From NCBI RefSeq assembly GCF_039645985.1, contig NZ_CP147919.1:2170001-2234000 (forward strand): DNA of 64,000 bases. The letters run 5' to 3'. Positions 1-64,000 of this stretch are shown here, piece after piece (position 1 is the first letter of the stretch; each line of letters starts with the position of its first letter). The notes under the pieces are model-generated. The model had not been told where the DNA came from and did not search any database. It saw only the letters and a list, made by a program, of their open reading frames with translations. This stretch comes from Sulfurimonas sp. HSL3-7 (GTDB lineage Bacteria > Campylobacterota > Campylobacteria > Campylobacterales > Sulfurimonadaceae). The position numbers and the translations under genes are program-made.

Positions 1-1
1 T

Positions 2-142
2 CTGGGTAATCTGTTGGCGATAGCCATTGCCATTGAAGAGGGAAATTTTGCAACGATGCAGACCCTGCTCGCCCAATTTGATCTCAGTGTCGAAGATATT
101 GAAGATATCTTAAATAAAAGCCTTGATGCATCAAAGCAGTAG
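2..142 (+). CDS. C-terminal end of a signalling protein, possibly EAL-HDOD (YuxH-like)
   Basis: Only the last 46 codons fall in the window, open from base 2 to a TAG. The residues LGNLLAIAIAIEEGNF followed by an acidic helix (LSVEDIEDIL) resemble the tail of HDOD-domain regulators, which often carry an N-terminal EAL domain, where an LG-x-LL helix and a short helical extension follow the HDOD core. No catalytic part is visible, so the family call rests on this tail alone. The next gene starts 21 bases downstream on the same strand. Confidence 0.4.
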   Translation: MGNLLAIAIAIEEGNFATMQTLLAQFDLSVEDIEDILNKSLDASKQ

Positions 143-163
143 CACGCATCACATCTGCATAAA

Positions 164-664
164 ATGACCTTAAAATATCTTTCGCATTACAGCGAGACGA
201 CGAGAGAGCAGGTCGTTGCGCTGATAAAAGCTGAAAAACTGCCCCGTTTTCTCACGCAAAAATATCCGGTTTGTCATAACTATAAAACAGACAAAACCCT
301 TTATGACTACACTCTCGATATAAAGAACAGTTACCTCAAGAAGACACAGCCGATCAGCAAGGTGGTTTATGACGGCAAGATCCATGTCATCAACAACGCG
401 CTCGGTTTGCACACCTTCGCCTCCCGGGTGCAAGGATCGAAGCTTAAAAGTAAAAACGAGATCCGGATCGCATCGATGTTTAAAAATGTCCCGGAGCAAT
501 TTTTACGTATGATTATCGTCCATGAACTCGCCCATCTTAAAGAGAAAGAGCATAACAAAGCCTTCTACAAACTCTGTGAGCATATGGAACCCTCTTACCA
601 TCAGCTGGAATTCGACACCCGCCTCTACCTCACCTGCATCGACCACTTCGGAAAGCTCTATTAG
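164..664 (+). CDS. YgjP-type zinc metallopeptidase-like protein (DUF45)
   Basis: A 166-residue protein with the metal-binding motif HELAH at residues 120-124 and a further conserved His at 130 (HELAHLKEKEH). This spacing is typical of the YgjP/DUF45 family, which is related to M48 metallopeptidases. The C-terminal stretch ending in DTRLYL is also family-like. Biochemical roles for the family are poorly settled; a UTP pyrophosphatase activity has been attributed to some members, so the substrate here is not claimed. There is no signal peptide, so it is probably cytoplasmic. The ATG start lies 21 bases after the preceding stop, so the two genes may be co-transcribed. Confidence 0.75.
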   Translation: MTLKYLSHYSETTREQVVALIKAEKLPRFLTQKYPVCHNYKTDKTLYDYTLDIKNSYLKKTQPISKVVYDGKIHVINNALGLHTFASRVQGSKLKSKNEIRIASMFKNVPEQFLRMIIVHELAHLKEKEHNKAFYKLCEHMEPSYHQLEFDTRLYLTCIDHFGKLY

Positions 665-758
665 ATGCCTGTATGTGCGCTGCTTTTTACCCCAATTTTA
701 TCAATTTCAGGGCATTATTCCGGCACTAAAATAATATTTTTTAATATGGTGTTATGTT

Positions 759-1295
759 TTGTGGATTAAAATTGAAAAAAATGGGTTGAGCGATGACTAC
801 GAGTCCAAAAGCAGATGGATCGGCACGCTCTTTATCATCATCGGCATCATCGCAGGGGTCTACGCCAGCTTTTCAACATTTGCACCGGCAACTGTCATCA
901 GTGCAACGATGGTGGTGAGCGGTCTCATCTCTTTCTTTTTGACCAAAAAACTCAATCCGGACGTCCTGGCCAGTCGCATAAAGACACATCTTTTAATACT
1001 GTTTGGACTGCTCTTTCTGCTCTTGCCCTACGGCGAGAGCGGCACGGCACGTGTTATCGCCACAGCCTATTTTCTCGGGGCCATGTCATGCGATCTGTTT
1101 TTCGCCTCTATGACCCGTAAAAACCGTACGGCCTTTGCCTGGCTGGCAAACGCTCTTTTTTCGGCTCTCTTCGCCTATCTTGTAGCTTTCCAGACATTCT
1201 CCGCCAAAGCGATCGGTATCTTCATCGCATTAACGCTCATCTTTGACGGCCTAAGTGTTCTCTACTCCGGGCGCAAGATCTTTATTCGCCCCTAA
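759..1295 (+). CDS. small multi-pass membrane protein, HdeD/DUF308-like
   Basis: A 178-residue protein with about six hydrophobic segments (roughly residues 20-37, 43-61, 75-92, 98-115, 124-144 and 150-168) separated by short polar loops. This arrangement resembles the HdeD/DUF308 family of six-helix membrane proteins, which has no agreed molecular function. The first in-frame start is TTG at 759; another TTG at 786 is possible, and no ATG is available near the N-terminus. No strong ribosome site precedes either. Its 3' end overlaps the end of the convergent Nudix gene by 14 bases. Confidence 0.55.
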   Translation: MWIKIEKNGLSDDYESKSRWIGTLFIIIGIIAGVYASFSTFAPATVISATMVVSGLISFFLTKKLNPDVLASRIKTHLLILFGLLFLLLPYGESGTARVIATAYFLGAMSCDLFFASMTRKNRTAFAWLANALFSALFAYLVAFQTFSAKAIGIFIALTLIFDGLSVLYSGRKIFIRP

Positions 1296-1695
1296 AGGCC
1301 AAATAGTCTTCGATAATCTTGCCGTGATCGAACACGAACAATTCTTTCTCAAGCTCGTCCAGCACGACCACTTTGGCACTCTTTGCATCATCGCCTGCTT
1401 GCGGCAGTGCATCAGCCCGGCAGATATAAACCGCTGAGATTGTGTGAAAACGCGGATCACGTGAAGGATCGGAATAGAGCCCCAACAGATGCTCGATCTC
1501 AACATCCAGGCCGATCTCCTCTTTCATCTCCCGTTTCAGACAGGCCTCTATCGTCTCGCCGATATCCATAAAACCGCCCGGCAGTGCAGTTCCGTAAGGT
1601 GGGTTCAGCCTATCGATCAGGACAATGCCTTTGAACGTACTGTCAATATAGATCTCGACAATGCCATCAGCTGCGACATAGGGTGTCTCTATCAT
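1282..1695 (-). CDS. Nudix hydrolase
   Basis: A 137-residue protein with a complete Nudix box at residues 41-63: G41, E47, then REMKEE at 55-60 and GL at 62-63, matching G-x5-E-x7-RE-U-x-EE-x-G-U. The box binds divalent metal and cleaves a nucleoside diphosphate linked to another moiety. The preceding PPYGTALPGG and the overall length resemble ADP-ribose or 8-oxo-nucleotide hydrolases, but the substrate cannot be read from the sequence. It is convergent with the DUF308-like gene. The periplasmic DsrE-like gene lies directly upstream on the same strand with a 12-base gap. Confidence 0.85.
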   Translation of the reverse strand: MIETPYVAADGIVEIYIDSTFKGIVLIDRLNPPYGTALPGGFMDIGETIEACLKREMKEEIGLDVEIEHLLGLYSDPSRDPRFHTISAVYICRADALPQAGDDAKSAKVVVLDELEKELFVFDHGKIIEDYLAFRGE

Positions 1696-1707
1696 TATGC
1701 CCCCACT

Positions 1708-2175
1708 TTAATGTACCGGCAGATAGGCATAGCCCCTGTTCTGCCACATGATTAAGTAGACGCTTTTGTTCTTGTCGCTTTGAACATAGTCATAAAGCAC
1801 TTTCATGTCAATATTGCGGGCCCGTCTTCCGGCTTGGCACATATCGAACTCGACCTGGTATTCACGATGCAGTTTTGCCAACAAGGGAGCCAGTTTTTTT
1901 TGTGCACGAACAACATCGTTCTCATCTTTGAAAGGGGAGTTCTCCAGGTCACGTACAAAATATTTATAGGCATTTCCCGAAATAACGACGACTGCCTTGA
2001 AGGTGATATCGTTTGCTTTGTAATACCGGGCAAGCCCTTCTATGTTTTTAATGAGGTGTTTCTCTATCGTCGGTACATCACCTGTCGTCAGGTCAAAGAC
2101 CGCTTTCTGCTCCGCGGCAAAAAGTGCCGTAAACGAAAACAACAGACCCGCAACTATTCTTTTTATCGATCGCAT
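1708..2175 (-). CDS. secreted DsrE-like protein
   Basis: A 155-residue protein with an N-terminal signal peptide (hydrophobic residues about 8-20, cleavage probably near LFAAEQK). The body has the alternating strand and helix pattern of DsrE/YchN-like proteins: KAVFDLTTGD, a FKAVVVISGNAYKYF strand region, and a lone Cys in DMCQAGRRARN near the expected active-site loop. Related proteins act in sulfur transfer, or are periplasmic proteins of unknown role. A sulfur role would fit a sulfur-oxidising host, but that is inference. The small gene upstream overlaps its start by 13 bases, suggesting co-translation. Confidence 0.55.
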   Translation of the reverse strand: MRSIKRIVAGLLFSFTALFAAEQKAVFDLTTGDVPTIEKHLIKNIEGLARYYKANDITFKAVVVISGNAYKYFVRDLENSPFKDENDVVRAQKKLAPLLAKLHREYQVEFDMCQAGRRARNIDMKVLYDYVQSDKNKSVYLIMWQNRGYAYLPVH

Positions 2176-2345
2176 CGCTTCTCCCTTTTTGAAAATGTTC
2201 TGTTCTCTTCGATCATGACATTGCAGATCGTCCCTTCTAACTCTTGGGCCAATGATTCAAGCTCCTCTTTGGAGCCCCGCAGTGCGATACCTCTTGCCGA
2301 ACAGGCGGCACCGTCAATATTGTTATACGTCATACGCCATTGCAT
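2163..2345 (-). CDS. small protein of unknown function (60 aa)
   Basis: A 60-residue open frame with plausible protein character: RMTYNNIDGAACSARGIALR followed by an amphipathic helix (SKEELESLAQELEG) and CNVMIEENRTF. It ends inside the start of the secreted DsrE-like gene (13-base overlap on the same strand), an arrangement typical of translational coupling. I do not recognise a family. Two Cys residues (positions 15 and 41) could be functional. The low number of competing frames and the operon position support reality, but the short length keeps confidence moderate. Confidence 0.45.
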   Translation of the reverse strand: MQWRMTYNNIDGAACSARGIALRGSKEELESLAQELEGTICNVMIEENRTFSKREKRCDR

Positions 2346-2447
2346 TCTCTACCTTTTGGTGGGGACCGGATTCTACAGGCTTATCATAGGCCAAAACAGC
2401 AAAAATGCTCTTTAAAAGAGCCCTGAACAAAGTAAAACACCGCGACG

Positions 2448-3137
2448 CTAATGGAACGCTTTATATTGCTTTTGCCACAGTCTTTGCAGCTTTTCTATCG
2501 TCATAGAACGGTATTTCTCCTCTTTGACCAGTGTTCTCAGATCGGACAACGAGTTATAGGGAACATCAACGACCAGCGCATTGGCCAGCCACCCCGGAAT
2601 GCTGCCGCCGGGTTCAATATGGTGTTGCCAAATGACTTTCGTTCTCTTCTCATCCTGGGGAATAAAGAGATAGTGGCCTCGGGATCTTTTGATCGGGATA
2701 AGATCTGACGCCTTTGCCTTCTGACAGCGATCACTCTGTTGCTCATCGCAAAAGGTGTTGGCCTCGTGCATCTCAACCCGTACACCGTTCTCTGTAAAAA
2801 AAAGCGTTGAACGCAGGATTAATTGACGGTCACTGACGGGAAATGGGAGATCATAGATTTGGAAAACATAGTTCTCTTCAAAACGCACCTCTTCGAGGGT
2901 CATGGCTAAACGGCATTGATGCAGCCACGCAGGAGCGGCGGGCGTATCATATAAGATTGCGACCAGGGCGTCAACGCTTCCCTCGACTACAGTTACCCCT
3001 TTAAACGCTAGAAACGGTGAACCTTCAACGTTTCGGGTGTACACAGCAACACCGTCACTCTCTTTTGTCAGTTCCCAATTGTCCGCCTGCAAAAGGGAGA
3101 AGAGCAAAAGCAAGATGCCGACATACCGTCGCATCAT
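2448..3137 (-). CDS. periplasmic START/SRPBCC-domain protein
   Basis: A 229-residue protein with a signal peptide (MMRRYVGILLLLFSLLQA, cleaved about residue 18). It has a START-type lipid-binding fold signature: WELTKESDGVAVYTRNV, AFKGVTVVEGSVDALVAIL, a central strand with DLPFPVSDRQLILRS, and the C-terminal IPGWLANALVVDVPYNSLSDL helix, all typical of bacterial StAR-related proteins. START domains bind a hydrophobic ligand in a deep cavity; the ligand here is unknown. It is the last gene of a compact minus-strand unit, overlapping the end of the GGDEF-EAL gene by 4 bases, which implies coupled expression with envelope and signalling genes. Confidence 0.75.
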   Translation of the reverse strand: MMRRYVGILLLLFSLLQADNWELTKESDGVAVYTRNVEGSPFLAFKGVTVVEGSVDALVAILYDTPAAPAWLHQCRLAMTLEEVRFEENYVFQIYDLPFPVSDRQLILRSTLFFTENGVRVEMHEANTFCDEQQSDRCQKAKASDLIPIKRSRGHYLFIPQDEKRTKVIWQHHIEPGGSIPGWLANALVVDVPYNSLSDLRTLVKEEKYRSMTIEKLQRLWQKQYKAFH

Positions 3138-5131
3138 ACCTCCTGCTCTCCTCTTTGCAAGAGGGCCGTGACGTCAAGGTTAGTCGCTTTCTCAATAAAA
3201 TGCCCCTGTGCATAGTCAGCGCCTAAAAGTACAATCATCTGGTAAATCTCTCTGTCCTCAACAAATTCGGTAACCACCTTCATCCCAAGATCGTGGATGA
3301 TGTTGATAATGGACTTGACAATACGTTTGTTATTCAGATTGGTCGTAATATCGGCGACCAATGAACCGTCGATCTTGACGATATCAACACCGAGCTTCAT
3401 CAGATATGCGTAATTGGAGTACCCGCTTCCAAAGTCATCGATGGCGATCTTGGCGCCCTCCTCTTTGATCAGTTTAAAAAAGCGGTAGACCTCTTCGCTG
3501 CCTTCAAGCTCCTGCGATTCGACCAGCTCAAAGACGATCCGCTCAGCGCAGCCGGATTGACGCAGTCTGGAAAGAATAAAATAGCTGCTCTTCGGGTCCA
3601 GGATATCCGCCATCTCGATATTGAACGAGAAGTCAAAAGAGGGGTTGTGCTGTGCCATCTTTATGGTTTGGGCAAAGACCTCCATCGAAAGTTGGCTGTA
3701 GAGCCGTGCCCCCTTGGCAATGGGGATAAACTCGCTGGGGTAGTGCACCTTTCCGTCCCTGTCTGTGATTCTCACCAGGGCTTCGAACTTCTCTATCTCA
3801 TGTGTTTCTGTATTGGCTATCGCCTGAAAATGGACATTGACCGTCTGGTTGTTAAGTGCAAAATCAAGCATCTCCAAGGTCAAAAAGTTCTCTTCAAGAT
3901 GCAAAAGGTTATCTGCACTGTCCGAATAAAAAGCGTAGGACTGTTGGCGCTTTTTGGCATCGCGCAAGGCAAGCGAGGCCATGGAGATCAGTGAACGGAG
4001 GTTCTCATTTTCAGACCCTGCCGCCGCACCTATACGGGCGCGGACCGTAATCGTATGGGCAAAACATTGCAGTTCGATCACATTGAGCTGGTGTGAGAGC
4101 AAGACCACATCCTCTCGGAAAAAGTCCGCCGAGACTTTTTTATCTGCCAGGATCGCAAATTCGTCTGCACTAAGATGAAAAAGCTTTAAATTCTCGTTCG
4201 AGAGCATTGTCTGCAGTTTATGAGCGAACCTGACCAGCAGTTCGTCACCGATACGTTCGCCGTAGATCGTATTGATGGTATTGAAATCATCGATATTGAT
4301 CAGGATCAGCTTATGTTCGGACGAACGTTCCAACGCCCGGTGCAGCGCCGTTCTGTTTGGCAAGGCGGTCAGCCTGTCGATATACAACCGATGCTCAAGT
4401 TCCTGTTCCTGCTCTTTTCTCGCCGTAATATCGAACATGATCGAGATGAATTCAAAGATCTCCCCCTTCTCATCCAAAATAGGCACGACCGTTGATTCGA
4501 CATAGAACATCTTGCCCTCTCTGTTACGGTTCTGAAACTCACCTTTGAAAATCTCTTTGTTCAAGATCGTCGTCCAAAACGTTTCCAGATAATCGTCGCT
4601 TGTCTGATCTGAACGGACAATAGCATGGGAGTGACCGATCAACGCATCTGCACTGTAGCCGCTGAGCTTTTCATACGCCGCATTGACATAGGTGATATGC
4701 CCGTCGATATCCGTCTTGACAAGAGGTGCGCTGGCATCGACCACCCGCTTATACTCTTCAAGAAAAGCACTTTTCTGTTGCAAGGTGGCAAGCATCGCAT
4801 TGCCGGAACCTGCGATGCGGTCAAATTCGCCTGCACTGACATTCTCCACCCGCGAAGCGTACCCGCCCTGAGCAATCTCATCAAGTGTTTTTGTGATCTG
4901 TTCGATACTCTGTTTGAGGCTGTAGATATTGGCACTGTAAAAATAGAGCCAAAGCAGTAAAAATGTCAAAATCAGATAGAGGTAGGGCGTGTTTGAGAGT
5001 CCATATTCCAAAGTGTACAGAGCGGATCCGGCTATTAACAGGAGGGCACCGAGAAGAAAAGAGAGGTTTTTCACGTCCGGCGAAACTCTTTTCATCAGCC
5101 TGATTGCCGGTTTAAAGAGCTGCTCTGACAT
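3134..5131 (-). CDS. membrane PAS-GGDEF-EAL cyclic-di-GMP protein
   Basis: A 665-residue protein with two membrane segments (about 22-44 and 47-66), a HAMP-like linker, a PAS domain (about 120-240), a GGDEF domain (about 250-410) and an EAL domain (about 420-660). The GGDEF signature is degenerate, reading SADEF, so diguanylate cyclase activity is unlikely. The EAL domain keeps the expected set: EALVR, the Asn of FNIE, the Glu of ELVES, DDFGSGYS, KIDGS, the Glu of TEFVE and QGHF. It probably hydrolyses c-di-GMP under control of the PAS and degenerate GGDEF domains. Its start lies 3 bases after the ExbD stop, and its end overlaps the START gene by 4 bases. Confidence 0.9.
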   Translation of the reverse strand: MSEQLFKPAIRLMKRVSPDVKNLSFLLGALLLIAGSALYTLEYGLSNTPYLYLILTFLLLWLYFYSANIYSLKQSIEQITKTLDEIAQGGYASRVENVSAGEFDRIAGSGNAMLATLQQKSAFLEEYKRVVDASAPLVKTDIDGHITYVNAAYEKLSGYSADALIGHSHAIVRSDQTSDDYLETFWTTILNKEIFKGEFQNRNREGKMFYVESTVVPILDEKGEIFEFISIMFDITARKEQEQELEHRLYIDRLTALPNRTALHRALERSSEHKLILINIDDFNTINTIYGERIGDELLVRFAHKLQTMLSNENLKLFHLSADEFAILADKKVSADFFREDVVLLSHQLNVIELQCFAHTITVRARIGAAAGSENENLRSLISMASLALRDAKKRQQSYAFYSDSADNLLHLEENFLTLEMLDFALNNQTVNVHFQAIANTETHEIEKFEALVRITDRDGKVHYPSEFIPIAKGARLYSQLSMEVFAQTIKMAQHNPSFDFSFNIEMADILDPKSSYFILSRLRQSGCAERIVFELVESQELEGSEEVYRFFKLIKEEGAKIAIDDFGSGYSNYAYLMKLGVDIVKIDGSLVADITTNLNNKRIVKSIINIIHDLGMKVVTEFVEDREIYQMIVLLGADYAQGHFIEKATNLDVTALLQRGEQEV

Positions 5132-5134
5132 CTG

Positions 5135-5515
5135 TTACTCTTTTGTGACGATATAGAGCTGTTTGTGTTCGAGTTTTTTCAACATGTCCATCACGGTGAC
5201 AAAATGCTGAAAACTCGCATCTTTATCACTGCGCAGCACGACGGTCTGTTCAGGGTCTATCGACTTCAGTTTCTCCTCAAGATCACTGATAGAGATCTCT
5301 TTTTTATCGAGATGATACTTTCCCTCTTTCGTAATGTAGATATCAAACTCTTTTTGATCCTCTTTTTTATCGGACGCCTTTGCCTCCGGGAGTTCTATCG
5401 GCAGGATACCCTGCTTGATAAAGGTGGCCGTCGTGATGACCATCACCAGCAGCACCAGCAAGATATCGATCAGCGGGATCACATTGATCTGATCGAATTT
5501 TTTACGCTGCTTCAT
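5135..5515 (-). CDS. exbD: ExbD/TolR-family biopolymer transport protein
   Basis: A 126-residue protein with a short cytoplasmic N-terminus (MKQRKKFDQINVIPLID), one transmembrane helix at about 12-33 that contains the conserved membrane Asp (D17) used in proton coupling, and a periplasmic domain. The C-terminal VVLRSDKDASFQHFVTVMD is the usual ExbD motif. With ExbB it forms the inner-membrane motor that energises TonB or a Tol-like partner. It overlaps exbB by one base. A tonB-like gene sits about 4.5 kb upstream on the same strand, which favours the ExbD over the TolR name. Confidence 0.88.
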   Translation of the reverse strand: MKQRKKFDQINVIPLIDILLVLLVMVITTATFIKQGILPIELPEAKASDKKEDQKEFDIYITKEGKYHLDKKEISISDLEEKLKSIDPEQTVVLRSDKDASFQHFVTVMDMLKKLEHKQLYIVTKE

Positions 5516-5973
5516 TATTTTTCCGTATCTTTTTGCGGCTGTTTAGCATCCCAGATAGCGCTTAAACGCTCTACCTTGCGCATCGCTGTCGTGTAAAAAA
5601 CAATCGCAGGAATGGCAACGATAATACCGAATGCCGTCGCTTTAAGCGCCAGTGCCAGTCCGGTCATCACTTTTTTGGTATCGACCGTACCGACCTCTCC
5701 CAGGCCGTAAAAGGTGATCATAATCCCCAAGATTGTTCCAATAAGCCCCACATAAGGGGCGTTGGCGCCGATGGCCGAAAGAGCTGAGAGGTTGTCGGTA
5801 AGATCAACTTCCAAAAGTTCCCGGTTATCGTACTCTTCAAGTTTGATACTTTTATAGAACATCATCCGCTCAATAAAGAGCCACAATGCAACCACGCTCA
5901 TGATCGCCAGTGTCCCCATGACACCATAATCAAGTACCTCTTCTGCTAACGCCAGCCATGCCGTTGAATCCAT
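5515..5973 (-). CDS. exbB: ExbB/TolQ-family proton channel protein
   Basis: A 152-residue protein with three membrane helices (about 16-36, 74-94 and 107-130). The region NAPYVGLIGTILGIMITFYGLGEVG and the following LALALKATAFGIIVAIPAIVFYT carry the conserved small residues and Thr that line the proton path of ExbB/TolQ/MotA proteins. It is short, like the campylobacterial ExbB form. It starts one base after the histidine kinase stop and overlaps exbD, so the motor genes are expressed with the two-component system. The partner could be the TonB-like protein encoded at 10.4-11.1 kb. Confidence 0.88.
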   Translation of the reverse strand: MDSTAWLALAEEVLDYGVMGTLAIMSVVALWLFIERMMFYKSIKLEEYDNRELLEVDLTDNLSALSAIGANAPYVGLIGTILGIMITFYGLGEVGTVDTKKVMTGLALALKATAFGIIVAIPAIVFYTTAMRKVERLSAIWDAKQPQKDTEK

Positions 5974-6873
5974 TTACGCTACTCCTGAAAAGTCTAGCTG
6001 CATTGTCGTACCCTTATCTTTTTTTGAGTTGACATGCAGTTTTATTTTATAACGATCACAATAGTTCTTGACCAGACCCAGTCCGATGCCAAAACCAAGA
6101 TCACTCTCGTCGCTCTGATAATACCTGTCGAAGATCTGGAAGAGTTCAACTTCATCCATTCCCCGCCCTTTGTCGCTGATAGACAGCTTCTTATTCTTGA
6201 TAACGATACTGATCTCAGCATTTTTCGGTGAGTATTTCACACTGTTGTCAATAATATTGTCGATCACCTTTGCTAGGCCTATTCTATCGATATTTACACT
6301 AATAGATTCTAAATCTTCCTCAAACCGGGCATTGCTGTAGAGTGGCTTCAACAGCCTCAACCGTTCTACCACCAGATCTGCCACATCAAAGGTCTCAATC
6401 CGTTCACGCTGCATCTGCTTTTTGATCAGATAGTCAAGCTCTTTGTAGCGCTCTTCAAGCATGCCGCATGCCGCTTCAATGCGGTGGAAGCGTTTAAGCG
6501 CGCGTTCATCTTCGATATTCTTTTTCAGCATCGCCGTGTTTGTCATGATCGTGTTGATAGGCAGATTAAGCTCGTGCAGTATCTCTCTGGAAAAATGCTC
6601 CAGCTGATCAAAATGTTCGCGCAGCGGCTCGATGGAGAGTTTGGCTATCGCAACACCGGCGATCAGTACAAGCGCCGTTATGATCGAGACAAGGTAGGGT
6701 GGAGAAACCGCCTCCTGCAGGTAGGCGAAGAGCGAGATGATCAGCAGTGTCGTGATCACAAAAAAGACAAGGATGACGATCTCAACATTACGAAACAAGA
6801 CGATACCCGATCCCGCGGACATTTTGGATCTCAACCGTTGAAAGTTCCTGCTTAAGACGGTTGATATAGACAC
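5974..6873 (-). CDS. sensor histidine kinase
   Basis: A 299-residue kinase with two transmembrane helices (about 31-50 and 60-79) and almost no periplasmic loop, followed by an H-box with the phospho-accepting His at residue 100 (LHELNLPIN). The N-box (NIIDNSVKYSP), G1 (DKGRGM), F-box and G2 (GFGIGLGLV) are all readable. The lack of a periplasmic domain suggests sensing within or near the membrane, or through a partner. The long form overlaps the upstream regulator gene by 86 bases; an internal ATG at 6822 (residue 18) would cut this to 35 and may be the true start. The stop abuts the ExbB start, so a link to the ExbBD motor is an inference worth testing. Confidence 0.88.
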   Translation of the reverse strand: MSISTVLSRNFQRLRSKMSAGSGIVLFRNVEIVILVFFVITTLLIISLFAYLQEAVSPPYLVSIITALVLIAGVAIAKLSIEPLREHFDQLEHFSREILHELNLPINTIMTNTAMLKKNIEDERALKRFHRIEAACGMLEERYKELDYLIKKQMQRERIETFDVADLVVERLRLLKPLYSNARFEEDLESISVNIDRIGLAKVIDNIIDNSVKYSPKNAEISIVIKNKKLSISDKGRGMDEVELFQIFDRYYQSDESDLGFGIGLGLVKNYCDRYKIKLHVNSKKDKGTTMQLDFSGVA

Positions 6874-7441
6874 GGATGGCCCCGTCGCTCACCCCTTCTT
6901 CCGTACTCCAAAGCGCATCGATGATCATCTCTTTGCTGACCGTTTTATCGCTGTTATCGATAAAAAGAGCAAGCAGTATGTACTCTTTTTTAGAGAGCAC
7001 AAGTTCCTTACGGTCTTCATAGATCATATGCCGCTCACGATCTATGCAGAGTGTCCCGGTACATACTTTTGATTTCCCTTGGGAACGGCGCAGCAACGCC
7101 TTTATACGCAGAAGCAGTTCATCCGTGTCAAAAGGCTTTTTAAGATAATCATCCGCCCCGTTTGCAAACCCCTCAAGCATCACTTCCTTCTCCTGGTGCG
7201 AGGTCAGATAGATCGCCGGGGTAAAATCATCAGCGTTTCGCAGTTCGCTCAGCAGGGTCAGCCCGTTGATCAGAGGAACATTGATATCAAACACATAGAG
7301 ATCGAATTTAGATGCATAGGAGAGGTCCAGAGCCTCTTGTCCGTTCTTGCACCACTGCACATTATATCCCTCTTCATCAAGCAGGTCTTCGAGGGTCTCG
7401 CCCAAAAGAAGGTCATCTTCAAGCAGCAGAATATCAGACAA
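6788..7441 (-). CDS. OmpR-family response regulator
   Basis: A 217-residue protein with a receiver domain: acidic pocket ED at 8-10, phospho-acceptor D52 in FDINVP, a Thr/Ser switch in LTSH, and K102 in KKPF. A winged-helix DNA-binding domain follows (about 125-217), containing RVYINRLKQEL and the end RGIGYRLV. It is the first gene of the unit shared with the kinase, exbB, exbD, the GGDEF-EAL gene and the START gene, so it is the likely cognate partner of the kinase. An 84-base gap separates it from pyrC upstream, where the unit's own promoter may lie. Confidence 0.92.
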   Translation of the reverse strand: MSDILLLEDDLLLGETLEDLLDEEGYNVQWCKNGQEALDLSYASKFDLYVFDINVPLINGLTLLSELRNADDFTPAIYLTSHQEKEVMLEGFANGADDYLKKPFDTDELLLRIKALLRRSQGKSKVCTGTLCIDRERHMIYEDRKELVLSKKEYILLALFIDNSDKTVSKEMIIDALWSTEEGVSDGAIRVYINRLKQELSTVEIQNVRGIGYRLVS

Positions 7442-7525
7442 GAAACACTCCCTTGCAATCTACATGCAACGCAGTAGCAATCCGGTGATGGGCATAGACG
7501 TCAATCATGTATCTTCCTGCTTTCT

Positions 7526-8605
7526 CTAGAGTACGTCTTCTATGCTCCAGCCGATGGTCTTGCCGGCATACATCGGCACGACATCGCCGTATTTGGCAGG
7601 AACAGTGAATGGTTTCTCTTCCAAGACAACCTCTTTGAACTCAGGACAGATGCCGTAGATGCTCTGCGCATTGTCCGAAACAAAGCTCTGAAGATTGTCA
7701 AGTTTGCCGTGTTTGTCAAAAAGTTCGCAAAGCAGCTGCAGTGCGATCGGTGCGGTAAAGACGCCGGCACCGCATCCGCAAGACTCTTTTGCATGCTGCG
7801 GGTGCGGTGCGGAGTCCGAACCGAACATCACTTTCGGATGGGCGTTCAGTGCGAGCTCCAGCAGTGCCTCTCTGTCTTCCGGACGCTTGGCGATCGGCTT
7901 GCAGAAAAGGTGCGGCTGCAGCATACCGCCTGCCACATCGTCAAGAGTGATAAGCAGATGGTGCACCGTGATCGTCGCATAGAGGTTCGGAAACTTATCG
8001 AGCAGATCAACCGCTGCTTTGGTGGTAATATGTTCCATCACGATCTTAAGATCGGGAAAATTGCTCGCCAGCAGTTCATAGATACTCATAAACTCCTTCT
8101 CTCTGTCCATCACGAAGCCGGCCGTCTCGCCATGCACCAACAACGGGATATCCATACGTGCCATCGCTTCCAGTGTCGGCCGCATCGCCTCAAGGTTAAA
8201 ATCTTTCACGCCCCCTTCCGAGTTGGTCGTGATACCTGCCGGGTAGAGTTTGATCCCGAAAATGAGATCCCGGACCTCTTCCAGATACTCTTCGCTGTAA
8301 TTGTCATAGAAAATCGTCATAAAAGGTTCGAAATCGCCGCCGCCGATGAGCGCTTCGTCCTCATCCTCGTCAAAGGAAAAGTCTTCGATCTCATCCTCGT
8401 TGATCCCCAGACCGCATGCAAACATAATGCGTTCTCTATAAGCTTTGACCTGTTCTCTGGTCTTGACAGGCGGTACCAGGTTCGGCATGACCACGGCGCC
8501 CGAAAAGGTATACGAAGTGAGTTTGGCTACATTCTGCAGCATCTCGCCATCACGCAGGTGAACATGCATATCCAGAGGCATCAGTAAAGAGTGTGTTTTC
8601 ATCAT
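7526..8605 (-). CDS. pyrC: dihydroorotase
   Basis: A 359-residue amidohydrolase that closes carbamoyl-aspartate to dihydroorotate in pyrimidine synthesis. Visible active-site elements are the metal-binding HVHLRDGE at residues 14-21, a Lys in FGIKLYPAG at the site of the bridging carboxylated lysine, VHGE and MEHITT for the metal-ligand histidines, and FGSDSAPH with the catalytic Asp. A long acidic insert ([15 protein letters not shown]) near residues 72-90 is typical of the campylobacterial class. The start follows the stop of the small membrane protein gene directly, so the two are likely co-translated. Confidence 0.93.
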
Positions 8606-8959
8606 CTATCCTAAATAGTTTATTGTTACGGTTCCGACAGAACCCGATATAACGACCATGGCCAATAACGGCATCACCTTATAGAGCTGAGACAGGCCAA
8701 GAAGCGGTTTTCCGTCAATGAAGATACCCAATTGTACCGCGGTGACCATAAGAGACGCCATAATATTCATCCCGACCACCGTAGTGAGCAGAAGGTACCA
8801 GGGTTCGCTGAGAGAGCCGAATAAAACGATTACGGCAAGAGCCGTGTTGGCAAAGAACCCTTCAAGTGTTGTGCCGACGGCTTTTTTTTCCAGCTTTCTG
8901 CGTACGCGGAAGATCTTGAAATAGAGCAGACCCAGAAACAGGGTAGGATAAAACAGCAT
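8606..8959 (-). CDS. small membrane protein of unknown function next to pyrC
   Basis: A 117-residue protein with three or four hydrophobic segments (about 1-15, 34-54, 57-78 and 94-114) and a basic loop after the first (RVRRKLEKK). I do not recognise a domain. It lies between the phosphomannomutase and pyrC genes with gaps of 3 and 0 bases, so it is almost certainly transcribed with both. The context does not reveal a job: neighbours serve nucleotide-sugar and pyrimidine supply. Its composition matches its neighbours, giving no sign of recent transfer. Confidence 0.7.
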   Translation of the reverse strand: MLFYPTLFLGLLYFKIFRVRRKLEKKAVGTTLEGFFANTALAVIVLFGSLSEPWYLLLTTVVGMNIMASLMVTAVQLGIFIDGKPLLGLSQLYKVMPLLAMVVISGSVGTVTINYLG

Positions 8960-8962
8960 CGG

Positions 8963-10321
8963 TTATAGACTCTCTTTCGCACTGTCGATTAACCGGTTCA
9001 AGGCCTCTTCGTAGCGCTTTGCTTCCGACAGTTCTGTTGATTCAAAACGGGTTACGAGTACCGGCGTTGTATTGCTGGCACGTACCAGTCCCCACCCTTT
9101 GTCAAAAATGACCCGGACACCGTCGACTTCGATAATATCCTTGATATGCGGGAAATCTTCAGGGGGCTGCTTCAACGCATTTTTGACGGCATCCATCAAT
9201 TTGAACTTCTCCTGTTCGGTTGTTTCGACCTTGATCTCTTCGGTGGAAAAGACCTGGGGCAGTTTTGCAAGTTCCGCATCTGGATCGATGCCGTCTTGGA
9301 TAAGCTCTAGCATACGCAGCGTTGCATAGATCGCATCGTCATAACCGAAGTAACGGTTTTTAAAGAAGATGTGGCCGCTCACTTCGCACGCCAGGTCGGC
9401 GTCAAGCTCTTTCATCTTCACTTTGATGTTGGAGTGGCCCGTCTTGTACATCACCGCATTGACACCGCGTCTCGCAAACTCGTCATACATCACCTGCGAA
9501 CACTTCACTTCGCCGATCACCGTCGGGTTCTCGATCTTCATGGCATAGAGCAAGGCCATCTGATCACCCTTGATGTTGTTCTGATGCGTCAATACAGCAA
9601 TACGGTCGGCATCGCCGTCGTAGGCAAAGGCGATATCCCCCTCCTCTTCCAACAGCTTTTTAATGTCTGCAAGGTTGTGTTCATCAGACGGATCGGGATG
9701 GTGGTTCGGGAAGGTCCCGTCGGGATCGACATAGATCCCTTTGGCATTAAGCGCCAGCCCGTCAAAGATATCTTTGATGGCAACGCCGGCGACACCGTTT
9801 CCGCAGTCATAGACGATACGCTCGTTCATCCCTTTGAGATGTGCAAATTCTCTGATCATGTAGGCTTTATAGCGTTCAAGCGCATCGATCTCTTTGACAC
9901 GGCGCTCCGCTTTGGACGGAAACGCCATCGTATCGATCTCCCGACCGAGCGCATAGATCTGCTCTCCGAAGAAAGGGGCTTGACCGATGGTGATCTTGAA
10001 ACCATTATACTCAGGGGGGTTATGCGAACCGGTGATCATGATCGACGCCGTCGGAGTAACGCCGTCGAACGCCTGATAGTTGGCAAAGTAGTTCACCGGT
10101 GTGGGGACCAATCCCATCCCCAAGACCGTTTTGCCGCCTGCGTTGAGACCTGCCACCAGGTATTCAAAAAGAACCGGCGAATGCGCCCGCGCATCATAAC
10201 CGACAGCGACATAATCACCTTCTATATGTGCAGAAAGGGCAAACCCGATCTTTGTGACCGTATCTTCGTTCAACTCTTTCTCGAAGATACCTCTAATGTC
10301 GTATTCTCTGTAAATGCTCAC
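8963..10321 (-). CDS. phosphomannomutase/phosphoglucomutase
   Basis: A 452-residue alpha-D-phosphohexomutase. The phosphoserine loop reads MITGSHNPPEYNGFK near residue 100, the metal loop DGDADR near 238, and the sugar-binding CEVSGHIFF and the C-terminal RASNTTP phosphate loop are present. The four-domain length is standard. It interconverts hexose 6- and 1-phosphates, feeding GDP-mannose/GDP-fucose (gmd and fcl at 28.6-30.8 kb) and UDP-glucose (galU, ugd) for the surface polysaccharides. Family members are often active on both mannose and glucose phosphates; specificity cannot be told here, so I give no symbol. Confidence 0.92.
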   Translation of the reverse strand: MSIYREYDIRGIFEKELNEDTVTKIGFALSAHIEGDYVAVGYDARAHSPVLFEYLVAGLNAGGKTVLGMGLVPTPVNYFANYQAFDGVTPTASIMITGSHNPPEYNGFKITIGQAPFFGEQIYALGREIDTMAFPSKAERRVKEIDALERYKAYMIREFAHLKGMNERIVYDCGNGVAGVAIKDIFDGLALNAKGIYVDPDGTFPNHHPDPSDEHNLADIKKLLEEEGDIAFAYDGDADRIAVLTHQNNIKGDQMALLYAMKIENPTVIGEVKCSQVMYDEFARRGVNAVMYKTGHSNIKVKMKELDADLACEVSGHIFFKNRYFGYDDAIYATLRMLELIQDGIDPDAELAKLPQVFSTEEIKVETTEQEKFKLMDAVKNALKQPPEDFPHIKDIIEVDGVRVIFDKGWGLVRASNTTPVLVTRFESTELSEAKRYEEALNRLIDSAKESL

Positions 10322-10379
10322 AATCAGCCTTTGTCAAAATTTCATTAAAATTATAGTTTAAATATGATTAGAGGTGCCA

Positions 10380-11129
10380 TTAATGGAGTCGGTAGACGAT
10401 CGGCACACTCAAGGTCAACATCTCTTTGGGCAGAGGAAACTTCCCCTCCAGCCGCTCAATTGTCGTCACTGCGGCACGTGCCAGAATTTCCCGCTCCGTC
10501 TCAAGAACCGTAATATTTTCAATGTCACCATTCGCCAACAGTTCGAACCGAACAAGCACTTTTCCTTCGATGCCGCGTTTTCTCGCTATACGGGGGTAGT
10601 AGAGGTTCTTTTTGAGCAGTGCCATGATCTCGTTGATATGCTCCTGGATATAGGCATCTTCCAGCGAGACCTCTTGCACTTCGGCAACGCTGCTCGAAGC
10701 CGGCGGAGGAGAGACGATAAGCAATTCATCCTCCTGTCCATCGTCAGCTTCAGCCATCTCGATCATCTCCGGTTCTGCTTCGACAGGTTCCTCCGGCGTC
10801 TCTTCTTCTGCTTCTGTCATCTCAGGCGGTGTTTCATCGACAACTGCGGCCTTCTCCTCAACAACAGGTGAGGGGGCGCTCTTTTTATGCTCTTTTTCCA
10901 CACTTTTTTTCTTGGGCTGCGGCTTTTTTTGTTTTTTTACAACGGGAGGCTGTGCCTCTGTTTCCTCAGGCACACAGGCACAGACCTGCGACAGCATGAT
11001 CTTGCACCGTTTCTCATGATGAGGATTCTCTTCGCTTTTGCTCACCCAGACAAGCGCGATAACCAGCAAAACGATTGTCAAATGTAAAAAAAGAGAGTAC
11101 AAAAAAGATTTTGTCATGCGGAATTTCAT
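10380..11129 (-). CDS. tonB: TonB-like energy-transducing protein
   Basis: A 249-residue protein with one N-terminal membrane helix (about 10-29), a long periplasmic linker rich in Pro, Lys and Glu (about 55-135), and a C-terminal TonB domain (about 165-249) containing PRIARKRGIEGKVLVRFELL and GKFPLPKEM. TonB links the ExbBD motor to outer-membrane receptors. The longest frame starts at 11129, but a TATAAT (minus strand, 11136-11141) sits only 6 bases upstream. The second Met at 11117 may therefore be the real start, or the mRNA may be nearly leaderless. Confidence 0.85.
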   Translation of the reverse strand: MKFRMTKSFLYSLFLHLTIVLLVIALVWVSKSEENPHHEKRCKIMLSQVCACVPEETEAQPPVVKKQKKPQPKKKSVEKEHKKSAPSPVVEEKAAVVDETPPEMTEAEEETPEEPVEAEPEMIEMAEADDGQEDELLIVSPPPASSSVAEVQEVSLEDAYIQEHINEIMALLKKNLYYPRIARKRGIEGKVLVRFELLANGDIENITVLETEREILARAAVTTIERLEGKFPLPKEMLTLSVPIVYRLH

Positions 11130-11135
11130 AAAGGG

Positions 11136-11141
11136 ATTATA
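11136..11141 (-). promoter_or_regulatory. possible -10 box for tonB
   Basis: A perfect TATAAT on the minus strand, 6 bases upstream of the first tonB ATG. No convincing -35 box is visible, which is usual for campylobacterial sigma-70 promoters. If used, transcription would start about at the annotated ATG, which favours translation from the internal ATG at 11117. Confidence 0.35.
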
Positions 11142-11181
11142 CAGGGAGAAGTGTTACAGAAGCGTTAGAGCGGCAGAAGAG

Positions 11182-11657
11182 TGAATGGTGAATGGTGAAT
11201 GGTGAATGGTGAATGGTGAATGGTGAATGGTGAATGGTGAATGGTGAATGGTGAATGGTGAATGGTGAATGGTGAATGGTGAATGGTGAATGGTGAATGG
11301 TGAATGGTGAATGGTGAATGGTGAATGGTGAATGGTGAATGGTGAATGGTGAATGGTGAATGGTGAATGGTGAATGGTGAATGGTGAATGGTGAATGGTG
11401 AATGGTGAATGGTGAATGGTGAATGGTGAATGGTGAATGGTGAATGGTGAATGGTGAATGGTGAATGGTGAATGGTGAATGGTGAATGGTGAATGGTGAA
11501 TGGTGAATGGTGAATGGTGAATGGTGAATGGTGAATGGTGAATGGTGAATGGTGAATGGTGAATGGTGAATGGTGAATGGTGAATGGTGAATGGTGAATG
11601 GTGAATGGTGAATGGTGAATGGTGAATGGTGAATGGTGAATGGTGAATGGTGAATGG
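11182..11657. repeat. perfect 7-bp tandem array, 68 copies of TGAATGG
   Basis: Sixty-eight uninterrupted copies of TGAATGG (CCATTCA on the minus strand), 476 bp in all, with no interruption seen and the phase at the last copy matching the first. The minus strand is open in all three frames because a 7-base unit always encodes the same rotating heptapeptide (HHSPFTI); I do not regard this as coding. A related array (TGATTAG, five copies) lies at 60219-60253. Both arrays are followed by the same TAGAAAGAT-(A)-GAC junction and a hairpin element. Copy number is likely to change by slipped replication. Confidence 0.97.
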
Positions 11658-11703
11658 ATTATAGAAAGATGACGTAGCTCATCTAAATCAAAACTGAACT
11701 TTA

Positions 11704-11812
11704 AAAAAGTTTCAGATTTGGTGTAGATTGTGGAAAACGTTTTGCCGACCGCGCACTGCTGTGCGCCGAGAGCAAAACTTTTGCGCAAGGTGCGCCGAAG
11801 CTGGAACTTTTA
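11704..11812. repeat. complex palindromic element, copy 1
   Basis: Nested inverted repeats: outer arms AAAGTTTCAG (11706-11715) and CTGGAACTTT (11801-11810); a middle pair GTTTTGC (11739-11745) and GCAAAAC (11772-11778); and a perfect apical hairpin GCGCAC-TGCT-GTGCGC (11751-11766). Between outer and middle arms, ATTTGGTGTAGATTG pairs with CAAGGTGCGCCGAAG mostly through Watson-Crick and G-U pairs when read as plus-strand RNA. It lies between the heptamer array and the amt stop at 11814. Copies 2 and 3 are at 60288-60395 and 13174-13259. Confidence 0.8.
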
Positions 11813-11813
11813 C

Positions 11814-12989
11814 TTAGATGGCACGTTTGAATTCGGGGTATGCTTCGACCCCGCACTCACCGACATCCATCCCCTCGACCTGCATATCATCCTCCGCTCT
11901 GAACGTTACCAGTTTATTGATGACAAACAACGTCGCATAAGAGAGAGGAAAGACGGTACCGGCAACCACCGCGACACCTTTGAGCTGGTCCATAAAAGAG
12001 ACACTTTCAACAAAAATACCCACGGCCAACGTTCCCCAAATACCGTTAACAAGGTGAACCGACAGGGCACCGACGGGATCATCCAAACGCAGTTTATCAA
12101 ACATCGGAACGGCAAAAACGACCAAAGTACCGCCGACGGCCCCGATCAGAATCGGTGTATAGATATCATACAGGTCCGGTCCCGCTGTTACAGCGACAAG
12201 ACCGCCAAGCGCACCATTCAAGACCATCGTAATATCGAAAAGGCGGTAACGCAGGTACATAAGCAATCCTGCAAAAATGGCGCCCGCCAGACCTGCCGTA
12301 TTGGTGTTCATGATCGTCAATGCCACCGCGTCGGCACTCTCTTTGGAAGAAATTGAACCAACCGAACCGCCATTGAAGCCGAACCAGCCGATCCAGAGAA
12401 GGAAGGCACCCAAAACAACCAACGGGATATTCGATGCAGGAATAACACGGATCTTTTCGCCGACATAACGTCCTTTACGCGCACCGATGATCATAATAGC
12501 CGCTAACAGCGCCCAACCGCCGGTCGAGTGGATCACGGTCGAACCGGCAAGGTCATACATCGTAAGGTCCAGAAAAGTGCCGTCCAGGAAATCAGCACCC
12601 CAGGAGATGTTGACGATCATCGGATAGATCAAAGCCCCCATAATAACGGTAAAGATCGCCAGCGGAATAATGCGGACACGCTCGCTCACACCGCCACTCA
12701 TGATATTGATCGTCTTACCGACAAACGCCATCTGAAACATAAAAGCCGCCCACATGCTCATCCCCTCTTTTTCCCATGTGCCAAAGGCAAATTTATAGCC
12801 TATAAGCAAAAAAGCCAAAGAGGCGATCGCATAGATCATCGTGTTGATCGTCAATACGGACGTCACATTCTTTGTACGGACAAGCCCTGCTTCGAGCATA
12901 GCAAAACCGGGGACCATGAAGATGATCAGAGTCATCGCAAAAAGCGTAAAAAAGGTGTCGATAATGTAAGTAAAATCGGATTCGAGCAT
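11814..12989 (-). CDS. amt: ammonium transporter, Amt family (second copy)
   Basis: A 391-residue, eleven-helix Amt/Mep/Rh transporter without a cleaved signal peptide. Family signatures are readable: MVPGFAMLEAGLVRTKN in the first helix, DLAGSTVIHSTGGWALLAA with one of the twin pore histidines, WFGFNGGS, and the second pore-histidine segment LSVHLVNGIWGTLAVGIF. It conducts ammonium/ammonia across the inner membrane. It is only distantly similar to the 433-residue Amt at 13677-14978; the PII gene glnK lies between them, all on the minus strand. The stop lies two bases beyond palindromic element copy 1. Confidence 0.92.
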   Translation of the reverse strand: MLESDFTYIIDTFFTLFAMTLIIFMVPGFAMLEAGLVRTKNVTSVLTINTMIYAIASLAFLLIGYKFAFGTWEKEGMSMWAAFMFQMAFVGKTINIMSGGVSERVRIIPLAIFTVIMGALIYPMIVNISWGADFLDGTFLDLTMYDLAGSTVIHSTGGWALLAAIMIIGARKGRYVGEKIRVIPASNIPLVVLGAFLLWIGWFGFNGGSVGSISSKESADAVALTIMNTNTAGLAGAIFAGLLMYLRYRLFDITMVLNGALGGLVAVTAGPDLYDIYTPILIGAVGGTLVVFAVPMFDKLRLDDPVGALSVHLVNGIWGTLAVGIFVESVSFMDQLKGVAVVAGTVFPLSYATLFVINKLVTFRAEDDMQVEGMDVGECGVEAYPEFKRAI

Positions 12990-13078
12990 GAAAAACCTTG
13001 TTTTTTTAATACGTCTATAAAATTTTGATAGAGCGTAAATATTTTATAATTTTAATAGAATAAGGTTTAAACTTGATA

Positions 13079-13098
13079 GGGGTAAGGGGAAGTAGGGG
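13079..13098 (+). other. three G4 runs upstream of amt
   Basis: GGGG runs at 13079-13082, 13086-13089 and 13095-13098, separated by TAA and AAGTA, about 90-110 bases upstream of the amt start (C-runs on the coding strand). With only three runs a single-molecule quadruplex is not expected; a protein-binding direct repeat (GGGGTAA twice) is possible. Noted only as local structure in an otherwise AT-rich gap. Confidence 0.3.
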
Positions 13099-13173
13099 TA
13101 AATATTGTGAAGAGTTCTGAAATCGATACAATCTTAAAGTAAAAAAGAAAAACAAGGTAGCATTGATAATAAG

Positions 13174-13257
13174 TGTAGGTTGGGCCGCCTGCCCGATAGC
13201 GCACTGCTTATGTGCGCAGAGGCAGACTTAGAGTTGAACAAATGTTCTGAAGCCGGA

Positions 13258-13259
<2 letters not shown>
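13174..13259. repeat. complex palindromic element, copy 3
   Basis: Contains the same landmarks as copies 1 and 2: left TGTAGGTTGGG, arm GCCTGCC (13187-13193) against GGCAGAC (13221-13227), apical stem GCGCAC (13199-13204) with GTGCGC (13212-13217), and right CAAATGTTCTGAAGCCGGATT (13239-13259), which lines up with CAAGGTGCGCCGAAGC of copy 1. The right end runs into the TAA stop of glnK (13258-13260). It lacks an adjoining heptamer array, and its outer arms pair poorly. Confidence 0.65.
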
Positions 13260-13648
<389 letters not shown>

Positions 13649-13676
13649 CATATTAGAGTATGGCTAAGACCAACCC

Positions 13677-14978
13677 TTACAGGTTGAATCCACGCTCACC
13701 GTGTACCGATTCGTCAAGACCCATAGACTCATCATCCTCGCTTACACGTTTACCACCTGTCAATAATACTGCGATGTAGTAGACTACAACCGTACCGATA
13801 AGGGTAAACAGACCAACAACCAGGACTGATTCGAATTGAACAAAAAGTTGTCCCATACGGTCACCGCTTGCTTTAAGCGGACCGTCCCAAAGAAGGTCTT
13901 GATCGTTAAGAGCAAAAATACCTGTTGCGATAGCACCCCATAGACCTGCAAGGAAGTGCACACCGAATGCATCAAGAGAATCATCATAACCAAGTTTCTT
14001 CTTCATTACAACAACACCGTAGAAAGCGATCATAGTACCGATGATACCGATAGCGAATGCACCGCCGACGCTAACGAAACCAGCTGCCGGAGTAATAGCG
14101 ACAAGACCGGCGATCACACCTGTAGCCGCACCAAGAAGTGTCGGCTTTTTGTAAACGAACCACTCAAGAGCCATCCATGTGATTGCAGCAATAGAAGCAG
14201 AGATCGTTGTCGTCATGTAAGCAAGACCGGCAATTTCGTTTGCACCAAATGCAGATCCACCGTTAAATCCGTACCAACCGAACCATAGAAGTGCTGCACC
14301 GACTGCTGTCAGGATAACACTTGCAGGTTTCATCGCTGCAGTAGGGTAACCGTTACGTTTACCGACAAGGTAAGCAAGAACAAGACCGGCAAGACCACCA
14401 TTCATGTGTACAACTGTACCACCGGCAAAGTCAAGTGCACCGGCATCAAAAAGCAGTGCACCGTCTCCACCCCACACCATGTGTGTAATCGGAGCATAAA
14501 CAACAAGTCCCCATACGGCTACAAACACCAACCACGTCGAAAACTTAATACGCTCAATCACTGAACCCGCAGCGATTGCAACAGTAATAGCCGCAAAAGT
14601 ACCCTGGAACACGATGAACACGTAAGCCGGGTAACTGCCGCTCAAGTCATTCCATGCGATTCCGCTAAGCATAACATTACCTAAACCACCGAATACATTT
14701 TGCACTGTTGCGTTATCTGCTGTACCGAACGCGATCGAGTAACCAGCGATGACCCATACAACAAAAGCGACAACAAATGCACCTAAGACCATTGCGAACG
14801 TATTCACAATATTTTTGCTACGTGTCATACCTGCATAGAAAAGTGCAAGACCTGCCGGAGTCATCAATAGTACAAATGCTGTTGAAACCATCATCCATGC
14901 GGTATCACCTGTGTTGAGTGTATCTTCTGCAAACACGAATGTCGGCAAAAGAAGAAGAGCCAATAAGAACTTTTTCAT
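13677..14978 (-). CDS. amtB: ammonium transporter, AmtB type with signal peptide
   Basis: A 433-residue transporter with a cleavable N-terminal segment (MKKFLLALLLLPTFVFA) like that of E. coli AmtB, then eleven helices. Signatures: LFYAGMTRSKN, DFAGGTVVHMNGGLAGLV with the first pore His, WFGWYGFNGGSAFGAN, and DAFGVHFLAGLWGAIATGIF with the second pore His. It carries ammonium into the cell and is normally gated by GlnK, encoded just downstream on the same strand. The start has a good ribosome site (AAAGGAGTAAGA on the minus strand). It is divergent from gyrA. Confidence 0.95.
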   Translation of the reverse strand: MKKFLLALLLLPTFVFAEDTLNTGDTAWMMVSTAFVLLMTPAGLALFYAGMTRSKNIVNTFAMVLGAFVVAFVVWVIAGYSIAFGTADNATVQNVFGGLGNVMLSGIAWNDLSGSYPAYVFIVFQGTFAAITVAIAAGSVIERIKFSTWLVFVAVWGLVVYAPITHMVWGGDGALLFDAGALDFAGGTVVHMNGGLAGLVLAYLVGKRNGYPTAAMKPASVILTAVGAALLWFGWYGFNGGSAFGANEIAGLAYMTTTISASIAAITWMALEWFVYKKPTLLGAATGVIAGLVAITPAAGFVSVGGAFAIGIIGTMIAFYGVVVMKKKLGYDDSLDAFGVHFLAGLWGAIATGIFALNDQDLLWDGPLKASGDRMGQLFVQFESVLVVGLFTLIGTVVVYYIAVLLTGGKRVSEDDESMGLDESVHGERGFNL

Positions 14979-15234
14979 TCTTACTCCTTTTTAGTTAATT
15001 TCAGTTGCTAGTATAAAATAAAATTGTTATGCACAGCCGCCAATCCTGCCTATTTTTTAATCACTTTTTAGTGTATATTGTTTTCACCCTGTAGCGTTGT
15101 GCCTATATTATATATAGTTGTACATATGTAATGTTTTTACCTTCTGAAACACCTTCACAGAATGCACTATATTTCCAAAATATGGCTTTTACAACTTTTT
15201 TAATCGAAACTTAAATTTATGAATTGTGCTTTAT

Positions 15235-15268
15235 ATGGCTTTTAGACGTGCCTTTAAGCCATTTTTTT
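15235..15268 (+). promoter_or_regulatory. hairpin plus T-run overlapping the gyrA promoter
   Basis: Arms ATGGCTTTTA (15235-15244) and TTTAAGCCAT (15253-15262) can pair over eight of ten positions, and a run of seven T follows (15262-15268), giving a terminator-like shape. It is followed at once by TATTAT (15270-15275), the probable gyrA -10 box. The T-run may therefore simply be the T-rich stretch that replaces a -35 box in campylobacterial promoters, or the hairpin may stop upstream or read-through transcription. Confidence 0.45.
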
Positions 15269-15269
15269 G

Positions 15270-15275
15270 TATTAT
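15270..15275 (+). promoter_or_regulatory. probable gyrA -10 box
   Basis: TATTAT preceded by a T-rich stretch, 36 bases upstream of the gyrA ATG. The leader would be about 30 bases and contains a clear ribosome site (GAGGTAACAG before ATG). Confidence 0.5.
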
Positions 15276-15311
15276 CACTCAATTTTACATCCTAAATTTT
15301 GAGGTAACAGA

Positions 15312-17831
15312 ATGAGCGACATGCTAGAACATAGCGATATCGAAAATATTAATATCGAAGACACCCTCAAAGCGAGTTATCTAGACTACTCCATGAGTGT
15401 TATCATCGGTCGTGCCCTGCCTGATGTGCGTGACGGTCTTAAACCGGTTCACCGCCGTATACTTTATGCGATGGACAAACTGAACCTGTCGGCCGGCGCC
15501 AAGTATAAAAAATCAGCACGTATCGTCGGTGATGTGATCGGGCAATACCACCCGCACGGTGACACGGCTGTCTATGACGCGCTGGTCCGTATGGCCCAGC
15601 CTTTCTCGATGCGCATGGAACTGGTTGACGGTCAGGGGAACTTCGGTTCCGTCGACGGCGACAACGCGGCAGCGATGCGTTATACGGAAGCGCGTATGAC
15701 CAAATATGCCGGCGAGATGCTTAAAGACCTCGATAAAGAGACGGTCAATATGATCGACAACTACGATGGCACGACGCAGGAGCCGGATGTACTTCCGACC
15801 CGTGTACCGAACCTGCTGATCAACGGTTCATCGGGTATCGCCGTCGGTATGGCGACCAACATCCCGCCGCACAACCCGCATGAGATCATCGCGGCACTTC
15901 GCGTTCTTTTAGAGAATCCGAACGCCACCTTGACGGACCTGATGGAACACATCCAGGGACCGGATTTCCCGACCGGCGGTATCATCTTCGGCAAAAAGGG
16001 GATCCTGGACGCGTATGAGACCGGCCGCGGCCGTATTAAAGTACGCGCGAAAACCCATATCGAGATCAAGGGCAAAAAAGACATTATCGTCATCGACGAA
16101 CTGCCGTACATGGTCAACAAATCCCGTCTGATCGAGAGTATCGCCAACCTGGTCAAAGATAAGCAGATCGAAGGGATCTCCGAGATCCGGGATGAGTCGG
16201 ACCGCGAAGGTATCCGTGTCGTCATCGAACTTAAACGCGAAGCGATGAGCGAGATCGTTCTGAACAACCTCTTCAAATCGACCAACATGCAGACCACCTT
16301 CGGTATCATCATGCTCTCCATCCTCAACCAGGAACCGCGTGTCTTTACCTTGATCGAAATGCTGCAGCACTTTTTGAATCACCGCAAAACAGTCATCATC
16401 CGCCGTACGATCTTTGATCTTGAAAAAGCCAAAGCCAAAGCGCATATCCTTGAAGGTCTTAAAAAAGCACTTGACCACATTGATGAGATCATCAAGCTTA
16501 TCCGTGCAAGCAAAAACACTGAAGAGGCCAAAGAGGGGCTCATAAGCGAGTTTGACTTCTCGGCGATCCAGGCCCAGGCTATTCTCGACATGCGTCTGCA
16601 AAAGCTGACGGGTCTTGAGCGCGAGAAGATCGAAAATGAACTTCGTGAAGTCCTTGAACTGATCGAATACCTTGAGTCGATCCTCAAAAGCGAAGAGGTC
16701 CTTAAAGGGATCATCGCTGATGAACTTAATGAAGTCTACGAAATCTATGAAGGCAAACGCCGTACAACGCTTGAAGACAACTATGACGATATCGATATCG
16801 AGGACCTGATCCCGAACGAGCCGATGGTCGTCACTATCACCCACCGCGGGTATATCAAACGCGTACCGCTGGCGCAGTATGAGAAGCAGCGCCGCGGCGG
16901 CAAAGGTAAGACAGCCGTCACCACCTACGATGACGACTTTATCAAAAACTTCTTTACCTGTATGACCCATGACACCCTGCTGTTCATCACAGATCGCGGT
17001 CAGCTGCACTGGCTCAAGGTCTACCGCATCCCTGAAGGTTCACGTACGGCAAAAGGCAAAGCGGTTGTCAACCTGATCAACCTGCTTCCGGATGAGAACA
17101 TCCGCTCTATCCTGCCTACGACCGACTTCAGTGATGAGAAATCCCTGGTCTTCTTTACCGAAAACGGTATTGTCAAACGGACAAAACTCTCTGAGTTCTC
17201 TAACATCCGAAGCAACGGAGTGCGCGCGATCGTTCTCGATGACGATGACACATTGATCACGGCGAAGATCGCAACGCTTGAGACCAAGTATCTCTTTATT
17301 CTGACCCAAAAAGCGCAGTGTATCAAGTTCGAGATCGAAAAAACACGCGACCAGGGTAGAAGTACCCGCGGTGTCCGCGGTATCAAGTTCAAACATGCCG
17401 ACGACAAAGTGGTCGATGCCAACATCATCAGCAATGATGAGCAGGAGATCCTGACGGTCAGCGAAAAAGGTATCGGTAAACGAACGACAGCCGGCGAATA
17501 CCGCCTGACCAACCGCGCCGGATCAGGTGTGATCGCGATGAAGCTCAACCAGAAGACCGGTAGCAGCGTTGTCGGCTGTGTGATGGTCGATGAGAACATG
17601 GATATGATGGCTTTGACCAAAGAGGGCAAGATGATCCGTGTCGATATGCAGTCCATCTCAAAATCGAGCCGCAACACCTCCGGCGTCTATATCGTCAAAG
17701 GTGACGATGTCATCAGTATCGCCCGCTGTCCGAAGATCGAGAAAGAGAGCGATGACGAAGATGAAGAGGGTAGTCAAGAAGTTCCGGTCCCACCATCAAT
17801 CGACGAGCCGGGCAACGACACACTTTTTTAA
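15312..17831 (+). CDS. gyrA: DNA gyrase subunit A
   Basis: An 839-residue type IIA topoisomerase subunit. The breakage-reunion domain has the catalytic Tyr at 124 ([10 protein letters not shown]) and the quinolone pocket [15 protein letters not shown] with Thr85 and Asp89, the wild-type state in this phylum. The GyrA box QRRGGKG in the C-terminal half separates it from ParC. The C-terminal domain has the usual repeated blades and ends in an acidic tail ([12 protein letters not shown]). With GyrB it introduces negative supercoils. It starts 333 bases from the divergent amtB and is followed by asd after 33 bases. Confidence 0.98.
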
Positions 17832-17864
17832 GATCAACTCAGTAAGAGAGAAGGAATAAACTAT

Positions 17865-18896
17865 ATGGCTAACTATAATGTTGCAGTTGTCGGCGCTAGC
17901 GGCGCCGTCGGTGAAGAGATATTACGTGTTTTGGAAGAGATCGACTTTCCTCTCAACAAACTTGTTCCGCTGGCGAGCAGCCGCAGTGCCGGAAACACCG
18001 TTGAGTTTAAAGGCAAAGAGATCGTCATCAAAGAGCTGACGGAAACGGTTTTCGAGGAAGAGGAGATCGATATCGCCCTCTTCTCCGCAGGCGGTTCCAT
18101 TTCGGAAAAGTTTGCCCCGTTTGCCGCCAAAGCAGGTGCTGTCGTGATCGACAACACCAGTCATTACAGAATGGACAAGGATGTGCCGCTGGTTGTGCCG
18201 GAAGTCAATCCGCAGGATATCGCACAATGGCAGACCAAAGGGATTATCGCGAACCCTAACTGTTCTACCATTCAAATGGTGCAGGCGCTCAAACCGCTCG
18301 ATGAGGCCTACGATCTTCAACGTGTCGATGTCAGCACCTACCAGGCAACCTCGGGTGCAGGAAAACAGGCGATGGAAGAGCTGGTGACCCAGATGCAGGC
18401 CTTCTTTGCTTTCAAACTCTCCGATGCCGAGCACAAGAGCTTCCCTCACCAGATCGCACTGAATGTCATCCCTCAGATCGACGTCTTCCAGGAGAACGGC
18501 TACACCAAAGAGGAGATCAAGATGGTCAACGAGACCAAAAAGATCATGCACAAAGATGTCGAGGTTAGTGCGACCTGTGTCCGCGTGCCTGTTCTCCGCG
18601 GCCATTCGGAAACACTTACGCTTACCTTCGACAGTGCCGTCGATGCCAATGAGGCACGGACACTGCTTGCCAAGGCACCGAACATCGTCGTCATCGACAA
18701 CCCTCAGGCAAGCGAATACCCGATGCCGGCGGAGTGTATCGATCAGAACGAGACCTTTGTCGGCCGCATCCGCAAAGACCTCTATCGCGATAATGTCCTG
18801 CACATGTTTGTCGTCGCCGACAACCTTCGTGTCGGCGCCGCGACCAATGCTGTTAGAATCGCCCAGAAATGGGTTGAGATGCAAGAGGCGAAGTAA
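17865..18896 (+). CDS. asd: aspartate-semialdehyde dehydrogenase
   Basis: A 343-residue enzyme that reduces aspartyl phosphate to aspartate semialdehyde with NADPH, for lysine, threonine, methionine and diaminopimelate. The N-terminal nucleotide motif VVGASGAVGEEIL, catalytic Cys133 in NPNCSTIQMV, STYQATSGAGKQAMEEL and VPVLRGHSETL with the general-base His are all present. The ribosome site is GAGAAGGAATAAACTAT before ATG. Its TAA overlaps the ATG of the next gene (TAATG), indicating coupled translation. Confidence 0.97.
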   Translation: MANYNVAVVGASGAVGEEILRVLEEIDFPLNKLVPLASSRSAGNTVEFKGKEIVIKELTETVFEEEEIDIALFSAGGSISEKFAPFAAKAGAVVIDNTSHYRMDKDVPLVVPEVNPQDIAQWQTKGIIANPNCSTIQMVQALKPLDEAYDLQRVDVSTYQATSGAGKQAMEELVTQMQAFFAFKLSDAEHKSFPHQIALNVIPQIDVFQENGYTKEEIKMVNETKKIMHKDVEVSATCVRVPVLRGHSETLTLTFDSAVDANEARTLLAKAPNIVVIDNPQASEYPMPAECIDQNETFVGRIRKDLYRDNVLHMFVVADNLRVGAATNAVRIAQKWVEMQEAK

Positions 18897-19411
18897 TGTT
18901 GGAAAGACTCTTTGAAAACGGATTGTGGAGCTCGCGTTTTATCGTTCTTCTGGCCGTCATATTCGGGCTGATCGGCGCTGTCTTACTTTTCACTGTCGCC
19001 AGTATCGACGTCTTCTCAACGGCAGGCTACGTCATCTCGACCTACATGAACCATGCCCATCCCGAGCACTTTCACGAAGATGTGGTCGGCGGGATCATCG
19101 GTGCCGTCGATCTCTACCTCATCGGTGTTGTGATGCTGTTGTTCTCATTCGGCCTCTACGAACTGTTTATCTCTGAGATTGATGCCGCAAAAGACAAAGA
19201 GGGTGAAGAGAGTAAGATTCTGGCTATTCACTCACTTGATCAACTCAAAGACAAGATATCCAAGGTCATCGTTATGGTCCTGGTCGTCGGTTTCTTCCAG
19301 AAAGTCGGTCACACCGAATACAACGGTGCGTTGGAGATGCTCTACTTCGCACTCTCGATCACCGCTGTCGCTGTCGGCCTCTTTTTCCTCAACAAAGTGG
19401 GAAAACATTAA
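18896..19411 (+). CDS. UPF0114 (YqhA) family membrane protein
   Basis: A 171-residue protein with four membrane helices (about 14-37, 65-90, 118-136 and 146-166) and the start LFENGLWSSRFIVLLAVIFG, followed by YLIGVVMLLFSFGLYELFIS, the signature of the YqhA/UPF0114 family. A structurally related group has been linked to ion-channel-like folds, but a function is not established. It overlaps asd by one base. The 177-base gap before hemE is occupied by a palindromic repeat. Confidence 0.85.
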   Translation: MLERLFENGLWSSRFIVLLAVIFGLIGAVLLFTVASIDVFSTAGYVISTYMNHAHPEHFHEDVVGGIIGAVDLYLIGVVMLLFSFGLYELFISEIDAAKDKEGEESKILAIHSLDQLKDKISKVIVMVLVVGFFQKVGHTEYNGALEMLYFALSITAVAVGLFFLNKVGKH

Positions 19412-19546
19412 AGAGGATACCTTTCGTCATCCCAAACTTGATTTGGGATCTACTACATCTCCGATGTAGATGATAACATCGTTGTCATAAAGCGCTAGAT
19501 TTGGGACCAGAGGAAATACCTTTAGGTAAATCAAGTTCGGAATGAC
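19412..19546. repeat. palindromic intergenic repeat downstream of the UPF0114 gene
   Basis: Terminal inverted repeats: GTCATCCCAAACTTGAT (19426-19442) matches the complement of ATCAAGTTCGGAATGAC (19530-19546) with two differences, and AACTTGATTTGGGATCT continues the left arm. A perfect inner hairpin CTACATC-TCC-GATGTAG lies about 19453-19469. A near-direct repeat, AGAGGATACCTTT (19412-19424) and AGAGGAAATACCTTT (19510-19524), is also present. The GTCATCCC...GAATGAC ends resemble REP/MITE-like elements common in bacterial intergenic DNA. It carries no open frame. Confidence 0.75.
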
Positions 19547-19588
19547 AATTAATAAAAATGAGAGGTTAACCCCTCAAAAAGGACACTT

Positions 19589-20635
19589 GTGAGCAAAATA
19601 TTTGTAGATGCCTGTTTTGGCAAACCGACACCGTACACACCCGTCTGGATGATGCGCCAGGCCGGCCGTTACCTTCCTGAATACATGAAAGTCCGTGCCG
19701 AAGCCGGCAACTTTCTCAACCTCTGCCACGACCCTGAAAAAGCGGCTGAAGTCACCCTCCAGCCGCTCGACATCGTCGGCGTTGACGCGGCTATTCTCTT
19801 CAGCGATATTCTGGTCATCCCGGATGAAATGGGGATGGATCTCTCTTTCGTTAAGGGCGAAGGTCCGAAGTTTAGCGATCCGATCACTTCTCAGGAGGAT
19901 CTGGACAGACTTATCGGCGGCGAAGAGGCAGCTGACAAGTTGACCTACGTTTACGACACCATCAAGCTGCTTCGTAAACAACTTGATGAACGCGGTGATG
20001 AGAAAGCCCTTATCGGTTTTACCGGTGCGCCGTGGACGCTGGCCACCTACATGATCGAAGGTCAGGGAACCAAGACCTATAACATCTGCAAGAAGATGCT
20101 CTACTCCAACCCTGAACTCCTTCACAACATCCTTGCCAAAGTGACCGAAGTAGTCAAGCTGTATATGGAGAAACAGATCCAGAGCGGTGTCGACGTCGTT
20201 CAGATCTTCGACTCTTGGGCTTCGGCGATCGAACCGGGCAAATACGACGAATTCTCATGGAAGTACATGGTCGAGATCGCCGAGTATCTTAAAGAGAAGT
20301 ACCCGCATATTCCTATTATCATGTTCCCTAAAGGCGTTGCATCTTTTATTGAACGCGGCCTTGTTTACGGGAATTTTGACGTCTTCGGTGTCGACTGGTC
20401 CACGCCGATGGCAATGGCTAAAAAGTACCTTGGCGACAAGTATGTCCTTCAGGGCAATATGGAGCCGTGCCGTCTCTACTCCAAAGAGGCGACGACAACG
20501 TGTGTCGAGGTCATCCAGGAGACCATGGGCGGCGAGCGCCACATCTTTAACCTCGGTCACGGTATCTTGCCGGATGTCCCGGTTGAAAACGCGATTCACT
20601 TTGTCAAAGAGTGCCAGCGCGTCTCCAAAAAGTAA
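19589..20635 (+). CDS. hemE: uroporphyrinogen decarboxylase
   Basis: A 348-residue haem-pathway enzyme converting uroporphyrinogen III to coproporphyrinogen III in the cytoplasm. The signature [15 protein letters not shown] (residues 18-32) with substrate-binding Arg residues, [13 protein letters not shown] with the active-site Asp, and the C-terminal [15 protein letters not shown] are intact. The start is GTG at 19589, supported by AAAAAGGACACTT just before it. It is followed closely by the radical SAM gene, whose likely start is 12 bases after the hemE stop. Confidence 0.96.
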
Positions 20636-20646
20636 AAAGGCCTTTG

Positions 20647-21588
20647 GTGAAGACCATCTTCGGACCAATCCACTCCCGAAGATTCGGGGTCTCTCTGGGT
20701 ATCGACCTCTCCCCCTCATTTAAACAGTGCAACTTTGACTGCCTTTACTGTGAACTGGCACCGGCTGCGACAGTCGATCATCAGGACACCGTCGTTAGTG
20801 TTAAAGAGATCATTACGGATCTCAAAGCGGCTCTTAAAGAACACCGGAACATCGATGAGATCACGATTACCGCCAACGGCGAGCCGACCCTTTACCCCCA
20901 CCTGGATCAGCTCATCGACGAGATCGACAAGATAAAAGAGGAAAAAGAGACACTCATCCTTACCAACAGTGCGACACTGACCGATGAAGCCGTCTTCAAT
21001 ACCCTCTTAAAACTTGACAAGGTCAAGCTCTCTCTGGATGCAGTGACGCCGGAGGTCTTTAAAAAAATAGACCGTCCGCATCCATCCCTCAAGATCAATG
21101 ATGTCGTTTCGGCGATAGAACGTTTTTCACATGCCTACCGAGGCAAGCTTTTTATTGAGATCCTTTTCGTGCGCGGGCTGAACGACACGAAAGAAGAGAT
21201 CGCCGCACTGAATGACGTTCTGAAAAAAATAAAGGCGTTGCGCATCGACATCGGCACAATCGACCGGCCGCCGGCCTACCCTGTCGAAGGGATCTCCTAT
21301 GGCGAACTCCATAGCATTGCGACCCAGTTTGACGCTGACCTGCCTATCAACATCGCTTCACGCCAACATGCAGAGTTTGTACAGTCAGCCTACACTGAAG
21401 AGGAGATCATCAACACCCTCGACAAACGTCCTTTGACACAGGAGGATATCGAGATACTCTTTGACGCAACAACACAAAAAGCATTGCAAGAGCTGATCGA
21501 TGCCAAAAAAGTCATCAAAATCGAACGGGCGAAACTGGAATTTTATATTCCGGCAGAAAATGTGCAAAGAAAGCGCAAAAAGTCTTGA
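20647..21588 (+). CDS. radical SAM protein (YgiQ/Cfr-unrelated, small B12-free type)
   Basis: A 313-residue protein with the 4Fe-4S cluster motif C28-x3-C32-x2-C35 (CNFDCLYC). The N-terminal FGPIHSRRFGVSLGIDLSP and the following TANGEPTLYPHLDQL and LSLDAVTPEVF are typical of a radical SAM family annotated mainly as uncharacterised or wyosine/MoaA-like oxidoreductases. A small C-terminal domain (about 240-313) could be a substrate-binding winged helix. I prefer the GTG at 20647, preceded by AAAAAGG, over the upstream GTG at 20611, which overlaps hemE. The substrate is unknown. The tRNA-Asn promoter overlaps its stop codon. Confidence 0.85.
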   Translation: MKTIFGPIHSRRFGVSLGIDLSPSFKQCNFDCLYCELAPAATVDHQDTVVSVKEIITDLKAALKEHRNIDEITITANGEPTLYPHLDQLIDEIDKIKEEKETLILTNSATLTDEAVFNTLLKLDKVKLSLDAVTPEVFKKIDRPHPSLKINDVVSAIERFSHAYRGKLFIEILFVRGLNDTKEEIAALNDVLKKIKALRIDIGTIDRPPAYPVEGISYGELHSIATQFDADLPINIASRQHAEFVQSAYTEEEIINTLDKRPLTQEDIEILFDATTQKALQELIDAKKVIKIERAKLEFYIPAENVQRKRKKS

Positions 21589-21613
21589 CATTCAAGGCGC
21601 CATTCACTATAAT
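21585..21613 (+). promoter_or_regulatory. consensus sigma-70 promoter for tRNA-Asn
   Basis: TTGACA (21585-21590) and TATAAT (21608-21613) with a 17-base spacer, a perfect match to the sigma-70 consensus. The -35 box contains the TGA stop codon of the upstream gene (21586-21588). Predicted transcription start is about 21620, 12 bases before the tRNA. It is the only perfect two-box promoter I saw in the window. Confidence 0.9.
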
Positions 21614-21631
21614 TTCGGCCTCTTAACATAT

Positions 21632-21706
21632 TCCGGATTAGCTCAGCGGTAGAGTAGATGACTGTTAATCATTTGGTCACTGGTTCGAATCCAGTATCCG
21701 GAGCCA
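21632..21706 (+). tRNA. tRNA-Asn (anticodon GUU)
   Basis: A complete 75-nucleotide cloverleaf: acceptor stem TCCGGAT with ATCCGGA, D-arm with AGCTCAGCGGTAGAG, anticodon loop CTGTTAA reading GUU, T-arm CTGGTTCGAATCCAG, discriminator G and encoded CCA. It has its own strong promoter. The 485-base gap after it holds no recognisable attachment site copy or integrase. Confidence 0.97.
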
Positions 21707-22191
21707 CTCATACAATAAACCCCATAAACACTCTGGTAACAAACAATCGGCTTAAACAATGCGCCCAAACTGTACCTTTTTTACCTATTAGATTCTGGCT
21801 AAGACATATCGTCCATTCAATTTATTGATAAAAGCAACAAGACTTCAACACATTCGCCAATTTTGTCCGGCAACGGATTTACGGACAAAGCGCGCCGCGA
21901 TCACCGCCTGTCAGCTTAATTGTGCCATTCAAATATTACGGGTTCGCGAAAAAAAGAAAAGCCGAAGTCTACTTCATTCTTCCATGTACGTAAAGAGTAA
22001 GTTCCTGCCTTCTGAGAACCGATGGCAGAGGTATGAAAAAGTACATAGATCAGTACGATCCCAACATAACTGAAGAAGTTTTTCTTCCATCAGCACTCTC
22101 TTTTTATCACCTCAAACCAAAGCCAAACCGAATGCAAAAACCACTATAATAGCCATACTTTTCCAGATGAGAGAAAGATGCGGAGTAGTTT
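21707..22191. other. 485-base gene-poor gap after tRNA-Asn
   Basis: No convincing gene. A short open frame of 82 codons on the plus strand (21825-22073) has no family resemblance and unlikely composition. A TATAAT at 22145-22150 sits 42 bases before the CMP-sugar synthetase gene and is its likely -10 box. The gap begins at the 3' end of a tRNA gene and leads into the glycan clusters, a position where islands often insert, but I see no integrase, direct repeat of the tRNA end or transposon remains. Confidence 0.5.
22145..22150 (+). promoter_or_regulatory. probable -10 box of the nonulosonate cluster
   Basis: TATAAT, 42 bases upstream of the ATG at 22192, without a clear -35 box. It is the only good promoter element before the run of four overlapping or near-touching genes that ends at 26997. 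Confidence 0.45.
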
Positions 22192-23820
22192 ATGAATATT
22201 TTGGCTGTCATACCGGCACGCGGCGGTTCCAAAGGGATACCGAGAAAAAATTTACGGCTTTTGAATGGTAAGCCGCTTATCTACTACTCCATCAAAACGG
22301 CCCTGGCTTCACAGTATTCGCTCGATGTCTATGTCTCCAGCGAAGATGATGAAATACTCAACACTGCGATCGGTTTCGGTGCAAAGATCCACAAACGTGA
22401 CATCTCCATAGCCGATGATAAAAGCACGCTCGATCCGGTCATCCATGCCTGCTATTCGTATGCCCAGGCAGCAGAAAACAAGACCTATGATCTCATCATC
22501 ACGATGCAGCCGACATCACCGCTTCTGAAAACCGCTTCGCTTGACAGTGCCATCGAAAAGATGATTGCCGATCCTGCACTTGAGACAGTCATCGCCGCCA
22601 AAGACGACACCCACCTCTCCTGGCGTAAAGAGGGGGAGCGTTTTCTGCCGAACTATGAAAAACGGGTCAACAGACAATATTTAACACCCATGTTTACGGA
22701 GACCGGCGGTTTTTTCATTACCCGCAGAGAGATCATCACCCCGGCCAACCGCATCGGGACAAATGTCGAACTGTACCTGTTGGGTAACGGCGAAGAGATC
22801 GACATAGACACCTATGAAGACTGGAACCTCTGCGAATACCATCTCCGAAGAAAGCATATCCTGTTCCTCGTCACAGGCAACAGTGATGTCGGACTGGGCC
22901 ATGTCTACAACACCCTGCTGATCGCCAATGACATATTGAATCACCAGGTCACCTTTCTGGTAGACAGCGAAAGCCAGCTGGCTTTCGAGAAGATCGCATC
23001 AAAAAACTACCCGGTCGTGATGCAGCAGCACGCCGACATCCTCGACGACATCAGATCCATCAATCCGGACCTGATCATCAACGACAGGCTTGACACCGAT
23101 ACAGCCTACATTTCAGCACTCAAACATCTGGGTCTGCAAGTCGTTAATTTTGAGGATCTTGGAGACGGTGCCAAAGAAGCGGACCTTGTCATCAATGCCA
23201 TCTACCCGGAGAAGCAGATACTGCAAAATCACTTTTTCGGCCATGACTATTTTGTCCTGCGGGACGAGTTCATCTACTCCAGACAAAAAGAGACGATCGG
23301 TGATGTCAGGAACATCCTTGTCACCTTCGGCGGGGTTGACCCGAACAACTACACGAAGAAGGTCATCGAAACCATCTACGATTACTGCAATGCGAACCGC
23401 ATAACCATCACCGTTATCGCAGGGTTTGGCTACAAAGAGTATGATTCCTTACGTGCTTTTACAACGATCGACGTCAAAGAGAACGTCACCAATATCTCGC
23501 AATACATGCTTGAAGCCGACCTGATCTTCACGTCGGCAGGCAGAACGACCTATGAGATAGCGAGTATCGGTACTCCGGCCATTGTCATGGCGCAGAATGA
23601 ACGTGAGATGACCCACTTTTTTGCTTCGAGCGAATTCGGGTTCTTGAACTTGGGGTTGGGCTACAAACTCACCGACGAAGAGCTGTATAAAAATTTCATA
23701 GCATTGGTCAATGCAACGGAAAGCAGAAAATACATGAGTGATCTCATGAAAAAAACAGATCTGAAATCCGGACGAAAAACGGTCAACAGACTGATTCAAA
23801 ACCTTATGGAGAGCAAATGA
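22192..23820 (+). CDS. CMP-nonulosonate synthetase fused to PseG-like UDP-sugar hydrolase
   Basis: A 542-residue two-domain protein. Residues 1 to about 220 are an acylneuraminate cytidylyltransferase (AVIPARGGSKGIPRKNLRLL, MQPTSPLL, TETGGFFITRR), which activates a nonulosonic acid with CTP. Residues about 222-540 resemble PseG-type GT-B hydrolases (NSDVGLGHVYNTLLIA, NDRLDTDT, VTFGGVDPNN, TSAGRTTYEIASIGTP), which remove UDP from a 2,4-diacetamido sugar before condensation. Both acts belong to pseudaminic or legionaminic acid synthesis, around the NeuB-type step encoded next. The gene overlaps the synthase gene by 4 bases (ATGA). The other enzymes of such a pathway are not in this window. Confidence 0.85.
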   Translation: MNILAVIPARGGSKGIPRKNLRLLNGKPLIYYSIKTALASQYSLDVYVSSEDDEILNTAIGFGAKIHKRDISIADDKSTLDPVIHACYSYAQAAENKTYDLIITMQPTSPLLKTASLDSAIEKMIADPALETVIAAKDDTHLSWRKEGERFLPNYEKRVNRQYLTPMFTETGGFFITRREIITPANRIGTNVELYLLGNGEEIDIDTYEDWNLCEYHLRRKHILFLVTGNSDVGLGHVYNTLLIANDILNHQVTFLVDSESQLAFEKIASKNYPVVMQQHADILDDIRSINPDLIINDRLDTDTAYISALKHLGLQVVNFEDLGDGAKEADLVINAIYPEKQILQNHFFGHDYFVLRDEFIYSRQKETIGDVRNILVTFGGVDPNNYTKKVIETIYDYCNANRITITVIAGFGYKEYDSLRAFTTIDVKENVTNISQYMLEADLIFTSAGRTTYEIASIGTPAIVMAQNEREMTHFFASSEFGFLNLGLGYKLTDEELYKNFIALVNATESRKYMSDLMKKTDLKSGRKTVNRLIQNLMESK

Positions 23821-24875
23821 AATTAACTGAACTTTTTACAACTATCAATCCCTACGAACCGAAGCTGTACCGCCCCTATGTCATCGCAGAAATCGGCGTC
23901 AACTACGAGGGGAGTATGGAACTTGCCAAGCGCCTTGTCGACGAAGCCAAGGAGGGCGGTGCCGATGCGGTGAAGTTCCAGACCTATAAAGCCGATACGA
24001 TTGCATCAAAGGATTCGCCGGCCTACTGGGACACGACAAAAGAACCGACGAAATCGCAGCACGAACTCTTTCAAAAACACCAGGGTTTCTGGAAAGATGA
24101 GATGCAGGAGCTCAAAAACTACTGCGATCAGGTCGGCATCGAGTTTATGAGCACGCCGTTCGACGTCGAATCGGCAGACTTCCTGAACGAGATGATGGAC
24201 GTCTACAAAATATCCTCTTCCGACATCACCAACAAACCTTTTATCGAGTATATGTGCCGGTTCGACAAACCGATTATCCTCTCAACCGGTGCAAGCAGCC
24301 TGAGCGAGATCCAGGAGGCGGTGAGCTGGATCGAGAAACACGGCAATCCCCTGGCCCTGCTCCACTGCGTTCTGAACTACCCGACACCTGATAAAAATGC
24401 CAACCTGGGTATGATCCTTGGTCTTAAACAGGCTTTTCCGGACAAGATCATCGGCTACAGCGATCACACCCTGCCGCACGACATGAAAGTGTGCGAGATG
24501 GCAACAATGCTGGGAAGCGTCATCATCGAAAAACACTTCACACACGACAAAACACTGCCGGGCAACGACCACTACCACGCCATGGACAAAGAGGATCTGA
24601 AAGTGTTCAGAAACAACCTTGAGAGAACATTTGAGATCCTGGGAAGCTTTAAAGTCGAAGCGCTGGAAGATGAAGCCCCGGCAAGAGCCAATGCCAGAAG
24701 AAGCCTGGTCGCGCAAGGCGACATACCCAAAGGCGGGGTTATCACCGAAGAGATGCTGACATTCAAACGTCCTGCCCACGGTGTCAGCCCGAAGTTCATC
24801 GATGATGTCGTCGGCAAGGTCGCAACCGTCGATATCAAAGATGACGATGTCATCAAATGGGATATGTTCAGATGA
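23817..24875 (+). CDS. NeuB-family nonulosonic acid synthase
   Basis: A 352-residue protein with an N-terminal TIM-barrel synthase domain (YVIAEIGVNYEGSMELAK, GGADAVKFQTYKADT, FMSTPFD, ILSTGASSLSEI, YSDHTLPHDM, EKHFTHDKTLPGNDH) and a C-terminal SAF antifreeze-like domain (about 285-350) that closes over the substrate. It condenses phosphoenolpyruvate with an N-acyl hexosamine-type sugar to form a nine-carbon acid. The variant LHCVLNYPTPDKNANLG is nearer to legionaminate/PtmC-like enzymes than to sialic acid synthases, by my reading. It is coupled to both neighbours through 4-base ATGA overlaps. Confidence 0.88.
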   Translation: MKLTELFTTINPYEPKLYRPYVIAEIGVNYEGSMELAKRLVDEAKEGGADAVKFQTYKADTIASKDSPAYWDTTKEPTKSQHELFQKHQGFWKDEMQELKNYCDQVGIEFMSTPFDVESADFLNEMMDVYKISSSDITNKPFIEYMCRFDKPIILSTGASSLSEIQEAVSWIEKHGNPLALLHCVLNYPTPDKNANLGMILGLKQAFPDKIIGYSDHTLPHDMKVCEMATMLGSVIIEKHFTHDKTLPGNDHYHAMDKEDLKVFRNNLERTFEILGSFKVEALEDEAPARANARRSLVAQGDIPKGGVITEEMLTFKRPAHGVSPKFIDDVVGKVATVDIKDDDVIKWDMFR

Positions 24876-26005
24876 AAGATCGTTACGTCATTCTGACCGG
24901 CAGTAAGAACAACGCCGGGGATTTTCTGATAAAACACCGGGCCAAGAAGCTCTTTAAAGAGTTCCGGCCCGACCGTGAGATCGTCGATCTCGACCGATGG
25001 GTGCCGTTCGATGAAGAGACTCTTGCAATGGTCAACGACTCCAGAGCGTTGATTTTGACAGGCGGCCCTGCCCTGCATCCGAACATGTACCCCAACCTCT
25101 ACAAGATGAGCCGCCTCAGCGATATCAAGGTCCCGATCATCACGATGGGGATCGGATGGAGCTCAAAATCAGGGGAGTGGAGCGACACCTATACCTACGG
25201 CCTGAGCGATACCACCAAAGAGCTGTTTGAGAGAATTGAAAATTCCGGCTATCTCTCGAGTGTCCGGGACTACCACTCTTTGAATGTCCTGCATTCCGAA
25301 AACTATAAAAACTTTTTGATGACGGGTTGTCCGGCCTACTACAGTACGCAACATATCGGCAAAGATTTTGAACCCTATCCGATCAAAAAAGTCTCATTTT
25401 CAGTCGGCGTCGCTTTCAACCACAGCCGTAGTATGGAAAAACTCCTCAAAGAGTCTATCCTGCAATGCAAAGAGTATTTTGCTGATGAGACATTTGAAGT
25501 GATTTTCCACCACTCTCTGGATGCGACCAAAAGGAATCAGGGTGTCTCGGGAAGTCTTTTTGACTCACAGAAAGAGTTCGAGACTTGGCTGCTCGAACAG
25601 AAAATCACCTATAAAGATATCTCCGGCAGCGCCGAAAACCTGATAGAACACTACAGTACGGTAGACCTGCACATCGGTTACCGGGTGCATGCCCATATCT
25701 TTATGAACAGTATCTCCCGGTATTCCATCCTCCTCAATGAAGACGGTCGAGGAAAATCCATCAAAAATGTGATCGGCGGCATCACCATCGACGCCTTCGA
25801 CAACTATGAGGACAACCTCCTGGCTAAAAAGCTCAACCAGTTGATCAACTACGACAGGTACCGTGCGAACACCCACCTGCCGAAACAGCTCATCAGCGAA
25901 CTCGATTATGAGAAGCTCGCCGATTTCAACCGGTTCAAGCTCAGTAGAAAAAACATCGACAGTAATTTCAAAATCATGCAGCGCTTTTTAGCGCAGCTGC
26001 CATAG
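24872..26005 (+). CDS. polysaccharide pyruvyltransferase-like protein
   Basis: A 377-residue protein in the PS_pyruv_trans style: N-terminal VILTGSKNNAGDFLIKHRAKKLF, ILTGGPALHPNMYPNLYK, IITMGIGW, SSVRDYHSLNVL, and a C-terminal DLHIGYRVHAHIFMNSISR corresponding to the R-x-H pocket. Such enzymes usually move pyruvate from phosphoenolpyruvate to a sugar as a ketal, though several related proteins have other glycan roles. I start it at the ATG at 24872, which overlaps the synthase stop as ATGA; a start 15 bases upstream is also open. Its place in the nonulosonate set suggests it modifies the same glycan. Confidence 0.75.
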   Translation: MKDRYVILTGSKNNAGDFLIKHRAKKLFKEFRPDREIVDLDRWVPFDEETLAMVNDSRALILTGGPALHPNMYPNLYKMSRLSDIKVPIITMGIGWSSKSGEWSDTYTYGLSDTTKELFERIENSGYLSSVRDYHSLNVLHSENYKNFLMTGCPAYYSTQHIGKDFEPYPIKKVSFSVGVAFNHSRSMEKLLKESILQCKEYFADETFEVIFHHSLDATKRNQGVSGSLFDSQKEFETWLLEQKITYKDISGSAENLIEHYSTVDLHIGYRVHAHIFMNSISRYSILLNEDGRGKSIKNVIGGITIDAFDNYEDNLLAKKLNQLINYDRYRANTHLPKQLISELDYEKLADFNRFKLSRKNIDSNFKIMQRFLAQLP

Positions 26006-26013
26006 GCCGAGTC

Positions 26014-26997
26014 ATGAAAATGTATAATCTTCACATTGTCCGGTCGCCGCTGCAGCTGATCAACATTTTAGAAGCTATCGAGACGCTCTCTCTTGAGAAC
26101 AACATCCTTGTCATCATCGACAGAAAAAGCATGTCAAATAACCGGCAGATCCAAGAGGTTTTACATGCGATCGATTACAAATGGGAGATGCTGTTTCATA
26201 TCGAAAAAAAATCCAAAACAAGCTTTTTGGATTATGTAAAGCTGATCAAAAAGATCAAAGCCTATCACTTCAAACACATCTTCACGGGTGACATCGACAG
26301 TATCAGCAATGTCATTATCGCCAATCTCAAGCACGAAAAGATTTTCCTGGTCGATGACGGCACATCAACGCTAAAGCGGCATGAAGCCCTTTTGCAAGAC
26401 AGTAAGCTTCGGTTCAAAGACAGGATGAAGCTGTTACGGTTCAACATGTTTGGCCTCAAAGCGCACAAAGAGTACAAATTAAACTTTTTCACCTTCTTTG
26501 ACATTTCGCCGAAAGCGGATGAGACCATTGTCAAAAATGCGTTCACCCACCTCAAAAAGCAGTTCAATCTATCCCAAAGCAAAAGCGACAAAGTCTACAT
26601 ACTCGGTCAGCCGATCTATAACAAAGAGATCCCTGAAGATATTTTCATAGAACATCTGGAAAAAATTCTGAAACACTATCAAGGTAAAGAGATCATCTAT
26701 GTCAAGCACCGTTATGAAAATATTCCGAAAGCGGTAGCTGCCGTTTTACAAGAGCGCGCGGAAATATATACCAACAAGTACCCTATAGAGCTTGACTTTC
26801 TGATCAAACAGGAGTACCCGCGCTACATCACCGGTTTCTTCTCAACCGCCCTGTATACATTAAAACAGATGTTCAATGAATCAGAGGTTACGCTTTTTCA
26901 CATAGATGGTAAACACTTTTTCAAGACCGAAAGAGCCGAGGTCGTTGAAAACTATTATGCTTTTTTTAACAACAATGGGTTCAACATCATAAAGTAA
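26014..26997 (+). CDS. GT52-like sialyltransferase-type glycosyltransferase
   Basis: A 327-residue protein whose start NLHIVRSPLQLINILEAIE, middle IFLVDDGTST, and C-terminal YVKHRYENIP, YPIELDFL and ITGFFSTALYTLKQMF follow the pattern of GT52 and polysialyltransferase-type enzymes, which move CMP-activated sialic-acid-like sugars. This fits well with the CMP-nonulosonate genes immediately upstream. Seven bases separate it from the pyruvyltransferase-like gene. I am sure of the general fold more than of the exact family. Acceptor and linkage are unknown. Confidence 0.6.
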   Translation: MKMYNLHIVRSPLQLINILEAIETLSLENNILVIIDRKSMSNNRQIQEVLHAIDYKWEMLFHIEKKSKTSFLDYVKLIKKIKAYHFKHIFTGDIDSISNVIIANLKHEKIFLVDDGTSTLKRHEALLQDSKLRFKDRMKLLRFNMFGLKAHKEYKLNFFTFFDISPKADETIVKNAFTHLKKQFNLSQSKSDKVYILGQPIYNKEIPEDIFIEHLEKILKHYQGKEIIYVKHRYENIPKAVAAVLQERAEIYTNKYPIELDFLIKQEYPRYITGFFSTALYTLKQMFNESEVTLFHIDGKHFFKTERAEVVENYYAFFNNNGFNIIK

Positions 26998-27001
26998 AAA
27001 A

Positions 27002-27199
27002 AGGAGCCTAGCGTTTTTCTTTTTCACCAAAGAATCGCACCTCCGGCGCTGGCCTGGTCTTGATCTTAAGACACTGGCAGCTGACTTAAAGAGACAACTC
27101 TCTATTGCCTCTTCACCTATCCGAAAGAAACCGTCAGACCGCCACAGAGCCCGTAAAGCCTACCTTCTACTCATAGAATATCAAGCTTTAACACTGTAA
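27002..27199 (+). pseudogene. possible gene remnant, start codon missing
   Basis: An open frame of 65 codons without ATG, GTG or TTG that nevertheless reads like protein: LRRWPGLDLKTLAADLKRQL, then IRKKPSDRHRARKAYLLLIE. It fills most of the 242-base gap between the GT52-like gene and galU. I do not recognise the family. A TATAAT at 27215-27220, probably the galU -10 box, follows. It could be the decayed end of a lost gene, or chance. Confidence 0.25.
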
Positions 27200-27214
27200 A
27201 ATAACAGACTTAAA

Positions 27215-27220
27215 TATAAT
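27215..27220 (+). promoter_or_regulatory. possible galU -10 box
   Basis: TATAAT, 20 bases before the TTG start of galU, no clear -35 box. Confidence 0.4.
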
Positions 27221-27239
27221 TAATCATCCAGGACCCGAC

Positions 27240-28073
27240 TTGAGCAATTCACCCATCAGAAAATGTCTATTTCCCGCAGCCGGTTACGGTACCCGTTTTC
27301 TTCCGGCAACCAAAGCGACGCCGAAAGAGATGCTTCCCATACTGACCAAGCCGCTGATCCAATACGGTGTCGAAGAGGCTGTCGAAGCCGGTATTACGAC
27401 GATGGCAGTCGTAACCGGGCGCGGCAAACGTGCCATCGAGGACCATTTTGATATCTCCTACGAACTTGAACAGCAGATCAAAGGGACGTCCAAAGAACAT
27501 CTTCTGACCGAGATCCGCTCACTTATCAACAAATGCACCTTCTCTTACACACGACAGGTCGAGATGAAGGGTTTGGGGCATGCGATCCTGACCGGCGAGA
27601 CACTCATCGGCAACGAGCCGTTTGCCGTCATCCTGGCGGATGACCTCTGCGACCATAACAGTTCCGGTGTGCTGCAGCAGATGGTGGAACTCTACAAAAA
27701 ACACCAATGCTCTATTGTCGCCATTGAAGAGGTGCCCAAAGAGGAGACCTACAAATACGGCGTGATCGACGGAAAAGAGATCGAGGACGGGGTATTTATG
27801 ATCAGCGATATGGTCGAGAAACCCGACCCTCAGGACGCGCCTTCCAACCTTGCCATCATCGGCCGCTATATCCTCACCCCGGATATCTTCGGCATCATCA
27901 GTGAAACAAAACCGGGCAAAGGGGGCGAGATCCAAATCACTGATGCCCTCCTAACCCAGGCCAAGCAGGGCAAGGTTCTCGCCTACAGATTTAAAGGTAA
28001 ACGTTTTGACTGCGGCTCGGTCGACGGTTTTGTCGAAGCGACCAACTTTTTTTACAATAAATCAAAGGGCTAA
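27240..28073 (+). CDS. galU: UTP-glucose-1-phosphate uridylyltransferase
   Basis: A 277-residue nucleotidyltransferase making UDP-glucose from glucose 1-phosphate and UTP. The signature FPAAGYGTRFLPATKATPKE (residues 12-31) with GxGTRxLP and the following Lys, the ADDLCDHN metal site, EKPDPQDAPSNLAIIGRY and KGKRFDCGSVDG are intact. The start is TTG at 27240 with AGGACCCGAC before it. It feeds Ugd (53.6 kb) and UDP-hexose-using transferases. It stands alone between two gaps with possible gene remnants, so it may be transcribed from its own TATAAT. Confidence 0.96.
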   Translation: MSNSPIRKCLFPAAGYGTRFLPATKATPKEMLPILTKPLIQYGVEEAVEAGITTMAVVTGRGKRAIEDHFDISYELEQQIKGTSKEHLLTEIRSLINKCTFSYTRQVEMKGLGHAILTGETLIGNEPFAVILADDLCDHNSSGVLQQMVELYKKHQCSIVAIEEVPKEETYKYGVIDGKEIEDGVFMISDMVEKPDPQDAPSNLAIIGRYILTPDIFGIISETKPGKGGEIQITDALLTQAKQGKVLAYRFKGKRFDCGSVDGFVEATNFFYNKSKG

Positions 28074-28610
28074 AAGTTAAAAAGCATCATCCTCGTCTAC
28101 GACAGGAAATGACTTTATGAGGTCACCAAAGGATCGACCTGACCTACCAAACGGCAAAGAGGCTGAAGTTTGCAAGATTGTCTACCCTATCTGTTTTATC
28201 TTGACGAAAAAGTCCGGCTGTAACTAACACTGATTTCACTACATCAATCCCCTAGATCCTACACACGGCTAAGATAAAAGCCCATATAAAGCACACTCAT
28301 AAGCATATCTGCATTTACTTTCCGGAACTATTCAAATCATCGATTTGTAAGGAAGTATTAACTATAATTCCCGGTAATTAATAAAGGCAATATAACAATT
28401 GTTTTTTTACTCGAAAAAAAACTTGAATTCCCGCCAATAAAAGAAAATTATCATCATTATGCTATTGCTATACCTAAGATCGAAGAGCATCTTGGCAAGA
28501 AATCAGAGAAGGTAAATGGCGAAACGGAATAAGCCACCTTGAGGCGTGAAAATTTTAGTCGCGGAATAATTAAGAAATTACATAATACAAAGTATAAAGG
28601 AAAGTTTTAA
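28074..28610. other. 537-base gap between galU and gmd
   Basis: No complete gene. It contains the start-less open frame described at 28368-28532 and is richer in A and T than the genes on either side. No JUMPstart/ops motif (GGCGGTAGCGTG) is visible, although this is where a polysaccharide operon leader would be. A short leader with AAAGGAAAGTTTTAA precedes the gmd ATG and gives a good ribosome site. Confidence 0.5.
28368..28532 (+). pseudogene. possible gene remnant before gmd
   Basis: Fifty-four codons open between a TAA at 28365 and a TAA at 28530, with no usable start codon, reading for example IVFLLEKKLEFPPIKENYHH and later IPKIEEHLGKKSEKVNGETE. The C-terminal part has ordinary protein character, so I suspect the 3' end of a gene lost by recombination at the border of the AT-rich glycan region. 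No family recognised. Confidence 0.3.
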
Positions 28611-29732
28611 ATGGCAGAAAAGAAAGTAGCATTAATCACCGGGATCACAGGACAGGACGGGTCATATCTTGCAGAGTTTTTACTAAAAAAAGGCTATGAA
28701 GTACACGGTATTAAAAGAAGATCTTCGCTTTTCAACACAGATCGTATTGATCACCTTTATCATGATCCGCACGTAAAAGGAATGGATCTGACACTTCACT
28801 TTGGAGAGATGACAGACTCGATGAACCTAACGCGTATTATCCAAGAGGTTCAACCTGACGAAATCTACAATCTTGCAGCCATGAGTCACGTGGCGGTCTC
28901 ATTTGAGACACCTGAGTATGTGTCCAATGCCGACGGCACAGGGACATTGCGTATTCTTGAAGCAGTAAAACTTTTGGGGCTTACAAAAAAGACCAAGATC
29001 TATCAAGCATCTACATCAGAACTATACGGCAAAGTGCAAGAAGTGCCGCAAAGTGAAACGACTCCTTTTTATCCAAGAAGTCCCTATGCCGTTGCAAAGA
29101 TGTATGCCTACTGGATCACGGTTAACTACCGTGAAGCTTACGGTATGTTCGCCTGCAACGGTATCTTGTTTAACCACGAATCCCCTGTTCGTGGTGAGAC
29201 CTTTGTAACGCGTAAGATCACGCGTGCAGCATCTAAAATAGCGCTAGGTCTACAGGACAAACTTTATCTCGGGAACCTCAATGCTAAACGGGACTGGGGA
29301 CATGCAAAAGATTATGTAAGAATGATGTGGATGATCCTGCAAGCCGATGAGCCGGAAGACTGGGTTATCGCTACGGGGGTCACCACGACAGTGCGTGATT
29401 TTGTAAAAATGGCCTTTGCCTATGCCGGAATTGAATTAGAGTTTAAAGGTGAAGGTGTTGATGAGAAAGCCTATGTCGTCGCCTGCTCAAATCCTGATTA
29501 TCAGGTAGAGATCGGAAAGGAAGTGGTGGCAGTCGATCCACGTTATTTCCGCCCGACAGAGGTTGACTTACTTATCGGTGACCCTACAAAAGCGGAGCAG
29601 AAACTGGGTTGGACACGTGAGCATAAACTAGAAGATCTTGTTAATGATATGATGGAGTCAGATCTTAAACTTATGACTAAAGATCAGTACCTTCAAGACG
29701 GTGGATACCGTATTCACAACTATTTCGAGTAG
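28611..29732 (+). CDS. gmd: GDP-mannose 4,6-dehydratase
   Basis: A 373-residue extended short-chain dehydrogenase that turns GDP-mannose into GDP-4-keto-6-deoxymannose. The NADP site [11 protein letters not shown] (residues 10-20), the RRSS region, the catalytic Tyr159 and Lys163 of YAVAK, and the [21 protein letters not shown] stretch are family-typical. It lies 8 bases upstream of fcl, so the pair makes GDP-L-fucose. The mannose phosphate could come from the phosphohexomutase at 9-10.3 kb; a GDP-mannose pyrophosphorylase gene is not in the window. Confidence 0.97.
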
Positions 29733-29740
29733 TCTATAAT

Positions 29741-30844
29741 ATGGATAAAACAAGCAAGATTTATGTCGCGGGTCACAGAGGTCTGGTCGGTTCTGCAATT
29801 GTGCAGAACCTAACATCTAAAGGGTATACAAACCTGGTCAATAGAACACATTCCGAGCTGGATTTGACAGACCAAACAGCAGTGGCAGATTTTTTCCGGT
29901 CTGAAAAACCGGAGTATGTGATCCTTGCTGCAGCAAAAGTGGGCGGTATTGTGGCGAACAATACCTACCGGGCGGAATTCATCTACGAAAACCTCCAGAT
30001 ACAGAACAATGTCATCCATCAAGCCTATTTAAACGGTGTCAAAAAACTTCTGTTTCTAGGCAGCACCTGCATCTATCCAAAAGATGCTCCGCAGCCTATG
30101 CCGGAAGATTGTCTACTGACGTCACCGCTTGAGTACACCAATGAACCTTATGCTATAGCGAAAATAGCAGGCATCAAGATGTGTGAATCTTATAACCTTC
30201 AATACGGTACTAACTTTATCTCAGTTATGCCGACCAACCTTTATGGACCAAATGACAATTTTGACTTAGAGAAGTCACATGTCCTTCCTGCACTCATCAG
30301 AAAGATCCATTGTGCCAAACTGCTCAATGAAAAAAAATATGATGACGTAGTAAAAGACTTAGATCTCAATAACATTGATGAAGCAAAAGAGTATCTATCT
30401 AAATTCGGTGTAGATGAAACCCGTGTAGAAATTTGGGGGACAGGTAAACCATGTCGAGAATTTTTATACTCTGAAGATATGGCTGATGCCTGTGTATTTT
30501 TACTTGAGAACAGAGATTTCAAAGACACATATACAGATGTATCTGGCAGTAATGAGACTTGCACACCCAATAGTGTTACAACTACAGAGATAAGAAATAC
30601 TCATATCAACATTGGAACAGGTAAAGATATCTCCATCAAAGAATTAGCCGAGATGATCAAAGAGATCATTGGCTTTAAAGGTGAACTCTATTTCAATACT
30701 GATAAACCTGATGGAACGATGAAAAAATTGACTGATGTTTCTAAGCTTCATGCGCTTGGCTGGAAACATAAAGTTGAGTTGAACGATGGAATCAAAACTA
30801 TGTATGAATGGTATTTAAATATCAACTTTAACAACTATAAATAG
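29741..30844 (+). CDS. fcl: GDP-L-fucose synthase
   Basis: A 367-residue NADPH-dependent epimerase-reductase that completes GDP-L-fucose. Motifs: [10 protein letters not shown] (residues 11-20), FLGSTCIYP with Ser108, catalytic Tyr137 and Lys141 in [11 protein letters not shown], and the [20 protein letters not shown]-terminal motif. It is about 45 residues longer than the E. coli enzyme because of inserts around residues 185-225 and 260-290. The second insert ([18 protein letters not shown]) has AT-richer sequence than the rest. This longer form is common in environmental bacteria. Confidence 0.95.
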
Positions 30845-30851
30845 GTAACAA

Positions 30852-32081
30852 TTGAAAAAAAACTTATTTTTATCATTTATTGATCAAGGAATAGTCAGTT
30901 TATCTAATTTTTTACTGATAATTTTTCTAGCAAGAATCTTGGATAAAGCTGAATTCGGTTTTATCTCTTTTCTTCTCTTTATCAGTGTACTTATCAATAA
31001 CACGCATATCTCTCTAATAACACAGCCTCATAATGTCATCGCCGCAAAACTAGGACAAAGATATTATGAAAAATATACGAGTGGCTTATTGGGGTTAAAT
31101 ATACTTTTTATTATTTTACTTATACTAATGTCTCTATTAATATATTTTTTGCATTATCTTCAATTAATTAATCTGTACGATGAAACTGCATTTATTATTT
31201 TTTCTCTTTTTTATCTGACTATCAAACAGTTGCAAGATTTTTTTAGAAGAATTTTGTTTACTTCTGGGCATATTCAGGAATTACTGATTAGTGATATTAT
31301 CGCTTATGGCGGTGTAATATTATTCATATGGCTAGCATATTATTTTAACATCACTTTACTACACACAATTATTATTTTGATTTCCATACCTTATATTTTG
31401 TCAACTATCTATTTACTGCAAAAAAATAGAATCGAATACAAATTGAATCTAAAAATTATGGTTATGGCATATAAAAAAAGCTATAACTTCGCACGTTGGG
31501 CTTTTTTATCGACATTCACATCATGGGTTGGAACGAGAATCTTTCCAATTACATTGGGGATACTTGTCAACATGGAAACTGTTGCAGTCTATGCAGTTTT
31601 AATGAATATCATAAACACGCTTAACCCGTTTTTTTATACGTTAACGAATTTTCTGACTACCGTATTTGCCAAAATGCAACAGAAATCTAATGTGCTAAAA
31701 CAGACATTTAATGTTTTTTTAGCTTCATTACCGATTGTAATTATTGCGATCACAATTTTATTTATTTATGCAGAAGATATATTGTTTTTCCTCTATGGTC
31801 CAAAGTATACTGAATATGCTGAATTACTAAAATACATATCTTCTTCAATATTATTGATTGGAATTGCAAATATTTTACAATTGTATCTCCGCGCATTACA
31901 ACAGGTGAAATATATTTTTCAAGCTTTTTTGTTTTCTTCGTTTTTCACCTTAACTATAGGCACTTATCTGATACACAGCTATCAAATTGAAGGGGCTGTC
32001 TTGGCTTTTGTTTTATCATGGGCTGTTTCAGATATTTTCTTGGGCTTTAGTGTTTTAAGAATGCACAAGGTGAAGATGTGA
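30852..32081 (+). CDS. polysaccharide flippase (Wzx-like)
   Basis: A 409-residue protein with about twelve hydrophobic helices and the N-terminal pattern SFIDQGIVSLSNFLLIIFLARILDKAEFGFI, typical of MOP-superfamily O-unit flippases. It would move the undecaprenyl-linked O-unit across the inner membrane. The start is TTG at 30852, preceded by AGGTAACAA, 7 bases after the fcl stop. Its DNA is markedly AT-rich compared with fcl's first half and with the core genes, as usual for variable O-antigen genes. The polymerase-like gene overlaps its end by 4 bases (GTGA). Confidence 0.85.
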   Translation: MKKNLFLSFIDQGIVSLSNFLLIIFLARILDKAEFGFISFLLFISVLINNTHISLITQPHNVIAAKLGQRYYEKYTSGLLGLNILFIILLILMSLLIYFLHYLQLINLYDETAFIIFSLFYLTIKQLQDFFRRILFTSGHIQELLISDIIAYGGVILFIWLAYYFNITLLHTIIILISIPYILSTIYLLQKNRIEYKLNLKIMVMAYKKSYNFARWAFLSTFTSWVGTRIFPITLGILVNMETVAVYAVLMNIINTLNPFFYTLTNFLTTVFAKMQQKSNVLKQTFNVFLASLPIVIIAITILFIYAEDILFFLYGPKYTEYAELLKYISSSILLIGIANILQLYLRALQQVKYIFQAFLFSSFFTLTIGTYLIHSYQIEGAVLAFVLSWAVSDIFLGFSVLRMHKVKM

Positions 32082-33346
32082 ATAAAATTGTTATGATTTT
32101 TTTAACCATACTGTTTTTTAAACCATTTGGTCTTGACCAGGTCGATAAATTTGGACTAACTCTTATGCCTATGTTTGCTGCCACTAAAATATTTAGAATC
32201 TTGTGGATTTTTTTGGTAGCTGCTTTTTTAATATATCTTATATATAAATTATATATGTATTGGAGAAGAAACCCGATTCAAATTGAAATTCCTATTTTCA
32301 GCTTGTTTTTCAGCATTTTATATTCGTATGTTTTAATTACTTCCTTTATGTTAAGTCAGTATGCAGATGTATTGGGATTTTACCGTTTACTTGAGCTTCT
32401 TATTGTAATGACCAGTATTCTTGTACTCTTATCAGCAACATCATTTAAAAGCCTTAATCTTCTTGATCTGATACAAAAAGCCCTTCTCATAAACTTTTAT
32501 TTGATTATTCTTATTCTCCTTTTTTGGTTGGTTAAAGATCATTCGATGATATTCCAATTGGAAACGCAAGGAAGGGTGCGATTGGGAGGATCGGTTTACA
32601 GCCCGAATGAATTGGGTATTATAGGATCTCTAAGTATGTGGTCAGCATACTACTTATTATTTAAAAATCATATTAGCAAGAAATTTTTTGTCTTTACCCT
32701 TTTGATAGCTCTAATTATAGTTGTCTTAACAAATAGCCGGACAAGTATGGTTATCGCTTTCGGCTCTATTTTATTCATGCTCCATAAACAGAATTTGATA
32801 AATAAACTCGCCATTATCGGTATGACTTTTATTGGAATGATATTTCTTTTTTCCACTTTCAATATTGACAGATTAGGTTATGGGAATGACCCTTTAGAGG
32901 AGTTAAAAACACTCAATAATAGAACGTATATTTATGAAGTTGCTTTTGACGGCATCATTAGAAACCCATGGTTTGGAGTAGGTTACGTAGAGGGAACGAA
33001 AGAGTTTTTAAAAGAGAATTTCACACAAGACTTTTGGTTGCCACCGCACACCCACAATGGGTATATTGAAATTGCCCTTTCATTAGGAATACCTTTTTTT
33101 GTATTAGTAATGCTAATCAGTACAAGGCTGTTTTTTCTATCTTTTAGAAACATCATTTTCAATACAAATAAGATAACTGTTGCATCTTCGATGCAACTTA
33201 TTATTATAATGGTTACCGCTATGACAACAGTAGACATCGGAAATGCTGTTAATCCTTTATTTGTTTTATTTTTGTTTTATCTATTGACAAATGGTCAGTT
33301 ATTACAAGATCCTCATAGAAATCTGCATCAAGCTGGAAAAAGATAA
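32078..33346 (+). CDS. O-antigen polymerase/ligase-family membrane protein (probably Wzy)
   Basis: A 422-residue protein with about eleven membrane helices and the Wzy_C features GGSVYSPNELGIIGSLSM, TNSRTSMVIAFGSIL and, before the penultimate helices, a large loop with NPWFGVGYVEGT and PPHTHNGYIEIALSLG containing the conserved H-x-HN. These enzymes join O-units or transfer them to the lipid A core. Because another member lies in the core section (46.4 kb), this one is more likely the polymerase. The start GTG overlaps the flippase stop by 4 bases. The DNA is AT-rich. Confidence 0.82.
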   Translation: MNKIVMIFLTILFFKPFGLDQVDKFGLTLMPMFAATKIFRILWIFLVAAFLIYLIYKLYMYWRRNPIQIEIPIFSLFFSILYSYVLITSFMLSQYADVLGFYRLLELLIVMTSILVLLSATSFKSLNLLDLIQKALLINFYLIILILLFWLVKDHSMIFQLETQGRVRLGGSVYSPNELGIIGSLSMWSAYYLLFKNHISKKFFVFTLLIALIIVVLTNSRTSMVIAFGSILFMLHKQNLINKLAIIGMTFIGMIFLFSTFNIDRLGYGNDPLEELKTLNNRTYIYEVAFDGIIRNPWFGVGYVEGTKEFLKENFTQDFWLPPHTHNGYIEIALSLGIPFFVLVMLISTRLFFLSFRNIIFNTNKITVASSMQLIIIMVTAMTTVDIGNAVNPLFVLFLFYLLTNGQLLQDPHRNLHQAGKR

Positions 33347-34768
33347 ATGTTATTTAACAGCTATGAATTTATATTTCTATTTTTACCTTTTTCTTTTTTC
33401 ATATATTTCTCTCTTTTGCAGAAGCGATTAATTACCGGCGCAAAAGGTTTTTTAGTTTTTGCCTCTCTGTTTTTTTATTCGTGGTGGAATATTTCATATC
33501 TGCCGATTATTTTATCTTCGATGTTATTTAACTATGTGATTGGTAACTCGTTAAATGAGAATTTTAAAAAAGTTCAAGTTCATAAAAAGACTTTATTAGC
33601 TTTTGGGATTACTTCCAATATCGCCTTGCTTGGCTATTTTAAATATTCTGATTTTTTTATTGAAAACGTCAATCTTGCATTTAACGAATCCGTTCCTTTG
33701 CTACATTTAGCTTTGCCTTTAGCAATCTCATTTTTCACCTTTCAACAGATCGCTTATTTGGTTGATTCGTATCGTGGTGAAACGGCCGAATATGACTTTT
33801 TAAACTATGCCCTCTTTGTCACTTTTTTCCCTCAGCTTATTGCAGGACCAATTGTACATCATGCGGAGATGATGCCTCAGTTCGCTTCAAAATGGAATCT
33901 GGTTAAAAATTATAAAAATATTGCTGTGGGACTTTTTATTTTTTCTATCGGATTGTTTAAAAAAGTGGTTATTGCCGATAGCTTCGCTCAGTGGGCAACA
34001 CACGGCTTTGACGTGGCGACAACATTGAGTTTTTTTGAAGCATGGGCGACATCACTATCGTACACTTTTCAGCTCTATTTTGATTTCAGCGGCTACACCG
34101 ACATGGCGATCGGTGCGGCACTGCTGTTCAATATCACGTTGCCGATTAACTTCAACAGTCCCTATAAGGCACGCGATATCCAGGATTTCTGGAGACGCTG
34201 GCATATTACGCTCTCTCGCTTTTTACGGGACTATATCTATATCCCACTGGGCGGAAACCGCAAAGGAAATTTCCGGACCTATAACAATTTGCTTGCCACA
34301 TTTATTCTCGGCGGCATATGGCACGGAGCGGGATGGACGTTCATATTCTGGGGCTTTCTTCATGGTCTCGCTTTGGTCGTACACCGTTTTTGGAAACAGC
34401 TTGGCTTTACCATGAACAGGTACCTGGCATGGTTTGTTACGTTTAACTTTGTCAACATCGCCTGGGTCTTTTTCCGCGCCAGGGAATGGGAGGATGCGAT
34501 TAAAGTACTCTCCGGGATGATAGATTTAAACATGCGTATGTTTACATATAAAATAGATGTTTTTGAAACCTCTTTTATCCTGGGCGGGGTGGTGCTGGTG
34601 CTCACTTTCCTGAACTCCATGCAAATGATTCGTTTTGTCCCTTGTAGCGGAAAAATTTGTTTTAAACCTACTCGTTTATTCGCATTATTTGCGTCGATGC
34701 TTTTTTTGATAAGTCTATTCTACATATTGACAACAAAAAACAGTGAATTTTTATATTTTAATTTTTAA
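33347..34768 (+). CDS. MBOAT-family O-acyltransferase (AlgI-like)
   Basis: A 473-residue membrane-bound O-acyltransferase. The core motifs YFDFSGYTDMAIGAALLF, FWRRWHITLSRFLRDYIYIPLGGNRKG and ILGGIWHGAGWTFIFWGFLHG, with the catalytic His of GIWHG, are AlgI/DltB-like. It would carry acyl groups through the inner membrane to a periplasmic partner that acylates a polysaccharide. It directly follows the polymerase gene. GC content visibly changes inside the gene: the first 640 bases are AT-rich, the middle (about 33990-34640) resembles the core genome, and the end is AT-rich again. The SGNH-like partner gene follows 20 bases later. Confidence 0.92.
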   Translation: MLFNSYEFIFLFLPFSFFIYFSLLQKRLITGAKGFLVFASLFFYSWWNISYLPIILSSMLFNYVIGNSLNENFKKVQVHKKTLLAFGITSNIALLGYFKYSDFFIENVNLAFNESVPLLHLALPLAISFFTFQQIAYLVDSYRGETAEYDFLNYALFVTFFPQLIAGPIVHHAEMMPQFASKWNLVKNYKNIAVGLFIFSIGLFKKVVIADSFAQWATHGFDVATTLSFFEAWATSLSYTFQLYFDFSGYTDMAIGAALLFNITLPINFNSPYKARDIQDFWRRWHITLSRFLRDYIYIPLGGNRKGNFRTYNNLLATFILGGIWHGAGWTFIFWGFLHGLALVVHRFWKQLGFTMNRYLAWFVTFNFVNIAWVFFRAREWEDAIKVLSGMIDLNMRMFTYKIDVFETSFILGGVVLVLTFLNSMQMIRFVPCSGKICFKPTRLFALFASMLFLISLFYILTTKNSEFLYFNF

Positions 34769-34788
34769 TAAAAGCAGGGTGTAGTCAA

Positions 34789-35964
34789 ATGCATAAATAT
34801 AAAGAATTTATTTTAATATTTTTCCTTTTTTTGTTCCTAGGCGCATTATTGCTCCCTGTTACAAACCTGTGGATAGATAGGTATAGGATTTTCAACGCTT
34901 TTAATCATCATTACGACACCTACTATTGGAGAAAAGACAACAAGTGGGAGTTTAACCATGCTGACCGCATTATCCCTATGGCTTTTCTTTTAAGCAACAA
35001 GCATGAATTTGACAGTTTTATATTTGGGAACTCGAAAATCGGCAATATGGATGTCCGTTCATTAGGGGCTTCGTGGTACAAACTGAATTATAACTCCGGG
35101 AATATGGTGGAACATCTTCATAATGCCAAATTGCTGTTGGATAATATTCATGTTAAAAATATTATTTTAACGATTGATCTGGAGTATTTTTATGACCTCA
35201 GCATAAACGTTAAATATAAAAAAGATGTTTATCCCAAAGATATGGGAGAATGGGCAGTATTGCTGAAAAAATATCTTTTTAAAAGAGAGGATGAAAAAGA
35301 TTTTAACTTTTTATTTGAGAAAGATTATGAATTGATAAAAAAAGAAGAATTTTATATCAGAACGAATGCAAACCACTTGGTTCCATATGACAAAAATGCT
35401 GAACACTTATCATATGTCAATAATTTAACAGGCTTAAGATATAAAGATTCAACCTTTGATCAAAAGAAGATCGATCAAGTCATCGGTATGATCAGAGAGC
35501 TAAAGACGCTTACTGAAATCAAGGGGGCCCATTTCAGTATGCTTTTTGTTCCATTTCATTATAAAAACATCTTCCAGGCCGATCCTGATAAGATAAACTA
35601 TATTAAGCGAGAGCTTGTTTCGATATCGGATTTCTACGATTTCTCATTGCCGCATAATTACATAATCAACAATGCATTCTGGAGAGAGACTTTTCACTAC
35701 ACAAAAGCTGTTAATGACGAAATCATTAAGAAAATTAAAAATGAAAAACAACTTTGTGAACCGTTTGGTGTATTGCTTACAAAAAATAATATTGATACTC
35801 AATTAGAAACCGGATACAATACCTCCCGAGGTTTAATCGATTATTTACTTATAAGTGATTCACATTTTTTTCCGCATAAAAATTTTAGAAATGGCGTTGA
35901 AAATTCTGATATTTTTTCTACAAATTTACATCAAATCACCCAAAACTGTTTGGATTACTACTAA
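34789..35964 (+). CDS. membrane-anchored SGNH/AlgJ-like partner of the MBOAT protein
   Basis: A 391-residue protein with one N-terminal membrane helix (about 7-28) and a periplasmic domain. The segment DSFIFGNSKIGNMDVRSLG matches the position of the nucleophile block in AlgJ/DltD/SGNH-like proteins, where GxSR or GNSK is found, and IILTIDLEYFYD supplies the next strand. Near the C-terminus LISDSHFF may be the DxxH block. MBOAT proteins usually act with such a partner to acylate extracellular glycans. Identification is by context plus these motifs; the sequence is AT-rich and divergent. Confidence 0.6.
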   Translation: MHKYKEFILIFFLFLFLGALLLPVTNLWIDRYRIFNAFNHHYDTYYWRKDNKWEFNHADRIIPMAFLLSNKHEFDSFIFGNSKIGNMDVRSLGASWYKLNYNSGNMVEHLHNAKLLLDNIHVKNIILTIDLEYFYDLSINVKYKKDVYPKDMGEWAVLLKKYLFKREDEKDFNFLFEKDYELIKKEEFYIRTNANHLVPYDKNAEHLSYVNNLTGLRYKDSTFDQKKIDQVIGMIRELKTLTEIKGAHFSMLFVPFHYKNIFQADPDKINYIKRELVSISDFYDFSLPHNYIINNAFWRETFHYTKAVNDEIIKKIKNEKQLCEPFGVLLTKNNIDTQLETGYNTSRGLIDYLLISDSHFFPHKNFRNGVENSDIFSTNLHQITQNCLDYY

Positions 35965-35973
35965 AGGTCAAAA

Positions 35974-38244
35974 ATGAAAATAATTAATTATCTATATGAG
36001 TGGTTTTTTAAAAAATCACGGTTACAAAACAAACGTGATTTTCCGTATGTCATTAATTTTCCGATCACAGATAATTGTGATTCAAAGTGCGTCATGTGTA
36101 ATGTATGGAGAGATAAGGTTGAAAATGAACTCTCAGCAGATGAGATAGGTGAAATATTCCGCGATAAACTGTATAGAGAAGTAAAACACATAGGCATTTC
36201 CGGAGGGGAGCCGACATTACGAAAAGATCTGCCCGAGTGCATAGCACAGATACTGCAATCTCTTCCAAAGCTGGAATCGTTATCTATCACAAGCCATGGA
36301 TATCACACAGAACGATGGGAGGGAGTGTTACCAGCGATTTTGGATGCCGTCAATGAGCATCAAATCGCTTTCTCGGTCAATCTCTCTTTCGATGGCATTG
36401 GGAAAACACATGATGTTATCAGAGGAGTCAACGGAGCGTTTGAAAGAGTCAACGCGACGATGCAGTTTTTGAAGCAGCACGGTGTTAAAGTCCAGATGCA
36501 GTGCACCGTCTCCAAAGACAATGTCTATCATGTCGGTAAAGTTCTCAATTATGCCATTGAAAACAGAGTCGAAGTCATTTTTCGCAGGGCAACGACGATT
36601 GCACGCTTATATAATGACTCTGTGATTGATGACGTTGTACTTAGCCGGCATGAAAATTCTTATCTGGCGGATTTTTTCCTGGAACCGAGGTTACATGACT
36701 ATACCGTTTCACCTTCTCGCAGAATGTATTATAAGCGCATGGCAAAACTGCTCAGTGAAAATACCCATACGCGAACGTTTCCATGCTATTTCCAAAACGA
36801 GGGTCTGTTTTTAACATCAAAAGGAGAGCTCTACAACTGTTCTGTCTCGGCAAACAAACTGGGTGAGGTAAGAGCCGATAAAGACAGTTCGGCTGCCTAT
36901 TGGTCCCAACATGCGGATAACGTGGTCAATAATCTGAAAAACAGCACATGCCGGACATGCCTTCATGACCAAAACGGGGCATGGACACCTGCCGAACTGT
37001 TTGAAGAGATGTACTCCCGATCGAAATTCTATGCCCCCGTGGGTAAAATAATGAAGGTCTTCAAGGGAATAAAATCTTTACTCTCCATAGCGTATTACAG
37101 TTATGCTCCAGTTGTCAGACCAACCGCTTATGAAAACAACAGTGTCCTGTTGATAGGGGCTTACGGCGGAGAACATGTAGGTGATGCTGCTATTCTGGGG
37201 GGTGTTATATTACGGCTGAAAAAGAAGCTGAATATACAAAAAGTGTATATATCAAGTTTCAGGCCTGACAGAACGCAACGATGGGTGGACGAATTGGACC
37301 TGGATGTTGAAATACAAGTTGTCGGGGATACAGACATTGATGCCTCTTTGAAGTCTTGTCAATACCTTGCCTATGCCGGAGGCCCTTTGATGGACATGCC
37401 TTTGCACCTGGCAAATCACCTGAAAACGATGGTGCAAGCCAAAGCAATGGGGAAAACCGTACTGATCGAAGGTGTAGGCATTGGACCGCTGGGCAGCAAG
37501 CTCTCATTTTATCTGGTCAACAAAATGCTGAAAACCGCCGATCATGTCAAGGTAAGAACCGTAGCTTCAAGAGATTACGTGCTGTCACAGGAACTTGACG
37601 TAAAATTGGATAAAGATCCTGCATTTGACTATCTCGAGAGTAGAAAATCGATCGATAAAACTTTGCTGCCTCCTTCCGTCAACAAACTATTGTCAGACTG
37701 TCTGGAAACCAAAGATGAAAAAATATTTATAGGTATCAATCTAAGACCTTTATGGGCGAAGTACAGTTCGGATGAAACCGACCTGGACAAGCTGGAAGAG
37801 ACTTTGTACAGTAATATTGCGAACGCTTTTGCCGATATCAAAAAGCGTTTGCAGAAGGATGTTGTCTTTGTGTTTTTTCCTATGAACCCGGACCAGTATG
37901 GTTTTTCCGATCTGTTATCAGCTTATAAACTGGAAACGTATTTTAATGATGGGATCGATTTCAGGATATGGGAATATGAACCGGGCATTGATGATATGCT
38001 GCGTTTTTTGAATTTGATGGATGTGGTGATCTCCATGCGTTTTCATGGATGTATCTTTTCCCTGACTCAAAACCCTTCAAACACGATAGGGCTGGATTAT
38101 CAAATAGGTAAAAAAGGTAAAGTTTCAGAACTAATGGATGACTTTCACTTGTCTGATAAAGTGTCAGATTTAAAAGGTCTGAAGTCTGAATGGCTGACGC
38201 AACAAGTAATGGAGTCTATCAATGCGAATACTGCTCGTCCATAA
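35974..38244 (+). CDS. radical SAM domain fused to polysaccharide pyruvyltransferase domain
   Basis: A 756-residue fusion. Residues about 20-330 form a radical SAM domain: cluster motif CDSKCVMC, then ISGGEPTLRKDL, NLSFDGIGKTHDVIRG and, at the end, SPASM-like cysteines (FPCYFQNEGLFLTSKGELYNC and STCRTCLHD). Residues about 385-750 form a pyruvyltransferase-type domain (LLIGAYGGEHVGDAAILGG, YAGGPLMDMP, GVGIGPLGSK, VRTVASRDYVL, INLRPLW, ISMRFHGCIFSL, GLDYQIGKKGKVSEL). The linked activities suggest a radical-based sugar change followed by, or coupled with, ketal addition. Neither activity is proven. It overlaps the following GT4 gene by 23 bases. Confidence 0.85.
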   Translation: MKIINYLYEWFFKKSRLQNKRDFPYVINFPITDNCDSKCVMCNVWRDKVENELSADEIGEIFRDKLYREVKHIGISGGEPTLRKDLPECIAQILQSLPKLESLSITSHGYHTERWEGVLPAILDAVNEHQIAFSVNLSFDGIGKTHDVIRGVNGAFERVNATMQFLKQHGVKVQMQCTVSKDNVYHVGKVLNYAIENRVEVIFRRATTIARLYNDSVIDDVVLSRHENSYLADFFLEPRLHDYTVSPSRRMYYKRMAKLLSENTHTRTFPCYFQNEGLFLTSKGELYNCSVSANKLGEVRADKDSSAAYWSQHADNVVNNLKNSTCRTCLHDQNGAWTPAELFEEMYSRSKFYAPVGKIMKVFKGIKSLLSIAYYSYAPVVRPTAYENNSVLLIGAYGGEHVGDAAILGGVILRLKKKLNIQKVYISSFRPDRTQRWVDELDLDVEIQVVGDTDIDASLKSCQYLAYAGGPLMDMPLHLANHLKTMVQAKAMGKTVLIEGVGIGPLGSKLSFYLVNKMLKTADHVKVRTVASRDYVLSQELDVKLDKDPAFDYLESRKSIDKTLLPPSVNKLLSDCLETKDEKIFIGINLRPLWAKYSSDETDLDKLEETLYSNIANAFADIKKRLQKDVVFVFFPMNPDQYGFSDLLSAYKLETYFNDGIDFRIWEYEPGIDDMLRFLNLMDVVISMRFHGCIFSLTQNPSNTIGLDYQIGKKGKVSELMDDFHLSDKVSDLKGLKSEWLTQQVMESINANTARP

Positions 38245-39400
38245 TCAGTACCAGCACCGCGGTGGTGAAGATACTGTTTTGGAATCCGAATTAAAACTTT
38301 TGAAAAAATATGGAGAAACAGTTGAAACATTGATGTTCAATAATGATCTGATAAAATCACCTTTGGAAAAAATCAAGTATGGTTTTTATTCATTTTACAA
38401 CCCTGAATCTTCCCGTTTATTGGAGCGTAAAATTAAGGAATTCTGTCCTGATGTCATACATGTACATAATTTTTTCCCTATTGCATCCCCTGCCCTATTT
38501 TATGCCGCGAATAAACAGAAAACTCCTATTGTCATGACACTTCACAATTATCGCTTGATCTGTCCAAATGCAATGTTTTTTCGGGATGATCAAGTTTGTG
38601 AAGCCTGTATTTCCAAATCTTTTGCACTGGATGGTGTTTTACATGGATGTTATCGCAATTCCAGGGTTCAAACACTTTTTCTGGCAAGTATGACATGGTT
38701 CCATAAGGCAGCGGGGACCTGGTATGATCGTGTTGACAAATATATTCTGTTAACGCAGTTTGCAAAAAATAAATTTTTGGACTCTTCATTAAAATTGGCT
38801 GACTCCAAGATGGCAGTAAAATCGAACTTTGTAGAAGATCGCGGGTTTGATTTGAATAAAGATGACTATTGTCTTTTTGTTGGACGTTTGTCTAAAGAGA
38901 AAGGCATTGATATATTGCTGGAAGCTTTTAAACATTCAGAAAGAAAATTACTGATTATAGGGACCGGCCCTCTTTCACAAAAAGTGAAAGAACATTCAGA
39001 GAAATATCCTAATATAGAATATGCTGGATTCCAGTCAATTGATTTTATCATTACCAAACTGAAAAAAGCCAAGGCACTGATCTTTACGTCCATCTGGTAC
39101 GAAGGAATGCCAATGACAATTTTGGAATCATTGTCAGTGGGAACACCCGTTATTTGTGGTGACTTGGGAGGGCCTGCTGAGATGATTGAAAATCACAAGT
39201 CAGGTTTAATTTATAAAGCGGGTGACAGTGGCGATTTACAAAAAAAAGTTGATTGGTTGTATGATCATCTGACAGAATATAAAGAGTTCTGTCGAAATGC
39301 ACGCAATGAATTTGAAAGTAAGTACTCTGAAGAGAAAAATTATGATCAGTTGATGCATATTTATAAGGAAGTTATTGGTGAAAAAAAGAAAAGTAATTAA
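38222..39400 (+). CDS. GT4-family glycosyltransferase
   Basis: A 392-residue GT-B glycosyltransferase. The N-terminal LLVHNQYQHRGGEDTVLESE, the acceptor-side HVHNFFPIASPALFYAA, the donor-side FVGRLSKEKGIDILLEAF and SIWYEGMPMTILESLSVGTPVICGD with the EGMPM-x3-E site are GT4-typical. It adds one nucleotide-activated sugar to the growing lipid-linked unit at the cytoplasmic face. Its start lies within the end of the fusion gene, and the GT26 gene begins within its own end, so translation is coupled through three genes. Confidence 0.92.
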   Translation: MRILLVHNQYQHRGGEDTVLESELKLLKKYGETVETLMFNNDLIKSPLEKIKYGFYSFYNPESSRLLERKIKEFCPDVIHVHNFFPIASPALFYAANKQKTPIVMTLHNYRLICPNAMFFRDDQVCEACISKSFALDGVLHGCYRNSRVQTLFLASMTWFHKAAGTWYDRVDKYILLTQFAKNKFLDSSLKLADSKMAVKSNFVEDRGFDLNKDDYCLFVGRLSKEKGIDILLEAFKHSERKLLIIGTGPLSQKVKEHSEKYPNIEYAGFQSIDFIITKLKKAKALIFTSIWYEGMPMTILESLSVGTPVICGDLGGPAEMIENHKSGLIYKAGDSGDLQKKVDWLYDHLTEYKEFCRNARNEFESKYSEEKNYDQLMHIYKEVIGEKKKSN

Positions 39401-40136
39401 GTCTTTAATTAGCACTGGAAAATATGAAACATTTATTCATAATATTTTAGGCTTGGTTCAAAATCATAGTTCTAGCTATATATGTGTATCAAATGTTCAC
39501 ATGACCATAGAAGCATATTTAGATACCAATTTTTCTGCAGTTGTTAATGGTGCTGACATGGCGACACCTGATGGTATGCCTCTTGCTAAAGCGATGAAAT
39601 TCCTTTATGGTATTGATCAAGATAGAGTTGCTGGAATGGATTTAATGCCAGATCTTATGAAAATTTCTGAAGAAAAAGGTTTATCGATCTTTATATATGG
39701 GTCTACTGATAATGTACTAGAAGAAATCGTATCGAAGGCAAAACAAGAATTTCCAAATTTAGAACTTAACGTGTATTCACCTCCATTTAGAACACTGTCA
39801 GAGGAAGAAAAAAATAATATTGTTAGCATGATCAATGATAAAAATCCTGATTTGGTTTTCGTAGCACTGGGTTGTCCTAAACAAGAAAAATGGATGGCTG
39901 AACATAAAAATAAAATAAACAGTTGCATGATAGGCCTTGGCGGAGCATTAGAGGTATACGCTGGCGTAAAAGATAGGGCACCCCAATGGATGCAGGATTA
40001 CGCATTGGAATGGATGTATAGATTTATTCAAGACCCGAAAAGATTATGGAAAAGATATCTAGTTACTAATACATTGTTTATTATTTTATTATTAATTCAA
40101 ATTGTCAAAGTTAGGATTTTCAAGCGTCTTGATTAA
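39375..40136 (+). CDS. WecG/TagA/CpsF-family glycosyltransferase (GT26)
   Basis: A 253-residue protein with the GT26 motifs CVSNVHMTIEAYLD, NGADMATPDGMPLAKAMK, RVAGMDLMPDLM, FIYGSTDNVLEE, ALGCPKQEKWM, GLGGALEVYAGVKDRAPQWM, and the membrane-associating C-terminal tail YRFIQDPKRLWKRYLVTNT. GT26 enzymes add the second sugar, such as ManNAc(A), to undecaprenyl-linked intermediates, which suits a Wzx/Wzy cluster. The start is TTG at 39375 or GTG at 39378, with AAGGAAG upstream favouring the GTG. The DNA is AT-rich, unlike the initiating transferase gene downstream. Confidence 0.92.
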   Translation: MVKKRKVIKSLISTGKYETFIHNILGLVQNHSSSYICVSNVHMTIEAYLDTNFSAVVNGADMATPDGMPLAKAMKFLYGIDQDRVAGMDLMPDLMKISEEKGLSIFIYGSTDNVLEEIVSKAKQEFPNLELNVYSPPFRTLSEEEKNNIVSMINDKNPDLVFVALGCPKQEKWMAEHKNKINSCMIGLGGALEVYAGVKDRAPQWMQDYALEWMYRFIQDPKRLWKRYLVTNTLFIILLLIQIVKVRIFKRLD

Positions 40137-40192
40137 CACTTTCTAGAGGCTGGAGAAGCTTGCGAAGGATAATTATCAAAGATCTGTTTAGT

Positions 40193-40198
40193 TATAAT
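40193..40198 (+). promoter_or_regulatory. possible -10 box before the initiating transferase gene
   Basis: TATAAT, 23 bases upstream of the ATG at 40221 in an 84-base gap, with CCGGAGTAAT as the ribosome site. It suggests the initiating transferase and Wzz genes can be transcribed independently of the variable genes upstream. Confidence 0.4.
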
Positions 40199-40220
40199 CA
40201 CACAAAAAAACCGGAGTAAT

Positions 40221-41552
40221 ATGAATACAAACGTGAGGGATATTTTCTCGAAAGCCATTCTGATTTTTCTTGATGCAGCGACCATCTTTATATCTATCTG
40301 CCTGTCATACCTGTTAAGAGAAGCTTTAAATGAATATTTTTTTGTAACACATTCACAACCGCTGGCAATCTACACAGAGTTCTCATTAATCTACCTGGCC
40401 ACTCTCGCTATGCTGGCCTACGAAGGTGCGTATACCCGGCGCTATGACTTCTGGCACGAGAGCAGACAGGTCCTTAAAGCACTCAGTTTCGCTTTTCTAA
40501 TCATAATGGCCTACCTGGCGATTACCAAAAGTGTCGAGGAATACTCTCGTGCCGTTATCATTTTTGCTTTTCTCCTAATGGCCTTGCTGATCCCTCTTTC
40601 CAAGAATATCAGTAAAAAACTTCTTTTCCGCGCAGGGCTTTGGCGAAGAGAAGCCAAAGTGCACGGAAACGATCCGTTCATCAAAGAAGAGATCTTCCGC
40701 AACCACTATCTGGGCTATGTTGAAGCGAAAAGAAAAGAGCCGAAGACAGTCTTCGTTAACTCAAAAGGGGCCGATGCGAAAGAGCTCCGCCGCATTATCG
40801 ACCAGGAGATCCGCAGCAAACACGAAGTTGTTTTCATCCCGCTGATGGATGAGTACGATCTGACCCAGTCGCACATCTACGAGCTTGCCAACACACGGAC
40901 AAACCTTGTTGTCTTTCAGAATCGTCTGAAGAGCCGATACCGCATCTGGCTAAAGCAGCTTTCAGACATTGTCCTGTTCTTGATCGCTTTTCCGCTGTTA
41001 CTACCGATTATGGCTGTGATTGCGTACAAGATCAAAAAAGAGGAGCCTAACGGCTCCATTCTCTTTAAACAGGAACGCTTGGGCAAAGATAATAAGACTT
41101 TTGTCTGTTATAAATTTAGAACAATGGCTGAAAATGGAGATGAACTACTTGAAAGCTACCTGAAAGCGCATCCGGAAGAGATCGAAGCCTATGCCAAATA
41201 CCATAAGTACGAGAACGACCCGCGTGTCACAAAGATCGGTCACTTTTTACGAAAAACATCCCTGGATGAACTGCCGCAGATCATTAACGTGTTCAAAGGT
41301 GAAATGAGTTTTGTAGGACCGCGCCCCTATATGCTCAACGAAAAAGAGAAAATAGGAGATAGTCTGGAAACTGTCTTGGCGGTAAAGCCTGGCATCACCG
41401 GTCTTTGGCAGGTCAGCGGGCGCAGCGATGTGGATTTTGTATCACGCGTCGAACTTGATGTCTGGTACATAAGGAACTGGAACCTATGGATGGATAATGT
41501 AATCTTGTTCAAGACCGTAAAAACAGTTTTGATTCGAGAGGGTGCAAGTTGA
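40221..41552 (+). CDS. undecaprenyl-phosphate sugar phosphotransferase (WbaP/WcaJ type)
   Basis: A 443-residue polyisoprenyl-phosphate hexose-1-phosphate transferase. Four N-terminal membrane helices (to about residue 125), a soluble linker and the catalytic C-terminal third with SILFKQERLGKDNKTFVCYKFRTM, RKTSLDELPQIINVFKGEMSFVGPRP and KPGITGLWQVSGRSDVDF are typical. It transfers sugar phosphate from a UDP-sugar to undecaprenyl phosphate and so starts the O-unit. The first 170 bases are AT-rich, and then composition returns to the genome norm, so the recombination border of the variable cluster may lie here. Wzz follows after 89 bases. Confidence 0.94.
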   Translation: MNTNVRDIFSKAILIFLDAATIFISICLSYLLREALNEYFFVTHSQPLAIYTEFSLIYLATLAMLAYEGAYTRRYDFWHESRQVLKALSFAFLIIMAYLAITKSVEEYSRAVIIFAFLLMALLIPLSKNISKKLLFRAGLWRREAKVHGNDPFIKEEIFRNHYLGYVEAKRKEPKTVFVNSKGADAKELRRIIDQEIRSKHEVVFIPLMDEYDLTQSHIYELANTRTNLVVFQNRLKSRYRIWLKQLSDIVLFLIAFPLLLPIMAVIAYKIKKEEPNGSILFKQERLGKDNKTFVCYKFRTMAENGDELLESYLKAHPEEIEAYAKYHKYENDPRVTKIGHFLRKTSLDELPQIINVFKGEMSFVGPRPYMLNEKEKIGDSLETVLAVKPGITGLWQVSGRSDVDFVSRVELDVWYIRNWNLWMDNVILFKTVKTVLIREGAS

Positions 41553-41641
41553 TCGTATTATTGACTTCTATGTAGGCAAGAACAAGACTCTAACTTTTAA
41601 CATGGCTTCATGTACAATCTCACTTTTATTAAGGAAATGCA

Positions 41642-42493
41642 TTGCAAAACGATATAACTTATACACCAATGGAGAAGATCGATCTCCGAGAGCTTGTTTT
41701 AATTTTGAAACGGCGTCAAATTCTTGTCATGCTGATCACACTGATCGTGACAATTCTAGCCATTGTCTATGTACTCATCGCAAAACCGGTCTATGAGATA
41801 AGAAGTATTGTCGAAGTATCTTTAATCGACAACAAACCGGTACAAAGTATCAATGATACGAAGCAGAAACTTGATTTTACTTATGAGGTAGATATCAAGG
41901 GTAAAGAGGTAGAAATGCCTTTAGTCAGTGAGATCAGCATTCCAAAGAAAACGACCAGCCTTTTGGTGATCAAGACACAGGGGTATAGTAACGAAGACGC
42001 TGCAGGTTTAATGACCAAGATCGTCGATGAGATCACGACCCAGGAAAATGAAAAAATAACGATCTACAAAGACACCGTCAAAGAGAAGTTGACACAGGTT
42101 GAAGAAGACATCTCCAGAAACGAAAAAACAGCAGTGGAACTTAAGGGCAAAATTGCTGACTATGAAAGTAAATTTTTAAACATTTCAAAAAAGGACGCGG
42201 CACTTGCGGGGATCTATGCGATAGAGATCGGTAAAAAACAGAGTGAGTTATACAGTATGAACAACCGTATCAGCGCCTTGCGTTCGCAAAAAAATGATCT
42301 TGCTCTCTCTATCTCAGATCTTCGTATCCAACCGACCAGGGTGATAGGCAATTTCGAAGTGCTGGACAAACCAATCAAACCAAAGAAAGCCTTGATCATT
42401 GTCGTGGCTTTTGTTACCGGCTTGATGCTCGCAGTTTTCCTAGCCTTCTTTTTAGAATTTGTACAAACGCCTAAAGAAGAAGAAAACGAATAA
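41642..42493 (+). CDS. Wzz-family chain-length determinant
   Basis: A 283-residue protein with two flanking membrane helices (about 29-48 and 253-273), the N-terminal Wzz motif EKIDLRELVLILKRRQI, a periplasmic coiled-coil-rich part (about 130-235), and the Pro-rich second-helix motif VLDKPIKPKKALI. It sets the modal length of the Wzy-made polymer. The frame starts at TTG 41642, with AAGGAAATGCA upstream; the internal ATG at 41669 is an alternative. No kinase domain is present, in keeping with the O-antigen rather than the capsule type. Confidence 0.88.
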   Translation: MQNDITYTPMEKIDLRELVLILKRRQILVMLITLIVTILAIVYVLIAKPVYEIRSIVEVSLIDNKPVQSINDTKQKLDFTYEVDIKGKEVEMPLVSEISIPKKTTSLLVIKTQGYSNEDAAGLMTKIVDEITTQENEKITIYKDTVKEKLTQVEEDISRNEKTAVELKGKIADYESKFLNISKKDAALAGIYAIEIGKKQSELYSMNNRISALRSQKNDLALSISDLRIQPTRVIGNFEVLDKPIKPKKALIIVVAFVTGLMLAVFLAFFLEFVQTPKEEENE

Positions 42494-42533
42494 AAAGATT
42501 GAAAGGGGCAGGCATCTTTGCCAGGCATTGCTT

Positions 42534-44237
42534 TTAACTCAAAGTTCCCGACAACCGCTGATAAACTGAGGAGCTCTCCAGCAGCTCTTCATGTCTTCCT
42601 CTCGCAACGATCTCTCCCGCCTGAAAGACCAGTATCATATCAGCGCTTTCGATTGTGCTCAGACGGTGAGCGATGGTAATAGTAATCTTGTCCTTGGCAT
42701 AATCTTCCAAGGCATTTTGGATCCGTTTCTCGGTCTCATTGTCGAGTGCACTGGTCGCTTCATCCAGAATCAACAGTGAGGCGTTTTTGTAGATAGCCCG
42801 GGCGATTGCAATGCGCTGGCGCTGCCCGCCGGAAAGGTTGGCACCGAACTCTTCCATCATCGTATGGATACCCTCTTCCATCCCCATTACAAAATCATAG
42901 GCATCGGCATGTTTCAAGGCATCAATTACCCGCTCTTCGTCCACCTCATGCCCGTAGGCGACATTCTGAGCCAGGGTATCCTGCATGATATAAACACGCT
43001 GGGATACGATTGCGATCTGTTCGCGGAGGGAATGCTGCGTGTAGACTTTAATATCTCTACCGTTTATCCTGACACTCCCACGGGTTGCATCATAAAAACG
43101 GACCAGTAAATTGACCAGTGAACTTTTTCCCCCGCCGCTGTCACCCACTAGTGCGATGTTCTGTCCCTCATGTACTGCTAAATCGATGTTTTTGAGAACT
43201 TGTTTCTCCCCGTAGAAAAGGTCAACGGCTTCGATACGGATATCTTTGACCGGTTCATCCAGAACAGTATCCCCGTCAATAATACTATTTTCCCGATCAA
43301 GCACTTGGAAGACACGTTCGCTTGCCGCTACCGCATCCTGGATCTTGCTGTAGATCGTACCTATTCTCCGAACAGGCTGAAACACCAAACCGACCGCCGT
43401 TAAAAAGGCGGTAAACTCACCCACCGTCATCGTACCGTTGTAGACATATGTACCACCCATGTAAATGACTGCCGCCAGACCGACGGCGCCAACGAGTTCC
43501 ATAATAGGCGAAATAAGCTGTCCTACATAGGTGGCTTTCATGTTGATCTTGAAAAACTTCCAGTTCTCTTTGGAAAAACGTTCCATCTCATAGGCTTCGG
43601 TCGCATTGGCTTTAATGATCTCGCTGTTGTTGAATACCTCAGTCAGACGGACGACGACATCGGCATTTTTAGCCTGGGAACGGTGTGAATATTTTTTTAA
43701 CTTCTTGGCGATTGCAATGATAGGATAAAAGACAACCGGAACGACCACCAGCGAATAAAATGCAAGCTCCGGGTTCAGATAGACCACGTAACCGATCAGC
43801 CCCAATACAGTCAAGGATTCTCGAACAAGTTCAGGAAGCATATTGGAAACAAAGTACTGAATGCGGTTAAGGTCGTTTGTCAGGCGCGAGATCAACTCAC
43901 CGCTGCGATTCGTAAAAAGGAATTGCATGTCAAAATAGAGGATCTTTTCAAGTAACATCGATCGGAAACGCGTAATGATATGTCGACCGACATAGGTCAT
44001 CGTTACCGATTGGATATAACGTCCCACTGCCTTGACGACATAGATTATAACCAGCATCAGCGGTATAAGGTAGAGCATGGTTTCATCTTTTTTGATGAAC
44101 ATGTCATCCATCAATGGCTGCATGATCTGTGCCGTCGCAATTGTTGCTGATACGGTCAGAACAATGCCGGCAAAAATCAATAAAAACTGAAACTTGTACT
44201 CTTTAATATAGATCCAATAGCGTTTATATATTTTCAA
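42534..44237 (-). CDS. MsbA-like lipid/glycolipid ABC exporter
   Basis: A 567-residue half-transporter: six membrane helices (to about 310) and a nucleotide-binding domain with Walker A GDSGGGKSS, signature LSGGQRQRIAIARAI, Walker B LLILDEATSALD and the H-loop TITIAHRLSTI. Its size and start resemble MsbA and PglK-type exporters. Either lipid A-core flipping or O-unit flipping is possible; since a Wzx-type flippase exists nearby, I favour the MsbA role. It is convergent with Wzz and lies 39 bases downstream of the LtaS-like gene on the same strand. Confidence 0.9.
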   Translation of the reverse strand: MKIYKRYWIYIKEYKFQFLLIFAGIVLTVSATIATAQIMQPLMDDMFIKKDETMLYLIPLMLVIIYVVKAVGRYIQSVTMTYVGRHIITRFRSMLLEKILYFDMQFLFTNRSGELISRLTNDLNRIQYFVSNMLPELVRESLTVLGLIGYVVYLNPELAFYSLVVVPVVFYPIIAIAKKLKKYSHRSQAKNADVVVRLTEVFNNSEIIKANATEAYEMERFSKENWKFFKINMKATYVGQLISPIMELVGAVGLAAVIYMGGTYVYNGTMTVGEFTAFLTAVGLVFQPVRRIGTIYSKIQDAVAASERVFQVLDRENSIIDGDTVLDEPVKDIRIEAVDLFYGEKQVLKNIDLAVHEGQNIALVGDSGGGKSSLVNLLVRFYDATRGSVRINGRDIKVYTQHSLREQIAIVSQRVYIMQDTLAQNVAYGHEVDEERVIDALKHADAYDFVMGMEEGIHTMMEEFGANLSGGQRQRIAIARAIYKNASLLILDEATSALDNETEKRIQNALEDYAKDKITITIAHRLSTIESADMILVFQAGEIVARGRHEELLESSSVYQRLSGTLS

Positions 44238-44276
44238 AAAAATCCTTTTATACTAAATGCCATTTTACACTAAATA

Positions 44277-46247
44277 CTATTTTTGCAATGTCACCAGGGT
44301 TTCCGTGATCGCCAATGCCGCTTTGTAATGTTTCGCACACTCTTGCTGACCAGGTGTTGTTTCTTTACCGGATGCAAAAGCACCGTCAGATGAGAGAAGA
44401 ATACCTTTCGTGTTAAATCCGCAATGCAGCACATTCGGGTCAAACAGGTCACTTCCGATCGCACGGTAAGTCACCCCGGACAGCGTACGGTTGTACAGAG
44501 TCGGAAAAATATCTTTTTGGGATCCCGGAAGAGTGACATCAGGTGCATTCGTTCTTAAATAGGGCGGCAGATAGAGATAAAACGGAACCTGCTTGGACTC
44601 CTGCAAGAAATCGTCATAATGCATCACCCCTTCCATGGTGTTGTTGTCGGCAGTTATCGCAACAACACTTTTGTCTGCAAGGTCCGAGTTTTTGATCTCA
44701 TCCATAAAGCCGCCAGCCATATCGACAGCGTACTGATAGTCTTTTATCCGCTGTTTGAAAAGTGCTTCACTCCCTACCAGATGGGCCTTGAGTTCGTCCG
44801 GCATCAAAAGGGGTTTGGATTGATACCCTGGTTCCAGGACATACGGCGGGTGATTATTGGTTGTCAATAGAAAAATGAATTGCGGTTTCTTGGCCTGTTT
44901 GAGTTTTTCAAGCACGAAAGCGTACGCATATCGGTCATAGGCACCATAGACATGATCAAGCGTACCTTGGATTGCATTGTGTATATCACTTCTACCCTCG
45001 ACATGCATAAACCCCTGTCGTGAAAAGAACTGCCCTACATTCCGCCAGGAGAGGTCGCCGCCATAGATAAAACTGGTTTCATATCCATTTTTTTCATAGA
45101 CTCTCGCCGCAGCCTGCTCAAAAGAGATGGCCAGTTCCGGCCCCTGCCCAAAGGTAGTACCGCCGGGGTGTCGAAGTACATTGAGTAAAATAGGCTCCAG
45201 GGAGGCAATGGTCCCGTTCTGCGTTGATATAAAATTTGTAAACAAAATATCTTCATCAAAATGCTTTTTTAACCGCCGCAAAATGTCGAACTGAGGGCTT
45301 TGGTAGGCCAAAATTGGTGCACCGAAACTTTCGATCATAACCACAACGACATGCGGCGGCCTCTTTTCAAGCCGGCTCTCTTTTTTGGTCGTTCTTTCCA
45401 GGTTTTTCAACAGATCTTCACGGTCAATATTGTCTCTCTGAAGAAAATCTTCAAAGGCCTTATCGACCCTCCCTTCATATCCTGTGGCATTGACCAGACG
45501 GTATACGCCGGATTTACTGCGTATATACTGCTTTGTTGCTTTCTGAAATGAGAATACCCCGTTTTTAGGCAAAGCATTAATAAAATGGTCACTTGAAACA
45601 TCCGGAATCAATTTGACCAGCGGGAATACGCCGACACTTCCCCGTCCTCCGAGGAATACCAAAAGGATCAGCGCGACATAGACCGGCGGCTGATAGACAG
45701 CCTTGACACGCGATGCTATCGGTAGTGTTGCTGACAATACTTTACGCACGTATACGACCGTTAACCAAACATAGAGCGCGATGCCTGCAGTGATTGCAAA
45801 AAGATTATAGTTTTTTCGCGCAATTTCGATAAGTGCCCAGGTGTCATCTTCAAAAACACCGAAGAAGAGAATATTGATGTGTTCATTAAAATAGGAAAAG
45901 AATGCGAAGTCCATCCCTATGATGCCGCTGACCAACAGGTACACCGTTATGAAATAAGCTCTCAAAAGGCCTTGCAGCGTTGTCGGAGCGATCCTGTTTT
46001 TTACAACCTGGCTGATAATAACAAGCAATAAAGGAAGGATCGACAAGTACGAAACAAGTGCCAGGTCGATGCGAAATCCGAGCAAAAATGCGTCAATGAT
46101 ATCATTTGAAAAATGCTCGTCGTAGCCGGGGCTATACGCCAGGAAAAATACTACTCTGGAAACAGTCAACAGAAGTAAAAATGAGAGCTGGAGCCAGATG
46201 ATCTGCCGTATCAATCCGATATTATGTTGAAAGGGGGTTATTAGCAC
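44277..46247 (-). CDS. LtaS-like alkaline-phosphatase-superfamily membrane transferase, copy 1
   Basis: A 656-residue protein with five N-terminal membrane helices (to about 200) and a periplasmic sulfatase-fold domain (about 295-600): metal-binding VVVMIESFG, nucleophile Thr in STQNGTIASLEPI, LLTTNNHPPY and ITADNNTMEG. Related enzymes transfer phosphoglycerol or phosphoethanolamine to glycans or lipids. The usual Asp-His metal pair is Asp-Asn here (TADNN). With the second LtaS-like gene (55.9 kb) and a GDPD-like gene, it suggests phosphodiester decoration of a surface glycan. It is divergent from the ligase gene at 46.4 kb. Confidence 0.85.
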   Translation of the reverse strand: MLITPFQHNIGLIRQIIWLQLSFLLLLTVSRVVFFLAYSPGYDEHFSNDIIDAFLLGFRIDLALVSYLSILPLLLVIISQVVKNRIAPTTLQGLLRAYFITVYLLVSGIIGMDFAFFSYFNEHINILFFGVFEDDTWALIEIARKNYNLFAITAGIALYVWLTVVYVRKVLSATLPIASRVKAVYQPPVYVALILLVFLGGRGSVGVFPLVKLIPDVSSDHFINALPKNGVFSFQKATKQYIRSKSGVYRLVNATGYEGRVDKAFEDFLQRDNIDREDLLKNLERTTKKESRLEKRPPHVVVVMIESFGAPILAYQSPQFDILRRLKKHFDEDILFTNFISTQNGTIASLEPILLNVLRHPGGTTFGQGPELAISFEQAAARVYEKNGYETSFIYGGDLSWRNVGQFFSRQGFMHVEGRSDIHNAIQGTLDHVYGAYDRYAYAFVLEKLKQAKKPQFIFLLTTNNHPPYVLEPGYQSKPLLMPDELKAHLVGSEALFKQRIKDYQYAVDMAGGFMDEIKNSDLADKSVVAITADNNTMEGVMHYDDFLQESKQVPFYLYLPPYLRTNAPDVTLPGSQKDIFPTLYNRTLSGVTYRAIGSDLFDPNVLHCGFNTKGILLSSDGAFASGKETTPGQQECAKHYKAALAITETLVTLQK

Positions 46248-46414
46248 AAAAAAGGCCTTTTTTAAACGTATTATACTGGCATAACAATGCAGTCTCCCTA
46301 AAGTCTATTTGACTGCGATACAAATTAATATCTTTACCAAATAGTTCTATAATCCAGCAAATGTTCTGACCATTTAGGTAAAATTGGCCAATTTATATTT
46401 AAATGCCTAAATGC

Positions 46415-46420
46415 TATAAT
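46415..46420 (+). promoter_or_regulatory. probable -10 box of the core-oligosaccharide genes
   Basis: TATAAT in a very AT-rich stretch, 27-36 bases before the two possible starts of the ligase gene, in the 199-base divergent gap. No clear -35 box. Confidence 0.45.
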
Positions 46421-46446
46421 TCAAAACTTTTCAAATTCCACAGCAA

Positions 46447-47700
46447 GTGACCTTAATGCTCTCCACACTGTATTCAAGAATAGATTTTGGCAAGATATAT
46501 CTTTACCTGTCATTTCTGCTTGCATTCAGCGCACCCTTCTCCTGGAAAGTATCCAGGATTCTACTGATACTTATTATCTTAGTGTGGTTCATAGAAGCCG
46601 ACTACAAAAAACTCTTCAACGGCATTAGACAATCTAAATTTTTAACTTTTTTGACCTTGTTTGTCTCGTTTCAACTTATCAGTATCTTCTGGACAGAGAC
46701 CAGTTATGCTGTCAGCCACAGCTACTTTAATAATTATCTCCTGTGGTTTGCCATACCAATTCTCTCCGTCTCATTAAAGCGCAAAGATCTCTCAAAGATC
46801 GTTACTGTTTTTCTGTCTGCAATGTTTATCAGCGAGATCACTGCTTACGGAATGTATTTTGAATTGTGGAGAGTAAGAGGGTATGGTCCGGAATACCCCA
46901 GTCCTTTTATTCATCACGGTGCCTACAGTATCTTTATGGCCTTTACCGCCCTTCTTCTTTTAAATCGTATCTACTCTTCACTCTACAGCAACAGAGAAAA
47001 GATAGTCATGGGTATTTTCTTCCTTACCATCAGCGGCAACCTTTTTATCTCTTTGGGAAGGATCGGTCAACTCGCGTATGCCCTTGCCATTTTATCGGCA
47101 GGTATCATTCACTTCAAACTGCGATTTAAGACTATCCTGCTCTCTTTCCTTTTGGTCGCAGCTCTTTTTACCGCGGCCTACCAGATGAGCCCGATGTTTC
47201 AGCACAGAATAGAGATAGCAAAAAACGATATCAACAAGATCATGGATGGTAATTTTTCATCTTCCTGGGGGATGCGGGCTGCTTATATCATTTTAGGGGC
47301 TGAGATTATTAAAGACCACCCGATGATCGGGGTTGGTATCGGCGATGTCAGAGCTGTTGCGCACCACTATATAGACACTGATCGCGTCAGTTTTTCTAAC
47401 TATGTGGAAAAGTTTCTTCCCAAACATCAATTTCATAATCAATACCTGATGGTGATGGTACAAAGCGGCTTGATCGGGATACTCTTGTTCTTAGCGATGT
47501 TTTACGCGCTGTTCAGACTCCCTATCGTCAACCAGGAGACAAAACAGACGAGTATCCTGTTTGGTATTATCTTTATGGTTGCTTTTATCTCCAACCCTTT
47601 TTTACTGGTGAATGAGACCAGAACGCTTTTTATACTCTTTACATCTGTCTTTGCTGCTTCTTCATTGCAAGCCGGGCAGACCAGGCAGATTCAGACATGA
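46447..47700 (+). CDS. O-antigen ligase-family protein (WaaL-like)
   Basis: A 417-residue membrane protein with about twelve helices and the Wzy_C/WaaL pattern: HHGAYSIFMAFTALLLL, SLGRIGQLAYALAILS, and a large periplasmic loop ending KFLPKHQFHNQYLMVMVQSGLIG with the conserved H-x-HN. Its place at the head of a core section (Kdo-kinase-like, GT2, GT4) supports the ligase over the polymerase role. The start is GTG at 46447 or the ATG at 46456. Confidence 0.85.
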   Translation: MTLMLSTLYSRIDFGKIYLYLSFLLAFSAPFSWKVSRILLILIILVWFIEADYKKLFNGIRQSKFLTFLTLFVSFQLISIFWTETSYAVSHSYFNNYLLWFAIPILSVSLKRKDLSKIVTVFLSAMFISEITAYGMYFELWRVRGYGPEYPSPFIHHGAYSIFMAFTALLLLNRIYSSLYSNREKIVMGIFFLTISGNLFISLGRIGQLAYALAILSAGIIHFKLRFKTILLSFLLVAALFTAAYQMSPMFQHRIEIAKNDINKIMDGNFSSSWGMRAAYIILGAEIIKDHPMIGVGIGDVRAVAHHYIDTDRVSFSNYVEKFLPKHQFHNQYLMVMVQSGLIGILLFLAMFYALFRLPIVNQETKQTSILFGIIFMVAFISNPFLLVNETRTLFILFTSVFAASSLQAGQTRQIQT

Positions 47701-47752
47701 ATTTTGGACGATTCAGGTCCAAAAGCAACTTTACATTGGAGCGTTCATAACT

Positions 47753-48511
47753 ATGCAACAGCTATCTAACCGTTATCAGATCTCACTTAATCCCAAATAC
47801 GAATCCTGCCGTGACTTCTGCGAACACATCGATATCCATTTCGACGATCAGCAAGAGAGCATGCACAAGGCACGCAACGAGATCAAAAAGATACCCTGCG
47901 CCGGCTATACTTTTGTCGTAAAATCTTTTAAAGTTCCCCATCTTCTAAACCGGATCGTCTATACCTATTTCAGAGGGTCAAAAGCGAAAAAATCCTATGA
48001 AAACGCACTTAAACTTCAACAGCTCAACATCAACACACCGGAGCCGGTTGCCGCGATTCAGGAGTTGACGCCGACCCTGCACAAAAGTTATTTTATCAGC
48101 ATCGCTTTCGACTACGATTTTACGCTTCGTGCACCTTTACGGAATCCGGACTTTGAAGACAGGGTTGAGCTGTTTCAGGCCTTCGCCCGTTTCACCGCAA
48201 AACTACACGAAAACGGCGTACTTCACAACGACTATTCGCAGGGCAACATCCTCATCAAAAAAGAGCAGGACGACTATACCTTCAGTGTCGTCGATATCAA
48301 CCGCATGGAGTTCAGGCCGTTAAGCAGACAGGAGCGCTACAAGAACTTTTCAAGGCTGTGGGCAGACAGGGATGTGTTGGAGATAATTGCAAAAGAGTAT
48401 GCTAAGATTGCAGGCTATGATGTGCAGGAAGCGATCGATGAAATTTGTGCTTTTGACCAAAAACATAAAAAATTCAAACAGTTCAAACGCCTTTTCAAAA
48501 AACAGAAATAA
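47753..48511 (+). CDS. lipopolysaccharide kinase InaA/Kdo-kinase-like protein
   Basis: A 252-residue protein-kinase-fold enzyme when started at the ATG at 47753 (the frame is open further upstream into the ligase gene). Motifs: YTFVVKSFKVP with the ATP-site Lys, NALKLQQLNINTPEPV, the catalytic loop LHENGVLHNDYSQGNILI with His-Asn-Asp and Asn, and the metal motif VVDINRMEF. Such kinases phosphorylate Kdo or heptose of the LPS core. Downstream, GT2 overlaps its TAA by one base (TAATG), so it belongs to the core operon. Confidence 0.82.
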   Translation: MQQLSNRYQISLNPKYESCRDFCEHIDIHFDDQQESMHKARNEIKKIPCAGYTFVVKSFKVPHLLNRIVYTYFRGSKAKKSYENALKLQQLNINTPEPVAAIQELTPTLHKSYFISIAFDYDFTLRAPLRNPDFEDRVELFQAFARFTAKLHENGVLHNDYSQGNILIKKEQDDYTFSVVDINRMEFRPLSRQERYKNFSRLWADRDVLEIIAKEYAKIAGYDVQEAIDEICAFDQKHKKFKQFKRLFKKQK

Positions 48512-49299
48512 TGAGTATAAACCCTATGAAAATTACCGCGAATATCATCACCTTAAATGAAGAGCACAATATTAAAGACTGCATCAATTCACTCAAAAGT
48601 GTCTGCGATGAGATCATTGTTGTCGACTCTGACAGCACGGATGCTACTGTCGACATTGCGCGTTCTCTCAACGCTTCCGTCATAAGCCAGGCCTATTTGG
48701 GAGACGGCCCGCAAAAAAACGTTGTGCTGAACCATGCCGCGCATGACTGGATCCTGAGCATCGATGCGGATGAACGCCTGGATGATGAGATGATCGGTGC
48801 GATCAGAGCTGTTAAGCAGAAGAGTAAACACCCGGCGGCCTACAGTTTCAAACGTAAAAACTATATCGGAGATAGATGGATAAAACATTGCGGCTGGTAT
48901 CCGGATGTCTGTACCCGTCTGTACAACAGACATGAAGCAAAGTTCAGAGACGTGGCCGGCCATTCGAGTGTCGAAGCGCCCTCTGTCAAGCAGCTTGACG
49001 GCAATATCATCCATTTCTCCTACAAAAACTACCACGATCTGCTTTACAAGACGAACCGTTTCAGTTCACGCGGTGCCAAAATGCTGCTTGATAAGAACAG
49101 AAAAGCAAACGGCTTCTCCCCTTTTATCCACTTTATGGCTGCATTTTTCAGAAAGTACTTTCTTCAAAAAGGCTTTCTTCAGGGTCTCGACGGCCTGACC
49201 ATCTCGTTGACGGCATCGATCAACTCCTACATGAAATATGCCAAACTGATCGAGATGCGCAAAAGTGCCGAATCATCCGATTCGCTCTGGGAACAGTAA
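48511..49299 (+). CDS. GT2-family glycosyltransferase (WaaE/KdtX-like)
   Basis: A 262-residue GT-A enzyme with ANIITLNEEHNIKDCI, EIIVVDSDSTDATVDIA, WILSIDADERLDDEM carrying the D-x-D, and FRDVAGHSSVE with the acceptor loop. Length and motifs fit WaaE-type beta-1,4-glucosyltransferases that act on the inner-core heptose. The ATG overlaps the kinase stop, and the GT4 gene starts three bases after its own stop. Confidence 0.9.
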   Translation: MSINPMKITANIITLNEEHNIKDCINSLKSVCDEIIVVDSDSTDATVDIARSLNASVISQAYLGDGPQKNVVLNHAAHDWILSIDADERLDDEMIGAIRAVKQKSKHPAAYSFKRKNYIGDRWIKHCGWYPDVCTRLYNRHEAKFRDVAGHSSVEAPSVKQLDGNIIHFSYKNYHDLLYKTNRFSSRGAKMLLDKNRKANGFSPFIHFMAAFFRKYFLQKGFLQGLDGLTISLTASINSYMKYAKLIEMRKSAESSDSLWEQ

Positions 49300-49302
49300 T
49301 CG

Positions 49303-50343
49303 ATGTGGATCGCCCATGCCAACTTCGCCAAAGGCTTTCGTGGAGGAGAGAGACAAACGCAGCTGCTGATCGAACAGCTTGCACAACAGGGCTACAAGCA
49401 GAAGCTCCTCACCCGTATCGACTCCGAGCTGGCACAACGTTGTTCACACATTAAGCACCTTGAGATCATTCCTCTCAAAAAGCCCTATATCTTTCATTCC
49501 AGCGTTGTCAAGGGGGCAACACTCCTTCATGCCCACGAGACGAAAGCGCTTCAGTTTGCCTATTTCGCACACCTGCTTTATAACATGCCCTACATCGTCA
49601 CCCGGCGTGTCGACAACCCGCTCAAAACAAACTTTCTGAACAAAAAGATGTATGCTGCGGCTTTCAAATCGGTGGCCCTCTCCAAAGCGATCGAAAACGA
49701 AGTGCTTCGCGTTTCACCGGAGGCAAAAACGGCTATCATCCCCAGTGCTTTCAGTGATATTACTGTGAATGAAAAAGTTTCAGCAATGATAAAAGAACGT
49801 TTCAAAGGGAAATTTCTAATCGGCAACGTCGGGGCTCTGGTCGATTCGCATAAAGGGCAGTCCCTGCTGATCGAAGCAGCGAAAGGTCTCGAAAAGAACC
49901 ATCCCGAGCTTCATTTTATTCTGCTCGGACGAGGTGAGGATGAAGAGAAGTTCAAAGAACAGGCCAAGGGGCTAAAGAACATCACTTTTGAAGGCTTTGT
50001 CGACAACGTCAACGACTATATCAGCTGCTTCGATCTCTTTCTCTTTCCCTCACGCCATGAGGGGTTGGGCTCCATCCTTCTCGATGTCATGCAACTCAAT
50101 GTACCGGTCATAGCGACAGATGTCGGCGGTATCCCCGACATCATCAAAAGTGAATATAACGGGCTTCTGATCCCTCCAGCTAGTGCCGAAGCAATTGTAA
50201 ACAGCATTATCGATCTCTATAAACATCCGGAAAAAAGAGCTCTTTTGGCGGCCCATGCAAAAGAGACGGTCAAAAACTACTCGCCGTCGGCTATGGCCAA
50301 ACGCTATATCGGGCTCTATGGTACCGTTCAAAAAGAAGCTTAG
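49303..50343 (+). CDS. GT4-family glycosyltransferase of the LPS core
   Basis: A 346-residue GT-B transferase. N-terminal FAKGFRGGERQTQLLIEQL, middle YIVTRRVDNPLK, donor domain IGNVGALVDSHKGQSLLIEAA, FILLGRGEDEEKF and LFPSRHEGLGSILLDVMQLNVPVIATDVGGIPDII are complete. It likely adds a core hexose or heptose. It is the last gene of the plus-strand core run and is convergent with the YrbL-like gene, 37 bases apart. Confidence 0.92.
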   Translation: MWIAHANFAKGFRGGERQTQLLIEQLAQQGYKQKLLTRIDSELAQRCSHIKHLEIIPLKKPYIFHSSVVKGATLLHAHETKALQFAYFAHLLYNMPYIVTRRVDNPLKTNFLNKKMYAAAFKSVALSKAIENEVLRVSPEAKTAIIPSAFSDITVNEKVSAMIKERFKGKFLIGNVGALVDSHKGQSLLIEAAKGLEKNHPELHFILLGRGEDEEKFKEQAKGLKNITFEGFVDNVNDYISCFDLFLFPSRHEGLGSILLDVMQLNVPVIATDVGGIPDIIKSEYNGLLIPPASAEAIVNSIIDLYKHPEKRALLAAHAKETVKNYSPSAMAKRYIGLYGTVQKEA

Positions 50344-50380
50344 CCTCTTTTTTGCAACGCAGTTCTATTCCAGTTAAATG

Positions 50381-50974
50381 CTAGTTTGCAGCCAACTCTT
50401 TTAGCAGCTTCTCAAAATTGCGCATCACTTTCGGCCATTGATGTTTCACTTTATAGGCTGCGTACGGCGGAAAATGGCGGTAGAGCCAGAATTTGAAACC
50501 CGGACGGCGTGCACCCAGACCATCAACGATGATAAGCCGGTAGCTGCCGTCCTCTTCATGGCGGCACATGATATTGTCGAGACTGACATCGACGAAAAGG
50601 ATGTTGTTTTCGACAAGATACGCTTGCAGGTCATCCAATAGTACTTTGGCCTGCTCAGGTGTAATGACCTGCTGCCTGATAATATCGCTGAAGGTCCTGC
50701 TGACACTGCCGTCGCTGTTTATGACCCGGTCAAAGACCAGACCTTTTTTCCCTTCGACATCGACACTGCCGTAACAGCGGGTAATATGCTCGAAGCTTAC
50801 ACCTTTTCTTTCAAGATATGCGGCATAGAGCTCTTCAAGCCTGTTCTGATCGCGGGCATTCAGCTGTTTATACGGGACCTTGATGATCTTGGACGGATCA
50901 TCGGGATGGACGTAGCAGAGACGTTCATTGCCTTTTCCCAGCAACAGCGATTCGTTCAGCCTCAATGTACTCAT
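50381..50974 (-). CDS. YrbL-like kinase-fold protein
   Basis: A 197-residue protein like the PhoP-regulated YrbL family: N-terminal LLLGKGNERLCYVHPDDPSKIIKV with the ATP-site Lys, a catalytic loop ILFVDVSLDNIMC and the metal Asp in LIIVDGLGARRPG. The fold is that of small-molecule or LPS kinases, but activity is not established for the family. I start it at the ATG at 50974, which overlaps the upstream gene's TGA by four bases; the open frame extends further. The coupled upstream gene also binds nucleotides. Confidence 0.82.
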   Translation of the reverse strand: MSTLRLNESLLLGKGNERLCYVHPDDPSKIIKVPYKQLNARDQNRLEELYAAYLERKGVSFEHITRCYGSVDVEGKKGLVFDRVINSDGSVSRTFSDIIRQQVITPEQAKVLLDDLQAYLVENNILFVDVSLDNIMCRHEEDGSYRLIIVDGLGARRPGFKFWLYRHFPPYAAYKVKHQWPKVMRNFEKLLKELAAN

Positions 50975-52287
50975 CGGGATTTTATCCCTATGTTTCGAGC
51001 CGTCTGCATCAACACGTCGCCGCATGTTTCGATCGGATTGGCCGTGTTGATATAGCTGTAGATGCGCGACGGTTTTTCAAGGTACATACGAAAGACCTCG
51101 CTTCGGTAACAGTCGACCGCATCACCGTTTAGCTCCTGTTTTCGCGAAAGCACCACCTCCGTCGGAGCATCAAGGTGCAGGAACCAGAAGGTACGTGGCG
51201 TCTTTTTGAGCAGCGCTTTCCAGTTCCCGCGCAACACCGCTTTTTTCTCCGGAAAACGGGTATCCTTAAGGATCAGATCATGAAAAAAACGGTCCGAAAA
51301 GTAAAACCGCTTGCCCAGCAGCGTTACCAATGCAAGCAGCGGAAAGCGAAGCCAAGCGATCGTAACCAGCCATGCACCGTAGATATCGTCAAACTGGTTC
51401 TTCGCTACCCCGGTCTCCAGTTTTCTTTTTAAAAAAGGGAAACTAAACTGATAAAGAAAATTGTGCCTGAACAGATTTTTGAAACGGTAATATTTGATCT
51501 TGGAACGCGCTCTTTTTTTAAGAGCATTGATAATGGAGGTCTTTCCGACACCGTCCGGGCCAACGACCGGCGTGATCTTCATACGTCGGAGCCACTGCGA
51601 ATAGATCCGGTGCAGCGATATCTGCAGCCGCAGTTTCTTCGCCATACCTGCTTTTGCACGGTCTCCTGCAGTAAAAAGAATCCCTTTTTCCACAAGGACA
51701 CTGTTTGCCTTGGTACCGATCTCATTTCGAAGCGAACTGTCTGCCGCCAACGCTCTATACCACTGCCGGTATTCAGGATAACCCTCTTTCAGTACTTCAC
51801 TATAGTAGTCAAGCCGTTCACGGATCAACGGCAGTGTCAGGTCTTTCTTTTTCGTCTTTAGATGGGAGATATAGTAGAGGGCCTCAAATTCAAGTGAGAG
51901 GGTGTAGCCAATCCCTTCCTGGTAGATGATATGGGGTTCAACATCCTCCCAGAACAGATAACTCAGCGTCTTTTCAAACCGGACTTCGAGATAGGTCCAT
52001 ATCTCCAGAATAATCGGCCGTGCGTCGCTTGTGCCGAAAAGAGAGATAACAGTTTTGCCGTACTTGACCCGGTTAATGACAAAATTGAATCGTGCCTCGG
52101 TCGCCAGAGCAAACAGCACTTCAAGGATAGCATCTATATTCTCTTCAGAGGTGATAAAATCGTAGTCACCGCTGAATGCGACACGCTCTTCCAGCGGCTT
52201 GTAACGCAAGGAGGCCATGACAATTTTTTTCTGCGTCAGTGTGTCGATCAGCTGTTTAAAAAAAGAGAGGCTAGGATGCAACATCAT
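50971..52287 (-). CDS. nucleotidyltransferase-like domain fused to thymidylate-kinase-like P-loop domain
   Basis: A 438-residue protein. The N-terminal part has SGDYDFITSEENIDAILEVL (about residues 39-58), resembling the G-D-x-D site of nucleotidyltransferase-fold proteins. The C-terminal half has a Walker A motif (VVGPDGVGKTSIINAL, about 240-255), a DR-type motif in FYFSDRFFHDLIL, and a FWFLHLDAPTEVVLSRK segment typical of thymidylate-kinase-like P-loop kinases. Neighbours suggest a sugar or LPS-core phosphate role, not dTMP. It is translated together with the YrbL-like protein. Function is unknown. Confidence 0.7.
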   Translation of the reverse strand: MMLHPSLSFFKQLIDTLTQKKIVMASLRYKPLEERVAFSGDYDFITSEENIDAILEVLFALATEARFNFVINRVKYGKTVISLFGTSDARPIILEIWTYLEVRFEKTLSYLFWEDVEPHIIYQEGIGYTLSLEFEALYYISHLKTKKKDLTLPLIRERLDYYSEVLKEGYPEYRQWYRALAADSSLRNEIGTKANSVLVEKGILFTAGDRAKAGMAKKLRLQISLHRIYSQWLRRMKITPVVGPDGVGKTSIINALKKRARSKIKYYRFKNLFRHNFLYQFSFPFLKRKLETGVAKNQFDDIYGAWLVTIAWLRFPLLALVTLLGKRFYFSDRFFHDLILKDTRFPEKKAVLRGNWKALLKKTPRTFWFLHLDAPTEVVLSRKQELNGDAVDCYRSEVFRMYLEKPSRIYSYINTANPIETCGDVLMQTARNIGIKSR

Positions 52288-52565
52288 ACGGTGATTCCAT
52301 CGAAACAGCGTCTATTTTGCCGTTTACCGGTAATGGAGATTTTCATATAGGCCCTTTGGCACAGTTCAGTACTGATAAATAAAACATATAGTAACGCATT
52401 GCAGGTATGAGTAGACTAAAAAACTGTCTGCACGTAAAGCGCATACATTGACACTACAGCACACCATAGCCAAAGGCTGTTATATATGGTAACTGCACGA
52501 CTTTTTTGCTTGATTTAGCGTATTTTTTAGCAAGGGGCCTGTATACTTAAAAACTTTTCCGGAGC

Positions 52566-53528
52566 ATGCACGTGATCAAAAAATATATACGTATTGATTT
52601 GAATAAAAACACCAAATTGACCTACTACCTGTTGAATATTTCCAAACTACTCCTACCTGATGCCTACTACCGTCTGAAACTCGCTGACAAGATCAAAGCG
52701 TTTCAAAATGATACCGCGGTTGTGGAGCGGGTGAATTATTACAACAAACTTGAAGAGGAGTTCACCCTTGAAACTGCCACAACAACAATCAAAGGCTTTA
52801 AAAAAGAGAAAAAAAAGACCTACTTCTTCGATCTCCTGGAGTATCTAAGATACTTTGACCCCCGTTTCAAAGTCGCCTATCTTTTCGGTGATATTACAAA
52901 AATACCCGATCGTCCAAGTCTTGTCAAAAGCCGGCCGATAGCCGGGGCCAATGCAAATGCCGTCCTGATGAAGCTCAACAAGGTAAGACACTTCATCTTT
53001 GTCGACGACAAAGTGGCTTACCGCGACAAAAAAGATATACTGGTCTGGCGCGGCAAGGCTTACGGCCAACACCGTATTGACTTTCTACAACAGTTTCACG
53101 ACAAACCCTATTGCAATGTCGGTCAGACAAACACAAAAGGAAATATGCGTGCTCCATGGCAGAAAGAGAAGATGAGCCTGGCCAGGCAGCTGCAGTACAA
53201 GTTCATCCTCTGCATCGAGGGTAACGATGTGGCGTCAAACCTCAAGTGGGTGATGTCGTCGAACTCGCTGGCCTTCATGGTCAAACCGACCTACGAGACC
53301 TGGTTTATGGAGGGACGGCTGATCCCGAACCATCACTACGTGCTTCTGAAAGATGATTATTCGGATCTGGAAGAGAAGATAAACTACTATGCTGAGCATA
53401 TAGATGAAGCGCTGGCCATCATCAAAAACGCGAACAACCATGTCAGCCAGTTCAAAGACCAAAAGCGCGAAGACGCTATCTCTCTGCTGGTCCTGAAAAA
53501 GTACTTCGAAAAGTCGGGACAGCTGTAG
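52566..53528 (+). CDS. GT90/CAP10-like glycosyltransferase
   Basis: A 320-residue protein with the CAP10/Glyco_transf_90 pattern: RPIAGANANAVLMKLNKVRHF, ILVWRGKAYGQHRIDFLQQF, SLARQLQYKFILCIEGNDVASNLKWVMSS and VKPTYETWFMEGRLIPNHHYV. Bacterial members are LPS-modifying xylosyl- or glucosyl-type transferases. It stands alone on the plus strand between two minus-strand genes, behind a 278-base gap that contains an extended -10-like TGTATACT about 30 bases before its start. Confidence 0.85.
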   Translation: MHVIKKYIRIDLNKNTKLTYYLLNISKLLLPDAYYRLKLADKIKAFQNDTAVVERVNYYNKLEEEFTLETATTTIKGFKKEKKKTYFFDLLEYLRYFDPRFKVAYLFGDITKIPDRPSLVKSRPIAGANANAVLMKLNKVRHFIFVDDKVAYRDKKDILVWRGKAYGQHRIDFLQQFHDKPYCNVGQTNTKGNMRAPWQKEKMSLARQLQYKFILCIEGNDVASNLKWVMSSNSLAFMVKPTYETWFMEGRLIPNHHYVLLKDDYSDLEEKINYYAEHIDEALAIIKNANNHVSQFKDQKREDAISLLVLKKYFEKSGQL

Positions 53529-53616
53529 AACAAATTGCTTTCACAATCGCAGGGAGTAGGAACTGTTTAGAAGGTGAATGTGTTAGAGCCGTTCCCTTCA
53601 CTCATCAAAGGCGTTC

Positions 53617-54939
53617 TTACGCCCCGATCTGGAAATACTCGAAACCCGTTTCTTTCATGCGCTCTTTATCGAACTGGTTGCGGCCGTCAAAGAAGACAGG
53701 GTTTTTAAGCAGTTTTTTCATCTCATCAAAGTCAGGACTTCTGAACTCCTGCCACTCTGTCACAAGGATAAGAGCGTCAGCATTGGAAAGGGCTTCATAT
53801 TTGGAGTCGACATAGGCAACGTTTTGATTCCCCTTAAGATAATAGCTCTCCGCCTCATGACGGGCTTTAGGATCATACGCAACGACTTTGGCACCGCGCG
53901 ACGTCAGTTCGTTGATGATCGTGATCGACGAGGCCTCGCGCATATCGTCTGTCTCCGGCTTGAAAGCCAGTCCCCATACCGCGAAGGTCATCCCTTCAAG
54001 GTTCTCTCCGAAGCGTTTGATCACCTTGTTCGATATAACGCTCTTCTGGTCGTAGTTGACCGCTTCGACCGCATCGAGGATTCTTGGGGTATAACCGAAA
54101 TCTTTGGCGGTCTTAGCCAGTGCCTGCACATCTTTGGGAAAACAGCTCCCGCCGTAGCCGCAGCCCGGATAGATGAAACTGTAGCCGATACGGGAATCCG
54201 AACCGATACCGTTGCGCACCTTGTTGACATCGGCCCCGACACGTTCGCAGATATTTGAGATCTCATTCATAAAGGAGATCTTGGTCGCCAGCATCGCGTT
54301 GGCGGCATATTTGGTCATCTCAGCCGATTTGATATCCATACCGATGAAGCGGTCCCGGGTCTTCATAAATGGGGCGTAGAGGTCGTGCATGATCTGCATC
54401 GCTTTGTCATTATCGGCACCGATGACGACACGGTCGGGATGCATAAAATCCTGAATCGCTGCCCCCTCTTTCAGAAACTCCGGGTTGGAGACAACGTCGA
54501 AGTCAATGTCGACACCGCGTCTGTCAAGCTCGGCCTGTATCGCCGCTTTGACCTTGTCCGCGGTCCCGACCGGTACTGTTGACTTATCAACAACGACGAT
54601 GTACTCCTGCATGGATTCCCCGATACTTTTGGCAACGGCAAGGACATACTGCAGATCGGCAGAACCGTCTTCGCCCATCGGCGTACCCACGGCGATAAAG
54701 GTGATCAATGAGTTGGCAATCGCATTTTTGACATCGGTCGTAAAAGAGAGTGTCCCTTTTTTGTAGTTCTCAAGGACCATCTCCTCAAGACCGGGTTCAT
54801 AGATAGGGATGACGCCTTGCTTCAGTTTCTCGATCTTACGCTCGTCGATATCGACACAAGTCACCTTGTTGCCCATTTGCGCGAAACAGGTGCCGCTTAC
54901 CAATCCGACGTAGCCGGTACCGATTACTGATATCTTCAT
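53617..54939 (-). CDS. ugd: UDP-glucose 6-dehydrogenase
   Basis: A 440-residue NAD-dependent enzyme oxidising UDP-glucose to UDP-glucuronate. The nucleotide motif [17 protein letters not shown] (residues 5-21), [30 protein letters not shown], the catalytic Cys in [18 protein letters not shown], and the C-terminal [15 protein letters not shown] are complete. It uses the product of GalU. It lies downstream of the GDPD-like gene; the 93-base gap contains a run of eight C (G on the coding strand) and a TAAAAT -10-like box. Confidence 0.96.
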
Positions 54940-55010
54940 ATATTATTCCCTTTTGATCCATTCTTTTAAGATCATGATTTTAGCAAAAATGAGGTTACAA
55001 ACAGCCTATA

Positions 55011-55018
55011 CCCCCCCC
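55011..55018. repeat. C8 homopolymer tract upstream of ugd
   Basis: Eight consecutive C on the plus strand (G8 on the coding strand), between the GDPD-like gene's stop and the ugd promoter region, about 75 bases upstream of the ugd ATG. Homopolymeric G/C tracts in this phylum are known slippage sites; this one is intergenic and rather short. Confidence 0.9.
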
Positions 55019-55032
55019 ATGTAAGATGTGTA

Positions 55033-55878
55033 TCACTTTCCACAATTATTGATATCGAACCGGTCTATACTTTTATCGCGTCCGGCAAGAATAACACGCA
55101 CACTATTTTTACGCACAAGTTCATTGAGGAGGGAGTCATTTACCGGAACATGAAAAAGAAAGACCGGAATAGAACCGAAACGTTCTTCTGCACGCTTGCC
55201 GTACACAGGGTTGTCAACACTGCCGTAAGGCATTGCCAGCGCGGTGATACTATTGAAATAATAGGCAATTTTATACGCATTAATGACAAGGGAAGAGAAT
55301 ATATTCTTCTCAGAGAGAGGATGGATACCTAAGATCGTTTTAAATCCGGCATCTGTGTATCTGGAAAGGGCCAAAGGATTCGAAGCTTCGATGTAAAGAC
55401 GGTCGCGGATAGCATCATCTTCTGTTATCGACTTGAGGCGATTAATGGCTTGCGCTGTCTCTGCTGCCGTCAGGTGTTCCAGGTTTTTATAGTCCAGCCA
55501 AAAGTAATGTCCCTCTCCCGCTGCGCTGAAAAGTGCTTCGAGTGTCAGGATCCTGCCCTCTTTTTTCGGATAGATATAGTCACCGTTGGCATCTTTTTTC
55601 GGGTGACCGTGGGAGATGATAAAACGGTTCATCTTCGCATCATAATGAAAATCAACCTCGGCACCGTTGGCACCCCGTCCGAATGCGCGCTTAAAAGCGG
55701 TGATCGAGTTGCGCTCGTCATGCGTGTTGTAGAGTCCGCGCGAGCTCCAGATCTTATGGCAGTTGTCGTAAACAGCAGAAAAATCACGTTTTTCAAACTG
55801 GGCATCAACATACACGACTGTTATGTTCCACAAGACGGCAAGCGCCGCAACCACACCAAACGCGATGACTTTTTTCAT
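55033..55878 (-). CDS. periplasmic GDPD-like phosphodiesterase
   Basis: A 281-residue protein with a signal peptide or anchor (about 4-24) and a TIM-barrel pattern like glycerophosphodiester phosphodiesterases: NSITAFKRAFGRGANGAEVDFHYDAKM in two blocks corresponding to ENTxxAF and GAxxIExD, then FIISHGHP for the VxxHD block, and YFWLDYKN. The usual first HRG is altered (SSRG), and HD reads HG, so activity could be changed. It would cleave glycerophosphodiesters, which fits the LtaS-like gene 18 bases upstream on the same strand. Confidence 0.65.
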   Translation of the reverse strand: MKKVIAFGVVAALAVLWNITVVYVDAQFEKRDFSAVYDNCHKIWSSRGLYNTHDERNSITAFKRAFGRGANGAEVDFHYDAKMNRFIISHGHPKKDANGDYIYPKKEGRILTLEALFSAAGEGHYFWLDYKNLEHLTAAETAQAINRLKSITEDDAIRDRLYIEASNPLALSRYTDAGFKTILGIHPLSEKNIFSSLVINAYKIAYYFNSITALAMPYGSVDNPVYGKRAEERFGSIPVFLFHVPVNDSLLNELVRKNSVRVILAGRDKSIDRFDINNCGK

Positions 55879-55896
55879 ACCACTCCCCTCAATTGA

Positions 55897-57840
55897 CTAC
55901 TGTTTTTTTACAGCGAAGAGGCGTTTCTGATAGATATCGTTCAGGACATGCACAAATGCCGCAGCATCCTTCTCAAGGGTCTGATTATGTTCGGCAGGGA
56001 GCAGGTGCTCATCACTGTATGTAAATGTAAGGGCCTCTTTATTGGGACGGACGATCGCCACTTCGTTGCCGTTTCGCAGAGCATACATGTCAAAAAACTG
56101 CATAAGCACCATATCTTTATCGCTGTCTTCAAAGATGGACTTTCCCAGGATCGGATAGGTGAGATCAAGTCCGACCGCATCGAGTGCCGTGGCAAGAACA
56201 TCGGGCTGTGTCGCAAGTGTCGTCACACGTTGCGGTTCAACACCGCCGCCGAGAATCATCCCCAGAATATGGTACATATTGACCGGCACAAGATCGTCAC
56301 CGTAGGTACGGACGTTGTGATCGGAGATGATCATAAAGACAGTATCCTCATAATAGCCTTCTTTCTTGGCATCGCGGATCAGTTCGCCGATGGAATAATC
56401 GGCAAACTTGATCGCATTTTTGACACCGTTCGCCGGTTCGCCTTCGATCAGATCGATACGCCCATCCGGAAACTCGAAAGGGGTATGGTTGGTCGTACTG
56501 AAAAGCACCGAAACGAACGGTTCGTTGTTCGCATGGTGACGAACGAACTCTCTACTGGCCCGCTTGACAAGATCTTCATCACAGACACCCCAGACACCGA
56601 GAAAAGCAGGGTCTTTGAACTCTGGCTGATCGATGATCTCGTCGAACCCGTTACCGAGGAACCAGCTGCGCATGTTGTCAAAATTGCTCTCGCCGCCGTA
56701 GATAAAACTGCTGTGGTACCCGTACGGTTTCAGCAGTGAGGCGACGGTAAAGAAATCATTCTGTGATTTGTTACGTTTAAGCACTCCCTTGCCCGGCACG
56801 GCAAGAATACCGGCCGTACTGCCGGCGATCCCGCGGACACTGCGGGTTCCGTTGGAGTAGACCTCATCGAAAAAGATCGACTCCCTGCTCAGGCGGTCGA
56901 TGTTCGGCGTGATGCCTTTCTCCTCACTCAATTCACCTACAAACTGTGCACCGAGACTCTCCTGGACAAAGATGACCAGGTTTTTCGGCTTACTGTTCTT
57001 GAAATGGCTGGGCTGTTCCCGGAAGAAAGGAAGTTTTCGGTCACCGACCGGGATGTGCAGCTGTTTTGAAACACGTGCATAGGCCTCATCCATATCCATT
57101 TTTCCGTAACCTGCCATCTTGCTTCCATGGCTTTTTTGGGAATAGTAGGCATAGCCGATTGCAAAAAGACTGTTTTTGGCGACCTCATTGACGAGGCGCG
57201 AACTTGTATAGGAGGCCAGGGAGATATTTGCTGCACGGTGGCCGAACGACGATCGAATACCGATAAACAGGACGGCAAGCAGCGGCACAAGAAACAAGAT
57301 ACGCACCCACCATGCCGCTTCAAAGGCCGCTTCGAAGCTGCTTCGTGTCCGTCGCCAGTAATAGACGCCGATTGCCGTCATCATGACAAAAGCGACAAAC
57401 AGCTCCGGTTTGTAAGAGACCCAAATGTTGCCCAGGACCTCTTTCGGATAGGCCAGGTAGTTGAGAAATATGTCATTTGGACGGACATCAAACTCCGCAA
57501 CAAAAGGGAAGGTCGCATTTTCAATATAGACCGCCAGTAACAGAAAAAAGAGAAGATAGAGACGTATAAATATCCGTACCGGTTTTTCAAAGACCTTGGG
57601 CATGGTGAAAAGAAGAAGTACAGGAATGACCAGAATGATGGAGACCACGATCGTGTCCATCTGCAATCCGAGAAGAAACCCGTACCAGTGGTTGACACCG
57701 GCATCAACGATACGGTCATAATATTGCATAAGAAGCAGGCTTCTGCCGATAAAGAAGATAGCGATAAAAAGGAAATAGAAAACGATAAGTTCTCGGATCG
57801 TTGCCATAACGGCTTGAAAATTGGTGCGTGATCTGTACAT
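55897..57840 (-). CDS. LtaS-like alkaline-phosphatase-superfamily membrane transferase, copy 2
   Basis: A 647-residue protein with five N-terminal membrane helices (to about 200) and a periplasmic sulfatase-fold domain: metal-binding VIFVQESLGAQFVGE, nucleophile Thr in SNGTRSVRGIAGS, FSTTNHTPFEFP and MIISDHNVRTYGD with the usual Asp-His pair. It is intact by these landmarks, unlike copy 1, which has Asp-Asn. Likely chemistry is phosphoglycerol or phosphoethanolamine transfer onto a glycan. It precedes the GDPD-like gene in the same direction and is divergent from the barrel protein at 57.9 kb. Confidence 0.88.
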   Translation of the reverse strand: MYRSRTNFQAVMATIRELIVFYFLFIAIFFIGRSLLLMQYYDRIVDAGVNHWYGFLLGLQMDTIVVSIILVIPVLLLFTMPKVFEKPVRIFIRLYLLFFLLLAVYIENATFPFVAEFDVRPNDIFLNYLAYPKEVLGNIWVSYKPELFVAFVMMTAIGVYYWRRTRSSFEAAFEAAWWVRILFLVPLLAVLFIGIRSSFGHRAANISLASYTSSRLVNEVAKNSLFAIGYAYYSQKSHGSKMAGYGKMDMDEAYARVSKQLHIPVGDRKLPFFREQPSHFKNSKPKNLVIFVQESLGAQFVGELSEEKGITPNIDRLSRESIFFDEVYSNGTRSVRGIAGSTAGILAVPGKGVLKRNKSQNDFFTVASLLKPYGYHSSFIYGGESNFDNMRSWFLGNGFDEIIDQPEFKDPAFLGVWGVCDEDLVKRASREFVRHHANNEPFVSVLFSTTNHTPFEFPDGRIDLIEGEPANGVKNAIKFADYSIGELIRDAKKEGYYEDTVFMIISDHNVRTYGDDLVPVNMYHILGMILGGGVEPQRVTTLATQPDVLATALDAVGLDLTYPILGKSIFEDSDKDMVLMQFFDMYALRNGNEVAIVRPNKEALTFTYSDEHLLPAEHNQTLEKDAAAFVHVLNDIYQKRLFAVKKQ

Positions 57841-57906
57841 TAGTTGTCCGTAATTTTTTACTGAAATTATAGCTGAACTAGGTAAAGGGCATCAGCCGGG
57901 TGCCCT

Positions 57907-59202
57907 ATGACTGCTCTGCAAGTTAAGTTTGACTATAATTTCAGGATGAAAGCGCCGTTTTTGTGGGATCCCTACTCCGATCAACCTTACCAGCTAAAAG
58001 ACAGAGCCTTTAAAAAGGCAATGCGGAAAAAAGAGCTTTTTTCGCTTCTCTCGACTTTTTTAAGCGCCCTTCTTGTCTTGCCCGTCGCCCTGTTGGCACA
58101 GATTGTCATCCCCAAACGCAGGATCCTTTCGGACAGTTTTTTCGGGATGAGCGTCAACCTCGACAAAGAGCCGCAAGCCGTCAATACCCTGACCGACGAG
58201 CTGGAGCTGTCAACCCTTTTAATCCGTTTCCCGCTCTGGGAGATGGAACGCCTGGAAAGCTATGTCGATTTTGTCAAAGTCAATGAAGGCAGAAAGATCA
58301 TTCTGAATGTGATGCAGGACCGCGAACATGTGGAAGACCTTGCGCTTTTAAAAAGCGATCTGGAAAGCGTTTTTCAGGCCTTCTCCCCCTATGTCGACTG
58401 TTTTCAGATCGGCTCGACCATCAACCGCGCCAAATGGGGCTTCTTCAGCGTGCGCGAATACCTCCGTTTCTACGAGGTGGCCTATGAACTCAAAAGAAGG
58501 AGATTTCCGGCACTGAGACTTCTCGGCCCTTCTGTCATCGACTTCGAATACCACTTCACTGCCCACGCCCTCTTCAACTTTTTCACAGTCCGATATGACG
58601 CCGTTACCGCCCTGCTCTATGTCGACCGCCGCGGTGCGCCCGAAAACACGCAGATGGGGTTCGACCTGATCAAAAAGATCGGTCTGCTCGACGCCCTTGC
58701 CCTGATGAGTCCAAAGGCCTCCCGGTCCCTCTACATCACAGAGACGAACTGGCCCATTTCCAACACCGCACCCTACGCCCCGACCAGCGAATACGAGTGT
58801 GTCGACGAAGAGAGCTACGCCGACTTTATGGTGCGCTACTATCTGCTCGCCTTTGCCTCGCAAAAGGTCGACGCCGTCTACTGGCACCAGCTGATCGCAC
58901 CGGGCTATGGGCTGGTCGACAACAGAGAGGGTCTGCGCAAACGCACTGCGTTTAATGCTTTTAAGACCATGCAGAGATCTCTAAAAGAGATGGAGTTTGT
59001 ATCGTTTGAGAAGAAGCATGGTATCTTTACCCTTGTTGCAAAGAACATAATTCAGACCACAACTGTGAAGTGGTCACTGGATTTTCAGACGCTTACCTAT
59101 AATACACCGCAGCCTTATCTCGACCGCGATGGTAACACGCGGGAAAGCCAAATCCTCAAGATCGGCCCCTCGCCGATCTACCTCATTGAAAAAAGTGATT
59201 AA
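57907..59202 (+). CDS. membrane-anchored TIM-barrel glycosidase-like protein, function unknown
   Basis: A 431-residue protein with one membrane helix (about 46-68) and an outer part reading like a glycoside-hydrolase barrel: FFGMSVNLDKE, LLIRFPLWEMERLESYVDF, CFQIGSTINRAKWGF, RLLGPSVIDFE, SLYITETNWPISNTAP with a possible catalytic Glu, and VDAVYWHQLIAPGYGLVD. I do not recognise a named family. The ATG at 57907 or the one at 57946 may be used; a TATAAT at 57934-57939 lies inside the longer frame. It ends two bases before waaF, so a role in heptose or core glycan handling is possible. Confidence 0.6.
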   Translation: MTALQVKFDYNFRMKAPFLWDPYSDQPYQLKDRAFKKAMRKKELFSLLSTFLSALLVLPVALLAQIVIPKRRILSDSFFGMSVNLDKEPQAVNTLTDELELSTLLIRFPLWEMERLESYVDFVKVNEGRKIILNVMQDREHVEDLALLKSDLESVFQAFSPYVDCFQIGSTINRAKWGFFSVREYLRFYEVAYELKRRRFPALRLLGPSVIDFEYHFTAHALFNFFTVRYDAVTALLYVDRRGAPENTQMGFDLIKKIGLLDALALMSPKASRSLYITETNWPISNTAPYAPTSEYECVDEESYADFMVRYYLLAFASQKVDAVYWHQLIAPGYGLVDNREGLRKRTAFNAFKTMQRSLKEMEFVSFEKKHGIFTLVAKNIIQTTTVKWSLDFQTLTYNTPQPYLDRDGNTRESQILKIGPSPIYLIEKSD

Positions 59203-59204
59203 AG

Positions 59205-60197
59205 ATGTCAACACCCCCTGTAAAATCGATTCTGATCATACTGCCTAACTGGCTTGGAGATGCCGTGATGGCGACCCCTGCTATCGAAGCGCTTTGCGAG
59301 TTCTACCCGCATGCCAAACTCACCCTTGTCGGCTCTTTTGTCTCGATAGAGGCGCTCAAATACCACCCTTTCTGCCACCGCCATTATGTCGATGAGACCA
59401 AAAAGGGCGGCAGCCGCCTGCTCAACACCTACACCTTCGCAAAGAGACTCGGCAGACACGATATCGCCATCTCTTTTCGCAACCAGATCCATGCATCGCT
59501 GCTTCTCAAGTTCACCGGGACGCCAATCACGATCGCCCGTGATTCATGGCACGCCCGACTGCTATTGACCCTCTCCCCGCAGGCAAAAGAAGGCCATCTC
59601 GTTGAGCAGTACGTCTCTCTGGTCGAAACCCTGACAACAAAAGAGATCGCAAAGATCTCCCCTCTGCGCCTTTTTATTGAACCGCACCGCTATGAAAGAG
59701 CGACCCTCGGAATCAATCCCGGCGCCACCTACGGTTCGGCCAAGCGGTGGTACCCCGAGAAGTTTGCCCGGGTAGCCGCCCACTATGCCGGGCAGTACAA
59801 TATCGTCATCTTCGGCGGCCCAAGCGAGACGGAGATGGCCCAGGCGATAGAAGATGAACTTATCCGTCTCGGCATCACCAACTTCACCAACCTCGCCGGC
59901 AAGACCTCCATCAAAGAGCTCTGCGCACACATCGGCGGCCTTTCGCTCTTTGTCACTAACGACAGCGGACCGATGCATGTGGCCGCAGCCTACCAGGTCC
60001 CGACCGTCAGCATCTTCGGCCCGACACGCCACCTCGAGACCTCCCAATGGAAAAACCGCCAAAGTGCCATTGTCCGCCACGACCTCGAATGCGCCCCCTG
60101 CATGAAACGCGAATGCCCGCTGAAACATCACGACTGTATGAAGAAGATCGAAGCGGACGAAGTGATACAGGCCATCGACACACTCGGCCTTTCGTAA
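59205..60197 (+). CDS. waaF: ADP-heptose:LPS heptosyltransferase II
   Basis: A 330-residue GT9 enzyme. N-terminal IILPNWLGDAVMATPAIEAL (residues 10-29) with the catalytic Asp, NPGATYGSAKRWYPEKFARVA, FTNLAGKTSIKELCAHI, TNDSGPMHVAAAYQVP and IFGPTRHLETSQ are the WaaF signature. It adds the second heptose to the inner core. It follows the barrel gene by two bases. After its stop lie a 7-bp array and palindromic element copy 2. HldE and HldD, which make ADP-heptose, are encoded on the opposite strand just beyond. Confidence 0.95.
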   Translation: MSTPPVKSILIILPNWLGDAVMATPAIEALCEFYPHAKLTLVGSFVSIEALKYHPFCHRHYVDETKKGGSRLLNTYTFAKRLGRHDIAISFRNQIHASLLLKFTGTPITIARDSWHARLLLTLSPQAKEGHLVEQYVSLVETLTTKEIAKISPLRLFIEPHRYERATLGINPGATYGSAKRWYPEKFARVAAHYAGQYNIVIFGGPSETEMAQAIEDELIRLGITNFTNLAGKTSIKELCAHIGGLSLFVTNDSGPMHVAAAYQVPTVSIFGPTRHLETSQWKNRQSAIVRHDLECAPCMKRECPLKHHDCMKKIEADEVIQAIDTLGLS

Positions 60198-60218
60198 AAC
60201 TGACATCAACAGTCAGCG

Positions 60219-60253
60219 TGATTAGTGATTAGTGATTAGTGATTAGTGATTAG
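60219..60253. repeat. 7-bp tandem array, five copies of TGATTAG
   Basis: Five perfect copies of TGATTAG, immediately followed by AAAGATAGAC, the same junction that follows the 68-copy TGAATGG array at 11.2 kb. It stands before palindromic element copy 2. Confidence 0.95.
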
Positions 60254-60287
60254 AAAGATAGACTTAAAATGAACAACAAACAAAATA

Positions 60288-60395
60288 TTTTTGTTGTAGA
60301 TTTGGTGCAGATTGTGCCGAAGTGAACCCGAAAGCGTACATCGGTACGCTGAGAGGTGAACTTCGGCACAAGATGTGCTGAAGCTAGAACAAAAA
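60288..60395. repeat. complex palindromic element, copy 2
   Basis: Outer arms TTTTTGTTGTAG (60288-60299) and CTAGAACAAAAA (60384-60395) with one mismatch; middle arms GCCGAAGT (60316-60323) and ACTTCGGC (60360-60367); apical stem AGCGTAC (60333-60339) and GTACGCT (60344-60350). Landmarks GATTTGGTGCAGATTGTG and AAGATGTGCTGAAGCTAGAAC align with copy 1, with paired changes in the stems. The right arm includes the stop and last codons of the YfaZ-like gene. Confidence 0.8.
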
Positions 60396-60992
60396 TCGTA
60401 CGCCGACGAAATAGCTGCGGTTGTAGTAGGCGTTGCTGCGCTCTTTCGTCGGCGTCTTGATAGCTCTGTAACCGGTCGTGACGAAGGCTCTCTCCATCAA
60501 TTGGATATCGAAGTTTGCCTGGTACTCGGTATAACTGGTCGACTGTTCAAACGTAAGCACCTCGGGCGCATAGTAGAACTGTCCGCCGATGTGCAGCGGG
60601 ATAGCAATATCCAAAGGAAGGGTATAGTCACCCACAATACCGATCGGCATGACAAAGACTGTCTGGTCATTGTCAAGCGGTGTAAAGGCGATTTTCAGGC
60701 CGAGTCCCAGCATCAGTTCCTGGGCCAATGCAGATGTCGACTGCACCACAAACCCTACTTCCGACAGAATTTCAGGGTCTTGATCGTACGGAAGTCGGCT
60801 GTGCGCATTGTCACCCTTCATCAGTCTCGCCTTGAGCATAAAGCTGTCAGGTTCGATAGCGTGATTGAACTGCCCCATGTCCAGCCCCAGATGCAGATCC
60901 AGATCTTTATTGTTCAGATTTAATTCGAACTCATGCATCGCGTAGCTCACCGAACCGGAGAGGAGTAGTCCTATTAGTAGTTTTTTTAACAT
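60384..60992 (-). CDS. YfaZ-like outer membrane protein
   Basis: A 202-residue protein with a signal peptide (MLKKLLIGLLLSGSVSYA) and a beta-barrel pattern of alternating hydrophobic strands (ELNLNNKDLDLHLGLDM, ELMLGLGLKIAF, YTLPLDIAIPLHIGGQFYY, YQANFDIQLM), ending in the barrel signature FVGVRFLF with a terminal Phe. It resembles the YfaZ outer membrane family, whose function is unknown. Its start overlaps the hldE stop by 7 bases. The last codons lie within the palindromic element, so the element supplies part of the barrel-end signal. Confidence 0.7.
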   Translation of the reverse strand: MLKKLLIGLLLSGSVSYAMHEFELNLNNKDLDLHLGLDMGQFNHAIEPDSFMLKARLMKGDNAHSRLPYDQDPEILSEVGFVVQSTSALAQELMLGLGLKIAFTPLDNDQTVFVMPIGIVGDYTLPLDIAIPLHIGGQFYYAPEVLTFEQSTSYTEYQANFDIQLMERAFVTTGYRAIKTPTKERSNAYYNRSYFVGVRFLF

Positions 60993-62416
60993 GTCGATCC
61001 TTGAATTTTTTCTATTGTTTTTGTTGTGCTTTTGCCATTGACGAAGTCAACCAGTTTCAACGCTTTTGAAAACTCGGTACCCACGACTTCTTTACCTTCA
61101 TAATCACCCCCTTTGACCAATACATCGGGTGCGATCATCTTGATCAGATCATACGGTGTCTCCTCGCTGAACTTAACGACATAATCGACGGCATCCAGCG
61201 CCGCCAGAATATAGGCGCGGTCGTCTTCGGTGTTGACCGGGCGTGACGGCCCTTTTAGCTCACGCACCGACGCATCGGAATTAAGCCCGACAATCAGGAT
61301 ATCGCCGAAGCTCTTCGCCTCCTGCAGGTATTTGACATGACCGACATGCAGGATGTCGAAGCAGCCGTTGGTAAAGACAACGCGTTGACCATGTTCTTTG
61401 GCGCGCTTGACGATGCGGTCGATCTCGGCAAAGCTCTTGATATGGGCATCCGAACTGCTTTGATGCAGTTTTGACTCATAGATCTCAATCTCGTCTAGCG
61501 TGACCGTCGCCGAACCGATCTTGCCGACGACAACACCGGCTGCCAGGTTGGAGAAGCGGGCCGTCTCTTCGATACTCAAACCGGCGCTCAGAGCAAAGGC
61601 GATCGAAGCGATCACCGTATCACCTGCCCCTGTGACGTCAAAGACCTCTTGCGCGACCGTAGGAAAACGTTTCACTTCGCCGTCATAGATAGCGATCCCG
61701 TCCTCCGAAAGAGTGATCATCGAACGTTCCAGGGAACATTGCTCTTTCAGTGTAAGCAGCGCACGCTCCAGGCTCGCATCATCAACGATAGGGATACCTG
61801 TCGCCTCAGATGCCTCTTTTTTGTTGGGCGTCAACATATGGGCACCCCTGTATTTGCTGTAATCCGTCCCTTTTGGATCGACCAGCACCTTGATCCCTTT
61901 TGCATTGGCCAGAGTGATGACCGCCTGCGAGAGTGCCTCTGAGACCACCCCCTTGCCATAGTCGGAAAGGATGATCATATCTATCACAAAAAGATCTTTT
62001 TCGATCGCTTTAAGTATCTTCTCAACCGACTCGGCACTGATCGTCTCTTTTGACTCATTGTCATAACGCAGTATCTGCTGATGCGATGCAATGACACGCG
62101 ACTTTTTACTGGTCTTGCGTCCGTTTTGGGTGATCAGCCCTTCGGTCTTTGCCCCGATGGATTTGAGCATGATCGTCAACTCTTTGGCGATCTCGTCATC
62201 ACCGACCACGCTGGCGACATTCACGGCTGCACCCAGCGAAATAAGGTTGTTGACCACATTGCCCGCACCCCCGAGGACCGATGTCTCTCTGGCGATATCA
62301 ACAACCTGCACCGGTGCTTCGGGCGAAATACGCTCGGCATCACCCCAGAGGTAGTGATCGATCATCAGGTCGCCGACGACTAGGATGTTAGGTTTGGCGT
62401 TTTTAAGCACAGTCAT
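60986..62416 (-). CDS. hldE: bifunctional heptose 7-phosphate kinase/heptose 1-phosphate adenylyltransferase
   Basis: A 476-residue two-domain protein. The N-terminal ribokinase-fold domain (to about 320) has VVGDLMIDHYLWGDAERISPEAP, GGAGNVVNNL and the catalytic DVTGAGDTVIAS. The C-terminal nucleotidyltransferase domain (about 340-476) has FTNGCFDILHVGHVKYL with the HxGH site. It makes ADP-D,D-heptose for the core together with HldD. The 301 bases between it and hldD contain three 90-bp repeats with terminator-like hairpins. GmhA and GmhB genes are not in the window. Confidence 0.97.
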   Translation of the reverse strand: MTVLKNAKPNILVVGDLMIDHYLWGDAERISPEAPVQVVDIARETSVLGGAGNVVNNLISLGAAVNVASVVGDDEIAKELTIMLKSIGAKTEGLITQNGRKTSKKSRVIASHQQILRYDNESKETISAESVEKILKAIEKDLFVIDMIILSDYGKGVVSEALSQAVITLANAKGIKVLVDPKGTDYSKYRGAHMLTPNKKEASEATGIPIVDDASLERALLTLKEQCSLERSMITLSEDGIAIYDGEVKRFPTVAQEVFDVTGAGDTVIASIAFALSAGLSIEETARFSNLAAGVVVGKIGSATVTLDEIEIYESKLHQSSSDAHIKSFAEIDRIVKRAKEHGQRVVFTNGCFDILHVGHVKYLQEAKSFGDILIVGLNSDASVRELKGPSRPVNTEDDRAYILAALDAVDYVVKFSEETPYDLIKMIAPDVLVKGGDYEGKEVVGTEFSKALKLVDFVNGKSTTKTIEKIQGSTC

Positions 62417-62513
62417 GATTATGTAATTCCTTTGTACATCTTTGTGATCTCAACACCACAAACAGAAGTCTCCGTGGTTTCGCAAGCTCAACAACACTCC
62501 GGTTTCAAAGCTA

Positions 62514-62537
62514 AAAAAGTGAAGCAGTTCACTTTTT
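62514..62537 (-). terminator. terminator-like hairpin, third after hldD
   Basis: Perfect stem AAAAAGTGAA and TTCACTTTTT around a four-base loop, symmetric and so readable in either direction. GC content of the stem is low, so strength is uncertain. Confidence 0.5.
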
Positions 62538-62603
62538 CTAAACGCTACTGATTTTAAGCCTCCGTGGTTTCGCAAGCTCAACAACACTCCGGTTTCAAAG
62601 CTA

Positions 62604-62627
62604 AAAAAGTGAAGCAGTTCACTTTTT
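62604..62627 (-). terminator. terminator-like hairpin, second after hldD
   Basis: Second copy of the same stem and loop, 90 bases from its neighbours. Confidence 0.5.
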
Positions 62628-62693
62628 CTAAACGCAACTGATTTTAAGCCTCCGTGGTTTCGCAAGCTCAACAACACTCCGGTTTCAAAGCTA

Positions 62694-62717
62694 AAAAAGT
62701 GAAGCAGTTCACTTTTT
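62694..62717 (-). terminator. terminator-like hairpin directly after hldD
   Basis: First copy in the direction of hldD transcription, beginning immediately after the TAG at 62718-62720. Stem of 10 bp ending in T5 on the transcript. It would reduce read-through into hldE. Confidence 0.6.
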
Positions 62718-63731
62718 CTAAACGCTTTTCACCTCTTCTTCAAACAGACGTTTGATCTCTGGAATATAGGCTTTGATCCCCTCTTCAAAACTGTAACGCG
62801 GCGCATACCCCAGTCCCTCTTTTGTACTCTCGATATTGGCTTCGGTGTGGAATTGGTAACGCCCTATAAAAGGGTTTGGTATATATTCGCAGGCAGATGA
62901 TGTGCCCAGCTCTTTTTGCAGGATATCGACCATATCCTGGAAGGAACGCGCATGACCGGTACCGACATTGTAGATACCGCTCTGCTTCGGCTGCATCGCC
63001 AAAATATTGGCCTGAATAACGTCTTCAATAAAGATGAAATCGCGCACGATCTTGTCCGAACCGTCAAAGAGTCTCGGGTTTTTGCCCTGCAGCAGCTGAT
63101 GACCGAACTGGACCACCATAGAAGAGGTCTTATCTTTATAATACTCTCTCGGTCCGTAAACATTAAAATAGCGCAGTCCGACAATACTGATATTCGCGCT
63201 TTTCATTACGTCACGGGAGAGATGGTCCATCATCAGTTTTGAAAAACCGTAAACATTCTGCGGCGCTTCGACACCCACCGTCTGCGGTGAAGGGGCGTTA
63301 CCGTACGTAGCACCCGATGAGGCATAGATCATATTGGCGTTTTGGCGGACTGCCATGTCAAGAAGGTCTTTATAGGCATTGAGATTGGTCCTGATCATCA
63401 GGTCCTGCTCAAGGGCCGTTGTGTCGGAGATGGCCGCTTCATGAAAGATGTAATCGAAGTCATAGTCCGATTCAAGTTTGGCAAGTAAGGCCTTGTCATT
63501 GATGTCGCCGCTGATCACCTCGCCGCTGAAACCGACAAGGTTTTTAAAGTGACCGAAACTCTTCAGATTACCGTTGGAGAGGGTCTCGCCGGAACGAAAA
63601 CTGTCAAGTACCACCACCTTGGCATCGGGATGGTTTTCCTGAAAATAGAAGGCCAGATTTGAGCCGATAAACCCTGCTCCTCCAGTGATCAGGATCGTTT
63701 TTCCCTTTAGGTCATCATCGATATAGCGCAT
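62718..63731 (-). CDS. hldD: ADP-L-glycero-D-manno-heptose 6-epimerase
   Basis: A 337-residue extended short-chain dehydrogenase. The nucleotide motif TGGAGFIGSNLA (residues 16-27), FHEAAISDTTALEQD, ASSGATYGNAPSP, the catalytic Tyr and Lys of NVYGFSKLMMDHL, YFNVYGPREYYKDKTSSMV and the C-terminal FHTEANIESTKEGLGYAP fit HldD. It converts ADP-D,D-heptose to the L,D form for WaaF. Its last codons lie within the third 90-bp repeat. A TATAAT on the minus strand at 63804-63809 is the likely -10 box. Confidence 0.95.
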   Translation of the reverse strand: MRYIDDDLKGKTILITGGAGFIGSNLAFYFQENHPDAKVVVLDSFRSGETLSNGNLKSFGHFKNLVGFSGEVISGDINDKALLAKLESDYDFDYIFHEAAISDTTALEQDLMIRTNLNAYKDLLDMAVRQNANMIYASSGATYGNAPSPQTVGVEAPQNVYGFSKLMMDHLSRDVMKSANISIVGLRYFNVYGPREYYKDKTSSMVVQFGHQLLQGKNPRLFDGSDKIVRDFIFIEDVIQANILAMQPKQSGIYNVGTGHARSFQDMVDILQKELGTSSACEYIPNPFIGRYQFHTEANIESTKEGLGYAPRYSFEEGIKAYIPEIKRLFEEEVKSV

Positions 63732-63803
63732 TGTCTCTCTTTAATATATGTTGTTTTTTTAGCGGATCACACGTGCTTGACGCATTGTTCGTTTTGTAAG
63801 CGA

Positions 63804-63809
63804 ATTATA
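63804..63809 (-). promoter_or_regulatory. probable hldD -10 box
   Basis: TATAAT on the minus strand (GCTATAATTCG), about 75 bases upstream of the hldD ATG. No clear -35 box. Confidence 0.45.
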
Positions 63810-63857
63810 GCAAACAGAGGGTTAATGTAGCGAGAGTGCCTTAGTACAATTTAAGAT

Positions 63858-63872
63858 TATAATGCATATAAT
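63858..63872 (+). promoter_or_regulatory. paired -10 boxes before the cytochrome gene
   Basis: Two overlapping-phase TATAAT boxes (63858-63863 and 63867-63872), about 30-40 bases before the ATG at 63903, giving two possible starts. The ribosome site is CTGGAGATCAAAC. Confidence 0.5.
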
Positions 63873-63902
63873 GTTTTGAAATTTTAACTCTGGAGATCAA
63901 AC

Positions 63903-64000
63903 ATGAAAAAAATCGCATTAGCACTACTTGTAGCAAGCGTATCACTAATGGCAGCTGACGGTGCTGCAGCCTATAAGAAATGTGTAAGCTGCCACGGTGC
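63903..64000 (+). CDS. c-type cytochrome, 5' part only
   Basis: The first 32 codons and part of the next: a signal peptide (MKKIALALLVASVSLMAAD) and then AYKKCVSCHG, a CxxCH haem c site close to the mature N-terminus. This is typical of small periplasmic class I cytochromes of the cytochrome c553 kind in this phylum. The window ends before the axial Met could be seen. Confidence 0.88.
   Translation, partial: MKKIALALLVASVSLMAADGAAAYKKCVSCHG

Follow-up and report, generated by a model that had tools for sequence, protein, structure and literature searches.

A single gene in the analysed window (the whole stretch of 64,000 nucleotides from Sulfurimonas sp. HSL3-7) encodes a radical SAM enzyme with a Twitch-type auxiliary region joined to a polysaccharide pyruvyl transferase (hereafter PyvT; 35974..38244, + strand, 756 amino acids in one open reading frame). 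The fusion is a genuine and recurrent architecture made from two known families. We favour, with a probability of about 0.55, its reading as a bifunctional glycan-tailoring enzyme of an O-antigen/exopolysaccharide cluster, which would combine a radical step with phosphoenolpyruvate (PEP)-dependent pyruvylation. Our literature search (mostly without subscription papers, hence weak evidence of absence) returned no paper that joins radical SAM and pyruvyl transferase, and as far as that literature goes the architecture is undescribed.

The frame runs through 756 codons without interruption and is preceded by a ribosome-binding-like AAAGG six bases upstream of the ATG at 35974, while the reverse strand of the same interval is full of stops; within the 2.87-Mb genome it is the only full-length copy. 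Both halves exceed their Pfam gathering cut-offs within this one frame (all coordinates below are on the + strand unless stated otherwise), which bears out the fusion claimed in the preliminary description and places neither half in an unrelated family. By Pfam score and CxxxCxxC motif, the N-terminal half is assigned to the radical SAM superfamily: its core spans residues 24-205 (36043..36588), with PF04055 (Radical_SAM) matched at residues 30-177 (1.9e-14, 54.6 bits against a cut-off of 29.5). The radical SAM cluster motif is complete, as previously noted, with C35-x3-C39-x2-C42 (36076..36099) as the predicted ligands of the SAM-cleaving [4Fe-4S] cluster, and both this motif and a GGEP motif (residues 77-80, 36202..36213) are invariant in all 15 members of the clade recovered in our searches.

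Equally invariant (15/15) are the residues of the auxiliary region (residues 267-331, 36772..36966), namely C271-x12-G284-x4-C289 and C326-x2-C329-x-H331. A SPASM domain is defined by a seven-cysteine motif (CX9-15GX4C-gap-CX2CX5CX3C-gap-C), whereas a Twitch domain has a truncated version of it and a single auxiliary cluster (PMC6231123). The SPASM-like cysteines reported earlier are thus real as regards the first four of the seven (C271, C289, C326, C329) and amount to a Twitch pattern with one predicted cluster; a full SPASM domain was rejected (4/7 cysteines). PF13186 (SPASM) was reached by four of the eight clade members tested, the window protein not being among them, and the latter came near the cut-off of no NCBIfam radical SAM equivalog (the curated cut-off of NF033640 was not reached). 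The CxxCxH ending separates the clade in the alignment, being present in 15/15 members versus 0/31 other radical SAM relatives.

The paired cysteine motifs (CX9-15GX4C and CX2C) are shared with BtrN, the Twitch-type radical SAM dehydrogenase of butirosin, with one fully cysteine-ligated auxiliary cluster expected, although the protein described here differs in its invariant CxxCxH and its PyvT half. BtrN-type homology was not recovered, as BtrN was not among the PDB sequence matches of the radical SAM half at E values up to 0.01. The AlphaFold model (eight sequences; mean pLDDT 81, pTM 0.75, weak linker) was used for the fold of each half and not for their relative placement. Foldseek matched the N-terminal half to SkfB, anSME, BlsE and MoaA, the nearest solved radical SAM structures, which have the core and partly the Twitch/SPASM region in common with it, but act on peptide, GTP, sulfatase or nucleoside substrates and have no PyvT half. 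For the C-terminal half the matches were GT-B proteins (the best being chiefly UDP-GlcNAc 2-epimerases), and Pvg1p was absent among the top 50 matches listed.

The pyruvyl transferase half (residues 389-756, 37138..38241) carries PF04230 (PS_pyruv_trans) at residues 402-700 (1.5e-15, 58.3 bits against a cut-off of 25.3) and remains below the curated cut-off of the CsaB equivalog TIGR03609 (3.6e-21, 75.8 versus 213.1 bits). Its family and five PEP-site or essential residues are those of the ketal-pyruvyltransferases CsaB (Paenibacillus alvei) and Pvg1p (PDB 5ax7), both of which are stand-alone proteins, whereas here PyvT is fused or adjacent to a radical SAM enzyme. By spacing, R528 (37555..37557) and R591 (37744..37746) correspond to CsaB R148 and R207, as they lie 163 and 100 residues upstream of H691 (160 and 101 for the CsaB counterparts). 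R689-F690-H691 (38038..38046) and K716 (38119..38121) were mapped through a weak profile alignment to Pvg1p 5ax7 (E 1.5) onto CsaB R306, H308 and K328 (R337, H339 and K361 in Pvg1p). In CsaB, changes of R148 and R207, as well as H308A and H308R, abolish activity, and K328R lowers turnover (PMC10435577). None of the 15 members deviates at R528, R591, R689, H691 or K716, in keeping with the pyruvyltransferase-type pattern seen earlier. From the family and these conserved residues we infer that the C-terminal half is likely to perform PEP-dependent pyruvyl transfer.

Fused and split forms of the pair were found in 11 genomes (including that of the window) and in four genomes, respectively. When GTDB genomes were scanned with the fusion protein, single-frame relatives came from Parahaliea mediterranea (44% identity over the best segment) and from one MAG each of Geobacteraceae (40%) and Gastranaerophilales. 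In an uncultured Polaribacter and in a MAG of Spirochaetia the two halves were split; another split form comes from the window's own order (G278). Profile searches extended the fused set by G501 (same class as the Geobacteraceae MAG), G854 and G751 (Parahaliea's order) and G1121, G1108, G1210 and G987 (Polaribacter's family, and termed Flavobacteriaceae on the ground of this membership), and the split set by G1450 (same phylum as the Spirochaetia MAG). In each of the four split genomes the radical SAM gene is directly followed by the PyvT gene with an overlap of 1-4 bases, which agrees with the earlier expectation of split homologues lying side by side, and the gene boundary coincides with a poorly conserved linker in the fusion (residues 332-388, 36967..37137; low pLDDT, variable in the alignment). 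Such split neighbours could suggest that a sequencing or assembly error had joined two adjacent genes (the preliminary description had considered a lost stop codon), but ten other fused frames in independent assemblies rule this out and the split forms make up one separate clade, so that we give the idea practically no credence.

All radical SAM sequences that scored at clade level had a PyvT partner (15/15, counted over the clade members found in the sampled taxonomic groups). When the PyvT half in turn served as query against 111 genomes of Polaribacter's family, it gave two clade-level matches, both with a radical SAM partner and both in genomes already known as carriers; a PyvT of this clade without the partner was found in none of these 111 Flavobacteriaceae genomes. 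Identity distances of the two halves were strongly correlated (0.956, matched in 0 of 10,000 permutations; 0.945 without near copies) and, since shared whole-genome ancestry feeds this correlation, it shows joint inheritance rather than contact. The trees of the two halves have the same main clades: in both of them the window fusion groups with those of Parahaliea, Geobacteraceae and G1121, and all four split pairs cluster together with support, therefore a single fission (or a single reverse change) suffices.

Carriers of the pair are rare (no more than about 1-2% of the genomes in any sampled group) and patchily distributed across unrelated groups, as would be expected of genes moving with surface-polysaccharide clusters. 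Paired members were present in 2/299 genomes of the window's order and 1/298 of its phylum (overlapping samples that each count the window's genome, the phylum being searched at a stricter limit), 2/244 in the class of G433, 3/265 in Parahaliea's order, 5/301 in Polaribacter's family, 1/194 in the class of the Gastranaerophilales MAG and 2/247 in the phylum of the Spirochaetia MAG, every count including the genome used as search centre. Plasmid and viral collections contained distant radical SAM matches only. The next closest radical SAM relatives found were from Desulfuromonadia (L020-L047, E about 1e-31 to 1e-57), which are related but have neither a nearby PyvT nor the CxxCxH ending; in the class of G433, the other radical SAM relatives had no PyvT within about 1.5 kb on either side. 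Sequences L022-L047 belong to a common Desulfuromonadia radical SAM family that ends in CxxCTEPGLER or a close variant, and some of the relatives in this set adjoin further radical SAM genes.

The location within a surface-polysaccharide cluster (an O-antigen cluster in the preliminary description) is supported. The + strand run (28611-42493) comprises Gmd and Fcl-like genes of the GDP-L-fucose route (28611..30844; TIGR01472 2.4e-178, and NF047922 1.1e-138, below cut-off), flippase-like and Wzy/ligase-like membrane proteins (30852..33346; PF13440 1.2e-5 and PF04932 1.4e-20), an MBOAT O-acyltransferase (33347..34768; PF03062 6.4e-41), a protein at 34789-35964, the fusion, a GT4 glycosyltransferase that overlaps it by 23 bases (38222..39400; PF00534 1.4e-32), a WecG/TagA/CpsF glycosyltransferase (39375..40136; PF03808 1.8e-59), and a WbaP-type initiating transferase with a Wzz-like chain-length protein (40221..42493; TIGR03022 2.4e-122 and PF02706 1.2e-12). 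Of the neighbours named earlier, the MBOAT and the two glycosyltransferases were thus recovered by family, while the protein at 34789-35964 matches no Pfam or NCBIfam model, so that its SGNH-type label, which rests on a reading of FGNSKIGN, is tentative. The Fcl-like protein (29741-30844, 367 amino acids) aligns with the GDP-fucose synthase model over two separate stretches (461.8 bits versus a cut-off of 500), as if carrying an insertion. The gene of a second, stand-alone PF04230 protein (24857-26005; 3.7e-18) directly follows those of a NeuB-like protein and a cytidylyltransferase/PseG-like fusion (22192-23820), and the region thus holds two unrelated-looking pyruvyltransferase-family genes (24857-26005 and 35974-38244).

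Judged from translations, most clusters have a GT4-like gene next to the pair or close by, with one type in the window's subfamily (VHNQY..GGEDTV) and another in the other subfamily (NTSD..GGAARAA); that of the Geobacteraceae cluster is some kilobases downstream. The GT4 gene beside the G854 fusion appears as two open reading frames (240 and 175 amino acids; L066 6542-7815, - strand) and is perhaps broken. WecG/TagA relatives occur in 4/4 clusters of the window's subfamily and were not found near other members, and G1108, G1210 and G987 have, on reading, apparent ABC-transporter genes beside the fusion in place of a flippase. Two neighbours of the Gastranaerophilales fusion (L006 93-2856, - strand) read like relatives of nitrogenase components (HGPTNCAW), which is odd for a glycan enzyme. 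GDP-fucose as the substrate common to both halves is suggestive at best, because Gmd with Fcl lies within only 6/15 clusters and gmd, although present anywhere in the genome of 14/15 carriers, is also found in 6/14 control genomes. ManNAc (the product of WecG/TagA, as for CsaB) is a candidate acceptor; controls and carriers have UDP-GlcNAc 2-epimerase about equally often (10/14 controls and 10/15 carriers over cut-off). Since the clusters share no sugar-synthesis gene, they do not name the acceptor.

We reason that the C-terminal half would use phosphoenolpyruvate to attach pyruvate as a ketal to a sugar, probably on the undecaprenyl-linked repeat unit at the cytoplasmic side. CsaB is a parallel, as its proposed substrate is a lipid-linked disaccharide that is modified in the cytoplasm prior to export (PMC10435577); the flippase and polymerase genes of the cluster suggest the same lipid-linked, pre-export stage. 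The N-terminal half would cleave SAM at its [4Fe-4S] cluster, and the resulting 5'-deoxyadenosyl radical may abstract a carbon-bound hydrogen of the same sugar or of a neighbouring residue, after which the single Twitch cluster would accept or donate an electron to give an oxidised (BtrN-like) or an epimerised (NeoN-like) sugar. BtrN is a Twitch enzyme that oxidises a sugar-like alcohol (PMC9012708), and NeoN, which converts neomycin C to neomycin B, is a radical SAM epimerase acting on a sugar unit of a glycoside, likened here by reaction and not by sequence; NeoN belongs to an antibiotic pathway and has no PyvT (PMC10991966). Because SPASM/Twitch sequence is an unreliable predictor of chemistry (PMC6231123), either of these particular radical reactions, drawn by analogy, is held to be doubtful. 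The fusion would hold both steps on one substrate, and fusion, adjacency and co-evolution make a shared glycan substrate somewhat probable; two steps on one substrate is indeed the natural reading of these data, whereas the order given previously (a modified sugar "then pyruvylated") has no support in them.

Several observations count against the bifunctional reading: the nearest solved relatives of the radical SAM half include peptide and cofactor enzymes (SkfB, MoaA and anSME), with BtrN absent from its sequence matches; the PyvT half scores below the CsaB cut-off and finds its best folds among UDP-GlcNAc 2-epimerases rather than Pvg1p; and the clusters have no sugar-synthesis gene in common. 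The same low identity to CsaB, sub-threshold equivalog score and GT-B epimerase folds would suit a relative of the PF04230 enzymes that has lost pyruvyl transfer, and instead binds the glycan of the radical SAM enzyme or transfers something else, but five CsaB PEP-site or essential residues kept invariant across 15 divergent members render this improbable. That the halves modify different substrates of one pathway, and are fused for joint production only, also appears improbable: co-transcription is common among polysaccharide genes and the model, with its weak linker, does not prove that the active sites meet, yet the exclusive pairing (15/15) persists in distant groups while the flanking genes vary, and the halves co-evolve.

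A further possibility, which we consider unlikely, is that the radical SAM half modifies the pyruvyl group, or the carbon bearing it, after transfer (for example by turning a ketal or enolpyruvyl ether into a 1-carboxyethyl (lactyl) ether or a carbon-linked acid). It would explain the strict pairing and co-evolution better than two independent decorations, and, with a Twitch cluster that could pass electrons, it fits the same data as the bifunctional reading, but the sequence has no feature that indicates it in particular. We know of no characterised radical SAM enzyme with chemistry on a pyruvyl group or on the carbon that bears it. On this reading, and with similarly low probability, the radical and PEP enzymes may jointly make an undescribed glycan substituent (an acid-bearing sugar) through a radical step on the pyruvyl group or the carbon to which it is attached; the CxxCxH clade would be its marker and would have spread to unrelated bacteria through exchanged polysaccharide clusters.

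To our knowledge, radical SAM enzymes in the assembly of bacterial surface polysaccharides are little characterised. Here, a radical SAM clade is tied to a single partner whose type of reaction is known, and it occurs fused as well as split, which makes the question of the substrate directly testable on one protein. The CxxCxH ending offers a ready sequence marker of this clade, which could allow a surface modification to be predicted from the genome.
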